Positions 1-64,000 of a stretch of 64,000 bases of DNA are shown here, piece by piece. The position numbers were made by a program, and so were the translations under genes. Within the stretch, counting starts at the first letter, position 1. Each line of letters opens with the position of its first letter. This DNA is from Sulfolobus islandicus Y.N.15.51 (GTDB lineage Archaea > Thermoproteota > Thermoprotei_A > Sulfolobales > Sulfolobaceae), in contig NC_012623.1 in assembly GCF_000022485.1 (NCBI RefSeq), forward strand, positions 992,001 through 1,056,000, given 5' to 3'. Below the pieces are notes generated by a model. The model was given only the letters and a program-made list of their open reading frames with translations, searched no databases and was not told the origin of the DNA.

Positions 1-256
1 AAGTCTTTATTCCTACTGGAAGGTTTTCTTGCATATCGTTTATCATGTAGATAAGTTGGGTATTAGTTATTCCATCAACTATCATCAAAAAATTATCAAA
101 CCTGAGTTGAAGGGGAAATGTGCTATATTGTGAAGCTATCTCATGAATTTTCATCATGAATTTATTCTGAATTTTTTGAATTAACCATTCCCTATCATAT
201 CCTAGTCTCTCAGTCCACTCCCTATAATCTACAAGCTTTATCGCTAATACCTTCAA
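1..256 (-). CDS. arfA: GTP cyclohydrolase III (partial, 3' part outside window)
   Basis: The 85 visible N-terminal codons read [21 protein letters not shown] and later [15 protein letters not shown]. As I recall, this start and the RFDN block are typical of archaeal GTP cyclohydrolase III, which opens GTP to a formylamino-pyrimidine as the first step of archaeal riboflavin and F420 synthesis. The likely start is TTG at 256-254, overlapping the ribH stop as TTGA, so translation is probably coupled. It is the last visible gene of the ribB-ribC-ribH operon, which supports the call. The C-terminal two thirds lie beyond the window edge. Confidence 0.8.
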
Positions 257-717
257 TCTATAATCACCGTTTCCTTAACCTCTTTCAGCTCATCTATCTT
301 TCTCGTCCTTTGAACTAACTTTATTGCAGCCTCTACTGCTCTGGTTGCGTATTCTTCAATTCTTTCAACAGCTTGCTCATGAGTTGCTCCATGACCAATT
401 ATTCCTAGTGTCACAGGTTTATTGAATTCTGTAGAGAGGTCAACTATTTTCCTAGCAGTTTGGCTTGCAACTATTTCATCGTGTTTAGTTTCCCCTTTTA
501 TTACTGCTCCTAAAGTCACTACGGCGTCTATGAAATCTTTCTCAAGCAGTTTTTTAATTGCAAGAGGCATGTCGAATGTCCCAGGTACTTTTATAACTAC
601 TTTTACCTCAGCGTTTAAGAATTTGGCATGTGACAATGCTTTTTGTAACATTAATTGCGTTATATCGTAGTTGAACTCGGCTACTACTATTCCTAATCTA
701 ATCGATTTCTCCTGCAT
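253..717 (-). CDS. ribH: 6,7-dimethyl-8-ribityllumazine synthase
   Basis: This 154-residue protein has the usual length and pattern of lumazine synthase: an N-terminal [11 protein letters not shown] strand, [13 protein letters not shown] near residue 46, [16 protein letters not shown] near 69 with the catalytic His region, and [16 protein letters not shown] near 104. The enzyme joins dihydroxybutanone phosphate to the ribityl-aminouracil and usually forms a capsid-like shell. Its start overlaps the end of ribC by 20 bp and its stop overlaps the arfA start, so it sits inside a translationally coupled riboflavin operon. The assignment is secure. Confidence 0.95.
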
Positions 718-1165
718 TATTATACCCCTGCCTCAACCCTTTCCCTGCGTATTTAGTTAGTGCGTTTTTACCTTCCTTTACGAGCTTAACTAAGTTTTTA
801 GCGTGTTTAGTAGCCCTATCAATTGCTATCTCCTTTAACTTTTCTTCATCATCTGCCTCATCTTCATGTACTGTTACGTCAATTACATGTTTAGAAGTTA
901 GAATTTGAACCATTATTAAGCCTATGCTTGTAGCCAAGTAGCTATACTTATCCAATATCGTTTTACCTACCCAGCCTAGGGTTATTACACCATCACAACC
1001 TTCATCTAGTAATCTCTTTGAAGCTACTGGTAAATCTTTAATGCCCGGTACAGTATACCTAATGATCTCCGCTTCATCGTCTTCACTTCTTATTACCTTA
1101 TACGCTATGCTTCCCATATCAACCCTGGAAAATGTTGCATCGGCTATTCCGTATTTTCTCGTCAT
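698..1165 (-). CDS. ribC: archaeal riboflavin synthase
   Basis: The 155-residue protein matches the archaeal riboflavin synthase family, which is related to lumazine synthase and not to bacterial RibE. The start [18 protein letters not shown] and the [28 protein letters not shown] block are characteristic. It dismutates two lumazine molecules to riboflavin plus the pyrimidine precursor. Its ATG overlaps the ribB stop as ATGA and its end overlaps ribH by 20 bp. It lies between ribB and ribH, so the last two steps of the pathway are adjacent. Confidence 0.93.
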
Positions 1166-1821
1166 ATAACCACCTCTTTAAAAATATCTTTTCCCTCTAT
1201 AAAGTGAAATCCTAGATTTTTTGCAATCTTTTTTACTTTTTCTTTACTCATGCTTAATTTCTCATCTAGCATCTCCGCTATTACCGCACTACTTTCTAAC
1301 CCTAACTTTTGTAACAGCGCGATTGATAATTCAGTATGGCCTCTTCTCTCCCTTATATCTCTTGCAATTAGTATTGGCACATGGCCCGGTGTCATGAAAT
1401 TCTCGTAAAATTCCCTTCTCGCATCTTCTGGATTTGTTTTAGTTTTAGCTATTATTTTATGTAATTCACTTATTGTAATATATCTATCATAGTCAGAGAT
1501 TCCAGTTTTTGTATTGACATGGTTAACCCATAGGGAAAACGCTGGATAATCTCCATAAGAAGGCTTCTTTACTAATTTTTTGTATAATTCGTGTCGTTTT
1601 AACTCTTCTGCCATAAAATTCAAACCCAATGTTTTAGCTTCACTATTTGACGTTGCGTAACATATCAATCCTCCTGCTTCTTTTCTCAGAGTGTATATAC
1701 TTTTCCAGCTTATTACTCCTGCGTAAAATATCATGTCTGTTTCTTCCTCTCTTCCGTCAAAGTCGTATATTAATAGCGGTATTCCAGACTCCAAATCTTT
1801 ACGTAAACTAAGAAAATCCAT
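1162..1821 (-). CDS. ribB: 3,4-dihydroxy-2-butanone 4-phosphate synthase
   Basis: The 219-residue protein shows the RibB signature: IYDFDGREEETDMIFYAG near residue 18 supplies the acidic metal-binding Asp-Glu-Glu cluster, and TPGHVPILIARDIRERRGHTELSIALLQKLG near 144 supplies the substrate-binding Arg and His. It converts ribulose 5-phosphate to the four-carbon precursor of riboflavin. It is the first gene of the operon. Its ATG lies about 27 bp downstream of a TATA element, so the transcript is probably leaderless. Confidence 0.95.
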   Translation of the reverse strand: MDFLSLRKDLESGIPLLIYDFDGREEETDMIFYAGVISWKSIYTLRKEAGGLICYATSNSEAKTLGLNFMAEELKRHELYKKLVKKPSYGDYPAFSLWVNHVNTKTGISDYDRYITISELHKIIAKTKTNPEDARREFYENFMTPGHVPILIARDIRERRGHTELSIALLQKLGLESSAVIAEMLDEKLSMSKEKVKKIAKNLGFHFIEGKDIFKEVVI

Positions 1822-1846
1822 CCCAAGAATATCAGAACTGCAATAG

Positions 1847-1856
1847 TATAAAAAAG
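1847..1856 (-). promoter_or_regulatory. TATA box of the riboflavin operon
   Basis: On the minus strand this reads CTTTTTTATA, a good archaeal TATA element. Its centre is about 28 bp from the ribB ATG, the spacing expected for a leaderless Sulfolobales transcript. I saw no hairpin resembling an FMN riboswitch between it and ribB; there is no room for one. Confidence 0.6.
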
Positions 1857-1949
1857 TATTTACTCATATCTAAGTACAATATTTATTTGAGAGTTTAAAT
1901 TATTGATCCAACAGAAATATAAGCCAATGTTATTAAAGTTATAGTAGCA

Positions 1950-2708
1950 ATGTCATCTACTGGATATAATCCCTTCAACTGGAAGTTTGTACTACTATCA
2001 CAAGTAATGATGATATTGTTTTCGCTAGTACTTAGCTTTTTCCCAAAATATTTTATAGAATTTTACATACTATATATTTTGGTTTACTTGGGTATAACAT
2101 CCGTAATAATGATGCGTTCAAATCCTTTACTTAGAGAAAGGAGATCTCTAGGTGAGATAGCTAATGCTAGGACGTTATATGAAGAGAAAAAGGCAAGTGA
2201 ACTTGTAAACAAGGATGAGGAATATTTAAAGGAAACTACTGAGGTAATGAAGAAGAATTTCTCCTCAATGGGTATAATGTTCTTATATATGATAATTCTA
2301 GTATTAATTTACAATTATGTAATAATTAGATTTGTCACCAACATTGATAATACGCTGTATAAATTTGGATTTTTCGTATTGTATTTTGAATTACTCTACG
2401 GTGTTAGCTTTTTAATGAACAGACGTGTACTAAAGTTTCAGACTAATATTCCCATGGCGCCTACATCATATAAAATAACAGAAAAAGGTGTTATAGCTAC
2501 TGATAGATCGGGTGTATTTTTACCATCAAAGTATTTAGTAGACGCTCAAATTTCTCAAAATAGGGATAAGAAATACGTTGAGATAAAGTCTTCATCAAAG
2601 TTTCCATTCCACGTTAGGCTTTATTCACAAGATATAGACAAGGTAGCTGAATTAATTGAAAGAGTAAAGAAAATAGAGCTTAAAAAACAATCTTCTGCTG
2701 AAAGTTAG
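1950..2708 (+). CDS. Sulfolobales membrane protein, DUF2208-like
   Basis: This 252-residue protein has about four membrane segments, two near residues 12-60 and two near 108-155. Between them is a charged stretch (residues 60-105) containing [16 protein letters not shown] soluble C-terminal domain of about 90 residues ends in a Lys-rich tail. I recall this architecture as the uncharacterised DUF2208 family, but the name is from memory. A TATA-like AAATATAAG about 30 bp upstream fits the ATG at 1950. Its 3' end overlaps cbiA tail to tail by 29 bp. No function can be assigned. Confidence 0.6.
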
Positions 2709-3984
2709 AAAAGTGCAAGTGAGAGTAATTTGCAATAGTATTATTGCTTTTTACACCATCTAATTTATCAACAATACCTTTCCCTATTCTAACTTTAAAT
2801 ACAAATTCTTTTTCATTAACGCTAATGGGTTTAGATATATGAAATTCATGTCCCCTAACTAAACTATTTTTGTTTGCTATGAAGTTTTCATTAATTGCTT
2901 CTAATTCTGTATATCCAATTGTTAATTTATCCTTAGTTTTTAGGTCAATATCAAAAATACCCACCATATTATAATTTTTATTATTCTCATCTATTAGATT
3001 TTTAGACAAGTACATTAGGCCACCACACTCAGCATAGATTTTCACTCCAGAATAAGACGAATTTTTAAGCCAACTTTTTGTCTTGATAGATCTTTCTAGT
3101 TCATTTAGATGAAGTTCTGGATAGCCTCCTCCGATATATATAGCTTCTGCATCTTCTACGTATTCGTCATTTAGTGGGCTGAAGAATTCCAATTCATATC
3201 TGCTTCTCAATATATCTAAGTTTTCTTGATAATAGAAACTAAAAGCGGGATCGTAAGCTATTGCCATTTTTCGTTTTAATCCCTTATTCTCATCATCTTT
3301 AGGAAGATCGACTTCAAGATCTTCATCAGAAGCCATCTCATAGATTTTATCTAAATCAACGTATTTCTCTACTAACTCTGATGCATATCTAATTAAGTCT
3401 TGTACTTCTTTATTATCCTCAATCGTGACCAAGCCCAAATGTCTGGATTTAACTTCCAGATTCTTATCAAATGGAACATAGCCTAAAACTTCAACATCTT
3501 CTACTGCAGTCTTACAATAATTATAATGGGTCTCTGAAGCTATTTTATTAAAGATGACTCCTCGAATATTCACATCGTTTCTATAGTATTTTAACCCCTT
3601 TACAATTGCACCCACAGTACTTCCTATATTAGAACAATTAATTATCAAGATTACTGGAGTCTTAGTAACTTTAGCTAGCTCATACGTGCTGTAAAGCGTA
3701 TCTACACCATCATATAGACCCATTACTCCTTCAATTATTCCTATATCGAATTCTCTTCCATATTTTATTAAACTTCTCTTTACATTGTTTTTCCCCATCA
3801 TCCATAAGTCTAAGTTTATTGAAGGAAAGCCTGTGGCAATCTTATGATACCCGGGATCTATGAAATCTGGTCCAGCTTTGAAACCTCTAACTCTGTATTT
3901 TTTAGATAATGCTTTCATAATTGCTGATGTGATAAGTGTTTTTCCCGATCCACTTCTGTCTGATGATAATAATATTCTTCTCAT
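2680..3984 (-). CDS. cbiA: cobyrinate a,c-diamide synthase
   Basis: The 434-residue protein has the CbiA/CobB two-domain layout. The N-terminal ATP-dependent domain carries the P-loop [10 protein letters not shown] (residues 7-16), [13 protein letters not shown] near 35 and the [10 protein letters not shown] motif near 84. The C-terminal class I glutamine amidotransferase domain has the nucleophile in [11 protein letters not shown] near 317 and a GHEFH block near 378. It amidates the a and c side chains of cobyrinic acid in cobalamin synthesis. It stands alone here, but cbiX (7.3 kb) and a cobD-like gene (36.7 kb) are also in the window. Confidence 0.93.
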
Positions 3985-4091
3985 TGTTAGAAGTATATTC
4001 TCTAAAGGATAGTTAAATCTTTTGAATCTTTAGTTAGATTGAAAGTATGATATATCTTAAATCTTTTGAAAGGAATATAAGATTGATTGAC

Positions 4092-4826
4092 ATGAAAGTA
4101 GTTTATGATGATGTGAGGGTTCTCAAAGATATTGTACAAGCTTTAGCCAAGTTAGTTGATGAAGCGGTATTAAAGTTTAAGGAGGATAATGTGGAATTAG
4201 TTGCATTGGATAGGGCTCACATTTCCCTAATATCAGTTAAATTGCCTAAGGAGATGTTTAAAGAGTATGACGTAAGTGAGGAATTTAAGTTTGGCTTTAA
4301 TACCCAATATCTGATGAAAATTCTGAAAGTAGCTAAGAGAAAAGAGGCAATAGAAATATCTAGTGAATCTCCAGAGAGTATTATCATAAATATTATAGGA
4401 GGAACTAATAGGGAGTTTAATGTTAGGAACCTAGAGGTATCTGAGGAAAATATTCCAGAAATCAACCTGCAATTCGATATATCAGCCACGATTTCTTCAG
4501 ATGGTTTTAAGTCAGCAATATCAGAAGTTTCAACAGTGAGTGATAATGTAATCATTGAGGGTTATGAAGATAAAATATTGATTAAGGCTGAAGGAGAGAA
4601 TGAAATTGAAGTTGAATTTTCTAAAGATACTGGTGGTCTTCAAGATTTAGAATTCTCTAAGAACTCCAAGAACTCATATTCTGGAGAATATCTGGATGAT
4701 GTCTTGTCATTAACTAAACTTTCAGATTTCGTCAAGATAGCATTTGGTGACCAGAAGCCTCTTCAGTTATCCTTTAATATGGAGGGAGGAGGGAAAGTTA
4801 CTTATTTATTAGCTCCAAAAGTTTGA
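4092..4826 (+). CDS. pcn3: DNA sliding clamp subunit PCNA3
   Basis: The 244-residue protein matches my memory of the S. solfataricus PCNA3 subunit, starting [15 protein letters not shown] and ending [13 protein letters not shown]. In Sulfolobus three different PCNA subunits form one heterotrimeric ring that tethers replication and repair enzymes. The LDRAHISLI block near residue 34 is the conserved clamp core and the C-terminal LAPKV closes the fold. I chose ATG 4092 because an upstream in-frame start at 4047 falls on the likely TATA region (GATATATCTTAAA, about 4049-4061). The methionine synthase pair begins 2 bp after its stop. Confidence 0.93.
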
Positions 4827-4828
4827 TA

Positions 4829-5815
4829 ATGAATGTGAAAAAAGCCTTAGTGGGCAGTTTTCCAAAAAATCCCAAATTGGGAAAAATAATTTCATGGTAT
4901 AATATGGGCAAGATAGATAAGGAGAAACTAGAGAAGTACATTAATGAAAATGTAAAGAAATTCTTTGAGCTAGCTGGAGATGTTAAATTAGACTATACTA
5001 CCAATGGACTATTCAGATGGGACGATGTTATTGATGTAACATTTGGTTTTATTAGCGGTGCTGAAAAAGGTCCTTTGCAAAGGTTTTTTGATAACAACTT
5101 CTATTATAGGCAACCTGTAATTAAGGAGAAAATAAATGTAAAGACAAGAGAGGAAAACCTTTTCCTACAAGATTTAGAGTCCTCTAGGAAAATTAAGGAA
5201 GAATTAAGTTTATCTTCTAAGTTGAAAGCCGTAATTCCAGGGCCTTTAACATACTATGTACTATCTGATAATCGGTATTATAAGAATCCAATAGACCTAA
5301 TGATCGATTACGCATCAGCTGTTAATTCATTATCGCAAGAACTTTTAAATGTCGTCGATGCAATAGAAATTCATGAACCTGCAATATTTAGTAGTAACAT
5401 AAAGAGAGATGCTTTAGAGAAATTACCAGAGATATACAAAACTATGTTTGATAATGTAAAAATAGAGAAGCATCTAATGACCTATTTTGAAATTAATAAC
5501 CTAAAAAGGCTAGATATACTCTTCTCCTTACCAGTAGACTATTTCGGTATAGATGTAATAGAAAATTTGAAGAAGCTTGGGAGAGTATATACGTATTTCC
5601 CTTCTAGGAAAGTATACTTAGGTATACTAAATGCTAGGAACACTAAGATGGAAAAGATAAGTACAATTATTAGAGTTTATAACTCAGTTAAGCGAAAAGG
5701 TGTAAGTGATTTGATTATAGGCAATAATACCTTATTTGACTTTATACCCGAGGTTGTTGTTGTAAAGAAACTAAAACTTTTAAAGAAATTAGAAAAGGTG
5801 GAGAGTAATGAGTAA
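4829..5815 (+). CDS. MetE N-terminal-domain-like protein
   Basis: The 328-residue protein starts [19 protein letters not shown], like the N-terminal barrel of cobalamin-independent methionine synthase (MetE), and carries [11 protein letters not shown] near residue 180 where the catalytic barrel has IDEPALHT. It lacks the HxC...C zinc site of the next gene, so it is probably a structural or substrate-positioning partner and not catalytic alone. ATG 4829 is chosen; TTG 4823, overlapping the PCNA3 stop, is possible. It overlaps the next gene by 8 bp, implying coupled translation and perhaps a complex. Confidence 0.75.
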
Positions 5816-6806
5816 GTTACCTTTACTTCCTACAACTGTTATTGGAAGCTATCCTAGGCCTAAATGGTTAAGAGAATCCATAAGACTCCATAAGGCAGGT
5901 AAAATAAGCGACGAGGACTTACAAGAGGCCTTTAGCGATGCTGTAATAGCAGTGCTTAAAGATCACTATAATGCAGGAGTTGATGTTCCTACAGATGGCG
6001 AAGTTAGAAGGGATGAGATGGTTGAATTTTTCGCTGAGAGAATAAAAGGATTTAAGTTCTATGGTCCAGTAAGAGTGTGGGGAACGGCATATTACAGAAA
6101 GCCTTCTGTTGTTAGTAAAATTGAGTACAAGAAACCAATGCTAGTTGACGAGTTTACTTTTGCAAAATCTGTCTCTTATACTGATAACTTGAAAATAACA
6201 ATAACTGGTCCTTACACTATAGCTGAATGGTCCTATAATGAATACTATAAGAATAAAAAGGACTTAGTTTTTGATCTAGCGAAAGCGATAAATCAAGAAA
6301 TCAAGAACTTGGTAGAAGCTGGAGCTAAAATAATACAAATTGATGAGCCAGCCTTACACACTAGAAGGGAGGATGTAAGTTGGGGAGTGGAAGCAGTAAA
6401 TGAAGCTGTAAAAGGTGTAAACGCTAAGTTGGTTATGCACATATGTTATGGTGAATATAGCTTTGTTGCACCATACTTGAACGAGCTTAAGGTTGATCAG
6501 ATAAATTTCGCATTTAAAATTTACAACTATAAGCCTTTAGAGCTTTTGAAGAGATATGGTTTCGATAAGGAACTTGGAGCTGGAGTAATAGATGTGCATA
6601 ATAGAAGGATCGAGACATCTGAGGAAGTCGCTAATGATATAAGAAAAATTTTAGAATATTTCACACCAGAGAAGGTGTGGATAAATCCAGACTGTGGATT
6701 GAAATTGCTTTCTAGAAAAATAGCCTATCAAAAACTGGTATCAATGGTAGAGGGAACAAAGGTTGTAAGAGAAGAACTTAAAAGGAAAGGATATAGTGTA
6801 GATTAA
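5808..6806 (+). CDS. metE: core methionine synthase (MetE catalytic domain)
   Basis: The 332-residue protein corresponds to the C-terminal catalytic barrel of MetE. It starts [15 protein letters not shown], has [12 protein letters not shown] near residue 178, and carries the zinc ligands His-x-Cys in LVMHICYG near 211 and the distal Cys in WINPDCGLK near 294. It methylates homocysteine. In archaea, stand-alone core MetE proteins are thought to use a methyl donor other than the polyglutamyl folate of bacterial MetE; which donor is used here cannot be read from sequence. The preceding gene supplies an N-domain-like partner. Confidence 0.87.
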
Positions 6807-6829
6807 AAGTAGTAATTTGGTGAGTATAG

Positions 6830-7288
6830 ATGAACAAGAGAAGGGCTAAAGGGAAATCACATTCAATAAGACCTGCTAGAGCTGGAGCGCCCAAATGGGT
6901 GAGGCTAACCAGAGAAGAAGTTGAAATGCTGGTAGAAGAATTAGTGAAAAGAGGTTATACTCCATCTATGATAGGGATAATATTAAGGGATCAATATGGA
7001 ATTCCTTTAGTTAGGCAAATAGTTGGGAAAAAAGTTACTCAAATATTAGAAGAAAGAGGTTTAGCTCCTCAAATACCTGAGGATCTGTTCAATCTAATAA
7101 GGAAAGCAGTAAATATAAGAAGACATATCAATGAGTATCCACGTGATAAGACAGCCAAGAAAGGATTAGAAGAGGTTGAGTCAAAGATCAGACGTTTAGC
7201 TACATATTATAAGAGCGTTGGAAAGCTTCCACAAGAATGGGCTTATGATCCTGCAAAGGCAGAACTACTAGTAGCTGGCGCAAGTTAA
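6830..7288 (+). CDS. rps15: 30S ribosomal protein S15 (uS15)
   Basis: The 152-residue protein has the archaeal/eukaryotic S15 layout: a basic N-terminal extension ([24 protein letters not shown]), a helical segment with [18 protein letters not shown] near residue 44, and the C-terminal region with [33 protein letters not shown] near 97. It binds 16S rRNA in the platform. A GGTGA ribosome-binding sequence at about 6819-6823 precedes the ATG. Its end overlaps cbiX tail to tail by 4 bp. Confidence 0.96.
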
Positions 7289-7671
7289 TAGTTTTTGTTG
7301 TAAGTTTCGTTAACCCTTTTAACTAACACTTCTCCAATTTTCTCATCAAATCCCAAAGGATCGGCTATTATTATTTCAATTTCCTTTCCCATGTATTGTA
7401 TTTTCTTTTCGTCACCATCTATACCTAGTAGCCTTGGGATATCTCTTTTGAAATGAGTTCCAGTTGCAAATAATAATGGAACTACTACTATCTTATTAGC
7501 TCCCTTAGCTAGAAGATTACTTAGTGCCTCGCTTAACGTAGGTTTATTAAACTCTAAGAAGCCGAATTCTACTAAATTAAAATATCTAGATAAATATTCT
7601 GCGTACTTAATTCCAACATCTTTCCATTCTGGTATCTTGCTACCATGTAAAACTAATAAAACTCCTAACAA
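7285..7671 (-). CDS. cbiX: small sirohydrochlorin cobaltochelatase
   Basis: At 128 residues this is the short archaeal form of CbiX, which acts as a homodimer, and not the double-length bacterial form. The two metal-binding His regions are visible: [13 protein letters not shown] (His near residue 9) and [20 protein letters not shown] (His near 75). It inserts cobalt into sirohydrochlorin in the anaerobic cobalamin pathway. It is divergent from rps6e and convergent with rps15, with no cobalamin gene beside it. SirB-type iron insertion for sirohaem is an alternative. Confidence 0.88.
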
Positions 7672-7748
7672 CGTTTCTCATGTAACTTATGGTGATGCGA
7701 TTTTATATATTTGTTTTAAGTATACCACACAAAAGGTGGCATTGTTAA

Positions 7749-8393
7749 ATGCCGGACTTCAAAATTGTCATTTCAGATCCACAATCTGTAGAGCCTAAAA
7801 GAATAAAGGTTAAAGTAAAGGCAAATGACCAAATAAAATCTATAGCTGGAGAAAAGGAAGGAAAAGCGGTACCCCAGGCTAAAGTTAATGAGAAAACTAA
7901 ACAATTATTAAATATTGATACGCTCATTACATTAGAAATAACCAAACAAGAAGGGGATAAAAAGGTAAAGGTAAAAAGCCATTTTAAGGTTGAAGTAGAT
8001 AACAATGTACCAGATAACGAAGTATGGATAAGTAAAACAATGGCAGAGAAGTTTGGAGCAGAAGATTTTGAAGCCATTGCATATAGGACTAAGACGTTAC
8101 AAATAAGTATTGATCAAGACAAGGCTACAAATCTAGTTGGTCTAAAAATAGGTGATACATTTGAAGCTAATCAACTGATTGGATTACCAGTTAAGTTAAA
8201 GATAACTGGAGGATCAGATAATTCTGGATTCCCAATGCGATTTGATGTTACTGGAGCGGCTAAGCGTAAAATATTGCTAAGTGGGCCTCCTGGATTCTAC
8301 CCGAATGAAGATGGAGAAAGAAGAAGAAAAACTATAAGAGGAAATACCATTAGCCAAGAAATAGTTCAAATTAATACCATAATAGTAAGGTGA
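7749..8393 (+). CDS. rps6e: 30S ribosomal protein S6e (eS6)
   Basis: The 214-residue protein contains the S6e core: [13 protein letters not shown] at the N-terminus, [35 protein letters not shown] near residue 128 and [31 protein letters not shown] near 173. It is longer than the roughly 130-residue form of many archaea because of an inserted or extended region at about 20-115, a length I recall for Sulfolobus. A GGTGG sequence at 7735-7739 lies 9-10 nt before the ATG. The aIF2-gamma gene follows at once, pairing two small-subunit functions. Confidence 0.93.
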
Positions 8394-8401
8394 AGCAGTT
8401 T

Positions 8402-9649
8402 TTGGCATGGCCTAAAGCTCAACCAGAAGTTAATATAGGTGTAGTTGGACATGTAGATCACGGTAAGACAACACTAGTTCAAGCTATAACGGGAATTTGG
8501 ACTTCAAAACATTCTGAAGAACTAAAAAGAGGTATGACGATAAAATTAGGTTACGCGGAGACTAATATAGGCATTTGTGAGAGTTGTAAAAAACCAGATG
8601 CATATGTAACCGAACCCTCATGTAAATCTTGTGGATCGGATGAGGAGCCCAGGTTCTTGAGAAGAGTTTCCTTTATTGATGCCCCTGGCCATGAGGTTCT
8701 AATGGCTACAATGCTATCTGGAGCAGCGTTAATGGATGGTGCAATTCTTGTTGTTGCTGCAAATGAACCTTTTCCCCAGCCCCAAACTAGAGAACATTTC
8801 GTAGCACTAGGTATAATACGAGTGAAAAATCTAATTATAGTTCAAAATAAGGTCGACGTAGTCTCCAAAGAGGAAGCATTGTCGCAGTATAAGCAAATAA
8901 AGCAGTTTACAAAGGGAACTTGGGCCGAAAATGCACCTATAATTCCAGTAAGCGCGCTTCATAAGATTAATATAGATACTCTAATAGAAGGCATAGAGGA
9001 GTATATAAAGACTCCTTATAGGGATTTCTCACAACAACCTGTTATGCTTGTAATAAGGAGTTTTGACGTTAATAAGCCCGGTACCCAATTTAATGAGCTG
9101 AAGGGTGGCGTGATAGGTGGTAGCATTGTACAAGGCTTATTTAAGGTTGATCAAGAAATAAAAGTATTACCTGGTTTAAGAGTAGAAAAACAAGGTAAAG
9201 TGTCTTATGAACCTATTTTCACAAAGATTTCATCCATAAGATTTGGAGATGAGGAATTTAAGGAGGCTAAACCAGGAGGTTTAGTAGCAATAGGTACATA
9301 TTTGGATCCCTCATTGACTAAGGCTGATAATTTGCTTGGAAGTATTGTAACCTTGGCTGATGCTAAGGTTCCAGTTTTATGGAATATCAGAATAAAATAT
9401 AATCTCTTGGAACGTGTAGTTGGAGCTAAGGAGATGTTAAAGGTAGATGCCATAAGAGCTAAGGAAACATTGATGTTATCTGTAGGTTCCTCTACGACTT
9501 TAGGGATAGTTACTTCTGTAAAGAAGGATGAGATTGAAGTGGAGTTAAGAAGACCCGTGGCAGTATGGTCTAACAATATTAGAACTGTTATAAGTAGACA
9601 AATAGCTGGTAGGTGGAGAATGATAGGATGGGGGTTAATAGAGATCTAA
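8402..9649 (+). CDS. eif2g: translation initiation factor aIF2 subunit gamma
   Basis: The 415-residue GTPase delivers initiator tRNA to the small ribosomal subunit. The G motifs are [13 protein letters not shown] near residue 14, DAPGHEVLM near 93 and QNKVD near 148. A zinc knuckle with CESCKK and CKSCG lies at 59-78. Domains 2 and 3 follow and the protein ends [13 protein letters not shown] chose TTG 8402, giving the N-terminus [11 protein letters not shown] and a GGTGA ribosome site at 8388-8393; a GTG at 8390 overlapping the S6e stop would add four residues. Confidence 0.95.
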
Positions 9650-10050
9650 AAGTACTGATTGATACTAATATTTTATTATATGTATACGATGGTTTAGATC
9701 CATTTAATAAGGTATTGGAATTTCTAGATTATAAACCGGCCTTTTTTATTCATTCCGCAGTATTAAAAGAGTTAGATATTTTATTTGAAAAGAATAAAGA
9801 AAGATTTATTATTACATCCAGAATCAGAATAGCCAGGAAATATTTGGAAGTATATAAAAACTCATGGAATTTAATAAATGATTATGACGATTTACCTACA
9901 GATGAGGCGTTGATAAGGACTGCTCTTAGATATAACATGTTTATATTTACTAATGATAAGCAATTAAAAAATAATGCAATTAAAAAGGGGATAGGAGTTT
10001 TATTTCTTCAAAATAGGAGTAAAATTATAAAATCCTTATATCCTATCTAA
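9628..10050 (+). CDS. PIN-domain nuclease, Fcf1-like
   Basis: The protein of about 140 residues has the PIN-domain acidic pattern: Asp in [14 protein letters not shown], Glu in LKELDILF, and Asp residues in [11 protein letters not shown] and FTNDKQLK. These coordinate metal for RNA cleavage. Its place between aIF2-gamma and Rpo7 is common in Crenarchaeota and fits an rRNA-processing role like eukaryotic Fcf1/Utp24; that role is inferred. A VapC-type toxin is less likely because no antitoxin gene is adjacent. The start may be ATG 9628 or ATG 9613, both inside the end of the aIF2-gamma gene. Confidence 0.75.
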
Positions 10051-10053
10051 CGT

Positions 10054-10596
10054 ATGTATAAACTTATTAAAGCACGTAGCATTGTGAGGATCCCACCCAA
10101 TGAGTTTGGTAAACCATTAAATGAGATCGCTTTAAATGAACTAAGACAACAATATCAAGAAAAGATCCTTAAGGATTTAGGTCTAGTTTTAGCTATATTA
10201 AATGTGAAAACCAGTGAGGAAGGGATATTAGTATTTGGTGATGGTGCTACTTATCATGAGGTCGAGTTTGATATGATAACCTATGTACCAGTTGTACAAG
10301 AAGTAGTTGAGGGTGAGGTTTTACAAGTTGATAACTATGGTGTGTTCGTTAACTTAGGACCGATGGATGGCCTCGTTCACATTTCCCAAATAACAGATGA
10401 TACACTAAAATATGACAATGTAAGAGGTATAATATTCGGTGAGAAATCTAAGAAAGTAATACAAAAGGGTGACAAAGTAAGAGCAAGAGTGATAAGCGTA
10501 GCGTCTACGGTAACAGGTAGATTGCCTAGAATCGCTTTAACTATGAGACAACCCTACTTGGGCAAGTTAGAGTGGATAACACAAGCTAAGAAGTGA
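10054..10596 (+). CDS. rpo7: RNA polymerase subunit Rpo7 (E')
   Basis: The 180-residue protein has the two Rpo7 domains: an N-terminal RNP-like tip starting [26 protein letters not shown], and a C-terminal S1/OB domain with [28 protein letters not shown] near residue 88. With Rpo4 it forms the polymerase stalk that binds emerging RNA and helps open the promoter. It begins 3 bp after the PIN gene and is followed within 6 bp by spt4, a conserved archaeal order. The assignment is certain. Confidence 0.97.
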
Positions 10597-10602
10597 GTGT
10601 GA

Positions 10603-10803
10603 ATGGCTAAGAAATCAGTTTTTAAAGCATGTAAAAACTGTAAGGCATTAGTAGAGACTGACAAGGAAACATGTCCAGTATGTGGCAGCAGTAGTTTTAC
10701 AGAAGAGTGGGATGGTATGATTATTATCATTGATTCAGAGTCTGAAGTAGCTAAAATAACTGAGGCCCCAAAACCATGGAAATACGCGATAATAATAAAG
10801 TAA
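10603..10803 (+). CDS. spt4: transcription elongation factor Spt4
   Basis: The 66-residue zinc-ribbon protein has CKNCKALV (Cys near 10 and 13) and CPVCGSSSF (Cys near 25 and 28) followed by the WDGMIIIID strand, which is the Spt4 fold (formerly RpoE2). It pairs with Spt5 to raise polymerase processivity. It lies directly after rpo7, as in many archaea. The next gene starts inside its last 28 bp. Confidence 0.95.
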   Translation: MAKKSVFKACKNCKALVETDKETCPVCGSSSFTEEWDGMIIIIDSESEVAKITEAPKPWKYAIIIK

Positions 10804-11312
10804 ACCTATGTTTTGCTTTTGATAATTTAAGGAAAGAACTTTCTAGACCATATGGTATTCTTTTTACAAATAACAAACTCTTTTTAGATTTTGTATCTAA
10901 ATCGATACAACAAGGTTTCAAGGTTATAACTGTAGGGGATTACGTAAGCAGAGTATTAGAAGAAAATGGTATAATCCCCTTCTTAGAAGTTATAGATGGA
11001 AAAACCAAGAGATCTATACCACAAAGGACTATTGTAAAGAATAAGGAATATAGGGTAACCAATGAGGCGGGGAAAATTCGATTTGAAATATTTGAAATTA
11101 TGGAGAACATCCTAAAAGATAGGGATGGTGGAGTAGTTTTTGTAAATGGAGAAGAGGACTTACTTGTTATTCCGGTCACATTGAGTGCAGATAATGGTGA
11201 TATAGTTATTTATGGGCAACCTAATGCGGGAGCGGTTGTAATTATAGTAAACGAGATGATAAGGTGGAGAGTAAGAGACATATTAGAAAAAGCCGTAGTT
11301 AAAGAATGTTAA
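10776..11312 (+). CDS. GTP-dependent dephospho-CoA kinase
   Basis: The 178-residue protein belongs to the DUF359 family, shown to be the archaeal GTP-dependent dephospho-CoA kinase that completes coenzyme A synthesis. Visible blocks are LRKELSRPYGILFTNN near residue 19, ITVGDYVSRVLEENGIIP near 50 with the conserved GDYVS, EVIDGKTKR near 71, and VNGEEDLLVIPVTL near 123 with the acidic GEEDLL. The start overlaps spt4 by 28 bp. The rpo7-spt4-DUF359 order is widely conserved. Confidence 0.88.
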   Translation: MEIRDNNKVNLCFAFDNLRKELSRPYGILFTNNKLFLDFVSKSIQQGFKVITVGDYVSRVLEENGIIPFLEVIDGKTKRSIPQRTIVKNKEYRVTNEAGKIRFEIFEIMENILKDRDGGVVFVNGEEDLLVIPVTLSADNGDIVIYGQPNAGAVVIIVNEMIRWRVRDILEKAVVKEC

Positions 11313-11347
11313 CTCTCTTTCATATTGGAGAGCAAATTCTACTTTAA

Positions 11348-11396
11348 TCAGCCCTGCGCAGGATCTTCATTTTTAAATCCGTCCTTCCGAGCGTCA

Positions 11397-11400
<4 letters not shown>
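11348..11400 (-). ncRNA. candidate C/D box guide sRNA 1
   Basis: On the minus strand the order of elements is C box GTGATGA (11400-11394), a 12-nt guide CGCTCGGAAGGA, a D' position CGGA, a 7-nt spacer, a C'-like box ATGAAGA, a 12-nt guide TCCTGCGCAGGG, and D box CTGA (11351-11348). The two guides of 12 nt and total of 53 nt are the archaeal 2'-O-methylation guide layout. D' departs from CUGA. The apgM stop codon lies inside the C box, so the sRNA overlaps the 3' end of that gene and may be processed from its transcript. Expected targets contain UCCUUCCGAGCG and CCCUGCGCAGGA. Confidence 0.72.
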
Positions 11401-18660
<7,260 letters not shown>

Positions 18661-18677
18661 GGTTGGTGAAAAAGTTT

Positions 18678-19547
18678 ATGCTTATAGCTTTAGTTCATTT
18701 AAGGCTTAAAGAATTATCAAGGAAACACAATCTAGAGAAAGCCAAAAAACTAATAAGGCAAGCTAAAGATAAAGGTGCAAAATTAGTTATACTGCCATCG
18801 CTGTTCCCTTCTGGAAATATGTTTGAAATATACGATAATGACAAGAAGCTAAGGAGTTTCATTAAAAATCTCGCAGAGAAAATTCCCGGTAATAATACTG
18901 ATACTCTAATAAACCTCGCTATGGATGGGGAAGTTCATGTAATAGTTGGGCCTATTTTAGAACAAGCTGGTCCTAAAATATTCTTGACTTCACTCATAAT
19001 ATCACCACAAGGGGAGATTATAGGGAAATATAGGAAAACCGTGCTGTCTGATAAGGATATAAGGCTAGGAATATCAGCAGGGAAAGAACCAGTTAATGTA
19101 GTTCTTGATAGGAGATATGGCATTATCGCTGAGGACGATATTTTCTCGCCGGAGATCAGTAGGCTTTTAGCTATGGGAGGCTCAGAAATTGTTATAGGTA
19201 CTATGAAAGCCTTGGGAAAAGAGCAGCAAGTTATAAAACATCTTGCAATTGCTAGGACTATAGAGAACGGAATACCTTATTTGATAGTAGGGGAAAGTAT
19301 AGAGGATGAAGAGGGAGAAATTATAGGCTACTCACCGACTTTCATTACCTCTCCAGATAATTTGATAAGTAAGGAAGCTGAGGAAGATGACAGTATATTG
19401 TTCGTTGAAAGCTCAATCTTAACATCATCGTCAAAACAGACATCATTAACTTATTTAGAACCAATTATAAATGGTCTTTGTAAAGGTGTAAAAAAGATTA
19501 AGGGTGAGGTGAAGAAGAGATCTGCTTCTACAGTAGAAGAGGAATAG
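18678..19547 (+). CDS. carbon-nitrogen hydrolase (nitrilase) fold protein, active site degenerate
   Basis: The 289-residue protein follows the nitrilase-superfamily pattern: [27 protein letters not shown] near residue 36, a [14 protein letters not shown] block, and [29 protein letters not shown] near 152. The catalytic triad of active members is Glu-Lys-Cys. Here the Lys remains (KYRK), but the Glu of LPE is replaced in LPSLF and the Cys of ICYD is replaced in IAEDD. It therefore looks like a non-hydrolytic member. ATG 18678 is preceded by GGTGA at 18665-18669; TTG 18663 and GTG 18666 are alternatives. It follows reverse gyrase directly. Confidence 0.8.
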
Positions 19548-19550
19548 ATT

Positions 19551-19883
19551 TTAAGACGCAGCAATATATATTTCCAATCTTCTATTCTTAGAATATAACT
19601 TAACTACATTCTGATTTTCTAATTCCTTTAGTATTTTTCTAGCTACACTTATGCTTATTCCCGATTTTGTAGCTAAGGCATACGGGGTTATAATACTCTC
19701 TTTCTTTATTTCGTCTAGAACTCTCTTCTTAGTTTCTTCATCTATAGTTACTGCCCTACTAATTATCTCTTTTCCAGTTTTTGATGGACCTTTCTTCTTC
19801 TCCTCCGCCTTTTGTTGCTTTTCAGCCTCTTTCTTTAATCTCTTTTCCATTGTTGAAATAGGCTTCTTTGAAGCTCCACCCAT
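19551..19883 (-). CDS. rps25e: 30S ribosomal protein S25e (eS25)
   Basis: The 110-residue protein has a Lys/Glu-rich N-terminal tail (residues 6-40) and a winged-helix core with ISRAVTIDEETKKRVLDEIKKES, ITPYALATKSGISISVARKILKELENQNVVKLYSKNRRLEIY. This is the eS25 fold; archaeal members sit in the head of the small subunit. It is convergent with the nitrilase-like gene (3 bp apart) and divergent from the TrmB-like regulator. The winged helix could suggest a regulator, but length and tail favour S25e. Confidence 0.88.
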   Translation of the reverse strand: MGGASKKPISTMEKRLKKEAEKQQKAEEKKKGPSKTGKEIISRAVTIDEETKKRVLDEIKKESIITPYALATKSGISISVARKILKELENQNVVKLYSKNRRLEIYIAAS

Positions 19884-19931
19884 CTCTTACTCACTATGTT
19901 TTAAATTCCAATTCTGCCTAATAAATTATAG

Positions 19932-20663
19932 ATGTCATCTGAATTATTAGAAGAGACCATTAGCAGAGTATCGAAGTTTGCTTCAGTTTTTGGAATATCA
20001 AAATCGGAATTAAAGGTATATTCATATCTCTTAATATATGGAAGAGCAACTGCAAGAGAGGTCTCAAATAAGTTAAGCTTACCATACACTAAAGTATATA
20101 ATATTTTATCTAAACTTGAAGGTAGAGGGTGGGTTATAAAGATAGATAAAAGACCTGCTGTTTATGAGGCAATTCCTTTAAGAGACGTTTGGAATAAGAT
20201 TAAAATTACTTTCCAAGAGAAACTAGATGAATTTGAAAAACAATTCATTGAGCCGATATCCAGTATTTTTTCCTCTAATATGGCATATAACATAGTTGTT
20301 ATACCAAGAGATAACATAATGGATAGTGCGTTAAGGCTACTGAAGGATTACAGCAAGACATATCTGGTTGCAGTATCCTATCAAGAGTTTGTAAGAAGTG
20401 ATATTGTAGATATATTAAAGGCCAACTCTCTTAAGGCAGAAACTAAAATAATAGTGGATAAAAGCGTTAGTTTACCTGACATTCCCTCAGCTCAAGTTAA
20501 GAGAGCTCAATCTTTATTCGGCAGTGGTATAATTACTTCTGACTCTATTCTCCTAATCATAAAGAATAATGATGTATTGACGGGGCTATTTTCAAATCAC
20601 AAATATCTTATAGACATTGGCACGGTATATTTTAATCATTTATGGTCTACATTACCGGGCTAA
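19932..20663 (+). CDS. TrmB-family transcription regulator
   Basis: The 243-residue protein has an N-terminal winged helix of the TrmB type (SKSELKVYSYLLIYGRATAREVSNKLSLPYTKVYNILSKLEGRGWV, residues 22-70), a linker helix (IKITFQEKLDEFEKQF) and a C-terminal domain of about 140 residues that would sense a ligand or mediate dimer contacts. TrmB proteins control sugar and other metabolic genes in archaea; no target is evident because the neighbours are S25e and a small RHH gene. The start is ATG 19932, with GTTTTAAATT about 30 bp upstream as a possible TATA box. Confidence 0.82.
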   Translation: MSSELLEETISRVSKFASVFGISKSELKVYSYLLIYGRATAREVSNKLSLPYTKVYNILSKLEGRGWVIKIDKRPAVYEAIPLRDVWNKIKITFQEKLDEFEKQFIEPISSIFSSNMAYNIVVIPRDNIMDSALRLLKDYSKTYLVAVSYQEFVRSDIVDILKANSLKAETKIIVDKSVSLPDIPSAQVKRAQSLFGSGIITSDSILLIIKNNDVLTGLFSNHKYLIDIGTVYFNHLWSTLPG

Positions 20664-20706
20664 CTCTTATAAATGTTATAAAATTAACTATGCTATCTGA
20701 GTTTCT

Positions 20707-20859
20707 ATGAAAATAATAACGGTAAAACTACCAGAGCAGTTTTTGGAAGCAATAGATGAATTAGTTAATACAGGTAGATATGGTTCTAGAAGTGAAGTCA
20801 TAAGAGCAGCAATAGGTGATTTTATACGGAAAGAACTATGGGTAACTACAGAAGAGTAG
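20707..20859 (+). CDS. small ribbon-helix-helix (CopG-like) DNA-binding protein
   Basis: The 50-residue product begins [20 protein letters not shown] and continues [20 protein letters not shown]. This is the classic RHH pattern: one beta strand with alternating residues (ITVKLP), helix A, a [11 protein letters not shown] turn and helix B. A TATA box GTTATAAAATT centred near 20681 lies 26 bp upstream of the ATG, so a leaderless mRNA is expected. No toxin gene follows. Instead a C/D box sRNA begins at the next base after the stop. It may regulate itself or a distant target. Confidence 0.85.
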
Positions 20860-20909
20860 ATGATGAAGGCTGGTATTTTTGATAAAGTGATATAAGACAC
20901 CAAAGCTGA
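20860..20909 (+). ncRNA. candidate C/D box guide sRNA 2
   Basis: The elements follow canonical spacing: C box ATGATGA (20860-20866), 12-nt guide AGGCTGGTATTT, D' TTGA, 4-nt spacer, C' GTGATAT, 12-nt guide AAGACACCAAAG, D box CTGA (20906-20909), total 50 nt. A run of six T (20913-20918) follows and may end the transcript. The C box starts directly after the RHH stop codon, so the RNA may be released from that transcript. Predicted targets contain AAAUACCAGCCU and CUUUGGUGUCUU; methylation is expected opposite the fifth guide base from each D or D' box. Confidence 0.75.
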
Positions 20910-20959
20910 TGCTTTTTTGCCAAGTAGAAAGATACTTAACTCACTATTTTTCCTATTAT

Positions 20960-21730
20960 ATGATGCCATTAAATGAGGGAGATCCAGTAGTAATTTGGAT
21001 AGATCCAAAAAGAGCGTATATTTCCAAACTGGAAAGAGGTAAAAGGCTTGATACTGACAAAGGAGTAATATTTTACGATAATTTAATAGGTCTTGAGTAT
21101 GGTTCCTCACTAACCTTGCAAACTGGCGCTAAAGCTTATTTACTAAAACCTACTATACAAGATCTCTACTCCAAAGGACTAAAGAGGCCTTCGCAAGTTC
21201 TGTATCCTAAAGATATAGGATACATCTTAACTACCCTTTCACTAAATCAAGTAAAGACAGTGATTGAAGCTGGAACTGGATCTGGATTTCTAACAATTTC
21301 ATTAGCCTTAAGTTTAAGTGAGAACGCTAAAATCTATACTTATGATGTAAGAGAAGATATGCAAAAAGTAGCTAAATTTAATGCAAATGTGTTAGGTGTT
21401 CAAGATAAGATAGTATTCAAATTGAAGGACATAAGGGAAGGTATAGATGAGAAGGAGGCAGATGCAATTTTTTTAGATATGCCCGATCCATGGAATGCCA
21501 TACCAAAGCTTTATGAACCTCTTAAACCTTCATCTACAATAATTGTATTCGTTCCTACGGTAAATCAAATAGAGAAAACATTTTTCGCAATGAAGAATTC
21601 TGGAATTATAGATATTCATGTGGAAGAACTTATTTTGAGAGAGTATCAAGTTAAGGAGAACGCTGTAAGGCCTAGAAATATAGGTATTATGCATACGGGT
21701 TTTATTATTAGGGGAAGAAAATCAATATAA
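20960..21730 (+). CDS. trmI: tRNA (adenine-57/58-N1) methyltransferase
   Basis: The protein of about 256 residues has the TrmI layout: a small N-terminal barrel ([18 protein letters not shown]), the linker [18 protein letters not shown] near residue 95, and a Rossmann methyltransferase with motif [17 protein letters not shown] near 116, [16 protein letters not shown] near 143 and the catalytic-loop [12 protein letters not shown] near 183. It makes m1A in the T-loop of tRNA; archaeal TrmI is tetrameric. The start is ATG 20960 or 20963; a GATACTTAACT element about 25 bp upstream supports a leaderless start. Confidence 0.92.
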
Positions 21731-21754
21731 GGTACTGTTAGCGGAGTATATTTG

Positions 21755-22087
21755 ATGAGTGAAGTTAAGTTTAACGCGTACTCTAAGGCAATAATAGAGT
21801 TTGAGGATGAAATAAAGAGAATAAAAAGAGAGATAGCAGATGACAGTAAAAGATTAATCACCCTTTCAGACTCTTATCTTTCCGAATTAAGGGCAACTGC
21901 TGAGAAATCGCTGGATGAGGTTCAAAAATTATTAAATGAAGAGAAAAAAAGGCAATTAGACGAAATAAGAAATAAATACGTCTCTGAGCGAGAAAAACAA
22001 TTGGATGAGATAAGGAAGGAAGCTGAGAAGAATGTTGATAAAGTTGTAAACGAGGTTATAAGGCAACTATTAGGTGTCTTTAAATGA
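21755..22087 (+). CDS. A-type ATP synthase peripheral stalk subunit G/H-like coiled coil
   Basis: The 110-residue protein is almost wholly charged coiled coil (EFEDEIKRIKREIADDSKRL, then repeated QLDEIR units near residues 70 and 85) ending in VNEVIRQLLGVF. It resembles the small peripheral-stalk subunit (AhaH/AtpH or G) of archaeal A-type ATP synthases. The call rests mainly on context: its stop overlaps as ATGA the start of the next gene, a subunit C. The start is ATG 21755; TTG 21752 is possible. Because coiled coils look alike, subunit identity needs a profile search. Confidence 0.7.
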   Translation: MSEVKFNAYSKAIIEFEDEIKRIKREIADDSKRLITLSDSYLSELRATAEKSLDEVQKLLNEEKKRQLDEIRNKYVSEREKQLDEIRKEAEKNVDKVVNEVIRQLLGVFK

Positions 22088-23064
22088 GTTATGCGATTTA
22101 CTCTTTTATACATTCGATCTCTAGAACGCAAAAGGTCTCATTATTAACAAAAGGTTTAGTTAACGAATTAATAAGTAGCGAAAGTTGGAATAATGTTGCC
22201 TCACTACTTAAAGAAAGGGGAATGATTGAGGAACAACCAGCTAGTATAGAGGATTTTGAATTCATGCTTAAGTCTAGATCTCTTACACTATTAGAAAAGA
22301 TAAGAAATTATTTTTCAATATTTAGAGTGACGTATAATATAGTTGACCTATATATTTACATGCTATCTTTAGATGAATTGAAAAATATAATAGTTAGTAT
22401 AGTTAATGGTATTGGAAATGGGGATAGTAATAAAATAAGATTTTTCAAAAAATACTTCGATCAAATACCATCTTCAATTGAGGAATTAACTAACAGTTTT
22501 AAGGGAAATATATATGCCAACGCTCTTTCATATGCTATCAAGGATGGGCAAGGTAAAAATATATCCTATCTTCTATCGTTACTTGATATCTATTTCATAA
22601 AGAAACTATCAGAGATCATAGAAGGTTTTAAGGGTGATTGGAAAAGTCTTGCCGAAAACATAATATGCTATTATAAGGATTACTACTCAATATCATTGGC
22701 AATCAAACACAAAACAGTAGAGAATACTGTTTGTAAAATCGGTACTGAGATACTTAAAGATCTCTCTTCTTCTACAAGTAATACTGAAATACTTGACATT
22801 TTAAGACGAACTCAGTACTCAAAGATGCTTAACGTAAATAATACTTACGAGGCACTAGCTAGTTTGTATAGAATGGCTAGGGTTAATGCTAGGAAGAGCT
22901 CAGAGCTAGTATTCATGAGTTCTCCATTTAATCCCGCATTGGCATTGGCATTAGCAGAACTGATACGTCTCGATACAGAGGATATAGTAAGCATAGCTAA
23001 TGCAAAAAGCTTGAGATTAAAGGAAGAGGAGATTAAGAAGATGTTATCATTCGAGATCATATAA
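22084..23064 (+). CDS. atpC: A-type ATP synthase subunit C
   Basis: The 326-residue, all-helical protein has the size and repeat pattern of V/A-type ATPase subunit C (AC39-like), which sits on the proteolipid ring and couples the central shaft to it. It starts YAIYSFIHSISRTQKVSLLTKGLVNELI and contains conserved short helices such as RNYFSIFRVTYNIVDLYIYM and LRRTQYSKML. It overlaps the coiled-coil stalk gene by 4 bp. Other ATP synthase subunits are not in the window, so the complex is encoded at more than one place. Confidence 0.78.
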   Translation: MSYAIYSFIHSISRTQKVSLLTKGLVNELISSESWNNVASLLKERGMIEEQPASIEDFEFMLKSRSLTLLEKIRNYFSIFRVTYNIVDLYIYMLSLDELKNIIVSIVNGIGNGDSNKIRFFKKYFDQIPSSIEELTNSFKGNIYANALSYAIKDGQGKNISYLLSLLDIYFIKKLSEIIEGFKGDWKSLAENIICYYKDYYSISLAIKHKTVENTVCKIGTEILKDLSSSTSNTEILDILRRTQYSKMLNVNNTYEALASLYRMARVNARKSSELVFMSSPFNPALALALAELIRLDTEDIVSIANAKSLRLKEEEIKKMLSFEII

Positions 23065-23373
23065 TATTTTCTCGTCTACTATGTATTCATTGTCTTCTTT
23101 TATTATAGTCGATTCCGGTATCTGCGGAGGATTTGGCATATTCTGTATAGGCTTGGTTTTGCCAAGATATATCCATTTTAATTTCCCCCCAATTTTCTCT
23201 AATTTGTACCAATATTTTCCAATATAGATATATCTCTTACTATTTTTATAAACAATATGATAAGGTTTTAGGTAGACGCCGTATTCCTTTATCTTTGTGT
23301 TATACTCGTAGACCATTAGTTTAAGTTTATCAATAATCATGTCGAATTGTTTTTCGTTTACCTTAACTCGCAT
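23047..23373 (-). CDS. hypothetical protein with GGK-type beta-hairpin
   Basis: I do not recognise a named family for this 108-residue protein. It has an N-terminal helical region (VNEKQFDMIIDKLKLMVYEYNTKI) and a Tyr-rich beta segment, KRYIYIGKYWYKLEKIGGKLKWIYLGK, near residues 50-75. Similar GGK-x-K-W/Y-x-YLGK hairpins occur in small archaeal proteins of unknown role and beside recombinase-like proteins, so nucleic acid binding is a guess. It overlaps the end of atpC tail to tail by 18 bp. The start may be ATG 23373 or 23382. Base use does not look foreign. Confidence 0.6.
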   Translation of the reverse strand: MRVKVNEKQFDMIIDKLKLMVYEYNTKIKEYGVYLKPYHIVYKNSKRYIYIGKYWYKLEKIGGKLKWIYLGKTKPIQNMPNPPQIPESTIIKEDNEYIVDEKILYDLE

Positions 23374-23430
23374 CACTATCATGTTTATTTTTATTATTTA
23401 AAATGCAATGATAATAATGGTTGATATTAC

Positions 23431-24411
23431 ATGCTCTACAGACGCATAGGTGATACTAACATTACAACATCTGAAATAGGGATTGGAGTATGGAGCTTAG
23501 TTACTGATTGGTGGGGCGCGGATACAAATAAGGCAGAGGATATATTACGAAAAGCGTATGAACTTGGAATTAACTTTTACGATACTGCAGATACTTACGG
23601 AGAGGGTAAGGGTGAGGAAATTATTGCAAAAGTTTTAGAGACTAAGAGAGACAATATAGTGATACTAACTAAGATAGGGTACGATTTTTATCATAAAGAG
23701 GGAGGTAAAATAAGACAAAGATTTGATATACCCTATCTTGAATTTGCTCTAAAGAGGTCCCTAGAAAGATTAAGAACAGACTATATTGACATACTGATGA
23801 TTCACAATCCTAAGATTAATGTAATTAAAAATCCAGAGATCCTATCTTTTCTTAGATCGTTAAAGAAAGATGGGATAATAAGAATGTATGGTGCTGCTTT
23901 AGGTCCCACATTAGGTTGGGAAGAGGAGGGAATTGAGGCCATAAATATGGGATACGAAAGCTTAGAGTACATATATAATATTATTGAGCAAAGGCCAGGG
24001 AATAAGTTCTTGAAGTACGAGAAAATAGGACATGTAATAAGGGTACCTCATGCTTCTGATGTTTTAATTGAAGATAAATGGCCATTGATTTCTGATCCTA
24101 AACTGCATAGATCGTTAAAGGATAGCAAATGGCTAAATGAAGGAATTAAGAAAAGCTTAAAACTAAAGGAGTTTGCGAATTCTAAAGGAATGAAATTATC
24201 TGAATTGGCTCTAAAATTTATTCTATCCAATAAGAATGTGTCCACAGTGGTTCCTAATATAACTTCGATAAACGAATTGGAGGAATATGTAAAAGTGGAA
24301 AATTTACCAAGTCTTACTGAAGATGATTTAAAATACATTGAAGACTATTACAAGAAATACTATGAAGACCTAAATGAGGATAGTATAAAAGAAACTTTAA
24401 GGTATAAATAG
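23431..24411 (+). CDS. aldo/keto reductase
   Basis: The 326-residue TIM-barrel oxidoreductase starts [22 protein letters not shown]. The catalytic tetrad regions are visible: Asp and Tyr in [17 protein letters not shown] (near residue 51), Lys in [10 protein letters not shown] (near 76) and His in [10 protein letters not shown] (near 116). The C-terminal [20 protein letters not shown] carries the NADPH-phosphate region. A middle insert ([18 protein letters not shown], near 200) is longer than in many relatives and may shape substrate choice. The substrate is unknown. It is convergent with the XTP pyrophosphatase gene. Confidence 0.9.
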
Positions 24412-24433
24412 TTTATTTCAAGAACTACTTATT

Positions 24434-25012
24434 TTATGCTTTTTCAAGATAGCTCATTAAGAAATCAGCAAATTTAGCAAACGCTCTTGCCCTATGTGAG
24501 TATTTATTCTTCTCCTCCAATGACATCTCCGCGAAAGTTCTCTTTTCTCCTTCTGGGATAAATATGGGGTCAAATCCAAAACCTGAATTACCCCTAATCT
24601 CTTCAGAAATAACTCCCTTTACGATACCATTAAATGTTTTAATTATTTTTCCGTCAGTAAACGTCAATACAGTCATGAAATACGCTGACCTATCTTTTAG
24701 GTCTTCGAGCAATTTTAGTATACCTTTAAGTCCAATTGTGTTCTTAACAAAATTTGTGTAGGGACCAGGAAAATTCTGTAAGGTTTCTATAAATAACCCG
24801 CTATCATCTACTATTAATGGTCTTCTGAAGGTCAAATACGCTAAATATGCAGCTGTTTTAGATATTTCCTCTAAATTATCACTTTGTATTTCTATTTTCT
24901 CTCCTTTAAGCTGTTCTAACTCTATATTAAAGCTCTTAGCAAGTTCTTTTAATTCCATAAACTTATTCTCATTACTCGTTACCACTCCTATTCTTACGTC
25001 TCTCCTCAACAT
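24434..25012 (-). CDS. rdgB: XTP/dITP diphosphatase (Ham1/RdgB)
   Basis: The 192-residue protein starts [19 protein letters not shown] and has the Ham1 blocks RPLIVDDSGLFIETLQNFPGPYTNFV near residue 64, GNSGFGFDPIFIPEG near 140, and KNKYSHRARAF near 168 with the catalytic SHR region. It removes deaminated purine nucleotides such as ITP and XTP from the pool. Its start overlaps the end of bud32 by 41 bp, so it is the distal gene of the rps24e-rps27ae-kae1-bud32 operon. Confidence 0.95.
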   Translation of the reverse strand: MLRRDVRIGVVTSNENKFMELKELAKSFNIELEQLKGEKIEIQSDNLEEISKTAAYLAYLTFRRPLIVDDSGLFIETLQNFPGPYTNFVKNTIGLKGILKLLEDLKDRSAYFMTVLTFTDGKIIKTFNGIVKGVISEEIRGNSGFGFDPIFIPEGEKRTFAEMSLEEKNKYSHRARAFAKFADFLMSYLEKA

Positions 25013-25670
25013 ATCTTCCCCTCATCCTAATATCCTTTACTAGCTCTAATATTTCGTCAGTCTTTCCACCCATGATTGTTCTGTAACCCTCCACAAATGA
25101 ATTGTAGATAATATCCTTAAAGTCAGAATGTATACTTTCTAAAGATCTTAGAAATATATGAAAATCCGTTGCAAGATCCTCTTCATCTTGAGTTCTCCTT
25201 GATAAACCAAAATCTATTATAAAGATATCGTTATTTATAGAACTTAGGATGAGATTGTTAGTTGTTAGATCACCGTGAGCTATCCCTATACTATGTAACT
25301 TTCCCGTAAGTTCCCCTATTCTTTCTCCTATTTTAGATAATGGTTGGACAGAATTATTTGTGTTTATTAGATCCTTAACTATCTCCCCTTCTATATATTC
25401 AATTACCAATAAATAATTATTAGGATCTATAAAAAGCACTGCAGGTACATTCATATCGTTTTTAAGCGCAGTATAAATTATCTTAGCCTCTAATATTGTC
25501 CTTTCATAGTTGATTTTATGATCTAGTTCTGGATTTCTATAACTTTTCTTAATTCTTTGTTTAAATATTGCACGAATACCCAAAAAATATCCTTCATATA
25601 TGTTGGATTCTGCACCACGCTTAATTAACCTTAATTTCTCCAAGGAATATCTACCTCGTCTACTCTCCAT
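24972..25670 (-). CDS. bud32: KEOPS complex kinase/ATPase Bud32
   Basis: The 232-residue protein is an atypical small protein kinase of the Bud32 type: [18 protein letters not shown] (P-loop-like, near residue 14), [18 protein letters not shown] with the Lys and DH segment, [14 protein letters not shown] (catalytic loop, near 133) and [19 protein letters not shown] (metal-binding DFG, near 154). It activates Kae1 in t6A tRNA modification. It overlaps kae1 by 40 bp and rdgB by 41 bp. An internal TTG (25646) giving [10 protein letters not shown] is also possible as start. In some archaea Kae1 and Bud32 are fused; here they are separate. Confidence 0.93.
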
Positions 25671-26626
25671 CTAGGTCTTATGTATGATTTATCAACATCA
25701 ATAAATACACCTTTTGATGCAGCCAACATACCAGCATAAGCTATCATCGCCCCATTATCTCCCGCAAATTCTGGCGGTACTATTTTAATTTGTACGTCCC
25801 ACTCTTTTCCCAACTCTTCCAACTTTTTTCTCAAACTTACACTAGCTGCTACTCCTCCAACTATCATTAACTCCTTTTTTGAGGTAAGTGCCAGTGCCCT
25901 TTCTGTAGCTTCCAATAACATATCAAATGCTATTTCCCTTATCGAGTAACAAATATCTTCTAACTTTTCCTTTCCGACTAACCTTAACGCTGCTGTAAGT
26001 AATCCAGAAAATGACATATCTTGACCCTTAACAACGTAAGGTAATTTAAGTAATTTGCTTCCTTTTTCTGAGCAAATATCAATTGCGTGTTTTCCGTTAA
26101 TAATGTATGGTGGTGCCAAGTTCACCTCTCTTACAAATACATCCATCATGTTTCCTAATGCAATATCTAATGTTTCTCCAAAAATTCTAAACCTCCCTTT
26201 ATAGAAGGTAGTTATGATTGTATTTCCGCCTGAGAGGTATAAGATTAAAGGGTCTTTGGCCTCAGTTGTTAAATACCCTATTTCAATATGTCCTATACTG
26301 TGATTCACTGGAACTAATTTCTTATTATACTTTAGCGATAACGCTCTCGCTAGTGTAGCACCAACTCTTAATGCTGGTCCTATACCAGGTCCTAAAGCTA
26401 CTGCTATATAATTAATATCATTTATACTAATATTAGCTTTCTCTAGGGCTCTTCTCAGTATTGTCCCTGAGGCTTCAGCATGGTGTTTTAGTAGATCTCC
26501 AGGCTTCATACCACCCTCTTTGGGAACAAAAGCATCCCTTTCGTTTGCCAATATGTAGGGTGGTTGATCTTTTGCTATTCCTACTCCGAAAGTATGGGCG
26601 GTAGATTCGATACCCAGTACTAACAT
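25631..26626 (-). CDS. kae1: tRNA N6-threonylcarbamoyladenosine synthase Kae1
   Basis: The 331-residue ASKHA-fold protein transfers threonylcarbamoyl to A37 of ANN-decoding tRNAs. It starts [16 protein letters not shown], has the metal ligands in KHHAEASGT near residue 48 and [10 protein letters not shown] near 107, LYLSGGNT near 130, and ends with [14 protein letters not shown] and [17 protein letters not shown]. It sits between rps27ae (3 bp upstream) and bud32, an arrangement common in archaea. The assignment is secure. Confidence 0.96.
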
Positions 26627-26629
26627 ATT

Positions 26630-26821
26630 TTATCTTTTCTTTGAAGTGCCTATAAACTCAGTGTAACCACATTTTCCACAAGACCATCTCTCATTTGGTT
26701 TTAAGTGGTGAGCCATTATACTTCCGCATCTAGGACATTTCTTATTTTTTAGCTTAACCTTATTCCCTTCAATTACGTAATAAGTTCTTACTATTGCTTT
26801 AACCTTTTGCTCCTTGGCCAC
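26630..26821 (-). CDS. rps27ae: 30S ribosomal protein S27ae (eS31)
   Basis: The protein of about 63 residues is a zinc ribbon with [11 protein letters not shown] (Cys near 29 and 32) and CGKCGYTEF (near 47 and 50) after the strand [18 protein letters not shown]. This matches archaeal S27ae, the homologue of the tail of eukaryotic ubiquitin-S27a fusions; there is no ubiquitin part. I chose GTG 26821 because a GGAGG sequence lies about 8 nt upstream; an ATG at 26857 would extend it into the S24e coding region. It overlaps rps24e by 23 bp. Confidence 0.92.
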
Positions 26822-27161
26822 CTTTGCTTCCTCCTTTCTTTTGTTTAGTTCCAGCATCTCTATCTAATAAATATTTTGGCTCGATTTTCTCTAATATCTC
26901 ACGGGATTTATAAATATGCAATTTTATGTTGCTTATACCAGCTCCATAGCTTGTAGATATTTTTCTAACTACTACTAGGTTCTCTTGGGAAGCAAAAGCT
27001 TGAATTATTGCCTTTATTATGTCTTTTCTCGATGGGGTTCCACTACCCATGTGATAAACTTTTAATGAGATTTCACGTCTTCCTATTACAGCATTTTGTA
27101 CATCCCTTTCTATAATTCCTTCTGCCTTATCTGAGATCTTCACTTTAGCTTGAGACTCCAT
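26799..27161 (-). CDS. rps24e: 30S ribosomal protein S24e (eS24)
   Basis: The 120-residue protein matches archaeal S24e: [29 protein letters not shown] (residues 24-52), [39 protein letters not shown], and a Gly/Lys-rich tail. It is the first gene of an operon with rps27ae, kae1, bud32 and rdgB. A TATA-like TTTTTAAAAAT lies shortly upstream on the minus strand, fitting a very short leader. The rps24e-rps27ae pair is conserved in archaea. Confidence 0.95.
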
Positions 27162-27227
27162 TCTATTTCACCATTTTTAAAAATACGTATCAATTTAAGG
27201 TTTACTGTTTTAAATGTTATCGCTACG

Positions 27228-28031
27228 CTAAGTTCTTATTTCACTTTTTAGCAGATCCTTAGTGATCTCCTCCGCAACCGCTTTACCAGAAAGTACCATA
27301 GCTCCAAATATTGGTCCCATTCTAGGTAATCCCTTAACCTCAGTAACCGCCATACCCGCTGCGTAAAGACCTTCAGCTACCTTTCCGGTGTTAATCACTG
27401 TTAATTCCTCGGCTCTTTCACTATATGCTGATTTTTCACCGGCTATAACTATTCCTAATTCTGGTATTTTTCTCGCTGCGACAGAAATCACTTCAGCATC
27501 ATGACCAGTTGCGTCAACTACAGCCTTAGCTGAAATAAATATTGGATCTACATGAAGGCTTGCCATTTGTGTTGCTGTCCACTCCACTGCCACTCCAGCT
27601 ACTCGTAAAGGATTCTCTCTAAATATCACATCATCCACTGTTACTCCATGAATTATTTTAGCTCCTGCGTCAATTGCAGCAGTTGCTAATTTAGCCATGA
27701 ATTCAGCTGAATCCACAACATAGACTCCTTCTTCTACTTCCTTCAACCTTACATTAACTTCTCTTAGGATTTCGTCTGCGGGTTTTTCTATTATCAATTT
27801 GTGGAACAACATTGCCCCTCCGCCGATTCCTCCACCAAAACTTAACCTCCTCTCAAATACTAGTGTCTTTAATCCAGCTTTAGCTAAGTAATAGGCTGCT
27901 GACAATCCAGATGGCCCAGCTCCTACAATTACCACATCAGATTCTACAAATTGGTACCAATCTTCCATTGTTTCCTTAATTATGTATCTACTTATCTTAA
28001 CTTCATCTACTTGCTTAATTTTAACTTCCAT
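27228..28031 (-). CDS. thi4: thiazole synthase Thi4, histidine type
   Basis: The 267-residue flavin-fold protein has the dinucleotide motif [21 protein letters not shown] near residue 33, the [15 protein letters not shown] loop near 66 and a C-terminal [23 protein letters not shown]. It makes the thiazole half of thiamine from NAD and glycine. Yeast Thi4 donates sulfur from its own Cys in a suicide reaction; at that place this protein has His (SLHVDP, His near 160), as in methanogen Thi4 proteins that use free sulfide with iron. The ATG is 26 bp from a TTTATAAG TATA box, so the mRNA is probably leaderless. Confidence 0.93.
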
Positions 28032-28053
28032 AATCTAAACTGATATAACTCAC

Positions 28054-28073
28054 TTATAAATTAACTTTTATAA
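28054..28073. promoter_or_regulatory. inverted repeat over the thi4 TATA box
   Basis: TTATAAA and its exact complement TTTATAA are separated by six bases (TTAACT). The arm nearer thi4 is its likely TATA box, centred about 26 bp from the thi4 ATG. The second arm has no obvious start site at the right distance. It could be an operator for a thiamine-responsive repressor such as the ThiR-like protein at 50.3 kb, but an AT-rich palindrome may arise by chance. Confidence 0.35.
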
Positions 28074-28120
28074 TCATGAACGTGGACAAGGTTTTTTTAT
28101 AGCAACTACGATTGATAGAT

Positions 28121-28330
28121 ATGCCGTTACAATTAAATACTAATACGGTTACGTTGAAATGCAGTTGGTGCGGCACTATCATAAAAGAAAATCCAATAGT
28201 AGTTAAAACATGTTGTAATAATAAACCGTGGGTTTTTTGTAGTAATAGGTGTTATCAACAATGGTTGGCGGATTGGCTAAGGAAGCAAGAACAAAGAGCG
28301 GGAGGGAAAAAGCAAAGAGGGTTATTATAG
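28121..28330 (+). CDS. small zinc-finger protein (TRASH/MYM-like)
   Basis: The 69-residue protein has CSWCGTII (Cys-x2-Cys near residue 13), a CC pair near 29 and [11 protein letters not shown] (Cys-x3-Cys near 39), followed by a Lys/Arg-rich tail. The FCSxxCxxxW ending resembles TRASH/MYM-type metal-binding fingers, which are linked to metal sensing or protein contacts. A TATA-like TTTTTTATAG centred near 28097 places the ATG at 28121 at a leaderless position. Its last 70 bp overlap the ubiX start in another frame. Its role is unknown; a metal- or flavin-enzyme partner is possible. Confidence 0.72.
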
Positions 28331-28878
28331 GAATAAGTGGCGCAAGTGGAACAATATATGGTATTAGGACTGTCCAGTTTCTAAATGAACTCGGTTACGA
28401 GACGCATATTATAATTTCTAAGAGTGCAGAGAAAGTAGCGCAAAAGGAGCTAGGTATAAATTTAATTGAAGAGTTAAAGAAGTATTCCTCTAATATATAT
28501 ATCCAATCCCAGATCGAAGCTGCACCTTCTAGTTCAAGTTTTTCAATAACGTCAGAAAGTATGATTATTATTCCATGTAGTATTAAAACACTTGCAGAAA
28601 TTGCAAATGGAATTGGATCGAATCTTCTATCCAGAACTGCATTAAATTTCATCAGAACAAACAAGAAGTTAGTTTTGGTAATTAGAGAAACCCCATTAGG
28701 TGCCATAGAACTCGAAAATGCCCTAAAGCTAGCTAGATTAGGTGTTCTCATAATGCCAGCCTCTCCTGCTTTCTACATCTTACCAAAAACCATTGATGAA
28801 ATGGTTAACTTCGTGGTTGGTAAAGCCTTAGATTTGTTGGGAATAAAGCATGATATATATAAGAGATGGAAAGGATAG
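28261..28878 (+). CDS. ubiX: UbiX-family flavin prenyltransferase
   Basis: The protein of about 205 residues has [21 protein letters not shown] (FMN-binding GASG), an S-rich loop [35 protein letters not shown] with the conserved CS near residue 105, and [33 protein letters not shown]. UbiX prenylates FMN to make the cofactor of UbiD decarboxylases. The N-terminal 20 residues are unusual and the start is unsure (ATG 28261 or TTG 28273); both lie inside the zinc-finger gene. No ubiD is adjacent. Confidence 0.88.
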
Positions 28879-28918
28879 GATAAAATAAATGTGATTTTTA
28901 TCTTATCAATAAAATATC

Positions 28919-29308
28919 TTATAGTACATCTAATCCTTTTTTGCCAAATTTCTTTGATATTATCTCCTTCATTTTGTCATCGTAATCTTCCTTTTCAAGT
29001 TCTTTTTCAATCTCATTATCCCTCTCATTCTTCTTATTTATGGCAAATGCACATTTATTACCAGGCAGTAATGCTCTCTTCTCACAATAAGCGTATTGGC
29101 ATTCACCAGTTATACATACATCCCCCACCCATCTGCAATAGCCCACTTTGTATGGATTGCCTTTAGTATATTTTACCTGTATTAGTAATGCTCTCTTATT
29201 ACATCTGAAATATGGGCACAAGTAATTACACTTATCTCCTAAAGGCATTGGCTTCTGTTCATCACTAAAGGAGGGCTGTCTTTCAAAGCCTCTATTTCCG
29301 TTCTTCAA
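28919..29308 (-). CDS. Cys-rich protein with duplicated four-Cys module
   Basis: I do not recognise a named family for this 129-residue protein. Nine Cys fall in two similar blocks: C27, C31, C36 followed by NKRALL and C58; then C65, C70, C75 followed by EKRALL and C86. The repeated CxKRALL shows an internal duplication, and each half could bind one zinc ion or one Fe-S cluster. A charged helical tail (NERDNEIEKELEKEDYDDKMKEI) follows. It lies 40 bp downstream of the tRNA endonuclease gene on the same strand. Function is unknown; cluster or metal binding is inferred only from Cys spacing. Confidence 0.68.
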   Translation of the reverse strand: MKNGNRGFERQPSFSDEQKPMPLGDKCNYLCPYFRCNKRALLIQVKYTKGNPYKVGYCRWVGDVCITGECQYAYCEKRALLPGNKCAFAINKKNERDNEIEKELEKEDYDDKMKEIISKKFGKKGLDVL

Positions 29309-29348
29309 ATTACTTAAACCCCCAAACTTTTAGACAATCATATTAAAC

Positions 29349-29897
29349 TTACATTTTGACCCATTTAAACATTATGTATCTTACACTTTCACTTTTGCGA
29401 TCTACTAGAGCCAATACTAATCTTTTCCTTGTGCTGTGGGAGACTCTCCCAAAACTCAATAACTCATGAGGAGTAATTTCTTCGTCAATATCCACTGCAA
29501 TAACCACATAAGGTGCATGTTCTAATCCAGGTCCTAACGTATATACTGCAAAATCTGCTCCATACTTTACTCCAGATCTAACTATGAATCCTTTTTCCCT
29601 CAGGTCTTCGTAAACTCTGTACATGATATCAAATTTATTTATTATTTTAGAACTATATTCATATAATTTCTCATATTCAAGAACTTCACCATTTTTATCG
29701 ATAACTTTAATTAAACCCTTTTTGGCTAGATATACGCTTTCAATTAATGATAATTCTAGAGGTCTAATTATATCTTTAGGGTCCTTCGGCTTAGAAATTC
29801 CTACTGCCTTTCCATAGAAACCGTTTGAATAAATGTATCTTGATTCATCTACATTTGGGATTAATACCTTAGATCCCACCAATAAGGCTTTTACCAT
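29349..29897 (-). CDS. endA: tRNA-splicing endonuclease catalytic subunit
   Basis: The 182-residue protein has the EndA C-terminal nuclease domain: VYEDLREKGFIVRSGVKYGADFAVYTLGPGLEHAPYVV carries the catalytic Tyr (VKYGADF, near residue 113) and His (EHAPY, near 131), and STRKRLVLALVD carries the Lys (near 158). It cuts introns from pre-tRNA and also processes rRNA in archaea. Crenarchaeal enzymes are heterotetramers, so a structural partner is expected elsewhere. It follows the PhoU-like gene with no gap. Confidence 0.93.
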   Translation of the reverse strand: MVKALLVGSKVLIPNVDESRYIYSNGFYGKAVGISKPKDPKDIIRPLELSLIESVYLAKKGLIKVIDKNGEVLEYEKLYEYSSKIINKFDIMYRVYEDLREKGFIVRSGVKYGADFAVYTLGPGLEHAPYVVIAVDIDEEITPHELLSFGRVSHSTRKRLVLALVDRKSESVRYIMFKWVKM

Positions 29898-30539
29898 CTA
29901 CATCCTCTCATACGCGATATAGGTTATATTGTCAGCAGAACTCTTCAGCAGATCTTCACTATCTTCCAATCTATCAGCTATATCTTTTAGCAACATTATG
30001 TAGGAGAAGTCAACAAGTTTCCTTTCGAACAGTGTTAATTCTAGACTCCTATATAGTTCATCTATTTCTTGTTCCAGTTTTATTACGTTACGAGCATTTT
30101 CATAGGAATTGTTCGGATTGATAGATAATAACCTTAACGCCTCTATGAAGTAGGTGATCGATGTAATTATCTTTTCGCAGATAACTATAAGTAATCTATT
30201 TATTACGTCATCGATATTCATTTGCTTAGATAGCATAACACTTAGCCTATATGTTGCAGCGTCTAAGTTTTGTGCAACCTTCTCTAAATTATTCAATATT
30301 TCTATGTACAAGTCCTTATCTAATAATCCTTCTCTAATTTTGAAAATGTACTCGCCAAGTCTGTATTTACCAACCTCTATATCGTTTTTTATTCCGTTTA
30401 CTTTGGAATAAATTTGCATAGCATTTACATTATTGTTATTAGATAAGAACTCATACAAAACTCTAGTTTCATCCAACAATTTTAATGATATTTGTTGTAA
30501 TTGTTCCTCTATTGCAAGTGTAGCAATTCCTTCGCTCAT
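29898..30539 (-). CDS. PhoU/DUF47-like helical protein
   Basis: The 213-residue all-helical protein shows repeated long helices with periodic acidic residues ([46 protein letters not shown]). The final block, with spaced acidic residues, resembles metal-binding E/DxxxD motifs of PhoU and DUF47 proteins, which are tied to phosphate control or transport. No phosphate transporter is nearby; it sits between a helical unknown and endA in the GlyRS-led gene set. The family call is moderate and rests on pattern alone. Confidence 0.6.
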
Positions 30540-30564
30540 TGTGATTTAAAACAGTCATTAAAGT

Positions 30565-30969
30565 TTAAAAATTAAGATGTGACATACTATTCATAATCTT
30601 GTCTATTTGTTCCAAATCCTTATCTATTTCCATATTTACTCCCTTATCTTTCAAATAATTATTTAGGCTATTTAGAAGCTCTTTTTCATCCTTTAATCCC
30701 ACTATTACCAAATAATTAACTAAACCAAGTGCCTCCTCTTTAATCTTGGTATCACTTGTTTTATCTATATTTTGGATTATAACTTCTAATCCTTGGAAGA
30801 GTTCTTTTCTAACTCTTCTCATTCTTCTAACCAGTCTAGTGGCTTTTCCTATGTCGGGTTCTGGGAAAGTCACCAAATTCTCTAGCTCGTTCAAGTACTC
30901 AGTATGATCATTTATTATCGTTTCAAAATCAAATAATACTCTACTTATTGCCATATCGCTCTCATTCAT
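30565..30969 (-). CDS. hypothetical helical protein
   Basis: This 134-residue protein is not recognised. It is predicted mostly helical, with VLFDFETIINDHTEYLNELENLV at the start, a basic RLVRRMRRVRKELFQG stretch (near residues 45-60) that could bind nucleic acid or acidic partners, and a C-terminal charged helix. Its start overlaps the upstream gene as ATGA, showing coupled translation, and 25 bp separate it from the PhoU-like gene. Shape and place suggest a partner of that helical protein; this is inference only. Confidence 0.6.
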   Translation of the reverse strand: MNESDMAISRVLFDFETIINDHTEYLNELENLVTFPEPDIGKATRLVRRMRRVRKELFQGLEVIIQNIDKTSDTKIKEEALGLVNYLVIVGLKDEKELLNSLNNYLKDKGVNMEIDKDLEQIDKIMNSMSHLNF

Positions 30970-31322
30970 TTAGAAGCCCTCACAGTTACCGTACTATTAT
31001 CCTCTATACCTAGTGTAACCAGATCTTGGGGATTAGCCCAGACCTCTAATTCAAGTATCTCCTCTTGCAATATGGCCTTTAACTTGATTCTTTTCCCTTT
31101 AACTGATATTTCAACGTCATTAGTAATCCCTAGATCTTTAGCTAGTTTAGATGAAATTATTGCAAACCCCTTATCAACATCATTTCTTTTTCTAATCTTG
31201 ACTCTTTTCTCTTTCGGTGGAGCTTTACTCCCCTTTAATGCTGAGGCTGGAGGTATAACACTAACAAGAGTTTTTATATCAACCTTTTTCTCTTCTTCTT
31301 TTTCATTCTCATTATTACTCAT
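30966..31322 (-). CDS. hypothetical protein with Cdc48-N/AbrB-like beta domain
   Basis: The protein of about 118 residues has a charged, probably disordered N-terminus (residues 1-50, many Lys and Glu, plus [11 protein letters not shown]) and a C-terminal beta domain: [33 protein letters not shown] and [24 protein letters not shown]. The two xxLGIxxxxxVxV repeats resemble the double-psi barrel of Cdc48 N-domains and related folds. This is a pattern impression, not a match I can verify. Its start lies inside the last codons of the GlyRS gene and its end overlaps the next gene by 4 bp. Confidence 0.6.
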
Positions 31323-33039
31323 TACTATCATTCACCTCAATTCCAATCTTATTAAAGACTTCTCCTCTAAATAACTTTTCCAATGAAATCTTAAGGTCAT
31401 CTATTTTAACTCTAACTTGCTTCCAACTATCTCTATCCCTTATTGTTACGCTGTTATCTAGTAATGTCTGAGGATCAACAGTAATAGCAAAAGGTATGCC
31501 AATCTCATCAGCTCTAGCATACCTTCTTCCAATGCTTCCAGAATCATCGTATAGTACTTCGTATTTTTCGGAAAGATTTTCTCGTATTTCCATTGACTTC
31601 CTAATTAGTTCTTCCCTCTCCAGAAGTGGGAAAACTGCAATATCGTAAGGCGCTAGATGTCTAGGCAAGGATAGCAAAACTCTACCCTCTTTTTCCCTAT
31701 ATGCGCTCAGTATAGTTAGGAATAACGTCCTTTCAACGCCAAATGATGGCTCTACAACATGTGGTATAAAGTGCTCACCGTGAACCTTCTCTTCTCTCTC
31801 AACAATGCTTATGAATTCACCTAAAGGTTTGCCATCTATCGTCACATTGTTCCTAATCATTTGCTCAATTTCCTCAGCGGATTTCCCATTTAATAGCTCC
31901 ATAACCTTTTTTCTTAGTTCCTTATCCTTTAATTTCGTATTGTTTACTATGACATTCTTCTTTTTAATCGTTTTAGGTTCTTTATATTTTCTAAAAATAG
32001 TCAAATCTTGTCCGCTATATTTCATGTGCCTTGATAAATCGTAATCTCCTCTATATGCGTGCCCAGAAATCTCAACCTTCATACCATTAATTACAGCAAC
32101 TTGGTCGAAAGTCTGTTTAGAATAATGTGCTCTTTCGTAAGGTAACTTCTCTTCAAAATAAAATTCGTTAATGCCTAGCGCTTTGACAAAAATCGATGCT
32201 ACAGCCATCCAATATGCCATCCAAGGTTGGATAATAATCTTCTCTCTTACACTCTCTTCTAAATTAAACTCTTGTGGTTTACCATCTTTTTCCTTTTCAC
32301 TCGCAGTCAAAATATTGAGCTTTGTCTCCTTAAATCTATGTAATGGTATGTTTTCAATATTATTATCCTCTGGGTCTATGAAAAACTCTACCTCCATTAT
32401 GGTGAACTCCCTCATTCTTATTAACCCTTGTCTAGGTGAGATCTCATTTCTACCCACTCTCCCTACTTGAGCTATTCCAATAGGTAGTCTTTGTCTAGTA
32501 GCCTCATATACACGTTTAAATGCAGTAAACATTCCTTGAGCTGTCTCTGGTCTAATGTAACCTAAATTACCAGTATAAGGACCTATGTTGGTTGTGAAAA
32601 GTAAATTGAATAATCTTACTTCTCCTAACTCTCCCCCACAATATTGACATCTAATATTGTTTTCCCTTATTATTCTCGTTAGTTCCTCTGGCTTAAGACC
32701 CTCTACGCTTCTCTTTAATACGTCTTCGATTAAATGATCAGCCCTATATATTCTTTTACAATTATTACACTCAACGATAGGGTCTGTAAAACTTTCCACA
32801 TGACCACTGGCTTCAAATACTTTAGCAGGGCCTATCATTGGACTTTCTATTTCTACTACAAAGTCACTGTTATCCTTCACGAAATATTTTCGCCATAACT
32901 CTACTATTCTATTTTTAATCTTTACACCTATAGGTCCTATATCGTAAAATCCCGCTATTCCTCCATAAATTTCATACGATGACCAAAATATTCCTCTTCT
33001 TTTAGCTAAGTCCAACACTTTATCTATTACTTCACTCAC
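31315..33039 (-). CDS. glyS: glycyl-tRNA synthetase
   Basis: The 574-residue class II synthetase is of the archaeal/eukaryotic alpha2 type. It starts [37 protein letters not shown], has motif 2 region FRNEIS-like text as [27 protein letters not shown] near residue 200, and motif 3 near [18 protein letters not shown] (residue 430). A zinc-binding pair CNNCKRI and CQYCGGE lies between. An anticodon-binding domain ends the protein. The ATG is 27 bp from the palindromic TATA box it may share with agmatinase. It leads a set of co-oriented genes to 28.9 kb. Confidence 0.95.
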
Positions 33040-33062
33040 AACTCTCTAACATTAACAACAAG

Positions 33063-33070
33063 TTTATAAA
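33063..33070. promoter_or_regulatory. palindromic TATA box between glyS and agmatinase
   Basis: TTTATAAA is its own complement. Its centre (33066.5) lies 27 bp from the first base of the glyS ATG (33039) and 26 bp from the agmatinase GTG (33093). Those are the distances at which Sulfolobales leaderless transcripts begin, in both directions, so one element may serve both genes. Orientation would then depend on the flanking BRE sequences. Confidence 0.65.
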
Positions 33071-33092
33071 GTTCTATGACCAAAATTAGCGA

Positions 33093-33986
33093 GTGAGCGA
33101 CGGAAGATTACTTTATTTAAATGAGAATAGTAGGAAATTTGCTGGATTTAACAAGGAAAGATCACCCTTTGTAATAATTGGAATACCCATGGACATTACA
33201 AGTAGCTATAGGCCAGGAAGTAGATTTGCTCCATCTTCAATAAGAGAATCAGCTCAATATATTGAATTTTATTCAATAAGGAATGATGTGGATATGGGCG
33301 AAATAGGTTTCAATGATGTAGGTGATATAATTCTACACCCTTCAAACGTTGAGGAGAACATAAGTAGGATATCAAGTGTGATAAATTATTTCCACGAAAA
33401 CGGGAAAATTACTATTTCCATAGGTGGGGAGCACACGATAACTGCGGGAGTGATAAAAGGAATGAAAAGGGAAGGATTATGTTTAGTCAGTTTTGATGCA
33501 CATTTAGATTTAAGAGATGAATACATGGGATACAGATACGATCACGCTTGTGTTATAAGGAGGATATCTGAATATGGCGTCAAAATTATTGAAGTGGGGA
33601 CTAGGGCAGTTAGTAAGGAGGAAATAGAATACGCTAGACAAAAGGGGATAGCATTTTTTACACCTCAGCAAGTTAGACTTTTAGGGGTTAAGGAGACTTC
33701 AAGAAGAATAATTACCTCAATACAAGAATGTAAATCACTCTATATCTCAGTTGATATGGATGGGATAGATCCAGCTTACGCACCAGCTGTTGCAACACCA
33801 GAGCCAGATGGATTAGACCCATCTACTTTATTGGATATAATTAACTTAATTGCAGATAAAAGAGTTATAGGATTTGATGTTGTGGAAGTTTCTCCTTCTT
33901 ATGACACTTCAGGTATAACTAGTGTACTAGCTTCTAGAATAATTCTGGAAATCGCTGCAACGGTTTATAAGTCTAGATTGCTTTAA
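33093..33986 (+). CDS. speB: agmatinase / arginase-family ureohydrolase
   Basis: The 297-residue protein has all ureohydrolase metal motifs: SIGGEHTIT near residue 112 (His), [12 protein letters not shown] near 133 (Asp-x-His-x-Asp) and [22 protein letters not shown] near 213 (Asp-x-Asp). The family releases urea from agmatine, arginine or similar guanidines; agmatinase is most likely, in polyamine synthesis. GTG 33093 is chosen because of the TATA element 26 bp upstream. Its end overlaps rpoP tail to tail by 14 bp. Confidence 0.88.
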
Positions 33987-34119
33987 CTATTTTTATAGTA
34001 GGTTTTCTAACCATAAATATTATTTTATAACCGCAATATGGGCATCTAACACCTGGTAATACTTTTAATTGTTCATCTGTAAACGTCTTCCAGCATTTAC
34101 CACATCTATAGACCGCCAT
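33973..34119 (-). CDS. rpo12: RNA polymerase subunit Rpo12 (P)
   Basis: The 48-residue product starts [20 protein letters not shown] and contains [20 protein letters not shown]. The two Cys pairs form the zinc ribbon of RpoP/Rpo12, the homologue of eukaryotic Rpb12. It sits at the edge of the polymerase assembly platform. A TTTATAA box centred near 34147 is 27 bp upstream of the ATG, so the mRNA is probably leaderless. It is easily missed because of its size and because its end overlaps agmatinase. Confidence 0.95.
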
Positions 34120-34214
34120 AGCAACATTTACTTAACGGTAACATTTATAAGCTTATCTGACAAAAAACGATAGAAAGATTAAAAGGGGGGTGTATATAAA
34201 GATAATTTCTGAGA

Positions 34215-34517
34215 ATGGCAGAAAATCTGTGTGGTGGTCTTCCACCAGACATATGCGAACAACTTTCAAAGGAAGAACAATTTATTAAAATAAAAGTTGA
34301 AAAAAGAAGATATGGAAAGGAAGTCACAATAATAGAAGGATTAGGAGGTAATGATTCTGAACTTAAAAAAATAGCTTCTGAACTTAAATCCAAGTTAGCA
34401 GCAGGAGGTACAGTAAAAGATGGTAAAATACTAATTCAAGGAGATCATAAAGAAAAAGTTAGGGAAATCTTAATAAAAATGGGATATGCGGAATCTAACA
34501 TTCTAGTTATTGAGTAG
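34215..34517 (+). CDS. eif1: translation initiation factor aIF1 (SUI1)
   Basis: The 100-residue protein is of the SUI1 family: [12 protein letters not shown] at the N-terminus, [23 protein letters not shown] near residue 23 and [33 protein letters not shown] near 58. It binds the small subunit near the P site and checks start-codon choice. TATATAAA at 34193-34200 is too close to the ATG; ATTAAAAG at 34178-34185 fits better as TATA box. Its 3' end overlaps tfb tail to tail by 11 bp. Confidence 0.95.
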
Positions 34518-35436
34518 GTATTGAAATTTTTAGTTCTTGTGTCACTTCTTTATACCTATTTCTCACAGTAACTTCAGTAACGCCTGCAACTTGCGCTATT
34601 TCTTTTTGTGTTCTTCTTTCATCGTGTAATAATGACGCTATATAAATCGCAGCTGCGGCTAAGCCAGCTGGATCCTTACCAGCAGTTAAACCAGAACCCT
34701 TCGCCTTGTCTATAATTTCGGCAGCTGTTTTCATAACGGCTCCACTTAGGCCTAACAAGTTAGCTATTCTAGTTACGTAATCCTTTGGATCGCTTACTGG
34801 CACACTGACATCTAACTCTCTAAGTAATAGTCTATAGCATCTAGCTACTTCCTTCCTATTAGCCTTAGTATATTGTGCTATCTCATCCAAAGTTCTAGCT
34901 AACTTCATCCTTCTACATGCTGCGTATATTGCAGCTGCTACAACGCTTTCTATACTCCTTCCTCTTACTAACCCTTTCTCTACTGCTTTTCTGTAGATTA
35001 GTGCAGCCTCATCCTTAACTGATTTTGGCAAGTTCAGCAAGTTCCCAATTCTTTCTAATTCATTCATAGCTTGTGCTAAGTTCCTGTCTATAGAACTTTG
35101 TATTCTAGCCCTTATCTGCCATTTTCTCCATCTTAATGCTTCAAGTCTTCTCTTAGGGTCTAAGGTTCTTCCCATTGCGTCCTTATCTTTCCAGTCTATA
35201 AGAGTGGATAAGCCCCTATCGTGAATAGTATTATTTAAAGGCCCTCCAACTCTGCTTCTCTTTTCTTTCTCTTCTGGAGTAAATGCCCTCCATTCTGGTC
35301 CTTGATCTATAATTTTATCTTCTAAAACTTCTCCAGTTTCAGAGCAAATATATTCCCCCCTCTCCGCATCGAATATAATTTTATCGGGAGGGCAAGGAGT
35401 AGATACAGGTTTATTTTCTTCAGACAAATACAACAC
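34507..35436 (-). CDS. tfb1: transcription initiation factor B (TFB)
   Basis: The 309-residue protein is archaeal TFB (TFIIB-like), which bridges TBP-DNA and RNA polymerase. It has the ribbon region (residues 12-40), the B-reader [19 protein letters not shown], and two cyclin folds, the first near 115-205 and the second near 210-300, with [16 protein letters not shown] as the BRE-contacting helix-turn-helix. The zinc ribbon is unusual: only CPPD and CSET are seen, so each Cys pair has lost its second Cys. The start is GTG 35436; TTG 35433 is close. By memory this is the TFB1 paralogue of Sulfolobus. Confidence 0.95.
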
Positions 35437-35563
35437 CCCAATTATATACAGCCACGAATAGTAAACCTTTTAAACTTTTCTATTTCTTTCCTTATAAATC
35501 TTTCCCCCATGTCTCTCCTTACTTATCTAAAAATGGGAGAGATCAGTATAAATTAAGCGTTAA

Positions 35564-35572
35564 GCTTAAATG
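35564..35572 (+). promoter_or_regulatory. TATA box of tRNA-Gln
   Basis: GCTTAAATG, centred near 35568, lies 26-28 bp before the first base of the mature tRNA-Gln at 35596. No other gene starts at that distance. Confidence 0.6.
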
Positions 35573-35595
35573 ATAAGTTGGAGTAGTATAGAATT

Positions 35596-35668
35596 AGCCG
35601 GGTAGTCTAGTGGTCAAGGATCCAGGGCTTTGGCCCCTGGGACCAGGGTTCGAATCCCTGCCCGGCTA
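35596..35668 (+). tRNA. tRNA-Gln (UUG)
   Basis: A full cloverleaf folds: acceptor stem AGCCGGG pairs with CCCGGCT, anticodon stem CAGGG/CCCTG encloses CTTTGGC giving anticodon UUG, and the T arm CAGGG-TTCGAAT-CCCTG is perfect. The discriminator is A and no CCA is encoded. The first pair is A1-U72, the identity element archaeal GatDE uses to transamidate Glu-tRNA-Gln, in line with tRNA-dependent glutamine synthesis. No intron is present. Confidence 0.97.
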
Positions 35669-35780
35669 CCTGTAGGCTAGCTTATATTTTTGTTCTTCTT
35701 TATCTTCATGGATATAAAAACTTATATTGACTAAAAATTCCTCTAATATATTTTAATTCAGTTTACTGCAACTTAGTAAG

Positions 35781-35892
35781 ATGGAAGAACAAGAGAAAAA
35801 TTATAATGTGTTTTTAAAACTCTCTGAGAAAGGCTCAGATTAACTACGATCTTAAAAATGTTGAGAAGCTGGTTACTAAAGGAAAAAAATAA
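35781..35892 (+). other. possible frame-shifted or overlapping small ORF pair
   Basis: Between the two tRNA genes an ATG at 35781 opens a 20-codon frame (MEEQEKNYNVFLKLSEKGSD, stop at 35841). The +1 frame then reads on as INYDLKNVEKLVTKGKK to a stop at 35890. Joined, they would give a charged helical peptide of about 36 residues. An AT-rich AATATATTTTAAT element centred near 35749 is about 30 bp upstream of the ATG. It may be a decayed small gene, a programmed shift or chance. The rest of the inter-tRNA space shows nothing else. Confidence 0.25.
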
Positions 35893-35921
35893 ATACCTTC
35901 CCGTTCTCATAATTAAACAGT

Positions 35922-36001
<80 letters not shown>

Positions 36002-36004
36002 ATA

Positions 36005-36011
36005 TTTTTTT
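36005..36011 (+). terminator. oligo-T terminator after tRNA-Gly
   Basis: Seven consecutive T residues lie 8 nt after the mature 3' end of tRNA-Gly. Oligo-T tracts end archaeal transcripts, and no further tRNA follows. Confidence 0.5.
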
Positions 36012-36063
36012 ATTCTCGTTCTTTTTGTATGGCTTAAATTACTCCAAGGCTATAATTCTCGTA

Positions 36064-36113
36064 ATGATGAACCTCGTAGTTTATGAAAGGTGAATGAAGG
36101 TCTTGAGTACTGA
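36064..36113 (+). ncRNA. candidate C/D box guide sRNA 3
   Basis: The elements are C box ATGATGA (36064-36070), 12-nt guide ACCTCGTAGTTT, D' ATGA, 4-nt spacer AAGG, C' TGAATGA, 12-nt guide AGGTCTTGAGTA, D box CTGA (36110-36113), total 50 nt. A TATA-like GGCTTAAATT centred near 36036 places transcription start near 36062, two bases before the C box, so this RNA appears to have its own promoter. Predicted targets contain AAACUACGAGGU and UACUCAAGACCU. It lies between tRNA-Gly and the HTH_10 gene and overlaps neither. Confidence 0.78.
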
Positions 36114-36167
36114 ATTTAAGCGTTAGTAGATAAGTTTAAGTAGTATAAGTTTAGAGGTAATTATGTA

Positions 36168-36752
36168 ATGCTGTTATACGTCGTAATAAAAACTCCTAAT
36201 TTACTTCAGTTCCCAGAATTTATTCCTAACAAGATTACAGTCAACATTCTCGATATCAGGGTTGATGGCGAGAAAGGTAAGCTACTTATTGAAGTACGTG
36301 GAGACGAGACAAACGCTAGGCAAGTTTGTGAAGAACCTATTAAGGTTTCAAAGTATAAATTCATTTGTACAAATTACATATCAACTGAATTCATTAAGGT
36401 CTTGTCTCAATATATCATAATGAACGGTGCTTTAACAGATGATGGAATCCTATGGACTTTAATATTAAACGGTTATACAGAGCTGAGGGAATTACTTAAT
36501 TCGTTAATAAGAATTACAAAAGAGGTTAGAGTTTTAAAAGTCGTGAAAGCTGAAAAAAAGGATGCAATAACTGCAAGGCAGGAGCAAATACTGAGGATTG
36601 CTTTAGAAGCTGGATTTTTTGACTATCCTAGAAGAATAGGATTAAAAGACCTGGCTAAAAAGCTAAACATTAGCCCATCAAGCCTAAGCGAAATTATAAG
36701 GAGAGCTGAAAAGAATGTAATTACAGCGTATTTTGAAGAGAGGGAACTATGA
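36168..36752 (+). CDS. HTH_10 (bacterioopsin-activator type) regulator
   Basis: The 194-residue protein ends in a helix-turn-helix of the HTH_10 type: ITARQEQILRIALEAGFFDYPRRIGLKDLAKKLNISPSSLSEIIRRAEK (residues 136-185), a class well known in archaea. The N-terminal part of about 130 residues is beta-rich and may bind a ligand; it has no motif I can name. The stop overlaps the start of the CobD-like gene by 4 bp (ATGA), so the two are co-transcribed and the regulator may respond to that pathway. Confidence 0.82.
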   Translation: MLLYVVIKTPNLLQFPEFIPNKITVNILDIRVDGEKGKLLIEVRGDETNARQVCEEPIKVSKYKFICTNYISTEFIKVLSQYIIMNGALTDDGILWTLILNGYTELRELLNSLIRITKEVRVLKVVKAEKKDAITARQEQILRIALEAGFFDYPRRIGLKDLAKKLNISPSSLSEIIRRAEKNVITAYFEEREL

Positions 36753-37747
36753 AACATGGAGGATATTCTTGGAGAAATGGAAAACCAGTTTTAGACGTCA
36801 AGGATTTTAGCGTAAATCTTAATCCGTTAGGTGTTCCCAAGTTCGTTGAAGAATTAATTAATGAAGCTGTAAGGCTTAAAATATATACGTATTATCCCCC
36901 TCAAAATCTTAGAGAGATAAAGAGCGTAATTGGGGAAATTTACGGAGTCAGTGAGGATTTGGTAGGAGTATTCAATGGTGCTTCTGAGGTCATTAATGTG
37001 CTTGATGATAACTTCACTGTTCCACATCCTAATTATAGTGAATATAAATTTCGTAGCTATTATTTTGCTGAGGAGCGTGAAGACGAATTCGTTTTCAAAT
37101 TAAAGGCTGGTCGAATAATAGCTAGCAATCCAAATAATCCTACTGGGTCTGTAATCAAATTAAATGAAATTGAAGACTTTCTTAAAGATAAGAACAACGA
37201 ACTTGTTTTAGATGAATCGTTTATTGATATAAGCTTGGCTGAGAGTGCGTCTGGACTAGTTAACGAATTCTCTAATTTGACAATCATAAACTCATTTACG
37301 AAGAGTCTTGCAATTCCAGGCTTAAGATTTGGTTTTTCACTAGGACATAAGAGTAAGGAATTGGAAAGACTTGCGCCAATTTGGAGAATTAACTCCATAA
37401 CCTATTATGTTGTATCTAACTTAAATGCTAAGGAAATAAGGTCTTTCTTTGCGAGTAGCAGAAGTAAAGTGAAAGAAATTTATGATAAATTAGAAAATGC
37501 GAAGAAGTTGTTCAAAATGTACAAATCCTATGCACCGTTTTTCTTGGTGGAATTTAAGATTCCCTCTAGCTTAATTAATGACGAACTAATTAGAAGATGT
37601 AAGTGCTATATTAGGGATGCTAGTAACTTTTTAGGGTTAAGGAATACTCACGCCAGAATAGCTTTAAAGGATGATGTTATGGGGTTAATTCATACTATAA
37701 ATGAAATCATATCTGAAAAAAGGGAGTTAAGCCCACACGTACTTTAG
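36749..37747 (+). CDS. CobD/HisC-like PLP-dependent aminotransferase or decarboxylase
   Basis: The 332-residue fold-type I PLP enzyme starts KHGGYSWRNG and has FSVNLNPLGVP near residue 24, as in CobD (threonine-phosphate decarboxylase), more than in HisC. NPNNPTG near 125, LVLDESFIDIS near 157 and the PLP Lys in INSFTKSLAIPGLRFG near 188 are all present. CobD makes the aminopropanol arm of cobalamin, which fits cbiA and cbiX elsewhere in the window. Histidinol-phosphate aminotransferase is the main alternative. It is coupled to the HTH_10 gene upstream. Confidence 0.78.
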   Translation: MKHGGYSWRNGKPVLDVKDFSVNLNPLGVPKFVEELINEAVRLKIYTYYPPQNLREIKSVIGEIYGVSEDLVGVFNGASEVINVLDDNFTVPHPNYSEYKFRSYYFAEEREDEFVFKLKAGRIIASNPNNPTGSVIKLNEIEDFLKDKNNELVLDESFIDISLAESASGLVNEFSNLTIINSFTKSLAIPGLRFGFSLGHKSKELERLAPIWRINSITYYVVSNLNAKEIRSFFASSRSKVKEIYDKLENAKKLFKMYKSYAPFFLVEFKIPSSLINDELIRRCKCYIRDASNFLGLRNTHARIALKDDVMGLIHTINEIISEKRELSPHVL

Positions 37748-38164
37748 ACTAGTTATAAATCTTACTAAAAATCCAGACATGATACCAATGAAATTTGTTA
37801 AAACTAAGATAAATGTTGAGGTGGTAAGTTTACTAAAGAACAATATAAATACCGCTTGAGAGATGGAAGTAACGTGTAATAAATATATTAATAAAACTAA
37901 TGCGACTACGTATTGGACTATATTTCCAAGATAGGAAGAGCCATGGAACTTTAGTAAACGATTAAGGTATGAATTATTCCTCTTATCTTTAAATGTCCAT
38001 GTATCATTTAGGACGAAATTAAAGATAAGTGAAATCTCAATTGCTATGGCTAAAGAGACCCCAATTGGTATAGCCTTAGAAGCTAAAACGTAAATGGTCT
38101 CATTCACAATTGTCCCTAACCCACCAACTACGGCAAACTTAGCAAGTCTAATAATTAATGACAC
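37727..38164 (-). CDS. GtrA-like membrane protein
   Basis: The 145-residue protein has four membrane segments (about residues 7-25, 35-53, 78-98 and 115-135) and the GtrA signature near its start: LAKFAVVGGLGTIVNETIYVL and IFNFVLNDTWTFKDKR. GtrA-like proteins are proposed to help move polyprenyl-linked sugars across the membrane or act with glycosyltransferases. No glycosyltransferase is adjacent, so its partner is unknown. It overlaps the CobD-like gene tail to tail by 21 bp. Confidence 0.85.
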   Translation of the reverse strand: MSLIIRLAKFAVVGGLGTIVNETIYVLASKAIPIGVSLAIAIEISLIFNFVLNDTWTFKDKRNNSYLNRLLKFHGSSYLGNIVQYVVALVLLIYLLHVTSISQAVFILFFSKLTTSTFILVLTNFIGIMSGFLVRFITSLKYVWA

Positions 38165-38202
38165 AAAAATAGTTATTCTGATTAAGCTAATAAATAAATT
38201 CC

Positions 38203-38913
38203 CTATGGTTTAACAGTATAGTAAACTCTCTTTCTCCCTTTTCCCTTATTTTCAACCTTAAGTAGTACTATTTCTCCTATTTCCTTGGTATTGTTAACGT
38301 GAGGTCCGCCATCAGCCTGTATGTCTATTCCCGGAATCTCGACTATACGCCATATTGGAATTTGTGGTGGATTTCTCCCGGCTAGTTTCACTATCGCTGG
38401 TATCATTAGAGCTTCTTCTCTAGGTAAAAAATAGATCTTTAGCTCTATCCCTTTTTTGACTATTTCATTAGCTTCGTTTATTAACTCGATAAGGGTATCC
38501 TTATTTTCAACATTAAAATCGTCTTTAGCTTGTTCTGGACTTATATGCCCTCCAGTTATTAAAGCTCCGAATTTGCTATAAGCTAATGCAGCAACTATAT
38601 GCGAGGCAGTATGTAATCGCATCATTCTATATCTTCTTTCCCAATTTATTTTGCCTATAACCTTATCGCCAACATTAAGAGAAGCATTTTGATCTATCTT
38701 ATGTAAAATCTCCCCGTTCTCTCCTCTTTTTGCCTCAATAACATTTATCTTCTCTCCTCTCTCATTTATTAAAAATCCTGTATCGTTCTCTAAACCCCCT
38801 CCTCCTGGGTAAAAAGAAGTCTTATCGAGCATTACATAGCTATCTTCTATCTTAACTACTCTTCCCTCAAATTCTTTAATATAAGAGTCTTTTAGGTAAA
38901 GTTCCTCTGTCAT
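38203..38913 (-). CDS. alaX: alanyl-tRNA editing protein AlaX
   Basis: The 236-residue protein is a stand-alone editing domain that hydrolyses Ser- (or Gly-) tRNA-Ala. It has TSFYPGGGGLENDTGFL near residue 31, the zinc-binding RLHTASHIVAALAY near 98 (His-x3-His), HISPEQAKDDFNV near 122 and the distal IDIQADGGPHVNNTKEIG near 202. In AlaRS the distal site reads CGGTH; here it is ADGGPH, so the Cys ligand is absent and only His remains, a variation I believe occurs in some archaeal AlaX. It abuts the Hsp20-like gene. Confidence 0.9.
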   Translation of the reverse strand: MTEELYLKDSYIKEFEGRVVKIEDSYVMLDKTSFYPGGGGLENDTGFLINERGEKINVIEAKRGENGEILHKIDQNASLNVGDKVIGKINWERRYRMMRLHTASHIVAALAYSKFGALITGGHISPEQAKDDFNVENKDTLIELINEANEIVKKGIELKIYFLPREEALMIPAIVKLAGRNPPQIPIWRIVEIPGIDIQADGGPHVNNTKEIGEIVLLKVENKGKGRKRVYYTVKP

Positions 38914-39186
38914 CTAGTTTAACTTATTGCCTTGCAATATAAATATTCCATTCTTATGCTTATAAGTTAAGGTTAATGGATCTATTCTTATTGGTAACGA
39001 TATCACTTTGATTACTCGATTATTCATTGAGTCAGTTATATAAATCTTATTTCCATCAATATTTATACTAACTCTGTTATATTCTAGTTCTTTCCATCTA
39101 AGATCTAAGTATATTACCACGTCATTAGCTGATATTAAGATGTCGTATTCCGGATCTTCATCTTCTTTAATGAACGTGTTTGGCAT
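38914..39186 (-). CDS. small Hsp20/CS-like beta-sandwich protein
   Basis: The 90-residue protein has the strand order of an alpha-crystallin/CS domain: [38 protein letters not shown] and [26 protein letters not shown], where LPxRIDPxTLxxxxKNGIFIL resembles the small heat-shock core. It lacks the N-terminal arm and the C-terminal I-x-I tail of classical small heat-shock proteins, so it may be a co-chaperone. It is divergent from cdvB1 and directly upstream of alaX. AATTTAAAC near 39212 is a suitable TATA box for it. Confidence 0.65.
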
Positions 39187-39274
39187 ATTACTTATTTTAG
39201 ATTCTAATAATTTAAACTCTTCACATAATGTGTTTGATCTTATAAGAGTTAATGAGGTAAGTTATATATTAGCC

Positions 39275-39901
39275 ATGCTCGGAAAAGATTTCCAAAAGAT
39301 TTGGGGTTATGAGCAGGAGAGATTTAAAATAAAGGGTTCTAAGGAGCCTTTAAAGTATAGGTTAGTTAACGCTCACTATAAAATTAGCTCTATGATTAGT
39401 AGGCTTGACGCTTACATTTCTAGAATGCAAGAAAGGGATAAAACACTATTTGAGAGAGTAGTAGAAGCACAAATGTCTAAGGATACACAAAGGGCAGCAA
39501 TGTACGCTAATGAGGTAGCAGAAATCAGAAAGATCTCCAGACAGTTGTTAACAACCCAAATTGCCTTGGAACAAGTACAACTCAGATTAGAGACAGTAAC
39601 TGAATTAGGAGATGTATTTGTAAACTTAATCCCAGTATTAGGAGTTATTGGTGAATTAAAGTCTACCTTGAAAGGTATAATGCCAGAAGTTTCGTTAGAA
39701 CTTGCCGAATTAGGAGAAGGACTACAAGAGATAGTTACTGAGTCTGGAGAGTTCACAGGTATGGGAGCTTATGCAGCAGCATCTTCGCCGGAGGCAAGAA
39801 AAATATTGGAAGAAGCGTCTATTGTTGCTGAGCAGAGAATGAAGGAGAAGTTCCCAGACCTACCTGTTGGTGCTGGAGTAGCCTCCAAATCTAACTCCTA
39901 A
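39275..39901 (+). CDS. cdvB1: ESCRT-III cell-division protein CdvB paralogue (CdvB1-like)
   Basis: The 208-residue protein is mostly alpha-helical with the ESCRT-III charge pattern: a basic N-terminal half ([36 protein letters not shown]) and an acidic C-terminal half ([21 protein letters not shown]). It ends [11 protein letters not shown], which could be an MIM2-like contact for the Vps4/CdvC ATPase. It lacks the winged helix of CdvB itself, so it is one of the paralogues that constrict the membrane in division and vesicle release. I chose ATG 39275 because a TTATAAG box lies near 39243; a longer frame from 39140 would cover the promoter. Confidence 0.9.
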
Positions 39902-39957
39902 AACCCCTATTTAACTTAATTTTAACCTTTTATATTTTCATGTATTTTCATACTACA

Positions 39958-41100
39958 ATGCCAGATGAATTTACTGTAACTCCTTGGGAAGTTAAGGGTA
40001 AAGTGGATTACGATAAATTAATTGTTCAATTTGGCACTCAGAAAATTACAGAAGAACTGAAACAAAGAATGAAGAATTTAGTTGGGGAATTGCATGTCAT
40101 GCTTAGGAGAAATGTATTTTTTTCTCATCGAGATCTAGATTTAGTTCTAAATGATTACGAGAAAGGTAAAGGGTTCTTTCTATATACTGGAAGAGCACCT
40201 TCCTTAGGTATGCACATAGGACACCTAATACCATTCATATTCACTAAATGGCTACAAGATAAATTTAATGTTAATCTGTATATTGAGATAACAGATGACG
40301 AGAAGTTCATGAGAAATCCAGAATATACATTGGACCAGACTAGGAGTTGGGCTTATGATAACATTTTAGATATTATTGCGGTTGGCTTTAATCCCGATAA
40401 AACATTCATCTTTCAAGATACCGAGTATATAAGAAATATGTATCCTATAGCAGTAAAAATTGCAAAGAAGTTGACGTTTTCAGAAGTAAGAGCCACTTTT
40501 GGCTTAGACGTTTCCTCAAATATAGGTCTTATATTTTACCCAGCCTTACAGATAGCTCCTACAATGTTTGAAAAGAAAAGATGTTTAATACCAGCCGGTA
40601 TAGATCAAGATCCCTATTGGAGATTGCAAAGGGATATAGCGGAAAGCCTTGGATACTATAAGGCTGCACAGATACATAGCAAATTCCTTCCTCCACTTAC
40701 AGGACCAGAGGGTAAGATGAGTTCTTCAAATCCAGAGACCGCAATATACCTTGTAGATGATCCTAAAACTGTGGAAAGGAAGATAATGAAATATGCGTTT
40801 TCAGGAGGACAGCCCACAATAGAGTTGCATAGGAAATATGGTGGGAATCCAGAAATAGATGTTCCCTTCCAGTGGTTATATTACTTCTTCGAGGAAGATG
40901 ATAATAGGATTAAGGAGATTGAGGAAGAGTATAGATCCGGTAAGATGTTAACTGGAGAGTTAAAGCAGATATTAATAGATAAATTAAATAGTTTCTTAGA
41001 GGAACACAGAAGGAGAAGAGAAGAGGCAAAGGAACTTATACAAGTATTTAAATATGATGGTAAGCTAGCTAAGCAGATGTGGGAGAAGATTCACGAATAG
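39958..41100 (+). CDS. trpS: tryptophanyl-tRNA synthetase
   Basis: The class I synthetase of about 380 residues has the HIGH motif as TGRAPSLGMHIGHLIPF near residue 78 and KMSKS as EGKMSSSNPETA near 254, followed by DPKTVERKIMKYAFSGG. This is the archaeal/eukaryotic TrpRS type. I chose ATG 39958 because the TATA box CTTTTATATTTT (39927-39938) is centred 25 bp upstream; ATG 39940, six codons earlier, would leave no room for a start site. Its end overlaps the triple-HTH gene by 32 bp, tail to tail. Confidence 0.94.
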   Translation: MPDEFTVTPWEVKGKVDYDKLIVQFGTQKITEELKQRMKNLVGELHVMLRRNVFFSHRDLDLVLNDYEKGKGFFLYTGRAPSLGMHIGHLIPFIFTKWLQDKFNVNLYIEITDDEKFMRNPEYTLDQTRSWAYDNILDIIAVGFNPDKTFIFQDTEYIRNMYPIAVKIAKKLTFSEVRATFGLDVSSNIGLIFYPALQIAPTMFEKKRCLIPAGIDQDPYWRLQRDIAESLGYYKAAQIHSKFLPPLTGPEGKMSSSNPETAIYLVDDPKTVERKIMKYAFSGGQPTIELHRKYGGNPEIDVPFQWLYYFFEEDDNRIKEIEEEYRSGKMLTGELKQILIDKLNSFLEEHRRRREEAKELIQVFKYDGKLAKQMWEKIHE

Positions 41101-41521
41101 GTCTATATAAACCCATTTTCTTTAAATGATATACTACAAGATTAGTGGAAATGTTAAGTTCTTTTGCAATCTTATATATACTATTTCCTTTATTATACTC
41201 TTCCCTTATTTTCTCTATTTCCTTTCTATCCAACTTTCTCCTTTTTTTACCTAGATTATATTTTTTAAAAATTCTCAATACAGTATTAAAATTGATATTT
41301 AACTCCTTACTTATTCTATTTGCACTATAACCTTGCTTTCCCATTTCTATGATTTTTTGAATTTTATCATTTGGCACTTTCCCTCTGAAATTAACCTTAG
41401 CCTTAATAAGCATTCTACGAACCCTAGAGTAACTTAACTCCAATTGATTAGCAATTTGTCTAATACTTAATCCTTCTTCATACATTTTCTTAACTTTTTC
41501 AATTATTTCTTCTTCACTCAC
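41069..41521 (-). CDS. protein of three tandem helix-turn-helix units
   Basis: The 150-residue protein consists of three successive HTH units of about 45 residues: IEKVKKMYEEGLSIRQIANQLELSYSRVRRML, then IQKIIEMGKQGYSANRISKELNINFNTVLRIF, then IEKIREEYNKGNSIYKIAKELNISTNLVVYHL. Each resembles resolvase or transposase HTH domains. No catalytic domain is present. Three units suggest recognition of a long or repeated DNA site. It is divergent from the DUF72 gene, with two copies of TCTATGCAA between them. It could be an autoregulator, or a remnant DNA-binding half of a transposase; intactness favours the first. Confidence 0.75.
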   Translation of the reverse strand: MSEEEIIEKVKKMYEEGLSIRQIANQLELSYSRVRRMLIKAKVNFRGKVPNDKIQKIIEMGKQGYSANRISKELNINFNTVLRIFKKYNLGKKRRKLDRKEIEKIREEYNKGNSIYKIAKELNISTNLVVYHLKKMGLYRPIRESSPTSA

Positions 41522-41529
41522 GAATTAAG

Positions 41530-41575
41530 TCTATGCAAAACCAATTATATTAATCTTTTCCCAAAATCTATGCAA
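41530..41575. promoter_or_regulatory. divergent promoter with direct repeat TCTATGCAA
   Basis: TCTATGCAA occurs at 41530-41538 and again at 41567-41575, 37 bp apart, one beside each start codon. Between them AATTATATTAA is a TATA element whose distance fits both the DUF72 ATG (41577) and the triple-HTH ATG (41521). Repeats placed at both start sites look like operator sites. Binding by the adjacent HTH protein is inferred. Confidence 0.45.
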
Positions 41576-41576
41576 G

Positions 41577-42299
41577 ATGATAAAAATAGGTACATGTGGA
41601 TTTACGAGAAAGCATTTCAATTATTTCAGTGTGCTTGAGGTACAAGAGACATTTTACAACTTTCTATCTGAAGAAAGACTAAGTAAATGGAAGGAACTCT
41701 CTATACAGAACAACGTTGAATTAACTGTTAAGGCCAATCAGATAATTACACACGAATATAATAAAATCACATATAAGAGAACTAAGACAGTTATTGGAAA
41801 TGTAAAAAACTATGGATATTTTAGACCAACTAAAGAAGTTATGCAAGCTCTGGAAATCACATTGAAGGAGGCTAAATTCCTAAATTCTAAAATCATAATA
41901 TTTCAAACACCAGCATCTTTCACACCCAATGACGAAAATATGAAGAATCTTAAGGACTTTTTCAGTACATTAGATAGATCATTTACCTACGGTTGGGAAC
42001 CTAGAGGAGAATGGAATCTCAATCATGATTTGCTAATGAAAATATTTTCTGAAATCGATGCAATTCACGTAGTAGATCCGTTCAAAAATAAGCCAGTAGA
42101 TAGCAAACAAATTAGGTATTTTAGACTTCATGGTTTAGGATCCGAAGAGGTCAATTATAGATACAAGTATACAAGAGCTGATTTGGAGAAGCTGAAGGAA
42201 TATGTAACATCCGAAAAGAAAGAGTTAATTTACGTTCTTTTCAATAACGTTTACTCATTTGGTGATGCTTTAAGTTTTAAAAGGATGATTGAAAGTTAA
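41577..42299 (+). CDS. DUF72 family protein
   Basis: The 240-residue protein belongs to the DUF72 TIM-barrel family. Its start IKIGTCGFTRKHFNYFSVLEVQETFYNFLS has the GTCGF and QxTFY motifs, followed by ELTVKANQIITHEYNKITY near residue 53, IIFQTPASFTPNDENM near 104, YGWEPRGEW near 134 and YFRLHG near 183. The family is widespread but its reaction is not established; links to Fe-S or nucleic acid metabolism have been proposed. It is followed 8 bp later by a LysE-type exporter. Confidence 0.87.
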   Translation: MIKIGTCGFTRKHFNYFSVLEVQETFYNFLSEERLSKWKELSIQNNVELTVKANQIITHEYNKITYKRTKTVIGNVKNYGYFRPTKEVMQALEITLKEAKFLNSKIIIFQTPASFTPNDENMKNLKDFFSTLDRSFTYGWEPRGEWNLNHDLLMKIFSEIDAIHVVDPFKNKPVDSKQIRYFRLHGLGSEEVNYRYKYTRADLEKLKEYVTSEKKELIYVLFNNVYSFGDALSFKRMIES

Positions 42300-42307
42300 C
42301 TTAATAG

Positions 42308-42868
42308 ATGTTACTCACTTACCTGGGCTTAGGGATTATTTTAGGTTTGTCAATGGCTGCACCTCCCGGGCCAGTTAATGCCATGATTGCCAATGAGTCT
42401 ACAAAATCATGGTTTCATGGAAGCAGTATTGGAGCAGGGGCAATGACGGCTGATTTGATTTTCTTTATAATCGTTTACTTTATCCAAGGGTACATTCCCA
42501 TGCCAATTATAAATGCTCTGTATATAGTTGGGGGCATATTCATGCTATATTTATCATATTTAACAATTAAAGCTAAAATGCCCTCTAGCTCTGTAAGAGG
42601 AAATTATATCATAGGACTTTCCATGGGTTTAACTAATCCTTACCAAATAAGTTGGTGGGTTACTGTTGGGATTTCCATGATTAGATCCCTTTCGGTTTTA
42701 ATAATACCAGGATTTTTTGTAGGTATATTAATTTGGATAATAGCTTTTCCTAAGGCAATAAACATGTTAGGACCAAAATACGTGAAATACGTGAAAATAA
42801 TTTCATCTATAATATTAGTCGCATTTGGTGTTTACTTATTATATGAGGGTATTCTAAATGTTATCTAA
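42308..42868 (+). CDS. LysE-family exporter
   Basis: The 186-residue protein has six predicted membrane segments and the LysE/RhtB signature near the start, [22 protein letters not shown], followed by [14 protein letters not shown] near residue 41 and [16 protein letters not shown] near 109. Members export basic or neutral amino acids and similar solutes; the substrate here is unknown. It lies between DUF72 and the 5-formyl-THF cyclo-ligase gene, whose start it overlaps by 11 bp. Confidence 0.88.
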
Positions 42869-43583
42869 ACAAGAAATAAGGGAATTAATATGGAAAAGAT
42901 TGGAGGAGGAAAACATAGCACTGTTTCCCCGACCAGTCTATGGTAGAATTCCGAATTTTAAAGGAGCTGATAAAGCTGCTTCAAATTTGGCAAAGTGTAA
43001 GGAATTCAAAGAAGCTGAGATCATTAAGGTCAATCCTGACTCCCCGCAATATAAGGTAAGAGAAATTGCATTGAGACAAGAGAAAAAAGTTCTAGTCCCT
43101 ACTCCTAGATTAAGGGGAGACTTCTTTTTATTGGATCCAACTAGGATTTCCTCATCTGATATACCTAAAGCATCTCGAATATCTGGCTTTGAAAAATACG
43201 GAATAATGGTAAGTTTGGAAAGTATAGAGAGGGTTGATTTCATCGTAGCTGGATCTGTAGCTGTTGACTTAAATGGAAATAGGGTTGGCAAAGGTGAAGG
43301 GTATAGTGAGCTGGAATTTGGGATTTTGAGAGAGCTTGGCAAGGTAGATGAGAATACTCCTATTGCGACTACTGTACATGACATACAAATAGTAGACGAG
43401 GTTCCCTCAGAACCTTTTGATGTACCAATTGATATAATTGCAACTCCTACTAGGCTTATAAGAGTTAATAGGAAAAGGGAAAAACCAAAGGGAATTTACT
43501 TAGAATATTTGAGTAAGCAAAAAATAGATGAGACACCTTTTTTAAAGGAATACTTAAAGAAGAGAAGATATAATAGTTTGTAG
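42858..43583 (+). CDS. 5-formyltetrahydrofolate cyclo-ligase family protein
   Basis: The 241-residue protein is of the MTHFS family: [35 protein letters not shown] at the start, [21 protein letters not shown] near residue 67, and [30 protein letters not shown] near 130, where GxGxGYxDxE is the ATP/Mg motif (here [10 protein letters not shown]). The family makes methenyl-THF from 5-formyl-THF; Sulfolobales use a modified pterin, so the true substrate may differ. Some archaeal members of this length are labelled as nucleotide-binding only. Confidence 0.8.
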
Positions 43584-43904
43584 ATCTCTGCAAGTTTCTT
43601 CAGATCTTTTTATAAGTTTTTTCTTTAACTCCTCTTTGTTAATACGATATAAGAACTTGGGCCTTCCTCCTCTGCTTACGCTAGTTTTCTCCTTTTCTAC
43701 TAATCCAGCATCAGCTAACTTTTTTAGTATTAGACTCGCTCTGCTTTTGCTTATTCCTAATTCTCCAGCTATTGCATCTACGTCTTTTCCAGTCTCGCTA
43801 CTTAGTATCTTTATAAAGGCATCCACATCTGCTTCTGATAGACCATAGGCTACTATCAAGAACCTTTTTAATAAAAAACTTTTTTCGCTAATTTCAATAC
43901 TCAA
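43554..43904 (-). CDS. winged-helix transcription regulator (Lrs14/TrmB-like)
   Basis: The 116-residue protein has a winged helix, [61 protein letters not shown] (residues 33-92), where the GRPKFLY wing is typical of Lrs14- and TrmB-like crenarchaeal regulators. A C-terminal helix ([22 protein letters not shown]) is suited to dimer formation. Such single-domain proteins in Sulfolobus act in biofilm, motility and stress control, but I cannot tell which this is. It overlaps the MTHFS gene tail to tail by 30 bp. Confidence 0.78.
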
Positions 43905-44002
43905 TAAACTTTCACCAATCTTTATTTAATATTTTTTTATTTTTAAGTTTTTCCTTCATTAACCCTCAATTTTTTATTTGCATTTATATAATAAATATTA
44001 TC

Positions 44003-44221
44003 ATGAGTGCAGAGTTAAAACGCAAAATAATTGACATCGTATCTAAAGGTGATAAAACGTCCACACAAATAAGGGATGAACTAATTCAAATGGGGGAGGA
44101 GATTAATTTATTGGAATTTAGAAAAGTTCTAGCGAATTTAGTTAGAGAAGGACTATTAGAAAAATATCCAGTTTATAATGAAAGGAAATTTTATTTTCGA
44201 CTTAAGTCAAAAAGCTATTGA
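44003..44221 (+). CDS. small winged-helix protein
   Basis: The 72-residue protein is a minimal winged helix: LKRKIIDIVSKGDKTSTQIRDELIQMGEEINLLEFRKVLANLVREGLLEKYPVYNERKFYFRL. The helix 3 segment (NLLEFRKVLANLVREG) and a two-strand wing are visible and nothing else is present. It is probably a DNA-binding regulator; the target is unknown. The 98 bp before it are extremely AT-rich. Its end overlaps the nbp35 gene tail to tail by 7 bp. Confidence 0.72.
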   Translation: MSAELKRKIIDIVSKGDKTSTQIRDELIQMGEEINLLEFRKVLANLVREGLLEKYPVYNERKFYFRLKSKSY

Positions 44222-45105
44222 TTGGATTCAACAATTTTAATTACTTTGTCAGCTATATTTAAGAATTCTTTAGAAGTTGGACTGTCTGGATGTTTCAAAA
44301 AGAAGGGTTCTCCAGCATCATTAGCTTCTGCTATGGAAGGATCAAGAGGAACTTGACCTAAAAGGTCTACTCCCATTTCCTCTGCCATTTTCTTACCTTT
44401 ACCTTCTCCAAATATATAATAGACTTTCCCATCACTTGGGCATACAAAATGGCTCATATTTTCAACTACACCTAATATTTTTGTGTTTACAGTTCTAGCG
44501 AAATTTATTGATTTCTTAACAGCTAATGTGGAAACTTCAGATGGTATTGTAACGATAACAAATCCTGTAATGCCAGGAACTAATTGAGCAATGGACAAAG
44601 CTTCATCTCCAGTCCCTGGGGGCATATCTATTATCAGATAGTCCAATTCTCCCCAATTAACGTCACCTAGGAATTGTTTTATCGCTGAATGTTTTATGGC
44701 TCCTCTCCATACTACTGGCGTATCGTCTCTAGGTAATAGAAAATCTATGGAAACAACTTTTATTCCGAAAGGCCCTATAACTGGATTTATTCCCTTATCA
44801 TCGGCAGTTAACATTTGTCCTCTAACGCCTAACATTTTTGGCACTGATGGTCCATGGAAATCAACATCTACTATACCTACTTTTCTACCGCTCGCAGCTA
44901 TAGCCATTGCTAGGTTAGATGAGACAAATGATTTACCAACTCCACCTTTTCCACTAACTACTCCAATCTTATATTTTATATTTTTCATCTTCATTTGTAC
45001 TTTTAGATCAACAGCTTGAACTTGTTGGTTAACCTTTCTTAAATCACGAGGCTGTCTTTGAGGTTGTGGCTGAGGATTTTGAATTCTAAAAGGATTACTG
45101 CTCAT
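44215..45105 (-). CDS. Mrp/Nbp35-type P-loop ATPase (Fe-S carrier family)
   Basis: The 296-residue protein has a deviant Walker A GVVSGKGGVGKSFVSSNLA near residue 54, switch GIVDVDFHGPSVPKMLG near 79, LIIDMPPGTGDEALSIAQ near 157, and the Mrp signature VVENMSHFVCPSDGKVYYIFGEG near 222. Mrp/Nbp35 proteins bind a bridging Fe-S cluster through a CxxC pair, and here that place reads CPSD, with only one Cys. It may still bind a cluster across the dimer in another way, or act as a pure ATPase. It is the last gene of the protease operon and starts directly after fap7. Confidence 0.88.
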   Translation of the reverse strand: MSSNPFRIQNPQPQPQRQPRDLRKVNQQVQAVDLKVQMKMKNIKYKIGVVSGKGGVGKSFVSSNLAMAIAASGRKVGIVDVDFHGPSVPKMLGVRGQMLTADDKGINPVIGPFGIKVVSIDFLLPRDDTPVVWRGAIKHSAIKQFLGDVNWGELDYLIIDMPPGTGDEALSIAQLVPGITGFVIVTIPSEVSTLAVKKSINFARTVNTKILGVVENMSHFVCPSDGKVYYIFGEGKGKKMAEEMGVDLLGQVPLDPSIAEANDAGEPFFLKHPDSPTSKEFLNIADKVIKIVESNQ

Positions 45106-45669
45106 CTAGATATCATTCTCATAGGAGCTAATAATCTTATCTAATTCCTCTAAAAATCTTTGTACTTTTGTATCAACTAACCATTCTATTGGTCCATCAC
45201 ATTGTTTATTTAGTATTTTATTTAATATTTGTTCTGTACTCATTTCTGTGGTATCTACTTCACACACCTTATCCTTAAAGGCTTCTCTAGCCTCTTGTGA
45301 GATCACTCCTAGAATTTCTGCCTCCACGTTCTCAGCTACTTTTATATCAGCCCAACCCCTTCCTTTTAGTTCATTATATAGAGAAAAAGGATTCTTCCTA
45401 AGGACAACTACTAAGTCAGCGGTAGATACCAATGAAGGGTATATAGTTTCAATCACGAGATGGCTAGTTGAAATAATTTTCTCTAATTCTTCCTTTACTT
45501 TATCCTCGTCTATTATATAACTTTGCCTAAGTTCATCATATTCCGTATAAAGTTTATTTTCTATAACAAATTGGGAAAGAGAAAGATAGTTTAGATTAAG
45601 CGCCTCAGAAAGTTTCTTTGAAGCTACGGTTTTTCCCACACCGGGTGTGCCAGTCACTATTATTATCAT
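45106..45669 (-). CDS. Fap7/AK6-like adenylate kinase
   Basis: The 187-residue protein has the P-loop [18 protein letters not shown] at residues 3-20, [15 protein letters not shown], and [35 protein letters not shown] near 90, matching Fap7/AK6. In archaea and eukaryotes these proteins release ribosomal proteins during small-subunit maturation and show adenylate kinase activity. Its ATG overlaps the stop of a 54-residue membrane protein as ATGA. The link to the membrane proteases upstream is unexplained. Confidence 0.9.
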
Positions 45670-45830
45670 TGCTTCACTACTAATATCGTTTCAATTGCAA
45701 ATAAAACTATTGAAATCCCAACAAGGGTTATCTTCACAGCTCTATCTGCCTCACTTTTGATAATTTCATACAAACCGTATGGGAGCATTAAGAATCCTAT
45801 AATTAATAGTATTTCCTCTACTAATATCAT
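45666..45830 (-). CDS. very small two-helix membrane protein
   Basis: The 54-residue product starts [20 protein letters not shown] and contains two hydrophobic segments (about residues 4-20 and 33-50) separated by a charged loop, [12 protein letters not shown], and ends VVKQ. It begins 2 bp after the rhomboid stop codon and its stop overlaps the fap7 start as ATGA, so it is a true operon member. I do not recognise a family. It could be an adaptor or inhibitor of one of the membrane proteases; that is inference from position and size. Confidence 0.8.
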
Positions 45831-45832
45831 AA

Positions 45833-46417
45833 TTATTTTATTGTCCTTCCACTCCTTATAAGGTAATAGACAACTGCGTACATAATACCTCCCAAAATAC
45901 CTCCGATATGAGCAACAACGTTCACATTAGGGAATATTAAATCACTAACTCCAAATACCGATACTAAAAATACAAGACCATAAACCCCTAAATTATCCTT
46001 TTTTAAGAAATCGTAAAACGTGTAGTAACTTAATAATCCAAATATTCCCCCAGACGCTCCCGAGCTTAGTGTAAAAGGACTATAGAATATTACAGTTAGT
46101 AGATTTCCTAGAATACCAGCTAGGATAAATATACCATATTCATGTTTTCCCGCTCTACTACCAAAAATTAAATATATAACATATAATGAAATAAAATTAA
46201 ATATAAAATCAACAAAGCTATTAGTTATAAATATTGATGTGAATAGTTCGTAATAATACCCTTTAATTACTAAGTAGTTTAATTGTTCTAGATAATATAA
46301 TGAGGTAGAATCTATAAAAGTTGCTAATAAACCTACCATAAAACCCAAAGTAACAAGAAACATTAAGAAAAAAGTTGATATACCTATTATTTTTTTTATT
46401 ATCACTTTATTCACCAT
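45833..46417 (-). CDS. rhomboid intramembrane serine protease
   Basis: The 194-residue protein has about six membrane segments and the rhomboid catalytic pair: Ser in TLSSGASGGIFGLL (near residue 121) and His in NVVAHIGGILGGIMY (near 169). It cleaves membrane proteins inside the bilayer. I chose ATG 46417, which overlaps the stop of the site-2 protease gene in TAATG; a longer frame from 46477 would lie inside that gene. Substrates are unknown. Confidence 0.92.
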   Translation of the reverse strand: MVNKVIIKKIIGISTFFLMFLVTLGFMVGLLATFIDSTSLYYLEQLNYLVIKGYYYELFTSIFITNSFVDFIFNFISLYVIYLIFGSRAGKHEYGIFILAGILGNLLTVIFYSPFTLSSGASGGIFGLLSYYTFYDFLKKDNLGVYGLVFLVSVFGVSDLIFPNVNVVAHIGGILGGIMYAVVYYLIRSGRTIK

Positions 46418-47019
46418 TATAGAAATGTTAGTGCGAATGCAATGATTATCAATACTGCCCACACTATCATGTTCCATCTAAAGATCTTTAATCCGTCTAA
46501 AACCCAGAATGGAAGCAAGTTAAAGAATGCTACCCAGAAGTTAAACCTAGCTAATTCAAAGAAAAATAAGCCAACAAGGCTAAAAGGCACTAACGATGCA
46601 CCAATAAGGCCAACAAATCCTACTATTATGTTAGTTAGAGGTCCAGCTAGAGCTGTTTTTCCCTCAACGTCTCTATTAAGAAATCCACAAGATATTGATG
46701 TGTATCCCGAAAAGAAAACTAAGATACCTACGAAGCTACCAATTATATTCAGTATTAACGTTGTCCAAAACCCTGAAAAACTTAAAGTAAATCTAGAGAA
46801 ACAACCATATCTTCTCGCAGCTTGTCTGTGGCCTATTTCATGTGGTATTATAGCTAATAATGCTACGATATATGGTATGATTATACTACCTATTGGATCT
46901 GAAAGTATGGATGTTGGGCGTATATAAGCTACTGCTAAAGATAAGGCAGCAAGTAAAAAGGAAGTGATCTCATTTAGGTTGGCGAATCTCCATTCTAAGT
47001 ATCTTATATCCCAAGACAT
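46417..47019 (-). CDS. site-2 protease-like membrane metalloprotease (M50)
   Basis: The 200-residue protein has several membrane segments, the zinc motif HEIGH (ALLAIIPHEIGHRQAARRYG, His residues near 59 and 63), and the third-ligand motif as NLLPFWVLDGLKIF near 173, where LDG matches the S2P N/LDG. The GPLTNIIVGF block near 123 is also typical. It is a short form with no PDZ or CBS domain. Site-2 proteases release membrane-bound regulators. Directly downstream and coupled to it is a rhomboid protease. Confidence 0.92.
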   Translation of the reverse strand: MSWDIRYLEWRFANLNEITSFLLAALSLAVAYIRPTSILSDPIGSIIIPYIVALLAIIPHEIGHRQAARRYGCFSRFTLSFSGFWTTLILNIIGSFVGILVFFSGYTSISCGFLNRDVEGKTALAGPLTNIIVGFVGLIGASLVPFSLVGLFFFELARFNFWVAFFNLLPFWVLDGLKIFRWNMIVWAVLIIIAFALTFL

Positions 47020-47021
47020 AC

Positions 47022-47645
47022 CTATCTTATTAATCTTAACAACTCTGAGGGTATTAAATTATTGCTTACATATCGAATGTTTGTACTATCTATTTTCCAT
47101 AATAACGCTTTTTTGTCATTACTGATGGTTGCCATGTAAATATTTCCACTTAAGTTTATTATCCCTTCAAATATTATGTCAAATAATCTTTTGAAGGAAT
47201 TAAAGGTATCAAAGATTACTGATCTATACATAAATGGCATCGTAATTTTTAGACAAATATATCTTTTTGCTAAAATTTCAATTAAGTCCTTAGAGAAATC
47301 GTTATAGAGTTCAGGTCTCAATAACGTTATTTGCGCATTTCCTTCAACGTTTATAATTATAACTAACATTTTTCTTGTCTGATTAGTTACGGATATCCAT
47401 ATCTCAAATATCCTTAGGACGTTCTCACACTCATCACTTATCTTTTTAGCTGGCAAGAAAAAAGAATAAGTTCCATTATTTTGAGTTACAGCATCTATTA
47501 GTCCCTCTGCAAAAAGTTTCGATGAGACCCCTATTAAGGACAATTCCTTTTCAAGCGAAGGATTTAATTCTACTACATGCCCATCACTTGTAAGTACCTT
47601 TCTCCCTATACCTTGTAGGTAATCTACAGTGACTTCGAATCTCAC
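47022..47645 (-). CDS. hypothetical protein of the protease operon
   Basis: This 207-residue protein matches no family I know. It is mixed alpha/beta without membrane segments, starting RFEVTVDYLQGIGRKVLTSDG, with a beta-rich centre (MLVIIINVEGNAQITLLRP) and a C-terminal part ending NNLIPSELLRLIR. There is no signal peptide, so it is probably cytoplasmic. It ends 2 bp before the site-2 protease start and follows a 52-residue gene by 19 bp, so it belongs to the same operon. A regulatory or adaptor role for the proteases is possible but unproven. Confidence 0.65.
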   Translation of the reverse strand: MRFEVTVDYLQGIGRKVLTSDGHVVELNPSLEKELSLIGVSSKLFAEGLIDAVTQNNGTYSFFLPAKKISDECENVLRIFEIWISVTNQTRKMLVIIINVEGNAQITLLRPELYNDFSKDLIEILAKRYICLKITMPFMYRSVIFDTFNSFKRLFDIIFEGIINLSGNIYMATISNDKKALLWKIDSTNIRYVSNNLIPSELLRLIR

Positions 47646-47664
47646 AAAAATAAAATAGTGTACA

Positions 47665-47823
47665 TTAAACTTTTATATATTTTGCGTATATCTCTGCATT
47701 TAATTCCATGTTCTTTGCCAATACTTTTTCGAGTACTTGTTTATCCTCAGCGGATGGATTATAATTCTTTATGATAGATTCGATTTGTTCCAACAGCCTT
47801 AATACATCTTGTATACTTTCCAT
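47665..47823 (-). CDS. 52-residue helical protein, first gene of protease operon
   Basis: The product starts MESIQDVLRLLEQIESIIKN and ends AEIYAKYIKV. It looks like two amphipathic helices joined by NYNPSAEDK. No family is recognised. Coding is supported by the length of the open frame, its regular hydrophobic spacing and its position: it lies 27 bp from the divergent MMPL gene and 19 bp before the next operon gene. It may form a small helical hairpin that binds the operon's hypothetical protein. Confidence 0.65.
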   Translation of the reverse strand: MESIQDVLRLLEQIESIIKNYNPSAEDKQVLEKVLAKNMELNAEIYAKYIKV

Positions 47824-47850
47824 GATTTTACTTTATGCTTAATCTAAAAA

Positions 47851-50364
47851 ATGGTTACCAATGTAAAATTGGTATTTCCACAATACTTTTTACTGTATAT
47901 AAAGTCTAGGAATAATGTGAAGAATGGACTTGTATCGTTGGTATTATGGTTATTACTGATTATGATATTATTGCATTTTGCAATTAAAACTCCTAGTTTA
48001 TTTACGTATTCGGATTCCCCATTCTTGTCAAGCAGCGTACAAAGTGTAAGGGCTGATAAGATAGTAACCAATTACTTTCACATTGGCAACGTTGATAATC
48101 TGTATATTATTATCAATTCCTCGTCTTATAACCAAGCTTTACAAGAAATTTATTCTAATTTATATCTCCTTAATAACGCTACGGTGATAACTCCCAACGG
48201 TTACGTTAGCATGCTTAAGACAGAGTATCTCAGCTACCTTGGCTTAAATGAGAAGAATTTCTCATCTACGATAAGCCAGTTGTATGAGAATTTGACTCGT
48301 TTGAAACTTTATTTAATTTCAAATTTTCAATACTTTGAATATCAGTTAAATATTACATTTGGTCTTCCACTTCATAATTTCACTAGTAACATATGCCCTA
48401 CCTATAAGGAAAATTTTGATAAAGTTAATGGAAGTTTACTAGAGAAAGCTAGATATGCGGGATACTTAACCTTTAAAGATCCATTTCTTTTCTACTTTGG
48501 ATTTAATAATTACACTAATTACACTTTGGCATTAAAGTTTTTGATACAGTTTAATAACTACACTAGTCTAATCGAAAGGATACTTAAAACTCAAAACATA
48601 ACGTCTGTTAATGAAAGCAATGTGATTTTTAATAATATAACTACAGCCTTTAACTCATCCTTTCATAAGGGTACTTTATGGCTTTTCATTATAAATGTTC
48701 CTAGCAATGAAAGCCTAACAAATATTAATCAATTTACTGAAAGTCTCAGAAACGCCTATGTAATAGGTCACCTAGCGTATTATGCACAATCCGCATATTA
48801 TACTCAAAGTAACGTTGAAATTATAGATATAACTACAATTATTCTTGTAATGATATTACTAATACTGTTAGTTAGATCAATTGTTCCAATTCTGATTTTA
48901 ATATCTAGTGCTGGTACTAGTCTTTTATTAGCTTATGGTCTCATGTACATGGAAACGCTTCTAGGTTATAAGATATATTATATTTCGGGTTTGGTTGCAC
49001 CTCCAATTGTATTTGGTCTTAACATTGACTATGGCATATTACTCATATATAGATATTTTGAAGAAATTAATAAAAATAATTTAGATGCTCTCCTATATGC
49101 GCTTAAAAATTCAATAAAAGGTATACTATTAAGTGGTATTAGTATCACGATTGGGTTCTCCAGTTTTATCCTTTCCCCTTCTGCACTACTTCAAAACATA
49201 GGAATAGCGTTAGTGACATCTTCCATTTCAGCATTAATACCAGCAGTTTTCTTTACGTACACGTTATTGCTCTTAATCCCTCAAAGATATCTTAGTTTTC
49301 CTAGACGAAAATTACCGAGTATTACGGATATAAGGCAAAGGTACTTATATAAGCTTTCCAACTTTGCAGTAAGGCACAATAAGTTATTAGTAATTCTTAT
49401 GCTAGTTTCTATCGTTATCTTTATCTTTTATTTTCCTTCTATACACACCAACGTTAATATAGATGAAATATTACCTCCCCATGCAAATTCACTTGTAGGT
49501 ACAAAGGTTCTTAATCAACTTTACAATTATAGTATAGACTATATTATATTGTATGGAAGCCCTAAGGCTAACTACACTCTCATTTATAATTTAACTAAAA
49601 CTCTTATAGATCAAGGTAACTTAGTTTATGGACCAATGTCCTTAGGTTCTCAGATCATTGTCAATAATAGCAACTTATATGATCACTTTCATCAAGGAAA
49701 TTACACCTTGTTGATAATTTACCTAAAGTACCCTGTATTTAGCAATGGCGCTATAAATTTAACAAATTGGCTCATAAGCAAGGGATTCCTAGTTGGAGGG
49801 GATAACGCACAAAGAATAGATATCGTTAATAATACCGTTAGTACTTATTTTAGCTATACTTTACCACTTACTATAATTTTAATTGTCATTTACCTCTTCA
49901 TGATTCTCGGATCTATTCTACTTCCCTTGAGGTTATCCTTAACTGTAGGTCTAAGCTCATTATTGGGAGCATTTACAGTGGCATTAGTATATAACTCGCC
50001 ATATTGGCTATCCCCACTTGTAATTTTTGCCCTTCTTTTCAGTTTAGGTATAGACTATGATATGTTCATAATCATAAGATTATTTGATGAGATGAAAAAC
50101 GACGATGACATAAATAGTGCTATAGTAAGATCGGTAGAAAATACTGGATTAGTAGTAACTACTTGTGGTTTGATTTTAGCCGGAGCCTTTTTCTCATTGA
50201 TGGTGGCAAATATGAGATTCTTACAAGAAATAGGTCTAGGTGTAGGAGTCTCAATACTGTTTGATACTTTTGTAGTTAGGCCTATTCTAGTACCTGCAAT
50301 TATTTCAATTCTGAAAAAATATAATTTTTGGCCATTTAAGGCGAGAAAATTTCTTTATACTTAA
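47851..50364 (+). CDS. MMPL/RND-superfamily membrane transporter
   Basis: The 837-residue protein has the MMPL plan of about twelve membrane segments in two halves, each with a large outer domain (residues 55-325 and 520-665) rich in N-x-S/T sites that may be glycosylated. The proton-relay motifs are visible twice: FGLNIDYGILLIYRYFEE near 390 and SLGIDYDMFIIIRLFDEM near 733. Relatives move lipids, hopanoids or drugs; here archaeal lipids or glycolipids are plausible, but no substrate is evident. Its end overlaps thiR tail to tail by 29 bp. Confidence 0.9.
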   Translation: MVTNVKLVFPQYFLLYIKSRNNVKNGLVSLVLWLLLIMILLHFAIKTPSLFTYSDSPFLSSSVQSVRADKIVTNYFHIGNVDNLYIIINSSSYNQALQEIYSNLYLLNNATVITPNGYVSMLKTEYLSYLGLNEKNFSSTISQLYENLTRLKLYLISNFQYFEYQLNITFGLPLHNFTSNICPTYKENFDKVNGSLLEKARYAGYLTFKDPFLFYFGFNNYTNYTLALKFLIQFNNYTSLIERILKTQNITSVNESNVIFNNITTAFNSSFHKGTLWLFIINVPSNESLTNINQFTESLRNAYVIGHLAYYAQSAYYTQSNVEIIDITTIILVMILLILLVRSIVPILILISSAGTSLLLAYGLMYMETLLGYKIYYISGLVAPPIVFGLNIDYGILLIYRYFEEINKNNLDALLYALKNSIKGILLSGISITIGFSSFILSPSALLQNIGIALVTSSISALIPAVFFTYTLLLLIPQRYLSFPRRKLPSITDIRQRYLYKLSNFAVRHNKLLVILMLVSIVIFIFYFPSIHTNVNIDEILPPHANSLVGTKVLNQLYNYSIDYIILYGSPKANYTLIYNLTKTLIDQGNLVYGPMSLGSQIIVNNSNLYDHFHQGNYTLLIIYLKYPVFSNGAINLTNWLISKGFLVGGDNAQRIDIVNNTVSTYFSYTLPLTIILIVIYLFMILGSILLPLRLSLTVGLSSLLGAFTVALVYNSPYWLSPLVIFALLFSLGIDYDMFIIIRLFDEMKNDDDINSAIVRSVENTGLVVTTCGLILAGAFFSLMVANMRFLQEIGLGVGVSILFDTFVVRPILVPAIISILKKYNFWPFKARKFLYT

Positions 50365-51256
50365 CTGATATATTTATAATCTTTTTTACAACATCTAATG
50401 GATCTCTGCCAAAAACATAAGTGTTGGCCTCAATACCAGTACCGCCCAAATGTATTACCACATCTGTACCTTCATCAAATACTGCAGCTATTGTTTCGGC
50501 TATTCTTTCATTGCCTAGGTCGTTCTGAGGACCTACTTTCTTAAATTTATAGCCAATTTCCTTCAATATCATTTCCACTTTCTCATCATACTTGATATTC
50601 ATAACTGACCTCACAGCGGGATGATTTTTCATCACTGATAATAGTACCTTAGCTAAATGCTTGCTTCCTCCCCACATTGGTTTAGAAGCAGGTGTTGGTA
50701 GGTTTCTAATTTTAGTTATTCTCCCTGGAATTGCAAGCACATCTTCTTCCCTCTTAGCGTTGGCTTTTGCAAAGGCTAAATTGCTTAGAACTTCTGGGAT
50801 TAATTCCGCTACAGACTCGTTTTGAAGCATTGATAGTGCAAGTTCCATCATTTCCTCTTCATTCTCCTTGTACAAACTTTTACAAATGTCGCAATCAACA
50901 GGAATTTCACTATCAATCATTTTGTGGTATTTACAGAATTTTAGCCTACTTAAATTGGAAAGGAAAAACACACTGATATATTGCATTACTTGTTTAGGGT
51001 CACCATTTATTAGTAATTGCGTAAGTTTATCTAGAAAATCGTCTATTTCTTCACGTGTTAATCCCAAATTCTGTAATCTTTTAATGTACGAATTTTCGTC
51101 TTCATCTAAGTATTGTTTCACTGCTGGTTGGCTAACTCCTAATAGATTAGCAATTCTCGTTTGACTCATATGTAGTTCCCTAAGTCTTTTAGCCTCTAAT
51201 ACCCTAATTGATGTTATGAATATGTCATCAAATATTGATAGTGGTGATTTTAGCAC
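50336..51256 (-). CDS. ThiR-type thiamine regulator (HTH plus ThiN domain)
   Basis: The protein of about 306 residues joins an N-terminal HTH ([33 protein letters not shown], near residues 20-55) to a Cys-bearing middle (FCKYHKM, CDICKS) and a C-terminal ThiN domain (IPGRITKIRNLPTPASKPMWGGSKHLAKVLL near 190; DVVIHLGGTGIEANTYVFGRDPLDVV near 265). HTH-ThiN proteins are thiamine-phosphate-sensing repressors of thi genes. A likely target is thi4 at 27.2-28.0 kb. I chose GTG 51256 because the conserved N-terminal helix needs it; this overlaps the divergent nurA-like start by 41 bp. Confidence 0.82.
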   Translation of the reverse strand: MLKSPLSIFDDIFITSIRVLEAKRLRELHMSQTRIANLLGVSQPAVKQYLDEDENSYIKRLQNLGLTREEIDDFLDKLTQLLINGDPKQVMQYISVFFLSNLSRLKFCKYHKMIDSEIPVDCDICKSLYKENEEEMMELALSMLQNESVAELIPEVLSNLAFAKANAKREEDVLAIPGRITKIRNLPTPASKPMWGGSKHLAKVLLSVMKNHPAVRSVMNIKYDEKVEMILKEIGYKFKKVGPQNDLGNERIAETIAAVFDEGTDVVIHLGGTGIEANTYVFGRDPLDVVKKIINISVKYKEIFSP

Positions 51257-51974
51257 AATAGTAAGATTGAGATCAAACAAAAATTACTTTCTGAATAGAG
51301 AGTTAACGTTTGCCGCAATTGATGGAACCTTCTCTGACATTATTTTGGAAGGAGAGAAAGGAGGTTATATAGTAATAGGCATAATCAAAGGCAGAATATT
51401 TAAGGATTTTAAATTTACTATAGAAGATATTTCAGTTGATGATGAGCTGTGCATTTGTGAAGCAGAGAAGAGAATGAGAGAACTAGAATACTACAATATA
51501 AAGGAAAATGAAGTTGATCTAATATTTTTCGATAGAAAACTGTCATTTGATAAATCTTTAGGTATTTCGGTTCCTAAAAATTCCATTGGAATTGTAAAGG
51601 ATTTTGATATAGTAAAAAGAGAAAATTTGAACAATGTAGAAAACCCCCCTTGGCTAGTAATTAATGAAAAACATGATGAAACGATTTATGGATATTTTAA
51701 ACTGTTTCCCTCCTCATGGGTATTCTACATAGAGTCTCAAGTTTTTGTAGAAAATCCGGAAGAATTGCTTTCTCTAATCTATAATCTAGGAAGGGAGCCA
51801 ATACCAGAAGCTTTAGGGTATAATTATCCATTGTTTTTAGCTGATAAGTTAGTGAAATATTACAGAAATAAATTAAGCAAGTTCATAAATGTCACCAGTT
51901 TGCAAAGCAATATTAGATACAGAGAATTTAGAAGTTGGATTGAGAGATTAAGAAATGATGGAAAGTATTTTTGA
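51216..51974 (+). CDS. NurA-like nuclease, short form
   Basis: The 252-residue protein has NurA features: [26 protein letters not shown] near residue 31, with the metal Asp of the DGT/DGS motif, a central acidic region with [10 protein letters not shown], and near the end [25 protein letters not shown], where NurA has GYPxPLxxAH (His is Asp here). It is shorter than the usual NurA of about 330-350 residues. It overlaps the herA-like gene by about 20 bp. The start is unsure: ATG 51216, ATG 51222 or a downstream TTG at 51267. Confidence 0.7.
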
Positions 51975-53703
51975 AGTAGAAGAGGGAAAGCTAAGAGAAG
52001 CCAAAATAATAACTAGGCAAACTTCTGATGGCAGGGGTACAATATCTTTTAGAAATTATATAGTAGAATTCCCCTTCTCGCTAAAGGATAAATTAGGTAT
52101 AGGAAAATTGCTTGCTGTAAATACAATAAAGGAAAATTACTATCTGATTTTAGAAGTTGCAGATATTATTCCGATGCATTATGGTATGATAAATCTGGAC
52201 TCTACAATACCTAAGGAGATTAGAAATGAAATCATGAAAAAAGTTAGTGAAAGTTGGTATTCGAACGATGAGAAAGAAATATGGATAGATTCAATAACTT
52301 ATCCTTTGGGATATATTCTAGAAATAAATTCGAACAATATTCAATTTAAAAAAGGATATTTCCCACCTCTATTGGGTTCCTCAGTAAAGATTTTAAATAA
52401 AAAGGCGTATGCGTCATTTGTCTGTGCAAATAGTAATGTAAGTTTAGGAAACATTCTACATGAACAACTTTCTTTAGATATAAATTTAGAAAAAGCAATA
52501 AAGTATCACCTAGGTATTTTCGCTTTTACGGGCTCGGGTAAATCAAATTTAGCATCCTTGATAGCAAGAAAAGTGTTAGATAACCTACCCGACACTAAAG
52601 TTGTAATATTTGACGTATCAATGGAGTACGCAATACTTCTCTTAGATAAGTTGCTTGAAGTTCCATCTAGAGTTATAAGCTTAGATAGAGTTCCCCCTAA
52701 TCCAGCTGATGCGAGTAGAAAATTTTTAAGAAGTCACGTGATTCCTGACGACATTATAGATATTAGAGATAAGATAAAAAAAAGTGCAGAAATTCTACAT
52801 CAAAATGGGAAAATGAAACAGTTATACGTTCCACCTGAAGGTTTTACTTACTTAACTTATGCCGATTTAATAGATCTAGTCAAAAAGCAGATAGAAGATA
52901 AATATACTGCAATATCGCAGAAACCACTACTCTATACTTTCCTAAGTAAGTTAGATAATTTCATGAGAGAAAGGAAATTGACAGTGGATGATATCATAGA
53001 TGACTCTATTAATAATTTATTGGATGAAATAGAAAACTTAGGAAAAGATGCGCATTTAAAGGAGAATTCGTCACTGTTTACATTTATATATGGTATAAGA
53101 GCATACATCTCACTCGGCATCAGAGAAACTGAAGATTATGATATAGAAAATTTAGCGATTGAAATTTTGGATTCTTCCAGGGACTCACCTAGATTATTTA
53201 TTTTAGAACTCCCTAACTTAGAAGAGGGAAGGCAAGTAGTTGCGACTGTAATTAATCAAATTTACAATAGGAGAAAGAGAATGTATTCCGACAATCCTAA
53301 AGTACTATTCATAATAGATGAAGCTCAAGAGTTTATACCTTATGATACCAAACAGAAAGATAAAAGTGAAGCCTCAAGCACTGCCATAGAGAAATTGCTT
53401 AGACATGGAAGAAAGTATCACTTACATTCACTAATAAGTACTCAAAGACTAGCTTACCTAAACACTAACGCACTGCAGCAGTTACACTCTTACTTCATAA
53501 GCACACTTCCTAGGCCGTACGATAGACAATTATTAGCTGAAACTTTTGGAATTAGTGATATGCTCTTAGATAAGACCCTAGAACTGGAACCAGGGCAATG
53601 GTTATTAGTAAGCTTTAAGTCGGCTCTCCCTCATGATGTTCCAGTATTCTTTGCCGCTGAGAACAATCTAGATTTATTAAAGGATAGAATAAATAAGCTA
53701 TGA
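51955..53703 (+). CDS. HerA-like DNA-translocating ATPase
   Basis: The 582-residue protein has an N-terminal beta-barrel region (residues 1-160), then Walker A in [21 protein letters not shown] near 193, Walker B in [16 protein letters not shown] near 450, and a motif block [38 protein letters not shown] near 500 with a possible Arg finger. This is the HerA/FtsK-like fold that works with NurA as a hexameric end-processing machine. The known Sulfolobus HerA-NurA pair flanks Mre11-Rad50; this locus has no such genes, so it is a second, divergent pair. The start is ATG 51955 or 51958. Confidence 0.83.
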
Positions 53704-53967
53704 CTGTACTTCTATTTCTTCCAAATTTTGATCAGCAAAGGCCTTGTAAGAGCTCTTAGACATAATTAGAATTGTAAGGTTTATCTCATCAGTATGTTTG
53801 TATACCTCATCATAAATTGCATCTATTAGTTTAGACTTTTCTTTGCAATTAGCCGTTCTAACTATGATTAGATAGTATGCACCACTTTCATCTTTAAAAA
53901 GGTGAACTTCGCCATCTTTATTTAGTTCCCTTGCCTTCTTATATGCAGTCAGAATAGCGTTTTCCAT
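53698..53967 (-). CDS. hypothetical small alpha/beta protein
   Basis: This 89-residue protein is not recognised. It has an N-terminal helix ([17 protein letters not shown]), a hairpin ([19 protein letters not shown]), a second helix ([20 protein letters not shown]) and an edge strand ([16 protein letters not shown]), a small alpha/beta shape seen in minimal nucleotidyltransferases, but the GSxxxGxxxxxSD motif is absent. It overlaps the herA-like gene tail to tail by 6 bp and follows the SelB-like gene by 15 bp on the same strand, so it is probably co-transcribed with it. Confidence 0.55.
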
Positions 53968-53982
53968 ATAATACTAATTAAC

Positions 53983-54888
53983 TTATAAACTAATATATCC
54001 AGCGACTCTTGGTTTTCCCTGTCTGACGTTAACGTTTAAGACAAGTATCCTATTGTCAACAATAGGTATTGGAACAGATGACATAATCTTAGCTTTTTGA
54101 TTATCGACTTTTATATTAGCTGCAATTCCATGACCCTTAACTATTATGTGATTTTGACCTTGATTTATAGTGGACCATTTGTAATTAGTTATTTGTCCTT
54201 CTATTTCCTTTACAACCTTAACATTTGGCTTAACCAAATACAGTAAATCTTCTATTTCCTCTTCTTTTACGTTTTTCAGAGCAAACCCTATTCTAACTCC
54301 GGTTGAAACACTCTTTTGATCCTCATCTAAAACTTGAATACTCTTTATTTCAACCTCCTTATTATAAGGTAACGCCACTAATTTCTCATGAACTTCAACA
54401 TTGGTAAATGAGAATCCAGTAACTACGGTTCCAACACCTTTGACTGTGAATACTCTATCTACATATACTATTCCCTTATCCTCCTCTTCGGTCTCGCTTA
54501 AGTCTGGAATATCATTATATAGATCGAATTTAGTAAAGGAGCTTAAAGAGCCTAAAATATTATTTATTTTACCTTGATCTAAGTTGGATATTACTATCTT
54601 GTTATGCGTATTTAGAGAATCAATTAAAAGTACTAGCTCTCCATCCATCCACGTTAAAGTTTCTGGTATATATAATATTGCAGTCGACGAGAGTGATAAT
54701 GCTTCAGCTAAATCTATAATTTTTTCCGGATACTCTGTAGTCAATAGGATTGATCTAATGTATTCCCCCTTTTTTCTATAATATATTTTTGTCTTGGCGG
54801 TTTCATGAAGCTTACCTAGTTTTTCGGCTATCCCAGTTAGTTTATTCTTATCTGACGATAAGACTGTAATTATACTCCCGTAATACAT
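53983..54888 (-). CDS. SelB-like translation-factor homologue without GTPase motifs
   Basis: The 301-residue protein resembles SelB/EF-Tu in its second half: VYVDRVFTVKGVGTVVTGFSFTNVEVHEKLVALPYNKEVEIKSIQVL (residues 140-188) is an EF-Tu domain 2, then a domain 3-like barrel follows. The first 130 residues occupy the G-domain position but lack GxxxxGK(S/T), DxxG and NKxD. Sulfolobales do not use selenocysteine. I recall a described archaeal family of SelB-like proteins with decayed GTPase sites (aSelBL), which fits. Its role is unknown; RNA or ribosome binding is plausible. Confidence 0.8.
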   Translation of the reverse strand: MYYGSIITVLSSDKNKLTGIAEKLGKLHETAKTKIYYRKKGEYIRSILLTTEYPEKIIDLAEALSLSSTAILYIPETLTWMDGELVLLIDSLNTHNKIVISNLDQGKINNILGSLSSFTKFDLYNDIPDLSETEEEDKGIVYVDRVFTVKGVGTVVTGFSFTNVEVHEKLVALPYNKEVEIKSIQVLDEDQKSVSTGVRIGFALKNVKEEEIEDLLYLVKPNVKVVKEIEGQITNYKWSTINQGQNHIIVKGHGIAANIKVDNQKAKIMSSVPIPIVDNRILVLNVNVRQGKPRVAGYISL

Positions 54889-54938
54889 ACGCTCACCTTA
54901 ATATAAAGTTTATAAAGCTTATAACAAAAGATTAACAT

Positions 54939-55220
54939 ATGAAGTTAATTGCGGCTGGTCTCACATTAATATTTCTTGGTTTCATCCTACTCTTCCTAGG
55001 TGTAGTATTGCAAGTTCAAACTCCCCAGACAACTACTTCATCTTCTCCGCAATTCGCAGGATTAGTGTTATTAGGACCAATTCCAATAGCCTTTGGCAAT
55101 GTCCCACCATCGGTCTTAAGTAACCTAATTATAGTAGGTGTTGTATTTACCATAATAATGTTAATCATCTATTTAATAATGTTTATAATTGGAAGAAAAA
55201 CTACCAGAGCTCCATTTTAG
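54939..55220 (+). CDS. small membrane protein, DUF131-like
   Basis: The 93-residue protein has two membrane segments (residues 4-26 and 62-86). The loop between is Thr/Ser/Gln-rich ([14 protein letters not shown]), then [16 protein letters not shown]. The sequence GxVLxGPIPIxFG is the mark of the uncharacterised archaeal DUF131 family, as I recall. It ends just inside the tail of the alcohol dehydrogenase gene (4 bp overlap). No function is known. Confidence 0.75.
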
Positions 55221-56308
55221 TTAGGAATTATTAAACTTCTTATTGCCTCTCCTTGCTCCAATAATTTTACTGCCTCGTTAATTTCTTCTAATCTGAACTT
55301 TCCAGTCACTAACGCAGTAGGGTCATATTTTCCCAATTTTACAAGTTCAATAAGTCTAGGCATATCTACTCTAGGCCTCCCTCCATAGTCTCCTATGATT
55401 TTAATACCCCCTCTAACTATACTTGCTATCCTAATTGGAATTTCAGCAGTAGTTGGAGGTAATCCCACTAGTACTACCTTTCCTCCTATTCTAACCATAT
55501 CTAAAGACATTTTCACTGTTTCCGTAGTTCCTGCTACTTCTATTACAACATCCGGCCCTCCTCCAGTAATATTCTTAACAGCTCTAACAACATCAGTCTC
55601 TTTAGAGTTAACTACATCACTAGCTCCTAGCTCTAACGCCTTTTCCAATTTCCATTTTCTAGTCCCGACTGCTATTATCCTTCCGGCACCAGCAATCTTT
55701 AACATCTGTATCACAGACAATCCTACACCGCCAACTCCAATTACAGCAACTGTTTCACCAGGCTCTATTTTAGCGGAATTTACAGCACCATAAGCAGTTA
55801 AACCTGCACAACCCAATACTGCAACCTTTCTTAAATCCAAATCTTCCGGAACTTTAGTTAATGCAGTATAAGGTACCATTGCGTATTCTGCAAATCCTCC
55901 TCCTAAAAATGCCCTTATCGGAGTTCCATCCTTAAAGTGTAATCTAGTTGTACCATCTAGTAATGTCCCATTTAGTCTATTTTTCGCAAAGACTTCACAT
56001 AAATTCTCCTTTCCCGTTATACAATTTTTGCATTTACCGCAGGGATGAATAAATGCTGATATAACCCTATCGCCAGGTTTAAAGTCTGTAACGTTATTTC
56101 CTACCTCCTCTATAACACCAGCTATTTCATGTCCCGCAATGACTGGTGGAGGGACTGGAGTTTTTCCTTCAAATACATTTACATCTGAATGACATAAGCC
56201 AGTTGCCTCAATTCTAATCTTTGTTTCACCTACCTTAGGTTCATCTATTTGAATATTATCCTCAATAATTAATGACTCATTATATTTATACAATATTGCT
56301 CCTTTCAT
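55217..56308 (-). CDS. zinc-dependent alcohol dehydrogenase (MDR family)
   Basis: The 363-residue protein has catalytic zinc ligands in [11 protein letters not shown] (Cys) and [14 protein letters not shown] (His-Glu), a structural zinc lobe [18 protein letters not shown] with four Cys near residue 93, and the NAD(P) motif [21 protein letters not shown] near 183. It oxidises alcohols or reduces aldehydes; the substrate is open. I chose ATG 56308, 25 bp from a TTTAAATAT box on the minus strand; an earlier frame start at 56332 would lie on that box. It is divergent from xpb. Confidence 0.92.
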
Positions 56309-56387
56309 TAGTATAAGGTACAGTATAATCATATTTAAACATTTCTAAACATCTCCCTTTATAACTGCGAAAACTATTCATTATATC

Positions 56388-57722
56388 GTGGTACGATTAC
56401 GATACTTTAAATGTTTATTACTATCCGATTTTTCAGCTCCCGGTTTAAGCTGGAATGATGAGTTTAAGTGCTATATAGGCCAAGCAAACAAGTATCGAGA
56501 AGTCCTTTATTACTATAAGAGGTCTCACGTTGAAGTTGAGGATAGCGTCCTAGAGTTATTACCTTTTCCTTTGATTGTAGATCGAATAAAATTAAGGGAA
56601 TATCAGCAAGAGGCTTTGAATGCATGGTTAAAGAGTAAGCTAGGGATAATAGTGATTCCCACTGGAGGTGGAAAAACTGTAATAGGATTGAAGGCCATAG
56701 CTCTGATTAGGCTTGCTACACTAATAATAGTGCCTACAATCGATTTATTACAGCAATGGTATGAAAATATAAGAGAGTTACTTGGAGTTGAGGCGGGGAG
56801 GGTAGGGGGAGGATATGATGAACTTAAGGGAATAACCGTAATTACGTATGATTCAGCGTACACTCAGCTAGAGAAAATAGGAAATAAATTTGGATTAGTA
56901 ATTTTTGATGAAGTTCATCATCTACCTTCAGAAGGATATTCCATAATAGCTCAAGGTTTAGCTGCCCCATATAGATTAGGCTTGACTGCTACGCCAGAAA
57001 GAAGTGACGGAAGACACAAACTGTATCCATCACTCGTTGGGCCCTTAGTATATAGGATTACAGTTTCTAACCTAGTCGGAAAATATCTTTCAAGTTTTGA
57101 AATTCAACGTATATACGTAAATCTCACTGAAGACGAAGAGAAATTATATAGGCACTATAGAGGAATCCTAAAGAAATTTTTATCTCAACGTAATCTTAAG
57201 TTAAAGTCATTGAATGATTTCAATAGGCTACTTAGGCTAGCAGTTAAGGATAAGGAAGCTAGAGAGGCATTATTAGCATGGCATGAAGCTCTCAAGATAG
57301 CTGTAAATTCCAAGGCAAAGTTAGAGAAGCTTAAAGACTTGCTCAAGGAGCTAAATGGTGAGAAAATTATAATATTTACTAGAAATACGTCAATGGTATA
57401 CGAGATATCAAGACTATTCTTAATTCCTGCAGTTACATACAAGACGAATAAGCAAGAAAGGATAGAGATTCTGGAGAAATTTAGATCTGGAAAATACAAT
57501 GTAATAGTAACTTCTAGTGTCCTCGATGAAGGTATTGACGTTCCAGATGCTTCTATTGGTATAGTTCTAGGAGGTTATGGAACCTCTAGGCAATTCATAC
57601 AGAGGTTAGGTAGAATCTTAAGGAAGAAAGAGAATAAAAAAGCTAGATTGATAGAAATAATAACTAAAGGTACTAGTGATTATAATTTAAGTAAAAGGCG
57701 AAGACAAAATGCTAACCTCTGA
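56388..57722 (+). CDS. xpb: XPB DNA helicase
   Basis: The 444-residue SF2 helicase has a short N-terminal damage-recognition region (residues 1-60), the Q-like LREYQQEALNAWL, Walker A VIPTGGGKTVIGLKA near 91, DEVHH near 176, LTATPERSDGRH near 200, and motif VI QFIQRLGRILRKK near 401. Archaeal XPB unwinds DNA in repair together with Bax1. GTG 56388 is chosen because a TTTATAAC box is centred 26-27 bp upstream. It overlaps bax1 by 14 bp. By memory it corresponds to the XPB2 paralogue of Sulfolobus. Confidence 0.94.
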   Translation: MVRLRYFKCLLLSDFSAPGLSWNDEFKCYIGQANKYREVLYYYKRSHVEVEDSVLELLPFPLIVDRIKLREYQQEALNAWLKSKLGIIVIPTGGGKTVIGLKAIALIRLATLIIVPTIDLLQQWYENIRELLGVEAGRVGGGYDELKGITVITYDSAYTQLEKIGNKFGLVIFDEVHHLPSEGYSIIAQGLAAPYRLGLTATPERSDGRHKLYPSLVGPLVYRITVSNLVGKYLSSFEIQRIYVNLTEDEEKLYRHYRGILKKFLSQRNLKLKSLNDFNRLLRLAVKDKEAREALLAWHEALKIAVNSKAKLEKLKDLLKELNGEKIIIFTRNTSMVYEISRLFLIPAVTYKTNKQERIEILEKFRSGKYNVIVTSSVLDEGIDVPDASIGIVLGGYGTSRQFIQRLGRILRKKENKKARLIEIITKGTSDYNLSKRRRQNANL

Positions 57723-59166
57723 TCTAGCTAGGTTTAAGATAGAAAATCAGAGGATAATTCCACTATTTGCTACAGATTCTGACATAGATGTAGCAAAGGA
57801 AGTCATTGACATGTTTAAAATAGGAGCAAAAGTTGGTGATATTCTAGAAGATTTAAAATATTTATCTAAAATATATGATTATAAACTAGTCAAGGGATTA
57901 GGGAAAATTTATCTAAGATATTGTATCGTTGAAAGTGCGACTAAGATCGATTATATAGAATTGCGTAGGCAATTATTTAGTAGGGGTCCAGTATTAGAGG
58001 AGAACGATAAGGAGAGAGTATTAAAAGAGGTCGGTGACCTTTTTCACGTTGATCCCATAAAGGCTATGTATGAAGACCTTGACGTTGAAAAGAAAATAGT
58101 GGAACTCCCTAAATTTTCTCCAGAAGATCTATTAAAAATATATAATCTTTCCCTTTTGCAAACCATTATTTTCAACGCGTATAAGGTTACAGTTTCCGTT
58201 AGTGATGGCTGGAAAGAAATCGCGAGAAGAATAAAAATGCTAGGATTAATGTATTTAGCGTATGAAAATCCGCTTAGAATAGAGATTTTTGGTCCATTGT
58301 CCCTAGTAAAGATGACAGAGAAATATGGGAGAAATTTAGCTGCATTAGTACCGTTTTTAGTCTCTAAGAATAAGTGGACTATTATAGCTGATATAGTTTT
58401 AGGCAAAAATAAAAGAAGAACCTATAGACTGGAACTCTCGAGCGGCTATTCTAAACTCTTTAAGTATATTAATGATGAAGAGATGGAAAAGAGGTTTGAT
58501 AGTTCAATTGAGGAAAAGTTTTACGAGGAGTTCAGAAGGGTCATAAGGGATTGGAATATAGTAAGGGAACCAGAACCTATAGTGATAGAAAAAAGGCTTT
58601 ATTTTCCGGATTTCGTACTTAGTAAAGGTAATATCAAAGTGTATGTAGAGATAATGGGATTTTGGACTAAAGAATATGTAAATTCTAAGATAGAGAAACT
58701 GAGAAACTTCAAATATCCGATTTTAGTTCTCTTGAATGAAGAGCTTTCATACGAAAATTACATACCGGATACTTTAAATGTAATAAAATTTAAGAAAAAA
58801 ATTGATATAGGTAAACTGTATTCAGCTTTAAGAGGCTTTCAAGCAAATGTTAACGAGGATATCGACTTAAGTGATGTTAATGACGATATTATCTTGATTA
58901 AGGAGCTGTCTGCCAAATATAATGTTAATGAGAAGATAGTTAGAAGCAAGTTGATGCAAAGACCTGATTATATAGTACTTAAAAATTACGCTATAAAGAA
59001 AACGTTTATAGAAGAGCTAAAAAAGGAAGATTTCTCAAATACGCAACTTTCTTCATTAGTTAACAAATATGGAAATTATATAGTTGACATTATAGATTAT
59101 CTAGGTTATAAAATTGTCTGGAAAAACATTTCCGATGCAATTGTAGAAAAGATCAAAGAGGTTTAA
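57709..59166 (+). CDS. bax1: Bax1 nuclease, partner of XPB
   Basis: The 485-residue protein is of the DUF790/Bax1 family, always beside archaeal XPB. It has a long helical N-terminal region and a PD-(D/E)xK nuclease site: RLYFPDFVLSKGNIKVYVEIMGFWTKEYVNSKIEKL near residue 298, where the PD and the VEIMGFW acid can be seen. A C-terminal helical part contains LSAKYNVNEKIVRSKLMQRPDY. XPB-Bax1 acts as a helicase-nuclease resembling XPB-XPG of nucleotide excision repair. Its end overlaps the radical SAM gene tail to tail by 14 bp. Confidence 0.93.
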   Translation: MLTSDLARFKIENQRIIPLFATDSDIDVAKEVIDMFKIGAKVGDILEDLKYLSKIYDYKLVKGLGKIYLRYCIVESATKIDYIELRRQLFSRGPVLEENDKERVLKEVGDLFHVDPIKAMYEDLDVEKKIVELPKFSPEDLLKIYNLSLLQTIIFNAYKVTVSVSDGWKEIARRIKMLGLMYLAYENPLRIEIFGPLSLVKMTEKYGRNLAALVPFLVSKNKWTIIADIVLGKNKRRTYRLELSSGYSKLFKYINDEEMEKRFDSSIEEKFYEEFRRVIRDWNIVREPEPIVIEKRLYFPDFVLSKGNIKVYVEIMGFWTKEYVNSKIEKLRNFKYPILVLLNEELSYENYIPDTLNVIKFKKKIDIGKLYSALRGFQANVNEDIDLSDVNDDIILIKELSAKYNVNEKIVRSKLMQRPDYIVLKNYAIKKTFIEELKKEDFSNTQLSSLVNKYGNYIVDIIDYLGYKIVWKNISDAIVEKIKEV

Positions 59167-60739
59167 AGGCTAACCTGAATAACCAGTAGATCGCCTTTAT
59201 CACTCCCGTCGTGTTATTGAGATTGATACTTGCGAAAGTGTACGCATATTTCCCTTGTGTCTCTTTTAGTTGTTTAAATACCCATTCAATGCTGTAGAAT
59301 ATTTTGTCTATCATGTATTGGACAGTCCTTTGAGCGAATTTGTTCTTGATACCTCCAGTGAGAATTGGTATCATCTCTCTCGTTATCTGTAAATCGTATT
59401 TCCACGATATGTATAGTACATCCCAATATCTGGTGGGCATTTTTTCTAACACTGGAAATGGATTATTTCTTATATAAGAAACTCCCATAGGTATGACCGG
59501 CAATGGGAATATCCAAGCTTTAAGTTTATGATCAATTATGGACTGAACTAAATCAATTGATTGATCAACATCTTCATTTGTCTCCTCTGGATAACCTATT
59601 GTCATAGTGTAACAAGGATAGATGTAATTATCGTTCATTATCGCAGTCGCATCAAGTATGACATCTTTCCACTCTCTAGGAGTCCAAGGGAATGGCTTTG
59701 CTCTCATGTACTTACTTAGTATCTTCTCACTTCCACTCTCTAGTCCAACCACTGGAGCAGCAGCTCTATCCTCATCATATCTTGCAATCTCAGACATAGC
59801 CTTTACTGTTTGTGGACTACTTCTAACAGCTGGGGCAGAGATATGTGGAAACCATATCCCATCTACTCCCATATTCATGGTTTCGGTAAACAACTTTGTA
59901 ATAGCTTCGTGATTTACCCTCAATTTCTGTGAACCGTACAGTAGGACATCATCAGTTATAAATTCAACCCTCTTTACACCAGCCCTCATGTTAACTTCAA
60001 CTTCCTTCTTCACAACGTCTAATGGTATCGTTCTAAAGGTTTCAGGGGTTATTGGACAGAATTGACATCCTCTTGGACATCCTCTGGTTATTTGAACTTC
60101 CCCTAGTCTTGCAGGGTTTATTATTGGTGGTATTTCATTTACCTTTGGATTCTTGCCATAGACAACTTTAGGGACTTCTTGTCCATCAATTATGGATTTT
60201 ACAACTCGTGGTAGATCTGCTTCAGCTTCTCCTATGAATATAACATCTGCCCAATCCTTATTCTCCTTGGTTAACTCCCAGCTCCCTGGCCCACCTACTA
60301 TTACTTTAAAATTATACTTTGACTTAAGCTTCGAGATCTTTTCTCCAAATTCTTCGAAATATTTGGCTGTCCATGTAGGACCACCTCCAAATATCATACT
60401 TAACTTAAAGCTAACTGGATTTAGGCCAAAGGGATCATGAACTGTTAATCCCACTACTTTAGTCTTCTGGTTTATTGCTTTCTCTAGTCTGTGCGGAGGT
60501 ATTACTACAACGCTATCGAATCCCGCATGAACAAGCGTACTTTCTACTTTTCTAAGAGCGTACGGTGCTACTATTGCTCTTCCTTCAGAATCCACTGGGA
60601 CATCTGGAGTGAAGAATCTATACATAAAGAATTTGGGTATTAGTCTTGATGGCATGCAAGCTACATAACCTAATACACTTGAACCCCCATAATCTGTAAA
60701 AGACCCTTTATCCGCGGTTAATATGATCTCCCATGCCAT
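59153..60739 (-). CDS. B12-binding radical SAM protein
   Basis: The 528-residue protein has an N-terminal cobalamin-binding-like Rossmann domain (VVGLTVHDPFGL, FKVIVGGPGSWEL, ADVIFIGEAEADLPRVV) and a radical SAM barrel with the cluster motif GCPRGCQFCP (Cys-x3-Cys-x2-Cys near residue 225), VEFITDDVLLYG and GLESGSEKIL. Size and layout resemble the B12-type radical SAM enzymes that tailor archaeal tetraether lipids (GDGT ring synthases and relatives), so a lipid role is a reasonable guess. ATG 60739 is chosen because CTTTTTATAG is centred 26 bp upstream. Confidence 0.87.
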   Translation of the reverse strand: MAWEIILTADKGSFTDYGGSSVLGYVACMPSRLIPKFFMYRFFTPDVPVDSEGRAIVAPYALRKVESTLVHAGFDSVVVIPPHRLEKAINQKTKVVGLTVHDPFGLNPVSFKLSMIFGGGPTWTAKYFEEFGEKISKLKSKYNFKVIVGGPGSWELTKENKDWADVIFIGEAEADLPRVVKSIIDGQEVPKVVYGKNPKVNEIPPIINPARLGEVQITRGCPRGCQFCPITPETFRTIPLDVVKKEVEVNMRAGVKRVEFITDDVLLYGSQKLRVNHEAITKLFTETMNMGVDGIWFPHISAPAVRSSPQTVKAMSEIARYDEDRAAAPVVGLESGSEKILSKYMRAKPFPWTPREWKDVILDATAIMNDNYIYPCYTMTIGYPEETNEDVDQSIDLVQSIIDHKLKAWIFPLPVIPMGVSYIRNNPFPVLEKMPTRYWDVLYISWKYDLQITREMIPILTGGIKNKFAQRTVQYMIDKIFYSIEWVFKQLKETQGKYAYTFASINLNNTTGVIKAIYWLFRLAFKPL

Positions 60740-60905
60740 AATATTATATTTTACTTTCCTACTATAAAAAGTATTCATTATAGGGCGTATAAAAGAGTAA
60801 TATTTAATTTATGTAAACTTTTTTATTGTATATAGAATTATACTAAAGCTTGGAACTATTACGTCTAATTACTTTTAGCTAGTTAAATGTAAACAATCTT
60901 ACTAT

Positions 60906-62048
60906 GTGAGAAAGTTAAAAAGGGAGGCATATAAATTAAATAATATTAAGATGTTACAGCAAGATGTTAAATATTCTGAAGAAGTGATAGAGGCTGAATT
61001 TTCAGTTGAAGGGTATAGCCTCATCGATTATAAAAGATCTTATACGTTAAGTCGAGCTTTAGTTAATGGTAAATGGATAGTTTATGATGGTAACAGATTA
61101 GAGAGTAGTCAAAAAATAAAGGAGTTTGAAATTTGTGAAGACTTTTATCATGAATCAGTGAAGGCGTGGCCGAATAAGGAAAAGTATTCCAGACTCTTCA
61201 CTAATATTAAATTAAATGAAGATGACCAACTAAAAGTTATAAGCAAGAAAATTTCAAAGTCTATCTTAATTCACGATGTTAAGGAGTGCCGCGAAGAAAA
61301 AGTAGTAAACTATGTAGAGTATAACGATTTAAATTTCTCATATGCTGGTAACCCTAAAGATATACCGTCAATTGTAGAATATTTAAGGGCAAGTCAGTCC
61401 CAACTTACTTCTCCATCTAGACAAGTCTTAACTGAGAGTGGCAGACTAACTTTCATATTAGATTCTGAAATAGTAGCCTCCATTTTCCATTACGTTCTTA
61501 GGAATTTTTTAAATGGTAACTCACCTAAGTTGAAATTAAATGAAAAAATATCAAGTGAAATTACAATTTATGATAATCCATTAAATTCATTCTCCTCATC
61601 CTTTTCAGTCTTTGATGATGAGGGAGTAAAAACAAAGAAGAAAGAGATTATTGGAGATGGGATAATTACAAATTATTTAGGAACACTTACTTCAAAGTAC
61701 GGTGAAGCAGGGAACGCACGAGGTATTTTACCAAAACCAGATTATTTCTCCTTAGAAGTAAAGCAAGGAGACTGGTCTCTTAATGAACTAATTGATGAAA
61801 GTAGAGGGGCGTACATTGCCATGGGTGTTAAGAAGTCGGAATTAATACGTAATAGTATTAGAATAACTCCGAGAAGTGTAGTTAAAATAGGCCAAGGACA
61901 AATATTCTTTAGGGAGATTGCAATTCCACTTCAAGAACTGGTTACAATTGATGCTGTTACTAGAGAGAATAGAGGGGTATTTATTGACGAGGAACATGGA
62001 GGTGTAACTCCATACGTAAGAATGAAGGTAAGAGCGATATTGTACTAA
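60906..62048 (+). CDS. TldD/PmbA-like protein lacking the protease zinc motif
   Basis: The protein of about 380 residues matches the TldD/PmbA fold in its C-terminal half: [56 protein letters not shown] (residues 218-275) and a closing [16 protein letters not shown]. TldD carries HExxxH; the equivalent helix here is [14 protein letters not shown], without that motif, so it is PmbA/TldE-like, the non-catalytic partner type. No TldD partner lies nearby. The N-terminal half is divergent. The start is GTG 60906; ATG 60951 is an alternative. Confidence 0.75.
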
Positions 62049-62080
62049 AGCAAGATATAATAAATGCATATGATAATATA

Positions 62081-62629
62081 GTGTATAGAAGAAAGCCTAA
62101 TCCTTATGTCAAATTGATAAATGGAGATAAGATTATTGATGTAGGTTGTGGATCTGGTCAAAATTGTGACCAATTTAAGGGAAGACTAGTTATTTGCTTA
62201 GATCTTTCACTAAATCAATTAAATCAAGCTCGTAAAAAAGGATGTCAAAATTTAGTACAAGCAGATATGGAATATTTACCATTTAGAGATTCATCAGTTG
62301 ATTCTCTAGCCTATATAGCGTCTCTTCATCATTTGAGAGATCCATCTCAAGCTTTAGGGGAAGCTCAAAGGGTGCTAAAAGATAAAGGTGAAATACTGGT
62401 TACTGTATGGTTAGTACAACTAAAGTTTTTCTTCTTAAGAAGATATATAATCAAGAGAAGTCTCATAAACGACAAAGAGGTTAGACGTTTCTATAGACTT
62501 TATTACCCTTGGGAATTAAAGCGAATAATGGAAAGCAAGGGTTTCGTTACAAAAATCTATAAGTTATATAGAGTAAATAGTTTATTGCCAAATAATTCCC
62601 TTTATTACGGTATCAAATCAACTGCTTAG
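62081..62629 (+). CDS. Trm9/ALKBH8-like class I methyltransferase
   Basis: The 182-residue protein has motif [17 protein letters not shown] near residue 17, [43 protein letters not shown] near 66 and [18 protein letters not shown] near 100, matching Trm9-like tRNA methyltransferases, which finish mcm5U at the wobble base. GTG 62081 is the first standard start. The in-frame codons upstream ([11 protein letters not shown]) resemble the missing N-terminal helix of the family, so translation may begin earlier at a rare codon. Its end overlaps elp3 by 17 bp, tail to tail. Confidence 0.78.
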
Positions 62630-64000
62630 ACATATAAGGACCTTCTTTTACATAGCCTCTTTTAGCATAGTATTCTCGAGCACCTATTCCAGATAAAACA
62701 GAAATTTTCCGCATATCGAATTCCTCTCTCGCAATCTTTTCAGCTTCGCTTAATAACTTACTTCCATACCCCCTATGTTGGAAACCCAATTCATCCCAGC
62801 TTCCTATAGGTACTTCTATCCCGTATACGTGAAGTTCTCTTACTATGGCCGTCTTTCCATCTATCTCTTTTCTATGAGCCTTATTTGATGTTATTCTTAA
62901 TCGTAAATAACCTATTAAAATCTCTTTTTCATCCTCAAAAGATAGGAAAATTTCAGTACCTTCACTTGCTTCATAAACTTCCTTGTAAAGATGAATTTTA
63001 GTATGATCTGGTAATAATCCCCTATGTTGCCACATCATCCCAACTTCCCTAAATCTAATTTCATTAATCTTAATTCCTTTCTCCAAGACCTTTTTCTCTA
63101 CCAATTCTCTTAAGTTTCCCTTTTTGTTACCATCTAAGATTACATTAGCAGGAATATCTCTTTGTATTCTCATCACTCTAACCCATTTAGGAATATATCT
63201 ATACATTTCAGATATTAATTCAATTAAAGTCTCCGTACCATAAGGCTTATATAATCCCCTTCTCCATAAATTCGCTAACGGCGCAGTTTCAACTACTAAG
63301 GTAGGATATATTTTCAACATATCCGGCCTAAAATTAGGATCAGAAAATATTGTCTTAAATGCCTCCAGATCCTTATCAAGATCTGATTTAGGAAGACCAA
63401 GCATTACATGATAGACCACTTTGAACCCTGAATCCTTCAGTATTCTAGTAGATTCTATGGAATCTTTTACGGTATGACCCCTATTGGTGAACTTTAAAAT
63501 GTCATCGTATACAGTTTGCACTCCTAATTCAACTTTGGTTGCACCTAATCTTAGCATTTGATCTGCGTGCCACTCCTTAGCCCAATCCGGTTTCGTTTCA
63601 ATCGTCATTCCTACACAACGTACTTCTGCCTTTTCGTTTTTCACTTGTGCATCTTCTAAATATACAAAAGAAGGTTTATCATAACTAGGAAATCTATTCA
63701 TAGCCTCTAAGGCATAGGTCACAAACCAATCTTGATAATCTATGGGTAATGATAGGAAAGTACCACCCATTATTATTAACTCTACTTTACTTGGAGTATG
63801 TCCATTCTCAACATATTGTCTTAATCTTGACTGTACTTGATGGAATGGATCATAATCGTTTTCTATTGCCCTCATTAAAGTGGGTTCTCTACCATAGTAG
63901 CTTTGGGGGGTATCCACATCTACTCCTCCGGGACAGAATACACACTTTCCATGCGGACAAGAATGCGGGTGAGTCATTATCGATACTATCGTAACGCCAG
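62613..64000 (-). CDS. elp3: Elp3 tRNA-uridine modification enzyme (5' end beyond window)
   Basis: At least 462 residues are visible. The frame stays open to the window edge ([19 protein letters not shown]), so the N-terminus is outside. The radical SAM cluster motif is [12 protein letters not shown], followed by [24 protein letters not shown] and [11 protein letters not shown]. The C-terminal lysine-acetyltransferase domain has [21 protein letters not shown]. Archaeal Elp3 makes 5-carboxymethyluridine at tRNA position 34 from acetyl-CoA and SAM without the other Elongator subunits. It is convergent with the Trm9-like gene. Confidence 0.95.

Follow-up and report, generated by a model that had tools for sequence, protein, structure and literature searches.

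A Sulfolobaceae-specific, operon-like gene unit that places a minimal site-2 protease beside a short rhomboid protease

Structures of GlpG and of site-2 proteases (S2P) show active sites on opposite faces of the membrane. An S2P is also what the described systems of regulated intramembrane proteolysis (RIP), among them S1P-S2P, RseP and SpoIVFB, share with the locus reported here from Sulfolobus islandicus Y.N.15.51; unlike those systems, the Sulfolobaceae unit has neither a site-1 protease of the soluble-domain type nor an anti-sigma-like substrate, and a rhomboid adjoins the S2P instead. Its S2P resembles MJ0392 (PDB 3b4r, M50B) in its HExxH and LDG motifs and about six transmembrane (TM) helices, and differs from it in being 200 residues long and in lying within a rhomboid-containing unit. 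Similarly, its rhomboid resembles the GlpG proteins of E. coli and H. influenzae (S54) in predicted fold and Ser-His dyad motifs, whereas the identity is only ~16-21% and the protein is short. A kinase of the unit shares the Walker A motif and overall homology with Fap7/AK6 (hCINAP, a ribosome-assembly kinase), with D-x-H replaced by E-x-I/V or D-x-L. The last protein carries the PF10609 domain throughout, as do the Mrp/ApbC/Nbp35 Fe-S carrier ATPases, of which S. tokodaii ST0174 has been cited as an ApbC/Nbp35 homologue (PMC2946596), while lacking the second Cys of CxxC. No description of the unit as a system was found in the literature, coverage being thin for subscription journals.

The window analysed, the whole stretch of 64,000 nucleotides, contains the following features, with the seven genes at 44215-47823, given in the direction of reading of the minus strand.

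47871..47879, minus strand: GGAAATACC element, possible promoter or operator, ~50-55 nt upstream of the first gene
47665..47823, minus strand: g52, 52-residue soluble helical protein (ORF, relatives, selection)
47672..47680, minus strand: TATA-like TATATAAAA, possible internal promoter inside the 52-residue gene, ~30 nt before the 207-residue gene
47022..47645, minus strand: g207, 207-residue soluble alpha/beta protein of a Sulfolobaceae-only family (ORF, homologues, AF2 model)
46417..47019, minus strand: S2P, minimal site-2 protease, M50, ~5-6 TM segments (PF02163, profile, motifs)
45833..46417, minus strand: rhomboid, short GlpG-like protease (PF01694, AF2 model, S122 and H170)
45666..45830, minus strand: g54, 54-residue protein with two predicted TM helices (ORF, relatives, selection)
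45106..45669, minus strand: Fap7/AK6-type kinase with altered Walker B (PDB 4cvn and human AK6 matches)
44215..45105, minus strand: Mrp/Nbp35-type P-loop ATPase, CxxC reading CPSD (PF10609)

The preliminary description of this DNA had reported seven minus-strand genes packed with overlaps or gaps of 0-19 bp, and the ORF list of the window agrees with it in exact coordinates, strand and spacing. The gaps are 19 bp (g52 to g207), 2 bp (g207 to S2P), 2 bp (rhomboid to g54) and 0 (kinase to Mrp); the S2P and rhomboid genes overlap by 1 bp (TAATG), with the rhomboid start inside the S2P stop codon, and g54 and the kinase gene overlap by 4 bp (ATGA). The small ORFs are real genes, since the 52-residue gene is in place in 13 and the 54-residue gene in all 15 relatives of the first sample. 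In comparisons with congeneric relatives of moderate divergence, dN/dS is ~0.01-0.19 where computable, which indicates purifying selection on all seven genes.

The identities that had been proposed for both proteases are upheld. The S2P matches PF02163 at 37.3 bits (cut-off 27.2), and its HExxH zinc motif and distal LDG with N-x-x-P are invariant in 16 aligned orthologues (H60-E61-x-x-H64, N167-L168-x-P170, L174-D175-G176), in accordance with the HEIGH and LDG originally noticed. Its profile matched a single PDB entry, 3b4r (MJ0392, E 3.7e-6), over profile positions 123-186 only. The rhomboid, first recognised from GASG and a His, matches PF01694 at 62.5 bits (cut-off 22.6). Its AF2 model (pLDDT 88.5) finds GlpG in Foldseek with probability 1.00 and TM 0.67-0.72, such that the GxSG serine and the TM6 histidine fall within a predicted six-TM GlpG fold, and the motifs G120-A121-S122-G123-G124 and A169-H170 are likewise invariant among 16 aligned orthologues. 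A 214-residue rhomboid ORF begins within the S2P gene; alignment favours the 194-residue form that starts at 46417.

The assignment of the last gene to the Nbp35/Mrp ATPases also stands, with PF10609 covering the whole domain at 333 bits, a NUBPL domain and the P-loop KGGVGKS. Its C-terminal CxxC, which would hold the bridging Fe-S cluster, has no second Cys in the window protein (CPSD) and reads CPSD, CPSE or CPDS in all 16 aligned Sulfolobaceae; numerous families elsewhere in the order likewise lack the second Cys (CxxC status of 36 sequences). For the kinase the outcome is divided. It matches AAA_18, PRK03839 (113 bits, below the curated 152), PDB 4cvn (E 1.6e-20) and human AK6, it carries the Walker A pattern GTPGxGK[ST], which was not found in one relative (L163), and it is the sole clear Fap7/AK6 homologue in nearly all Sulfolobaceae. 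Its Walker B, however, reads E-T-I-Y-P where D-x-H is expected; among 31 Sulfolobaceae the pair is replaced by E-[TSA]-[IV] in 30 and by D-T-L in one, so that the His is lost in every genome, in contrast to 12 of 12 aligned relatives from other families, which keep it. In yeast, the D82A-H84A change in this pair mimics FAP7 deletion, and human H79G abolishes activity (PMC4019466). Homology to Fap7/AK6 is thus retained, while the name Fap7 and the link to ribosome assembly drawn from it are weakened by the loss of the catalytic His.

The 52-, 207- and 54-residue proteins have no match in a family profile search. The g54 protein has a conserved PYG-x-YE motif. The g207 protein is found in 31 of 31 Sulfolobaceae and in none of the 285 remaining genomes sampled from the phylum. 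Its AF2 model is of good quality (pLDDT 90.2, pTM 0.85), and gave no confident fold match in Foldseek, VIA-align or a viral library, where nothing firm was seen, a result with little bearing on the actual fold. A relationship to the tri-longin proteins (Mon1-Ccz1, BLOC-3, Fuzzy-Inturned; Foldseek E 0.014) was considered and rejected, VIA-align giving a best Z of 3.7, to unrelated proteins.

With respect to transcription, the features expected of a single operon, namely one strand, short gaps and a kept order, are all found. Of the 25 regions upstream of the unit, 24 have a recognisable GGAAATACC, AGTAATACT or near variant; the GGAAATACC-type element persists even where there is no divergent MMPL gene, and GGAAATACC has one other copy within the window, at 8340. 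A single seven-gene transcript is nevertheless putative and unproven, since the TATA-like TATATAAAA precedes the 207-residue gene, although this may simply reflect conserved A-K-Y-I-K codons. Bacterial promoter and terminator scans stayed at chance level, such models not applying to archaea, and no Rfam family is present in the 40-52 kb part of the window.

Gene order was compared across 31 Sulfolobaceae from 11 genera. All seven genes occur in order in 25 of these, and the series g207-S2P-rhomboid-g54-kinase-Mrp is fixed in 28. The 52-residue gene is missing in genus g5. The seven-gene order is far above chance. An S2P is present in all 31 genomes and a rhomboid in 29, and the expectation that the two would be neighbours in related genomes holds, in that the rhomboid directly follows the S2P on one strand in every one of the 29. 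The g207 gene adjoins the S2P gene in all 31, including the rhomboid-less genus g60 and, inverted, HS-7. Beyond the family, the two proteases are adjacent in none of the 76 genomes of the order that hold both, the nearest pair being ~2.3 kb apart (G026), and no S2P-like ORF was found in the fetched flanks of rhomboids from Nitrososphaerales, Heimdallarchaeota and bacteria. The unit is Sulfolobaceae-specific and operon-like. It was at one point supposed that rhomboids are absent elsewhere in the order, which was rejected when the Pfam model found larger rhomboids in most genomes, and gave way to the reading that the present type is Sulfolobaceae-like and not linked elsewhere. The Sulfolobaceae rhomboid groups with those of Nitrososphaerales, not with the larger ones of its own order.

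On its own, conserved order carries less weight than it would seem to, because the flanking genes are well kept too: between ~38 and 54 kb most genes are also in place in 11-15 of the 15 first-sample relatives. Moreover, the 29 genomes do not count as independent cases, the adjacency having a single origin. The conserved flanks, together with the unrelated functions combined in the unit, speak for reading it as an ordinary co-transcribed housekeeping block in which a promoter is shared by history, the substrates are separate and gene order in this part of the Sulfolobaceae genome changes slowly. The rhomboid, too, seems dispensable or separable: genus g60 keeps the S2P with no rhomboid, in a close relative whose S2P is identical (G123) a transposon interrupts the rhomboid gene while neighbouring ORFs show no trace of decay, and two Thermoproteus genomes have a rhomboid with no S2P within 4.5 kb. 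The same three cases also speak against a joint protease module. What runs counter to the housekeeping reading is HS-7, which branches basally in the S2P tree. Here the 16-kb stretch lacks the flanking genes, apart from 37727, a distant gene of the window; g207 and the kinase gene lie on the opposite strand and no Mrp gene is close by. The S2P and rhomboid genes are nevertheless still paired across a 3-bp gap. Divergence of the two proteases is also the most strongly correlated among the pairs compared (partial correlation 0.49-0.67 in four genome samplings, controlled for Mrp and TrmB, against 0.27-0.37 for g207 and S2P), although drift in composition common to both membrane proteins may account for part of such a distance correlation. 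A housekeeping block is a possible, if tentative, account. From the pairing kept in HS-7 despite rearrangement and the correlated divergence, a functional link between S2P and rhomboid is likely.

What form such a link takes is less certain. In a two-step RIP the rhomboid would cut first and the S2P second to free a tethered factor, the small proteins acting as adaptors or as the factor itself. The conserved tandem, the opposite active-site faces expected of the two enzymes and the minimal S2P, which with no extra domain would need a prior cut or an adaptor, all fit this scheme. It is unlikely, however, given that the unit encodes no membrane-tethered regulator and no substrate was identified in it, that none of the TrmB and HTH proteins encoded nearby has a predicted TM segment, and that g60 has the S2P with no rhomboid and Thermoproteus the rhomboid with no S2P close to it; with the broken rhomboid of G123, these cases mean that sequential cleavage is not obligatory. 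Its specific archaeal version, a dedicated rhomboid-to-S2P cascade with the rhomboid as site-1 substitute, the S2P making the second cut and g207 and g54 as cytosolic and membrane adaptors or substrate, is quite doubtful. It is very improbable that the rhomboid serves envelope glycoprotein maturation, with the S2P link secondary, in the manner of Haloferax RhoII in S-layer N-glycosylation; deletion of RhoII in H. volcanii does alter a sulfoquinovose-containing S-layer glycan (PMC4343526), but its AN1 zinc finger is absent from the Sulfolobaceae rhomboid, the unit has no glycosylation gene and the closeness of the two rhomboid lineages is only putative.

The preferred reading, which stands at about an even chance, is of a core module of minimal S2P, short GlpG-type rhomboid and the lineage-specific soluble g207, in which the two proteases would be made together and would share their pool of membrane-protein targets wholly or in part. 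By family, the rhomboid is expected to open outward and the S2P towards the cytoplasm, such that the pair could reach membrane proteins from either side for turnover or regulation, with g207 as a possible cytosolic adaptor and g54 as a possible membrane adaptor or substrate. The g54, kinase and Mrp genes complete the unit; the proposal assigns no functional role to the linkage with the latter two.

Almost no substrates are known for archaeal rhomboids and S2Ps (PMC4343526). A pair that persists side by side in a genetically tractable family (S. acidocaldarius, S. islandicus) would give a direct route to such substrates and to any cooperation between the proteases, and the natural cases with no rhomboid, or a broken one, add material for comparison. 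In addition, a Fap7-type kinase without its catalytic His across the whole family could reveal, as a natural experiment, whether archaeal ribosome assembly requires ATPase or adenylate kinase activity.

The unit comprises seven minus-strand genes at 44215-47823, precisely the coordinates and strand given in the preliminary description, with junctions that range from a 4-bp overlap at one extreme to 19 bp at the other. It is operon-like, and as such a candidate operon.

Genes of the unit in transcription order, with the features upstream of it
gene 1, minus strand: g52, 52-aa helical protein
gene 2, minus strand: g207, 207-aa soluble protein
gene 3, minus strand: S2P, 200-aa M50 site-2 protease
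gene 4, minus strand: rhomboid, 194-aa
gene 5, minus strand: g54, 54-aa protein, predicted to have two TM helices
gene 6, 45106-45669, minus strand: Fap7-type kinase, 187-aa
gene 7, 44215-45105, minus strand: Mrp-type ATPase, 296-aa
47871-47879, minus strand: GGAAATACC / AGTAATACT-like element ahead of g52
47851-50364, plus strand: divergent MMPL-family transporter gene, the annotated 5' end of which spans the conserved upstream element

S2P, rhomboid and Mrp each score above the curated Pfam cut-off, the kinase matches AAA_18 (and PRK03839 below its curated cut-off), and the family search returned no family match for g52, g207 or g54. A 214-aa reading of the rhomboid is possible from an ATG within the S2P gene; the alignment favours a putative start at 46417, overlapping the S2P stop. 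Of 25 regions upstream of the unit, 24 contain a recognisable GGAAATACC or AGTAATACT-like element, including regions with no divergent MMPL gene. Since several relatives show a gap of ~94 nt between the MMPL and 52-aa genes, the true MMPL start may lie further downstream than annotated. A TATA-like stretch ~30 nt ahead of the 207-aa start could, from its sequence, be a second promoter, or may just be coding sequence for the conserved end of g52.

The sample of the taxonomic order comprised 117 genomes, and the window's family was represented by 31 genomes in 11 genera. All 31 Sulfolobaceae have S2P, and 29 have the rhomboid. The tandem of the two proteases, noted earlier from the window, holds in these related genomes, the rhomboid following S2P directly on the same strand in 29/29 rhomboid-bearing Sulfolobaceae. 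The complete seven-gene order is found in 25/31 (including one with an interrupted rhomboid), and three genomes of the genus g5 lack the 52-aa gene alone. The unit is rearranged in the remaining three genomes, HS-7 and two of the genus g60, which branch basally in the S2P tree. HS-7 has g207 and the kinase on the opposite strand and no Mrp in the vicinity; S2P and the rhomboid are still together, 3 bp apart. In g60, g207 and S2P remain together, and a search for a rhomboid of any kind detected none. From these rearrangements, the links common to the basal clade are S2P–g207 and S2P–rhomboid; the kinase–Mrp adjacency is either younger or was lost there. HS-7 also carries a 64-aa ORF (locus L129, 6020-6214), flanked by the rhomboid and the homologue of g54, that resembles the Sul7d chromatin protein.

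How much weight this synteny bears depends on its surroundings. Most flanking genes, from ~38 to 54 kb, are likewise found in position in 11-15 of 15 relatives, such that conserved order in the family crown is partly general. The HS-7 arrangement is better evidence, because the genes that immediately flank the unit elsewhere are missing from that locus. Moreover, when pairwise protein divergences were correlated with Mrp and TrmB controlled for, S2P–rhomboid ranked first among 15 pairs in all four samplings (0.67, 0.62, 0.63 and 0.49), with g207–S2P at 0.27-0.37; these correlations are supporting evidence only, as genome pairs are non-independent and membrane proteins may drift together. Outside the family, the two proteases are adjacent in none of the 76 genomes that encode both a rhomboid and this type of S2P (listed positions compared by eye), the smallest distance being ~2.3 kb in the sampled genome G026. 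The rhomboids of other families are mostly larger and only distant relatives, and the 20 S2P loci inspected in those families have unrelated genes as neighbours.

Both proteases appear intact. The HExxH, NLxP and LDG motifs of S2P, and the GASGG and AH of the rhomboid, are kept across 16 aligned orthologues. The profile of S2P finds a match in MJ0392, and for the rhomboid the AlphaFold model (pLDDT 88.5) aligns with GlpG structures at a probability of 1.00. In moderate-divergence comparisons, where computable, dN/dS is ~0.01-0.19 for all seven genes, from which it follows that the two small ORFs, g52 and g54, are genes; the closest relative has too few changes for firm values.

In a tree, the Sulfolobaceae rhomboid clusters with Nitrososphaerales rhomboids (99/93) rather than those of its own order, which suggests acquisition by replacement or transfer. 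Two Thermoproteus genomes contain a Sulfolobaceae-type rhomboid nested in the Sulfolobaceae clade (L125, 4459-5031; L127, 694-1257), with no S2P within 4.5 kb and no other unit gene nearby; transfer (or mis-binning in the MAG) is the likely source. In G123, a genome with an S2P identical to that of the window, an insert of ~1.4 kb bearing a transposase-like ORF and a 10-bp target repeat interrupts the rhomboid gene before the catalytic serine (L157, G123:C1:391000-407000), and the six remaining genes are open. This close relative is a natural rhomboid knockout. Together with the g60 absence, it shows that S2P can persist after loss of the rhomboid, which speaks against an obligatory pair.

As for the other genes, g207 occurs in 31/31 Sulfolobaceae and in 0/285 other genomes of the phylum sample; its model is confident (pLDDT 90.2, pTM 0.85), with no clear match among solved and viral structures. 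The kinase aligns to archaeal and human Fap7/AK6, although the name Fap7 given in the preliminary description and the ribosome-assembly role are uncertain. Unlike Fap7/AK6, the Sulfolobaceae kinase lacks the catalytic Walker-B His: D-x-H is replaced in 31/31, by E-[TSA]-[IV] in 30 (context E-[TSA]-[IV]-Y-P) and by D-T-L in HS-7 (D-T-L-F-P), whereas the His is kept in 12/12 aligned relatives from other families. The doubt follows from this loss taken with known mutants, as yeast D82A-H84A is deletion-like and human H79G abolishes both ATPase and adenylate kinase activity (PMC4019466). The Mrp/Nbp35-type ATPase has CPSD at the expected CxxC, the second Cys being absent in 16/16 aligned Sulfolobaceae; this change is common to many other families of the order, and hence not specific to the unit.

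A literature search found no description of the unit in the papers it covered. The S2P–rhomboid pairing is real and family-wide, and probably functional. A strict cascade, in which the rhomboid would cut before S2P, is possible; the most economical reading is of a putative co-expressed module that would cut membrane proteins from both sides of the membrane, g207 being a likely partner.
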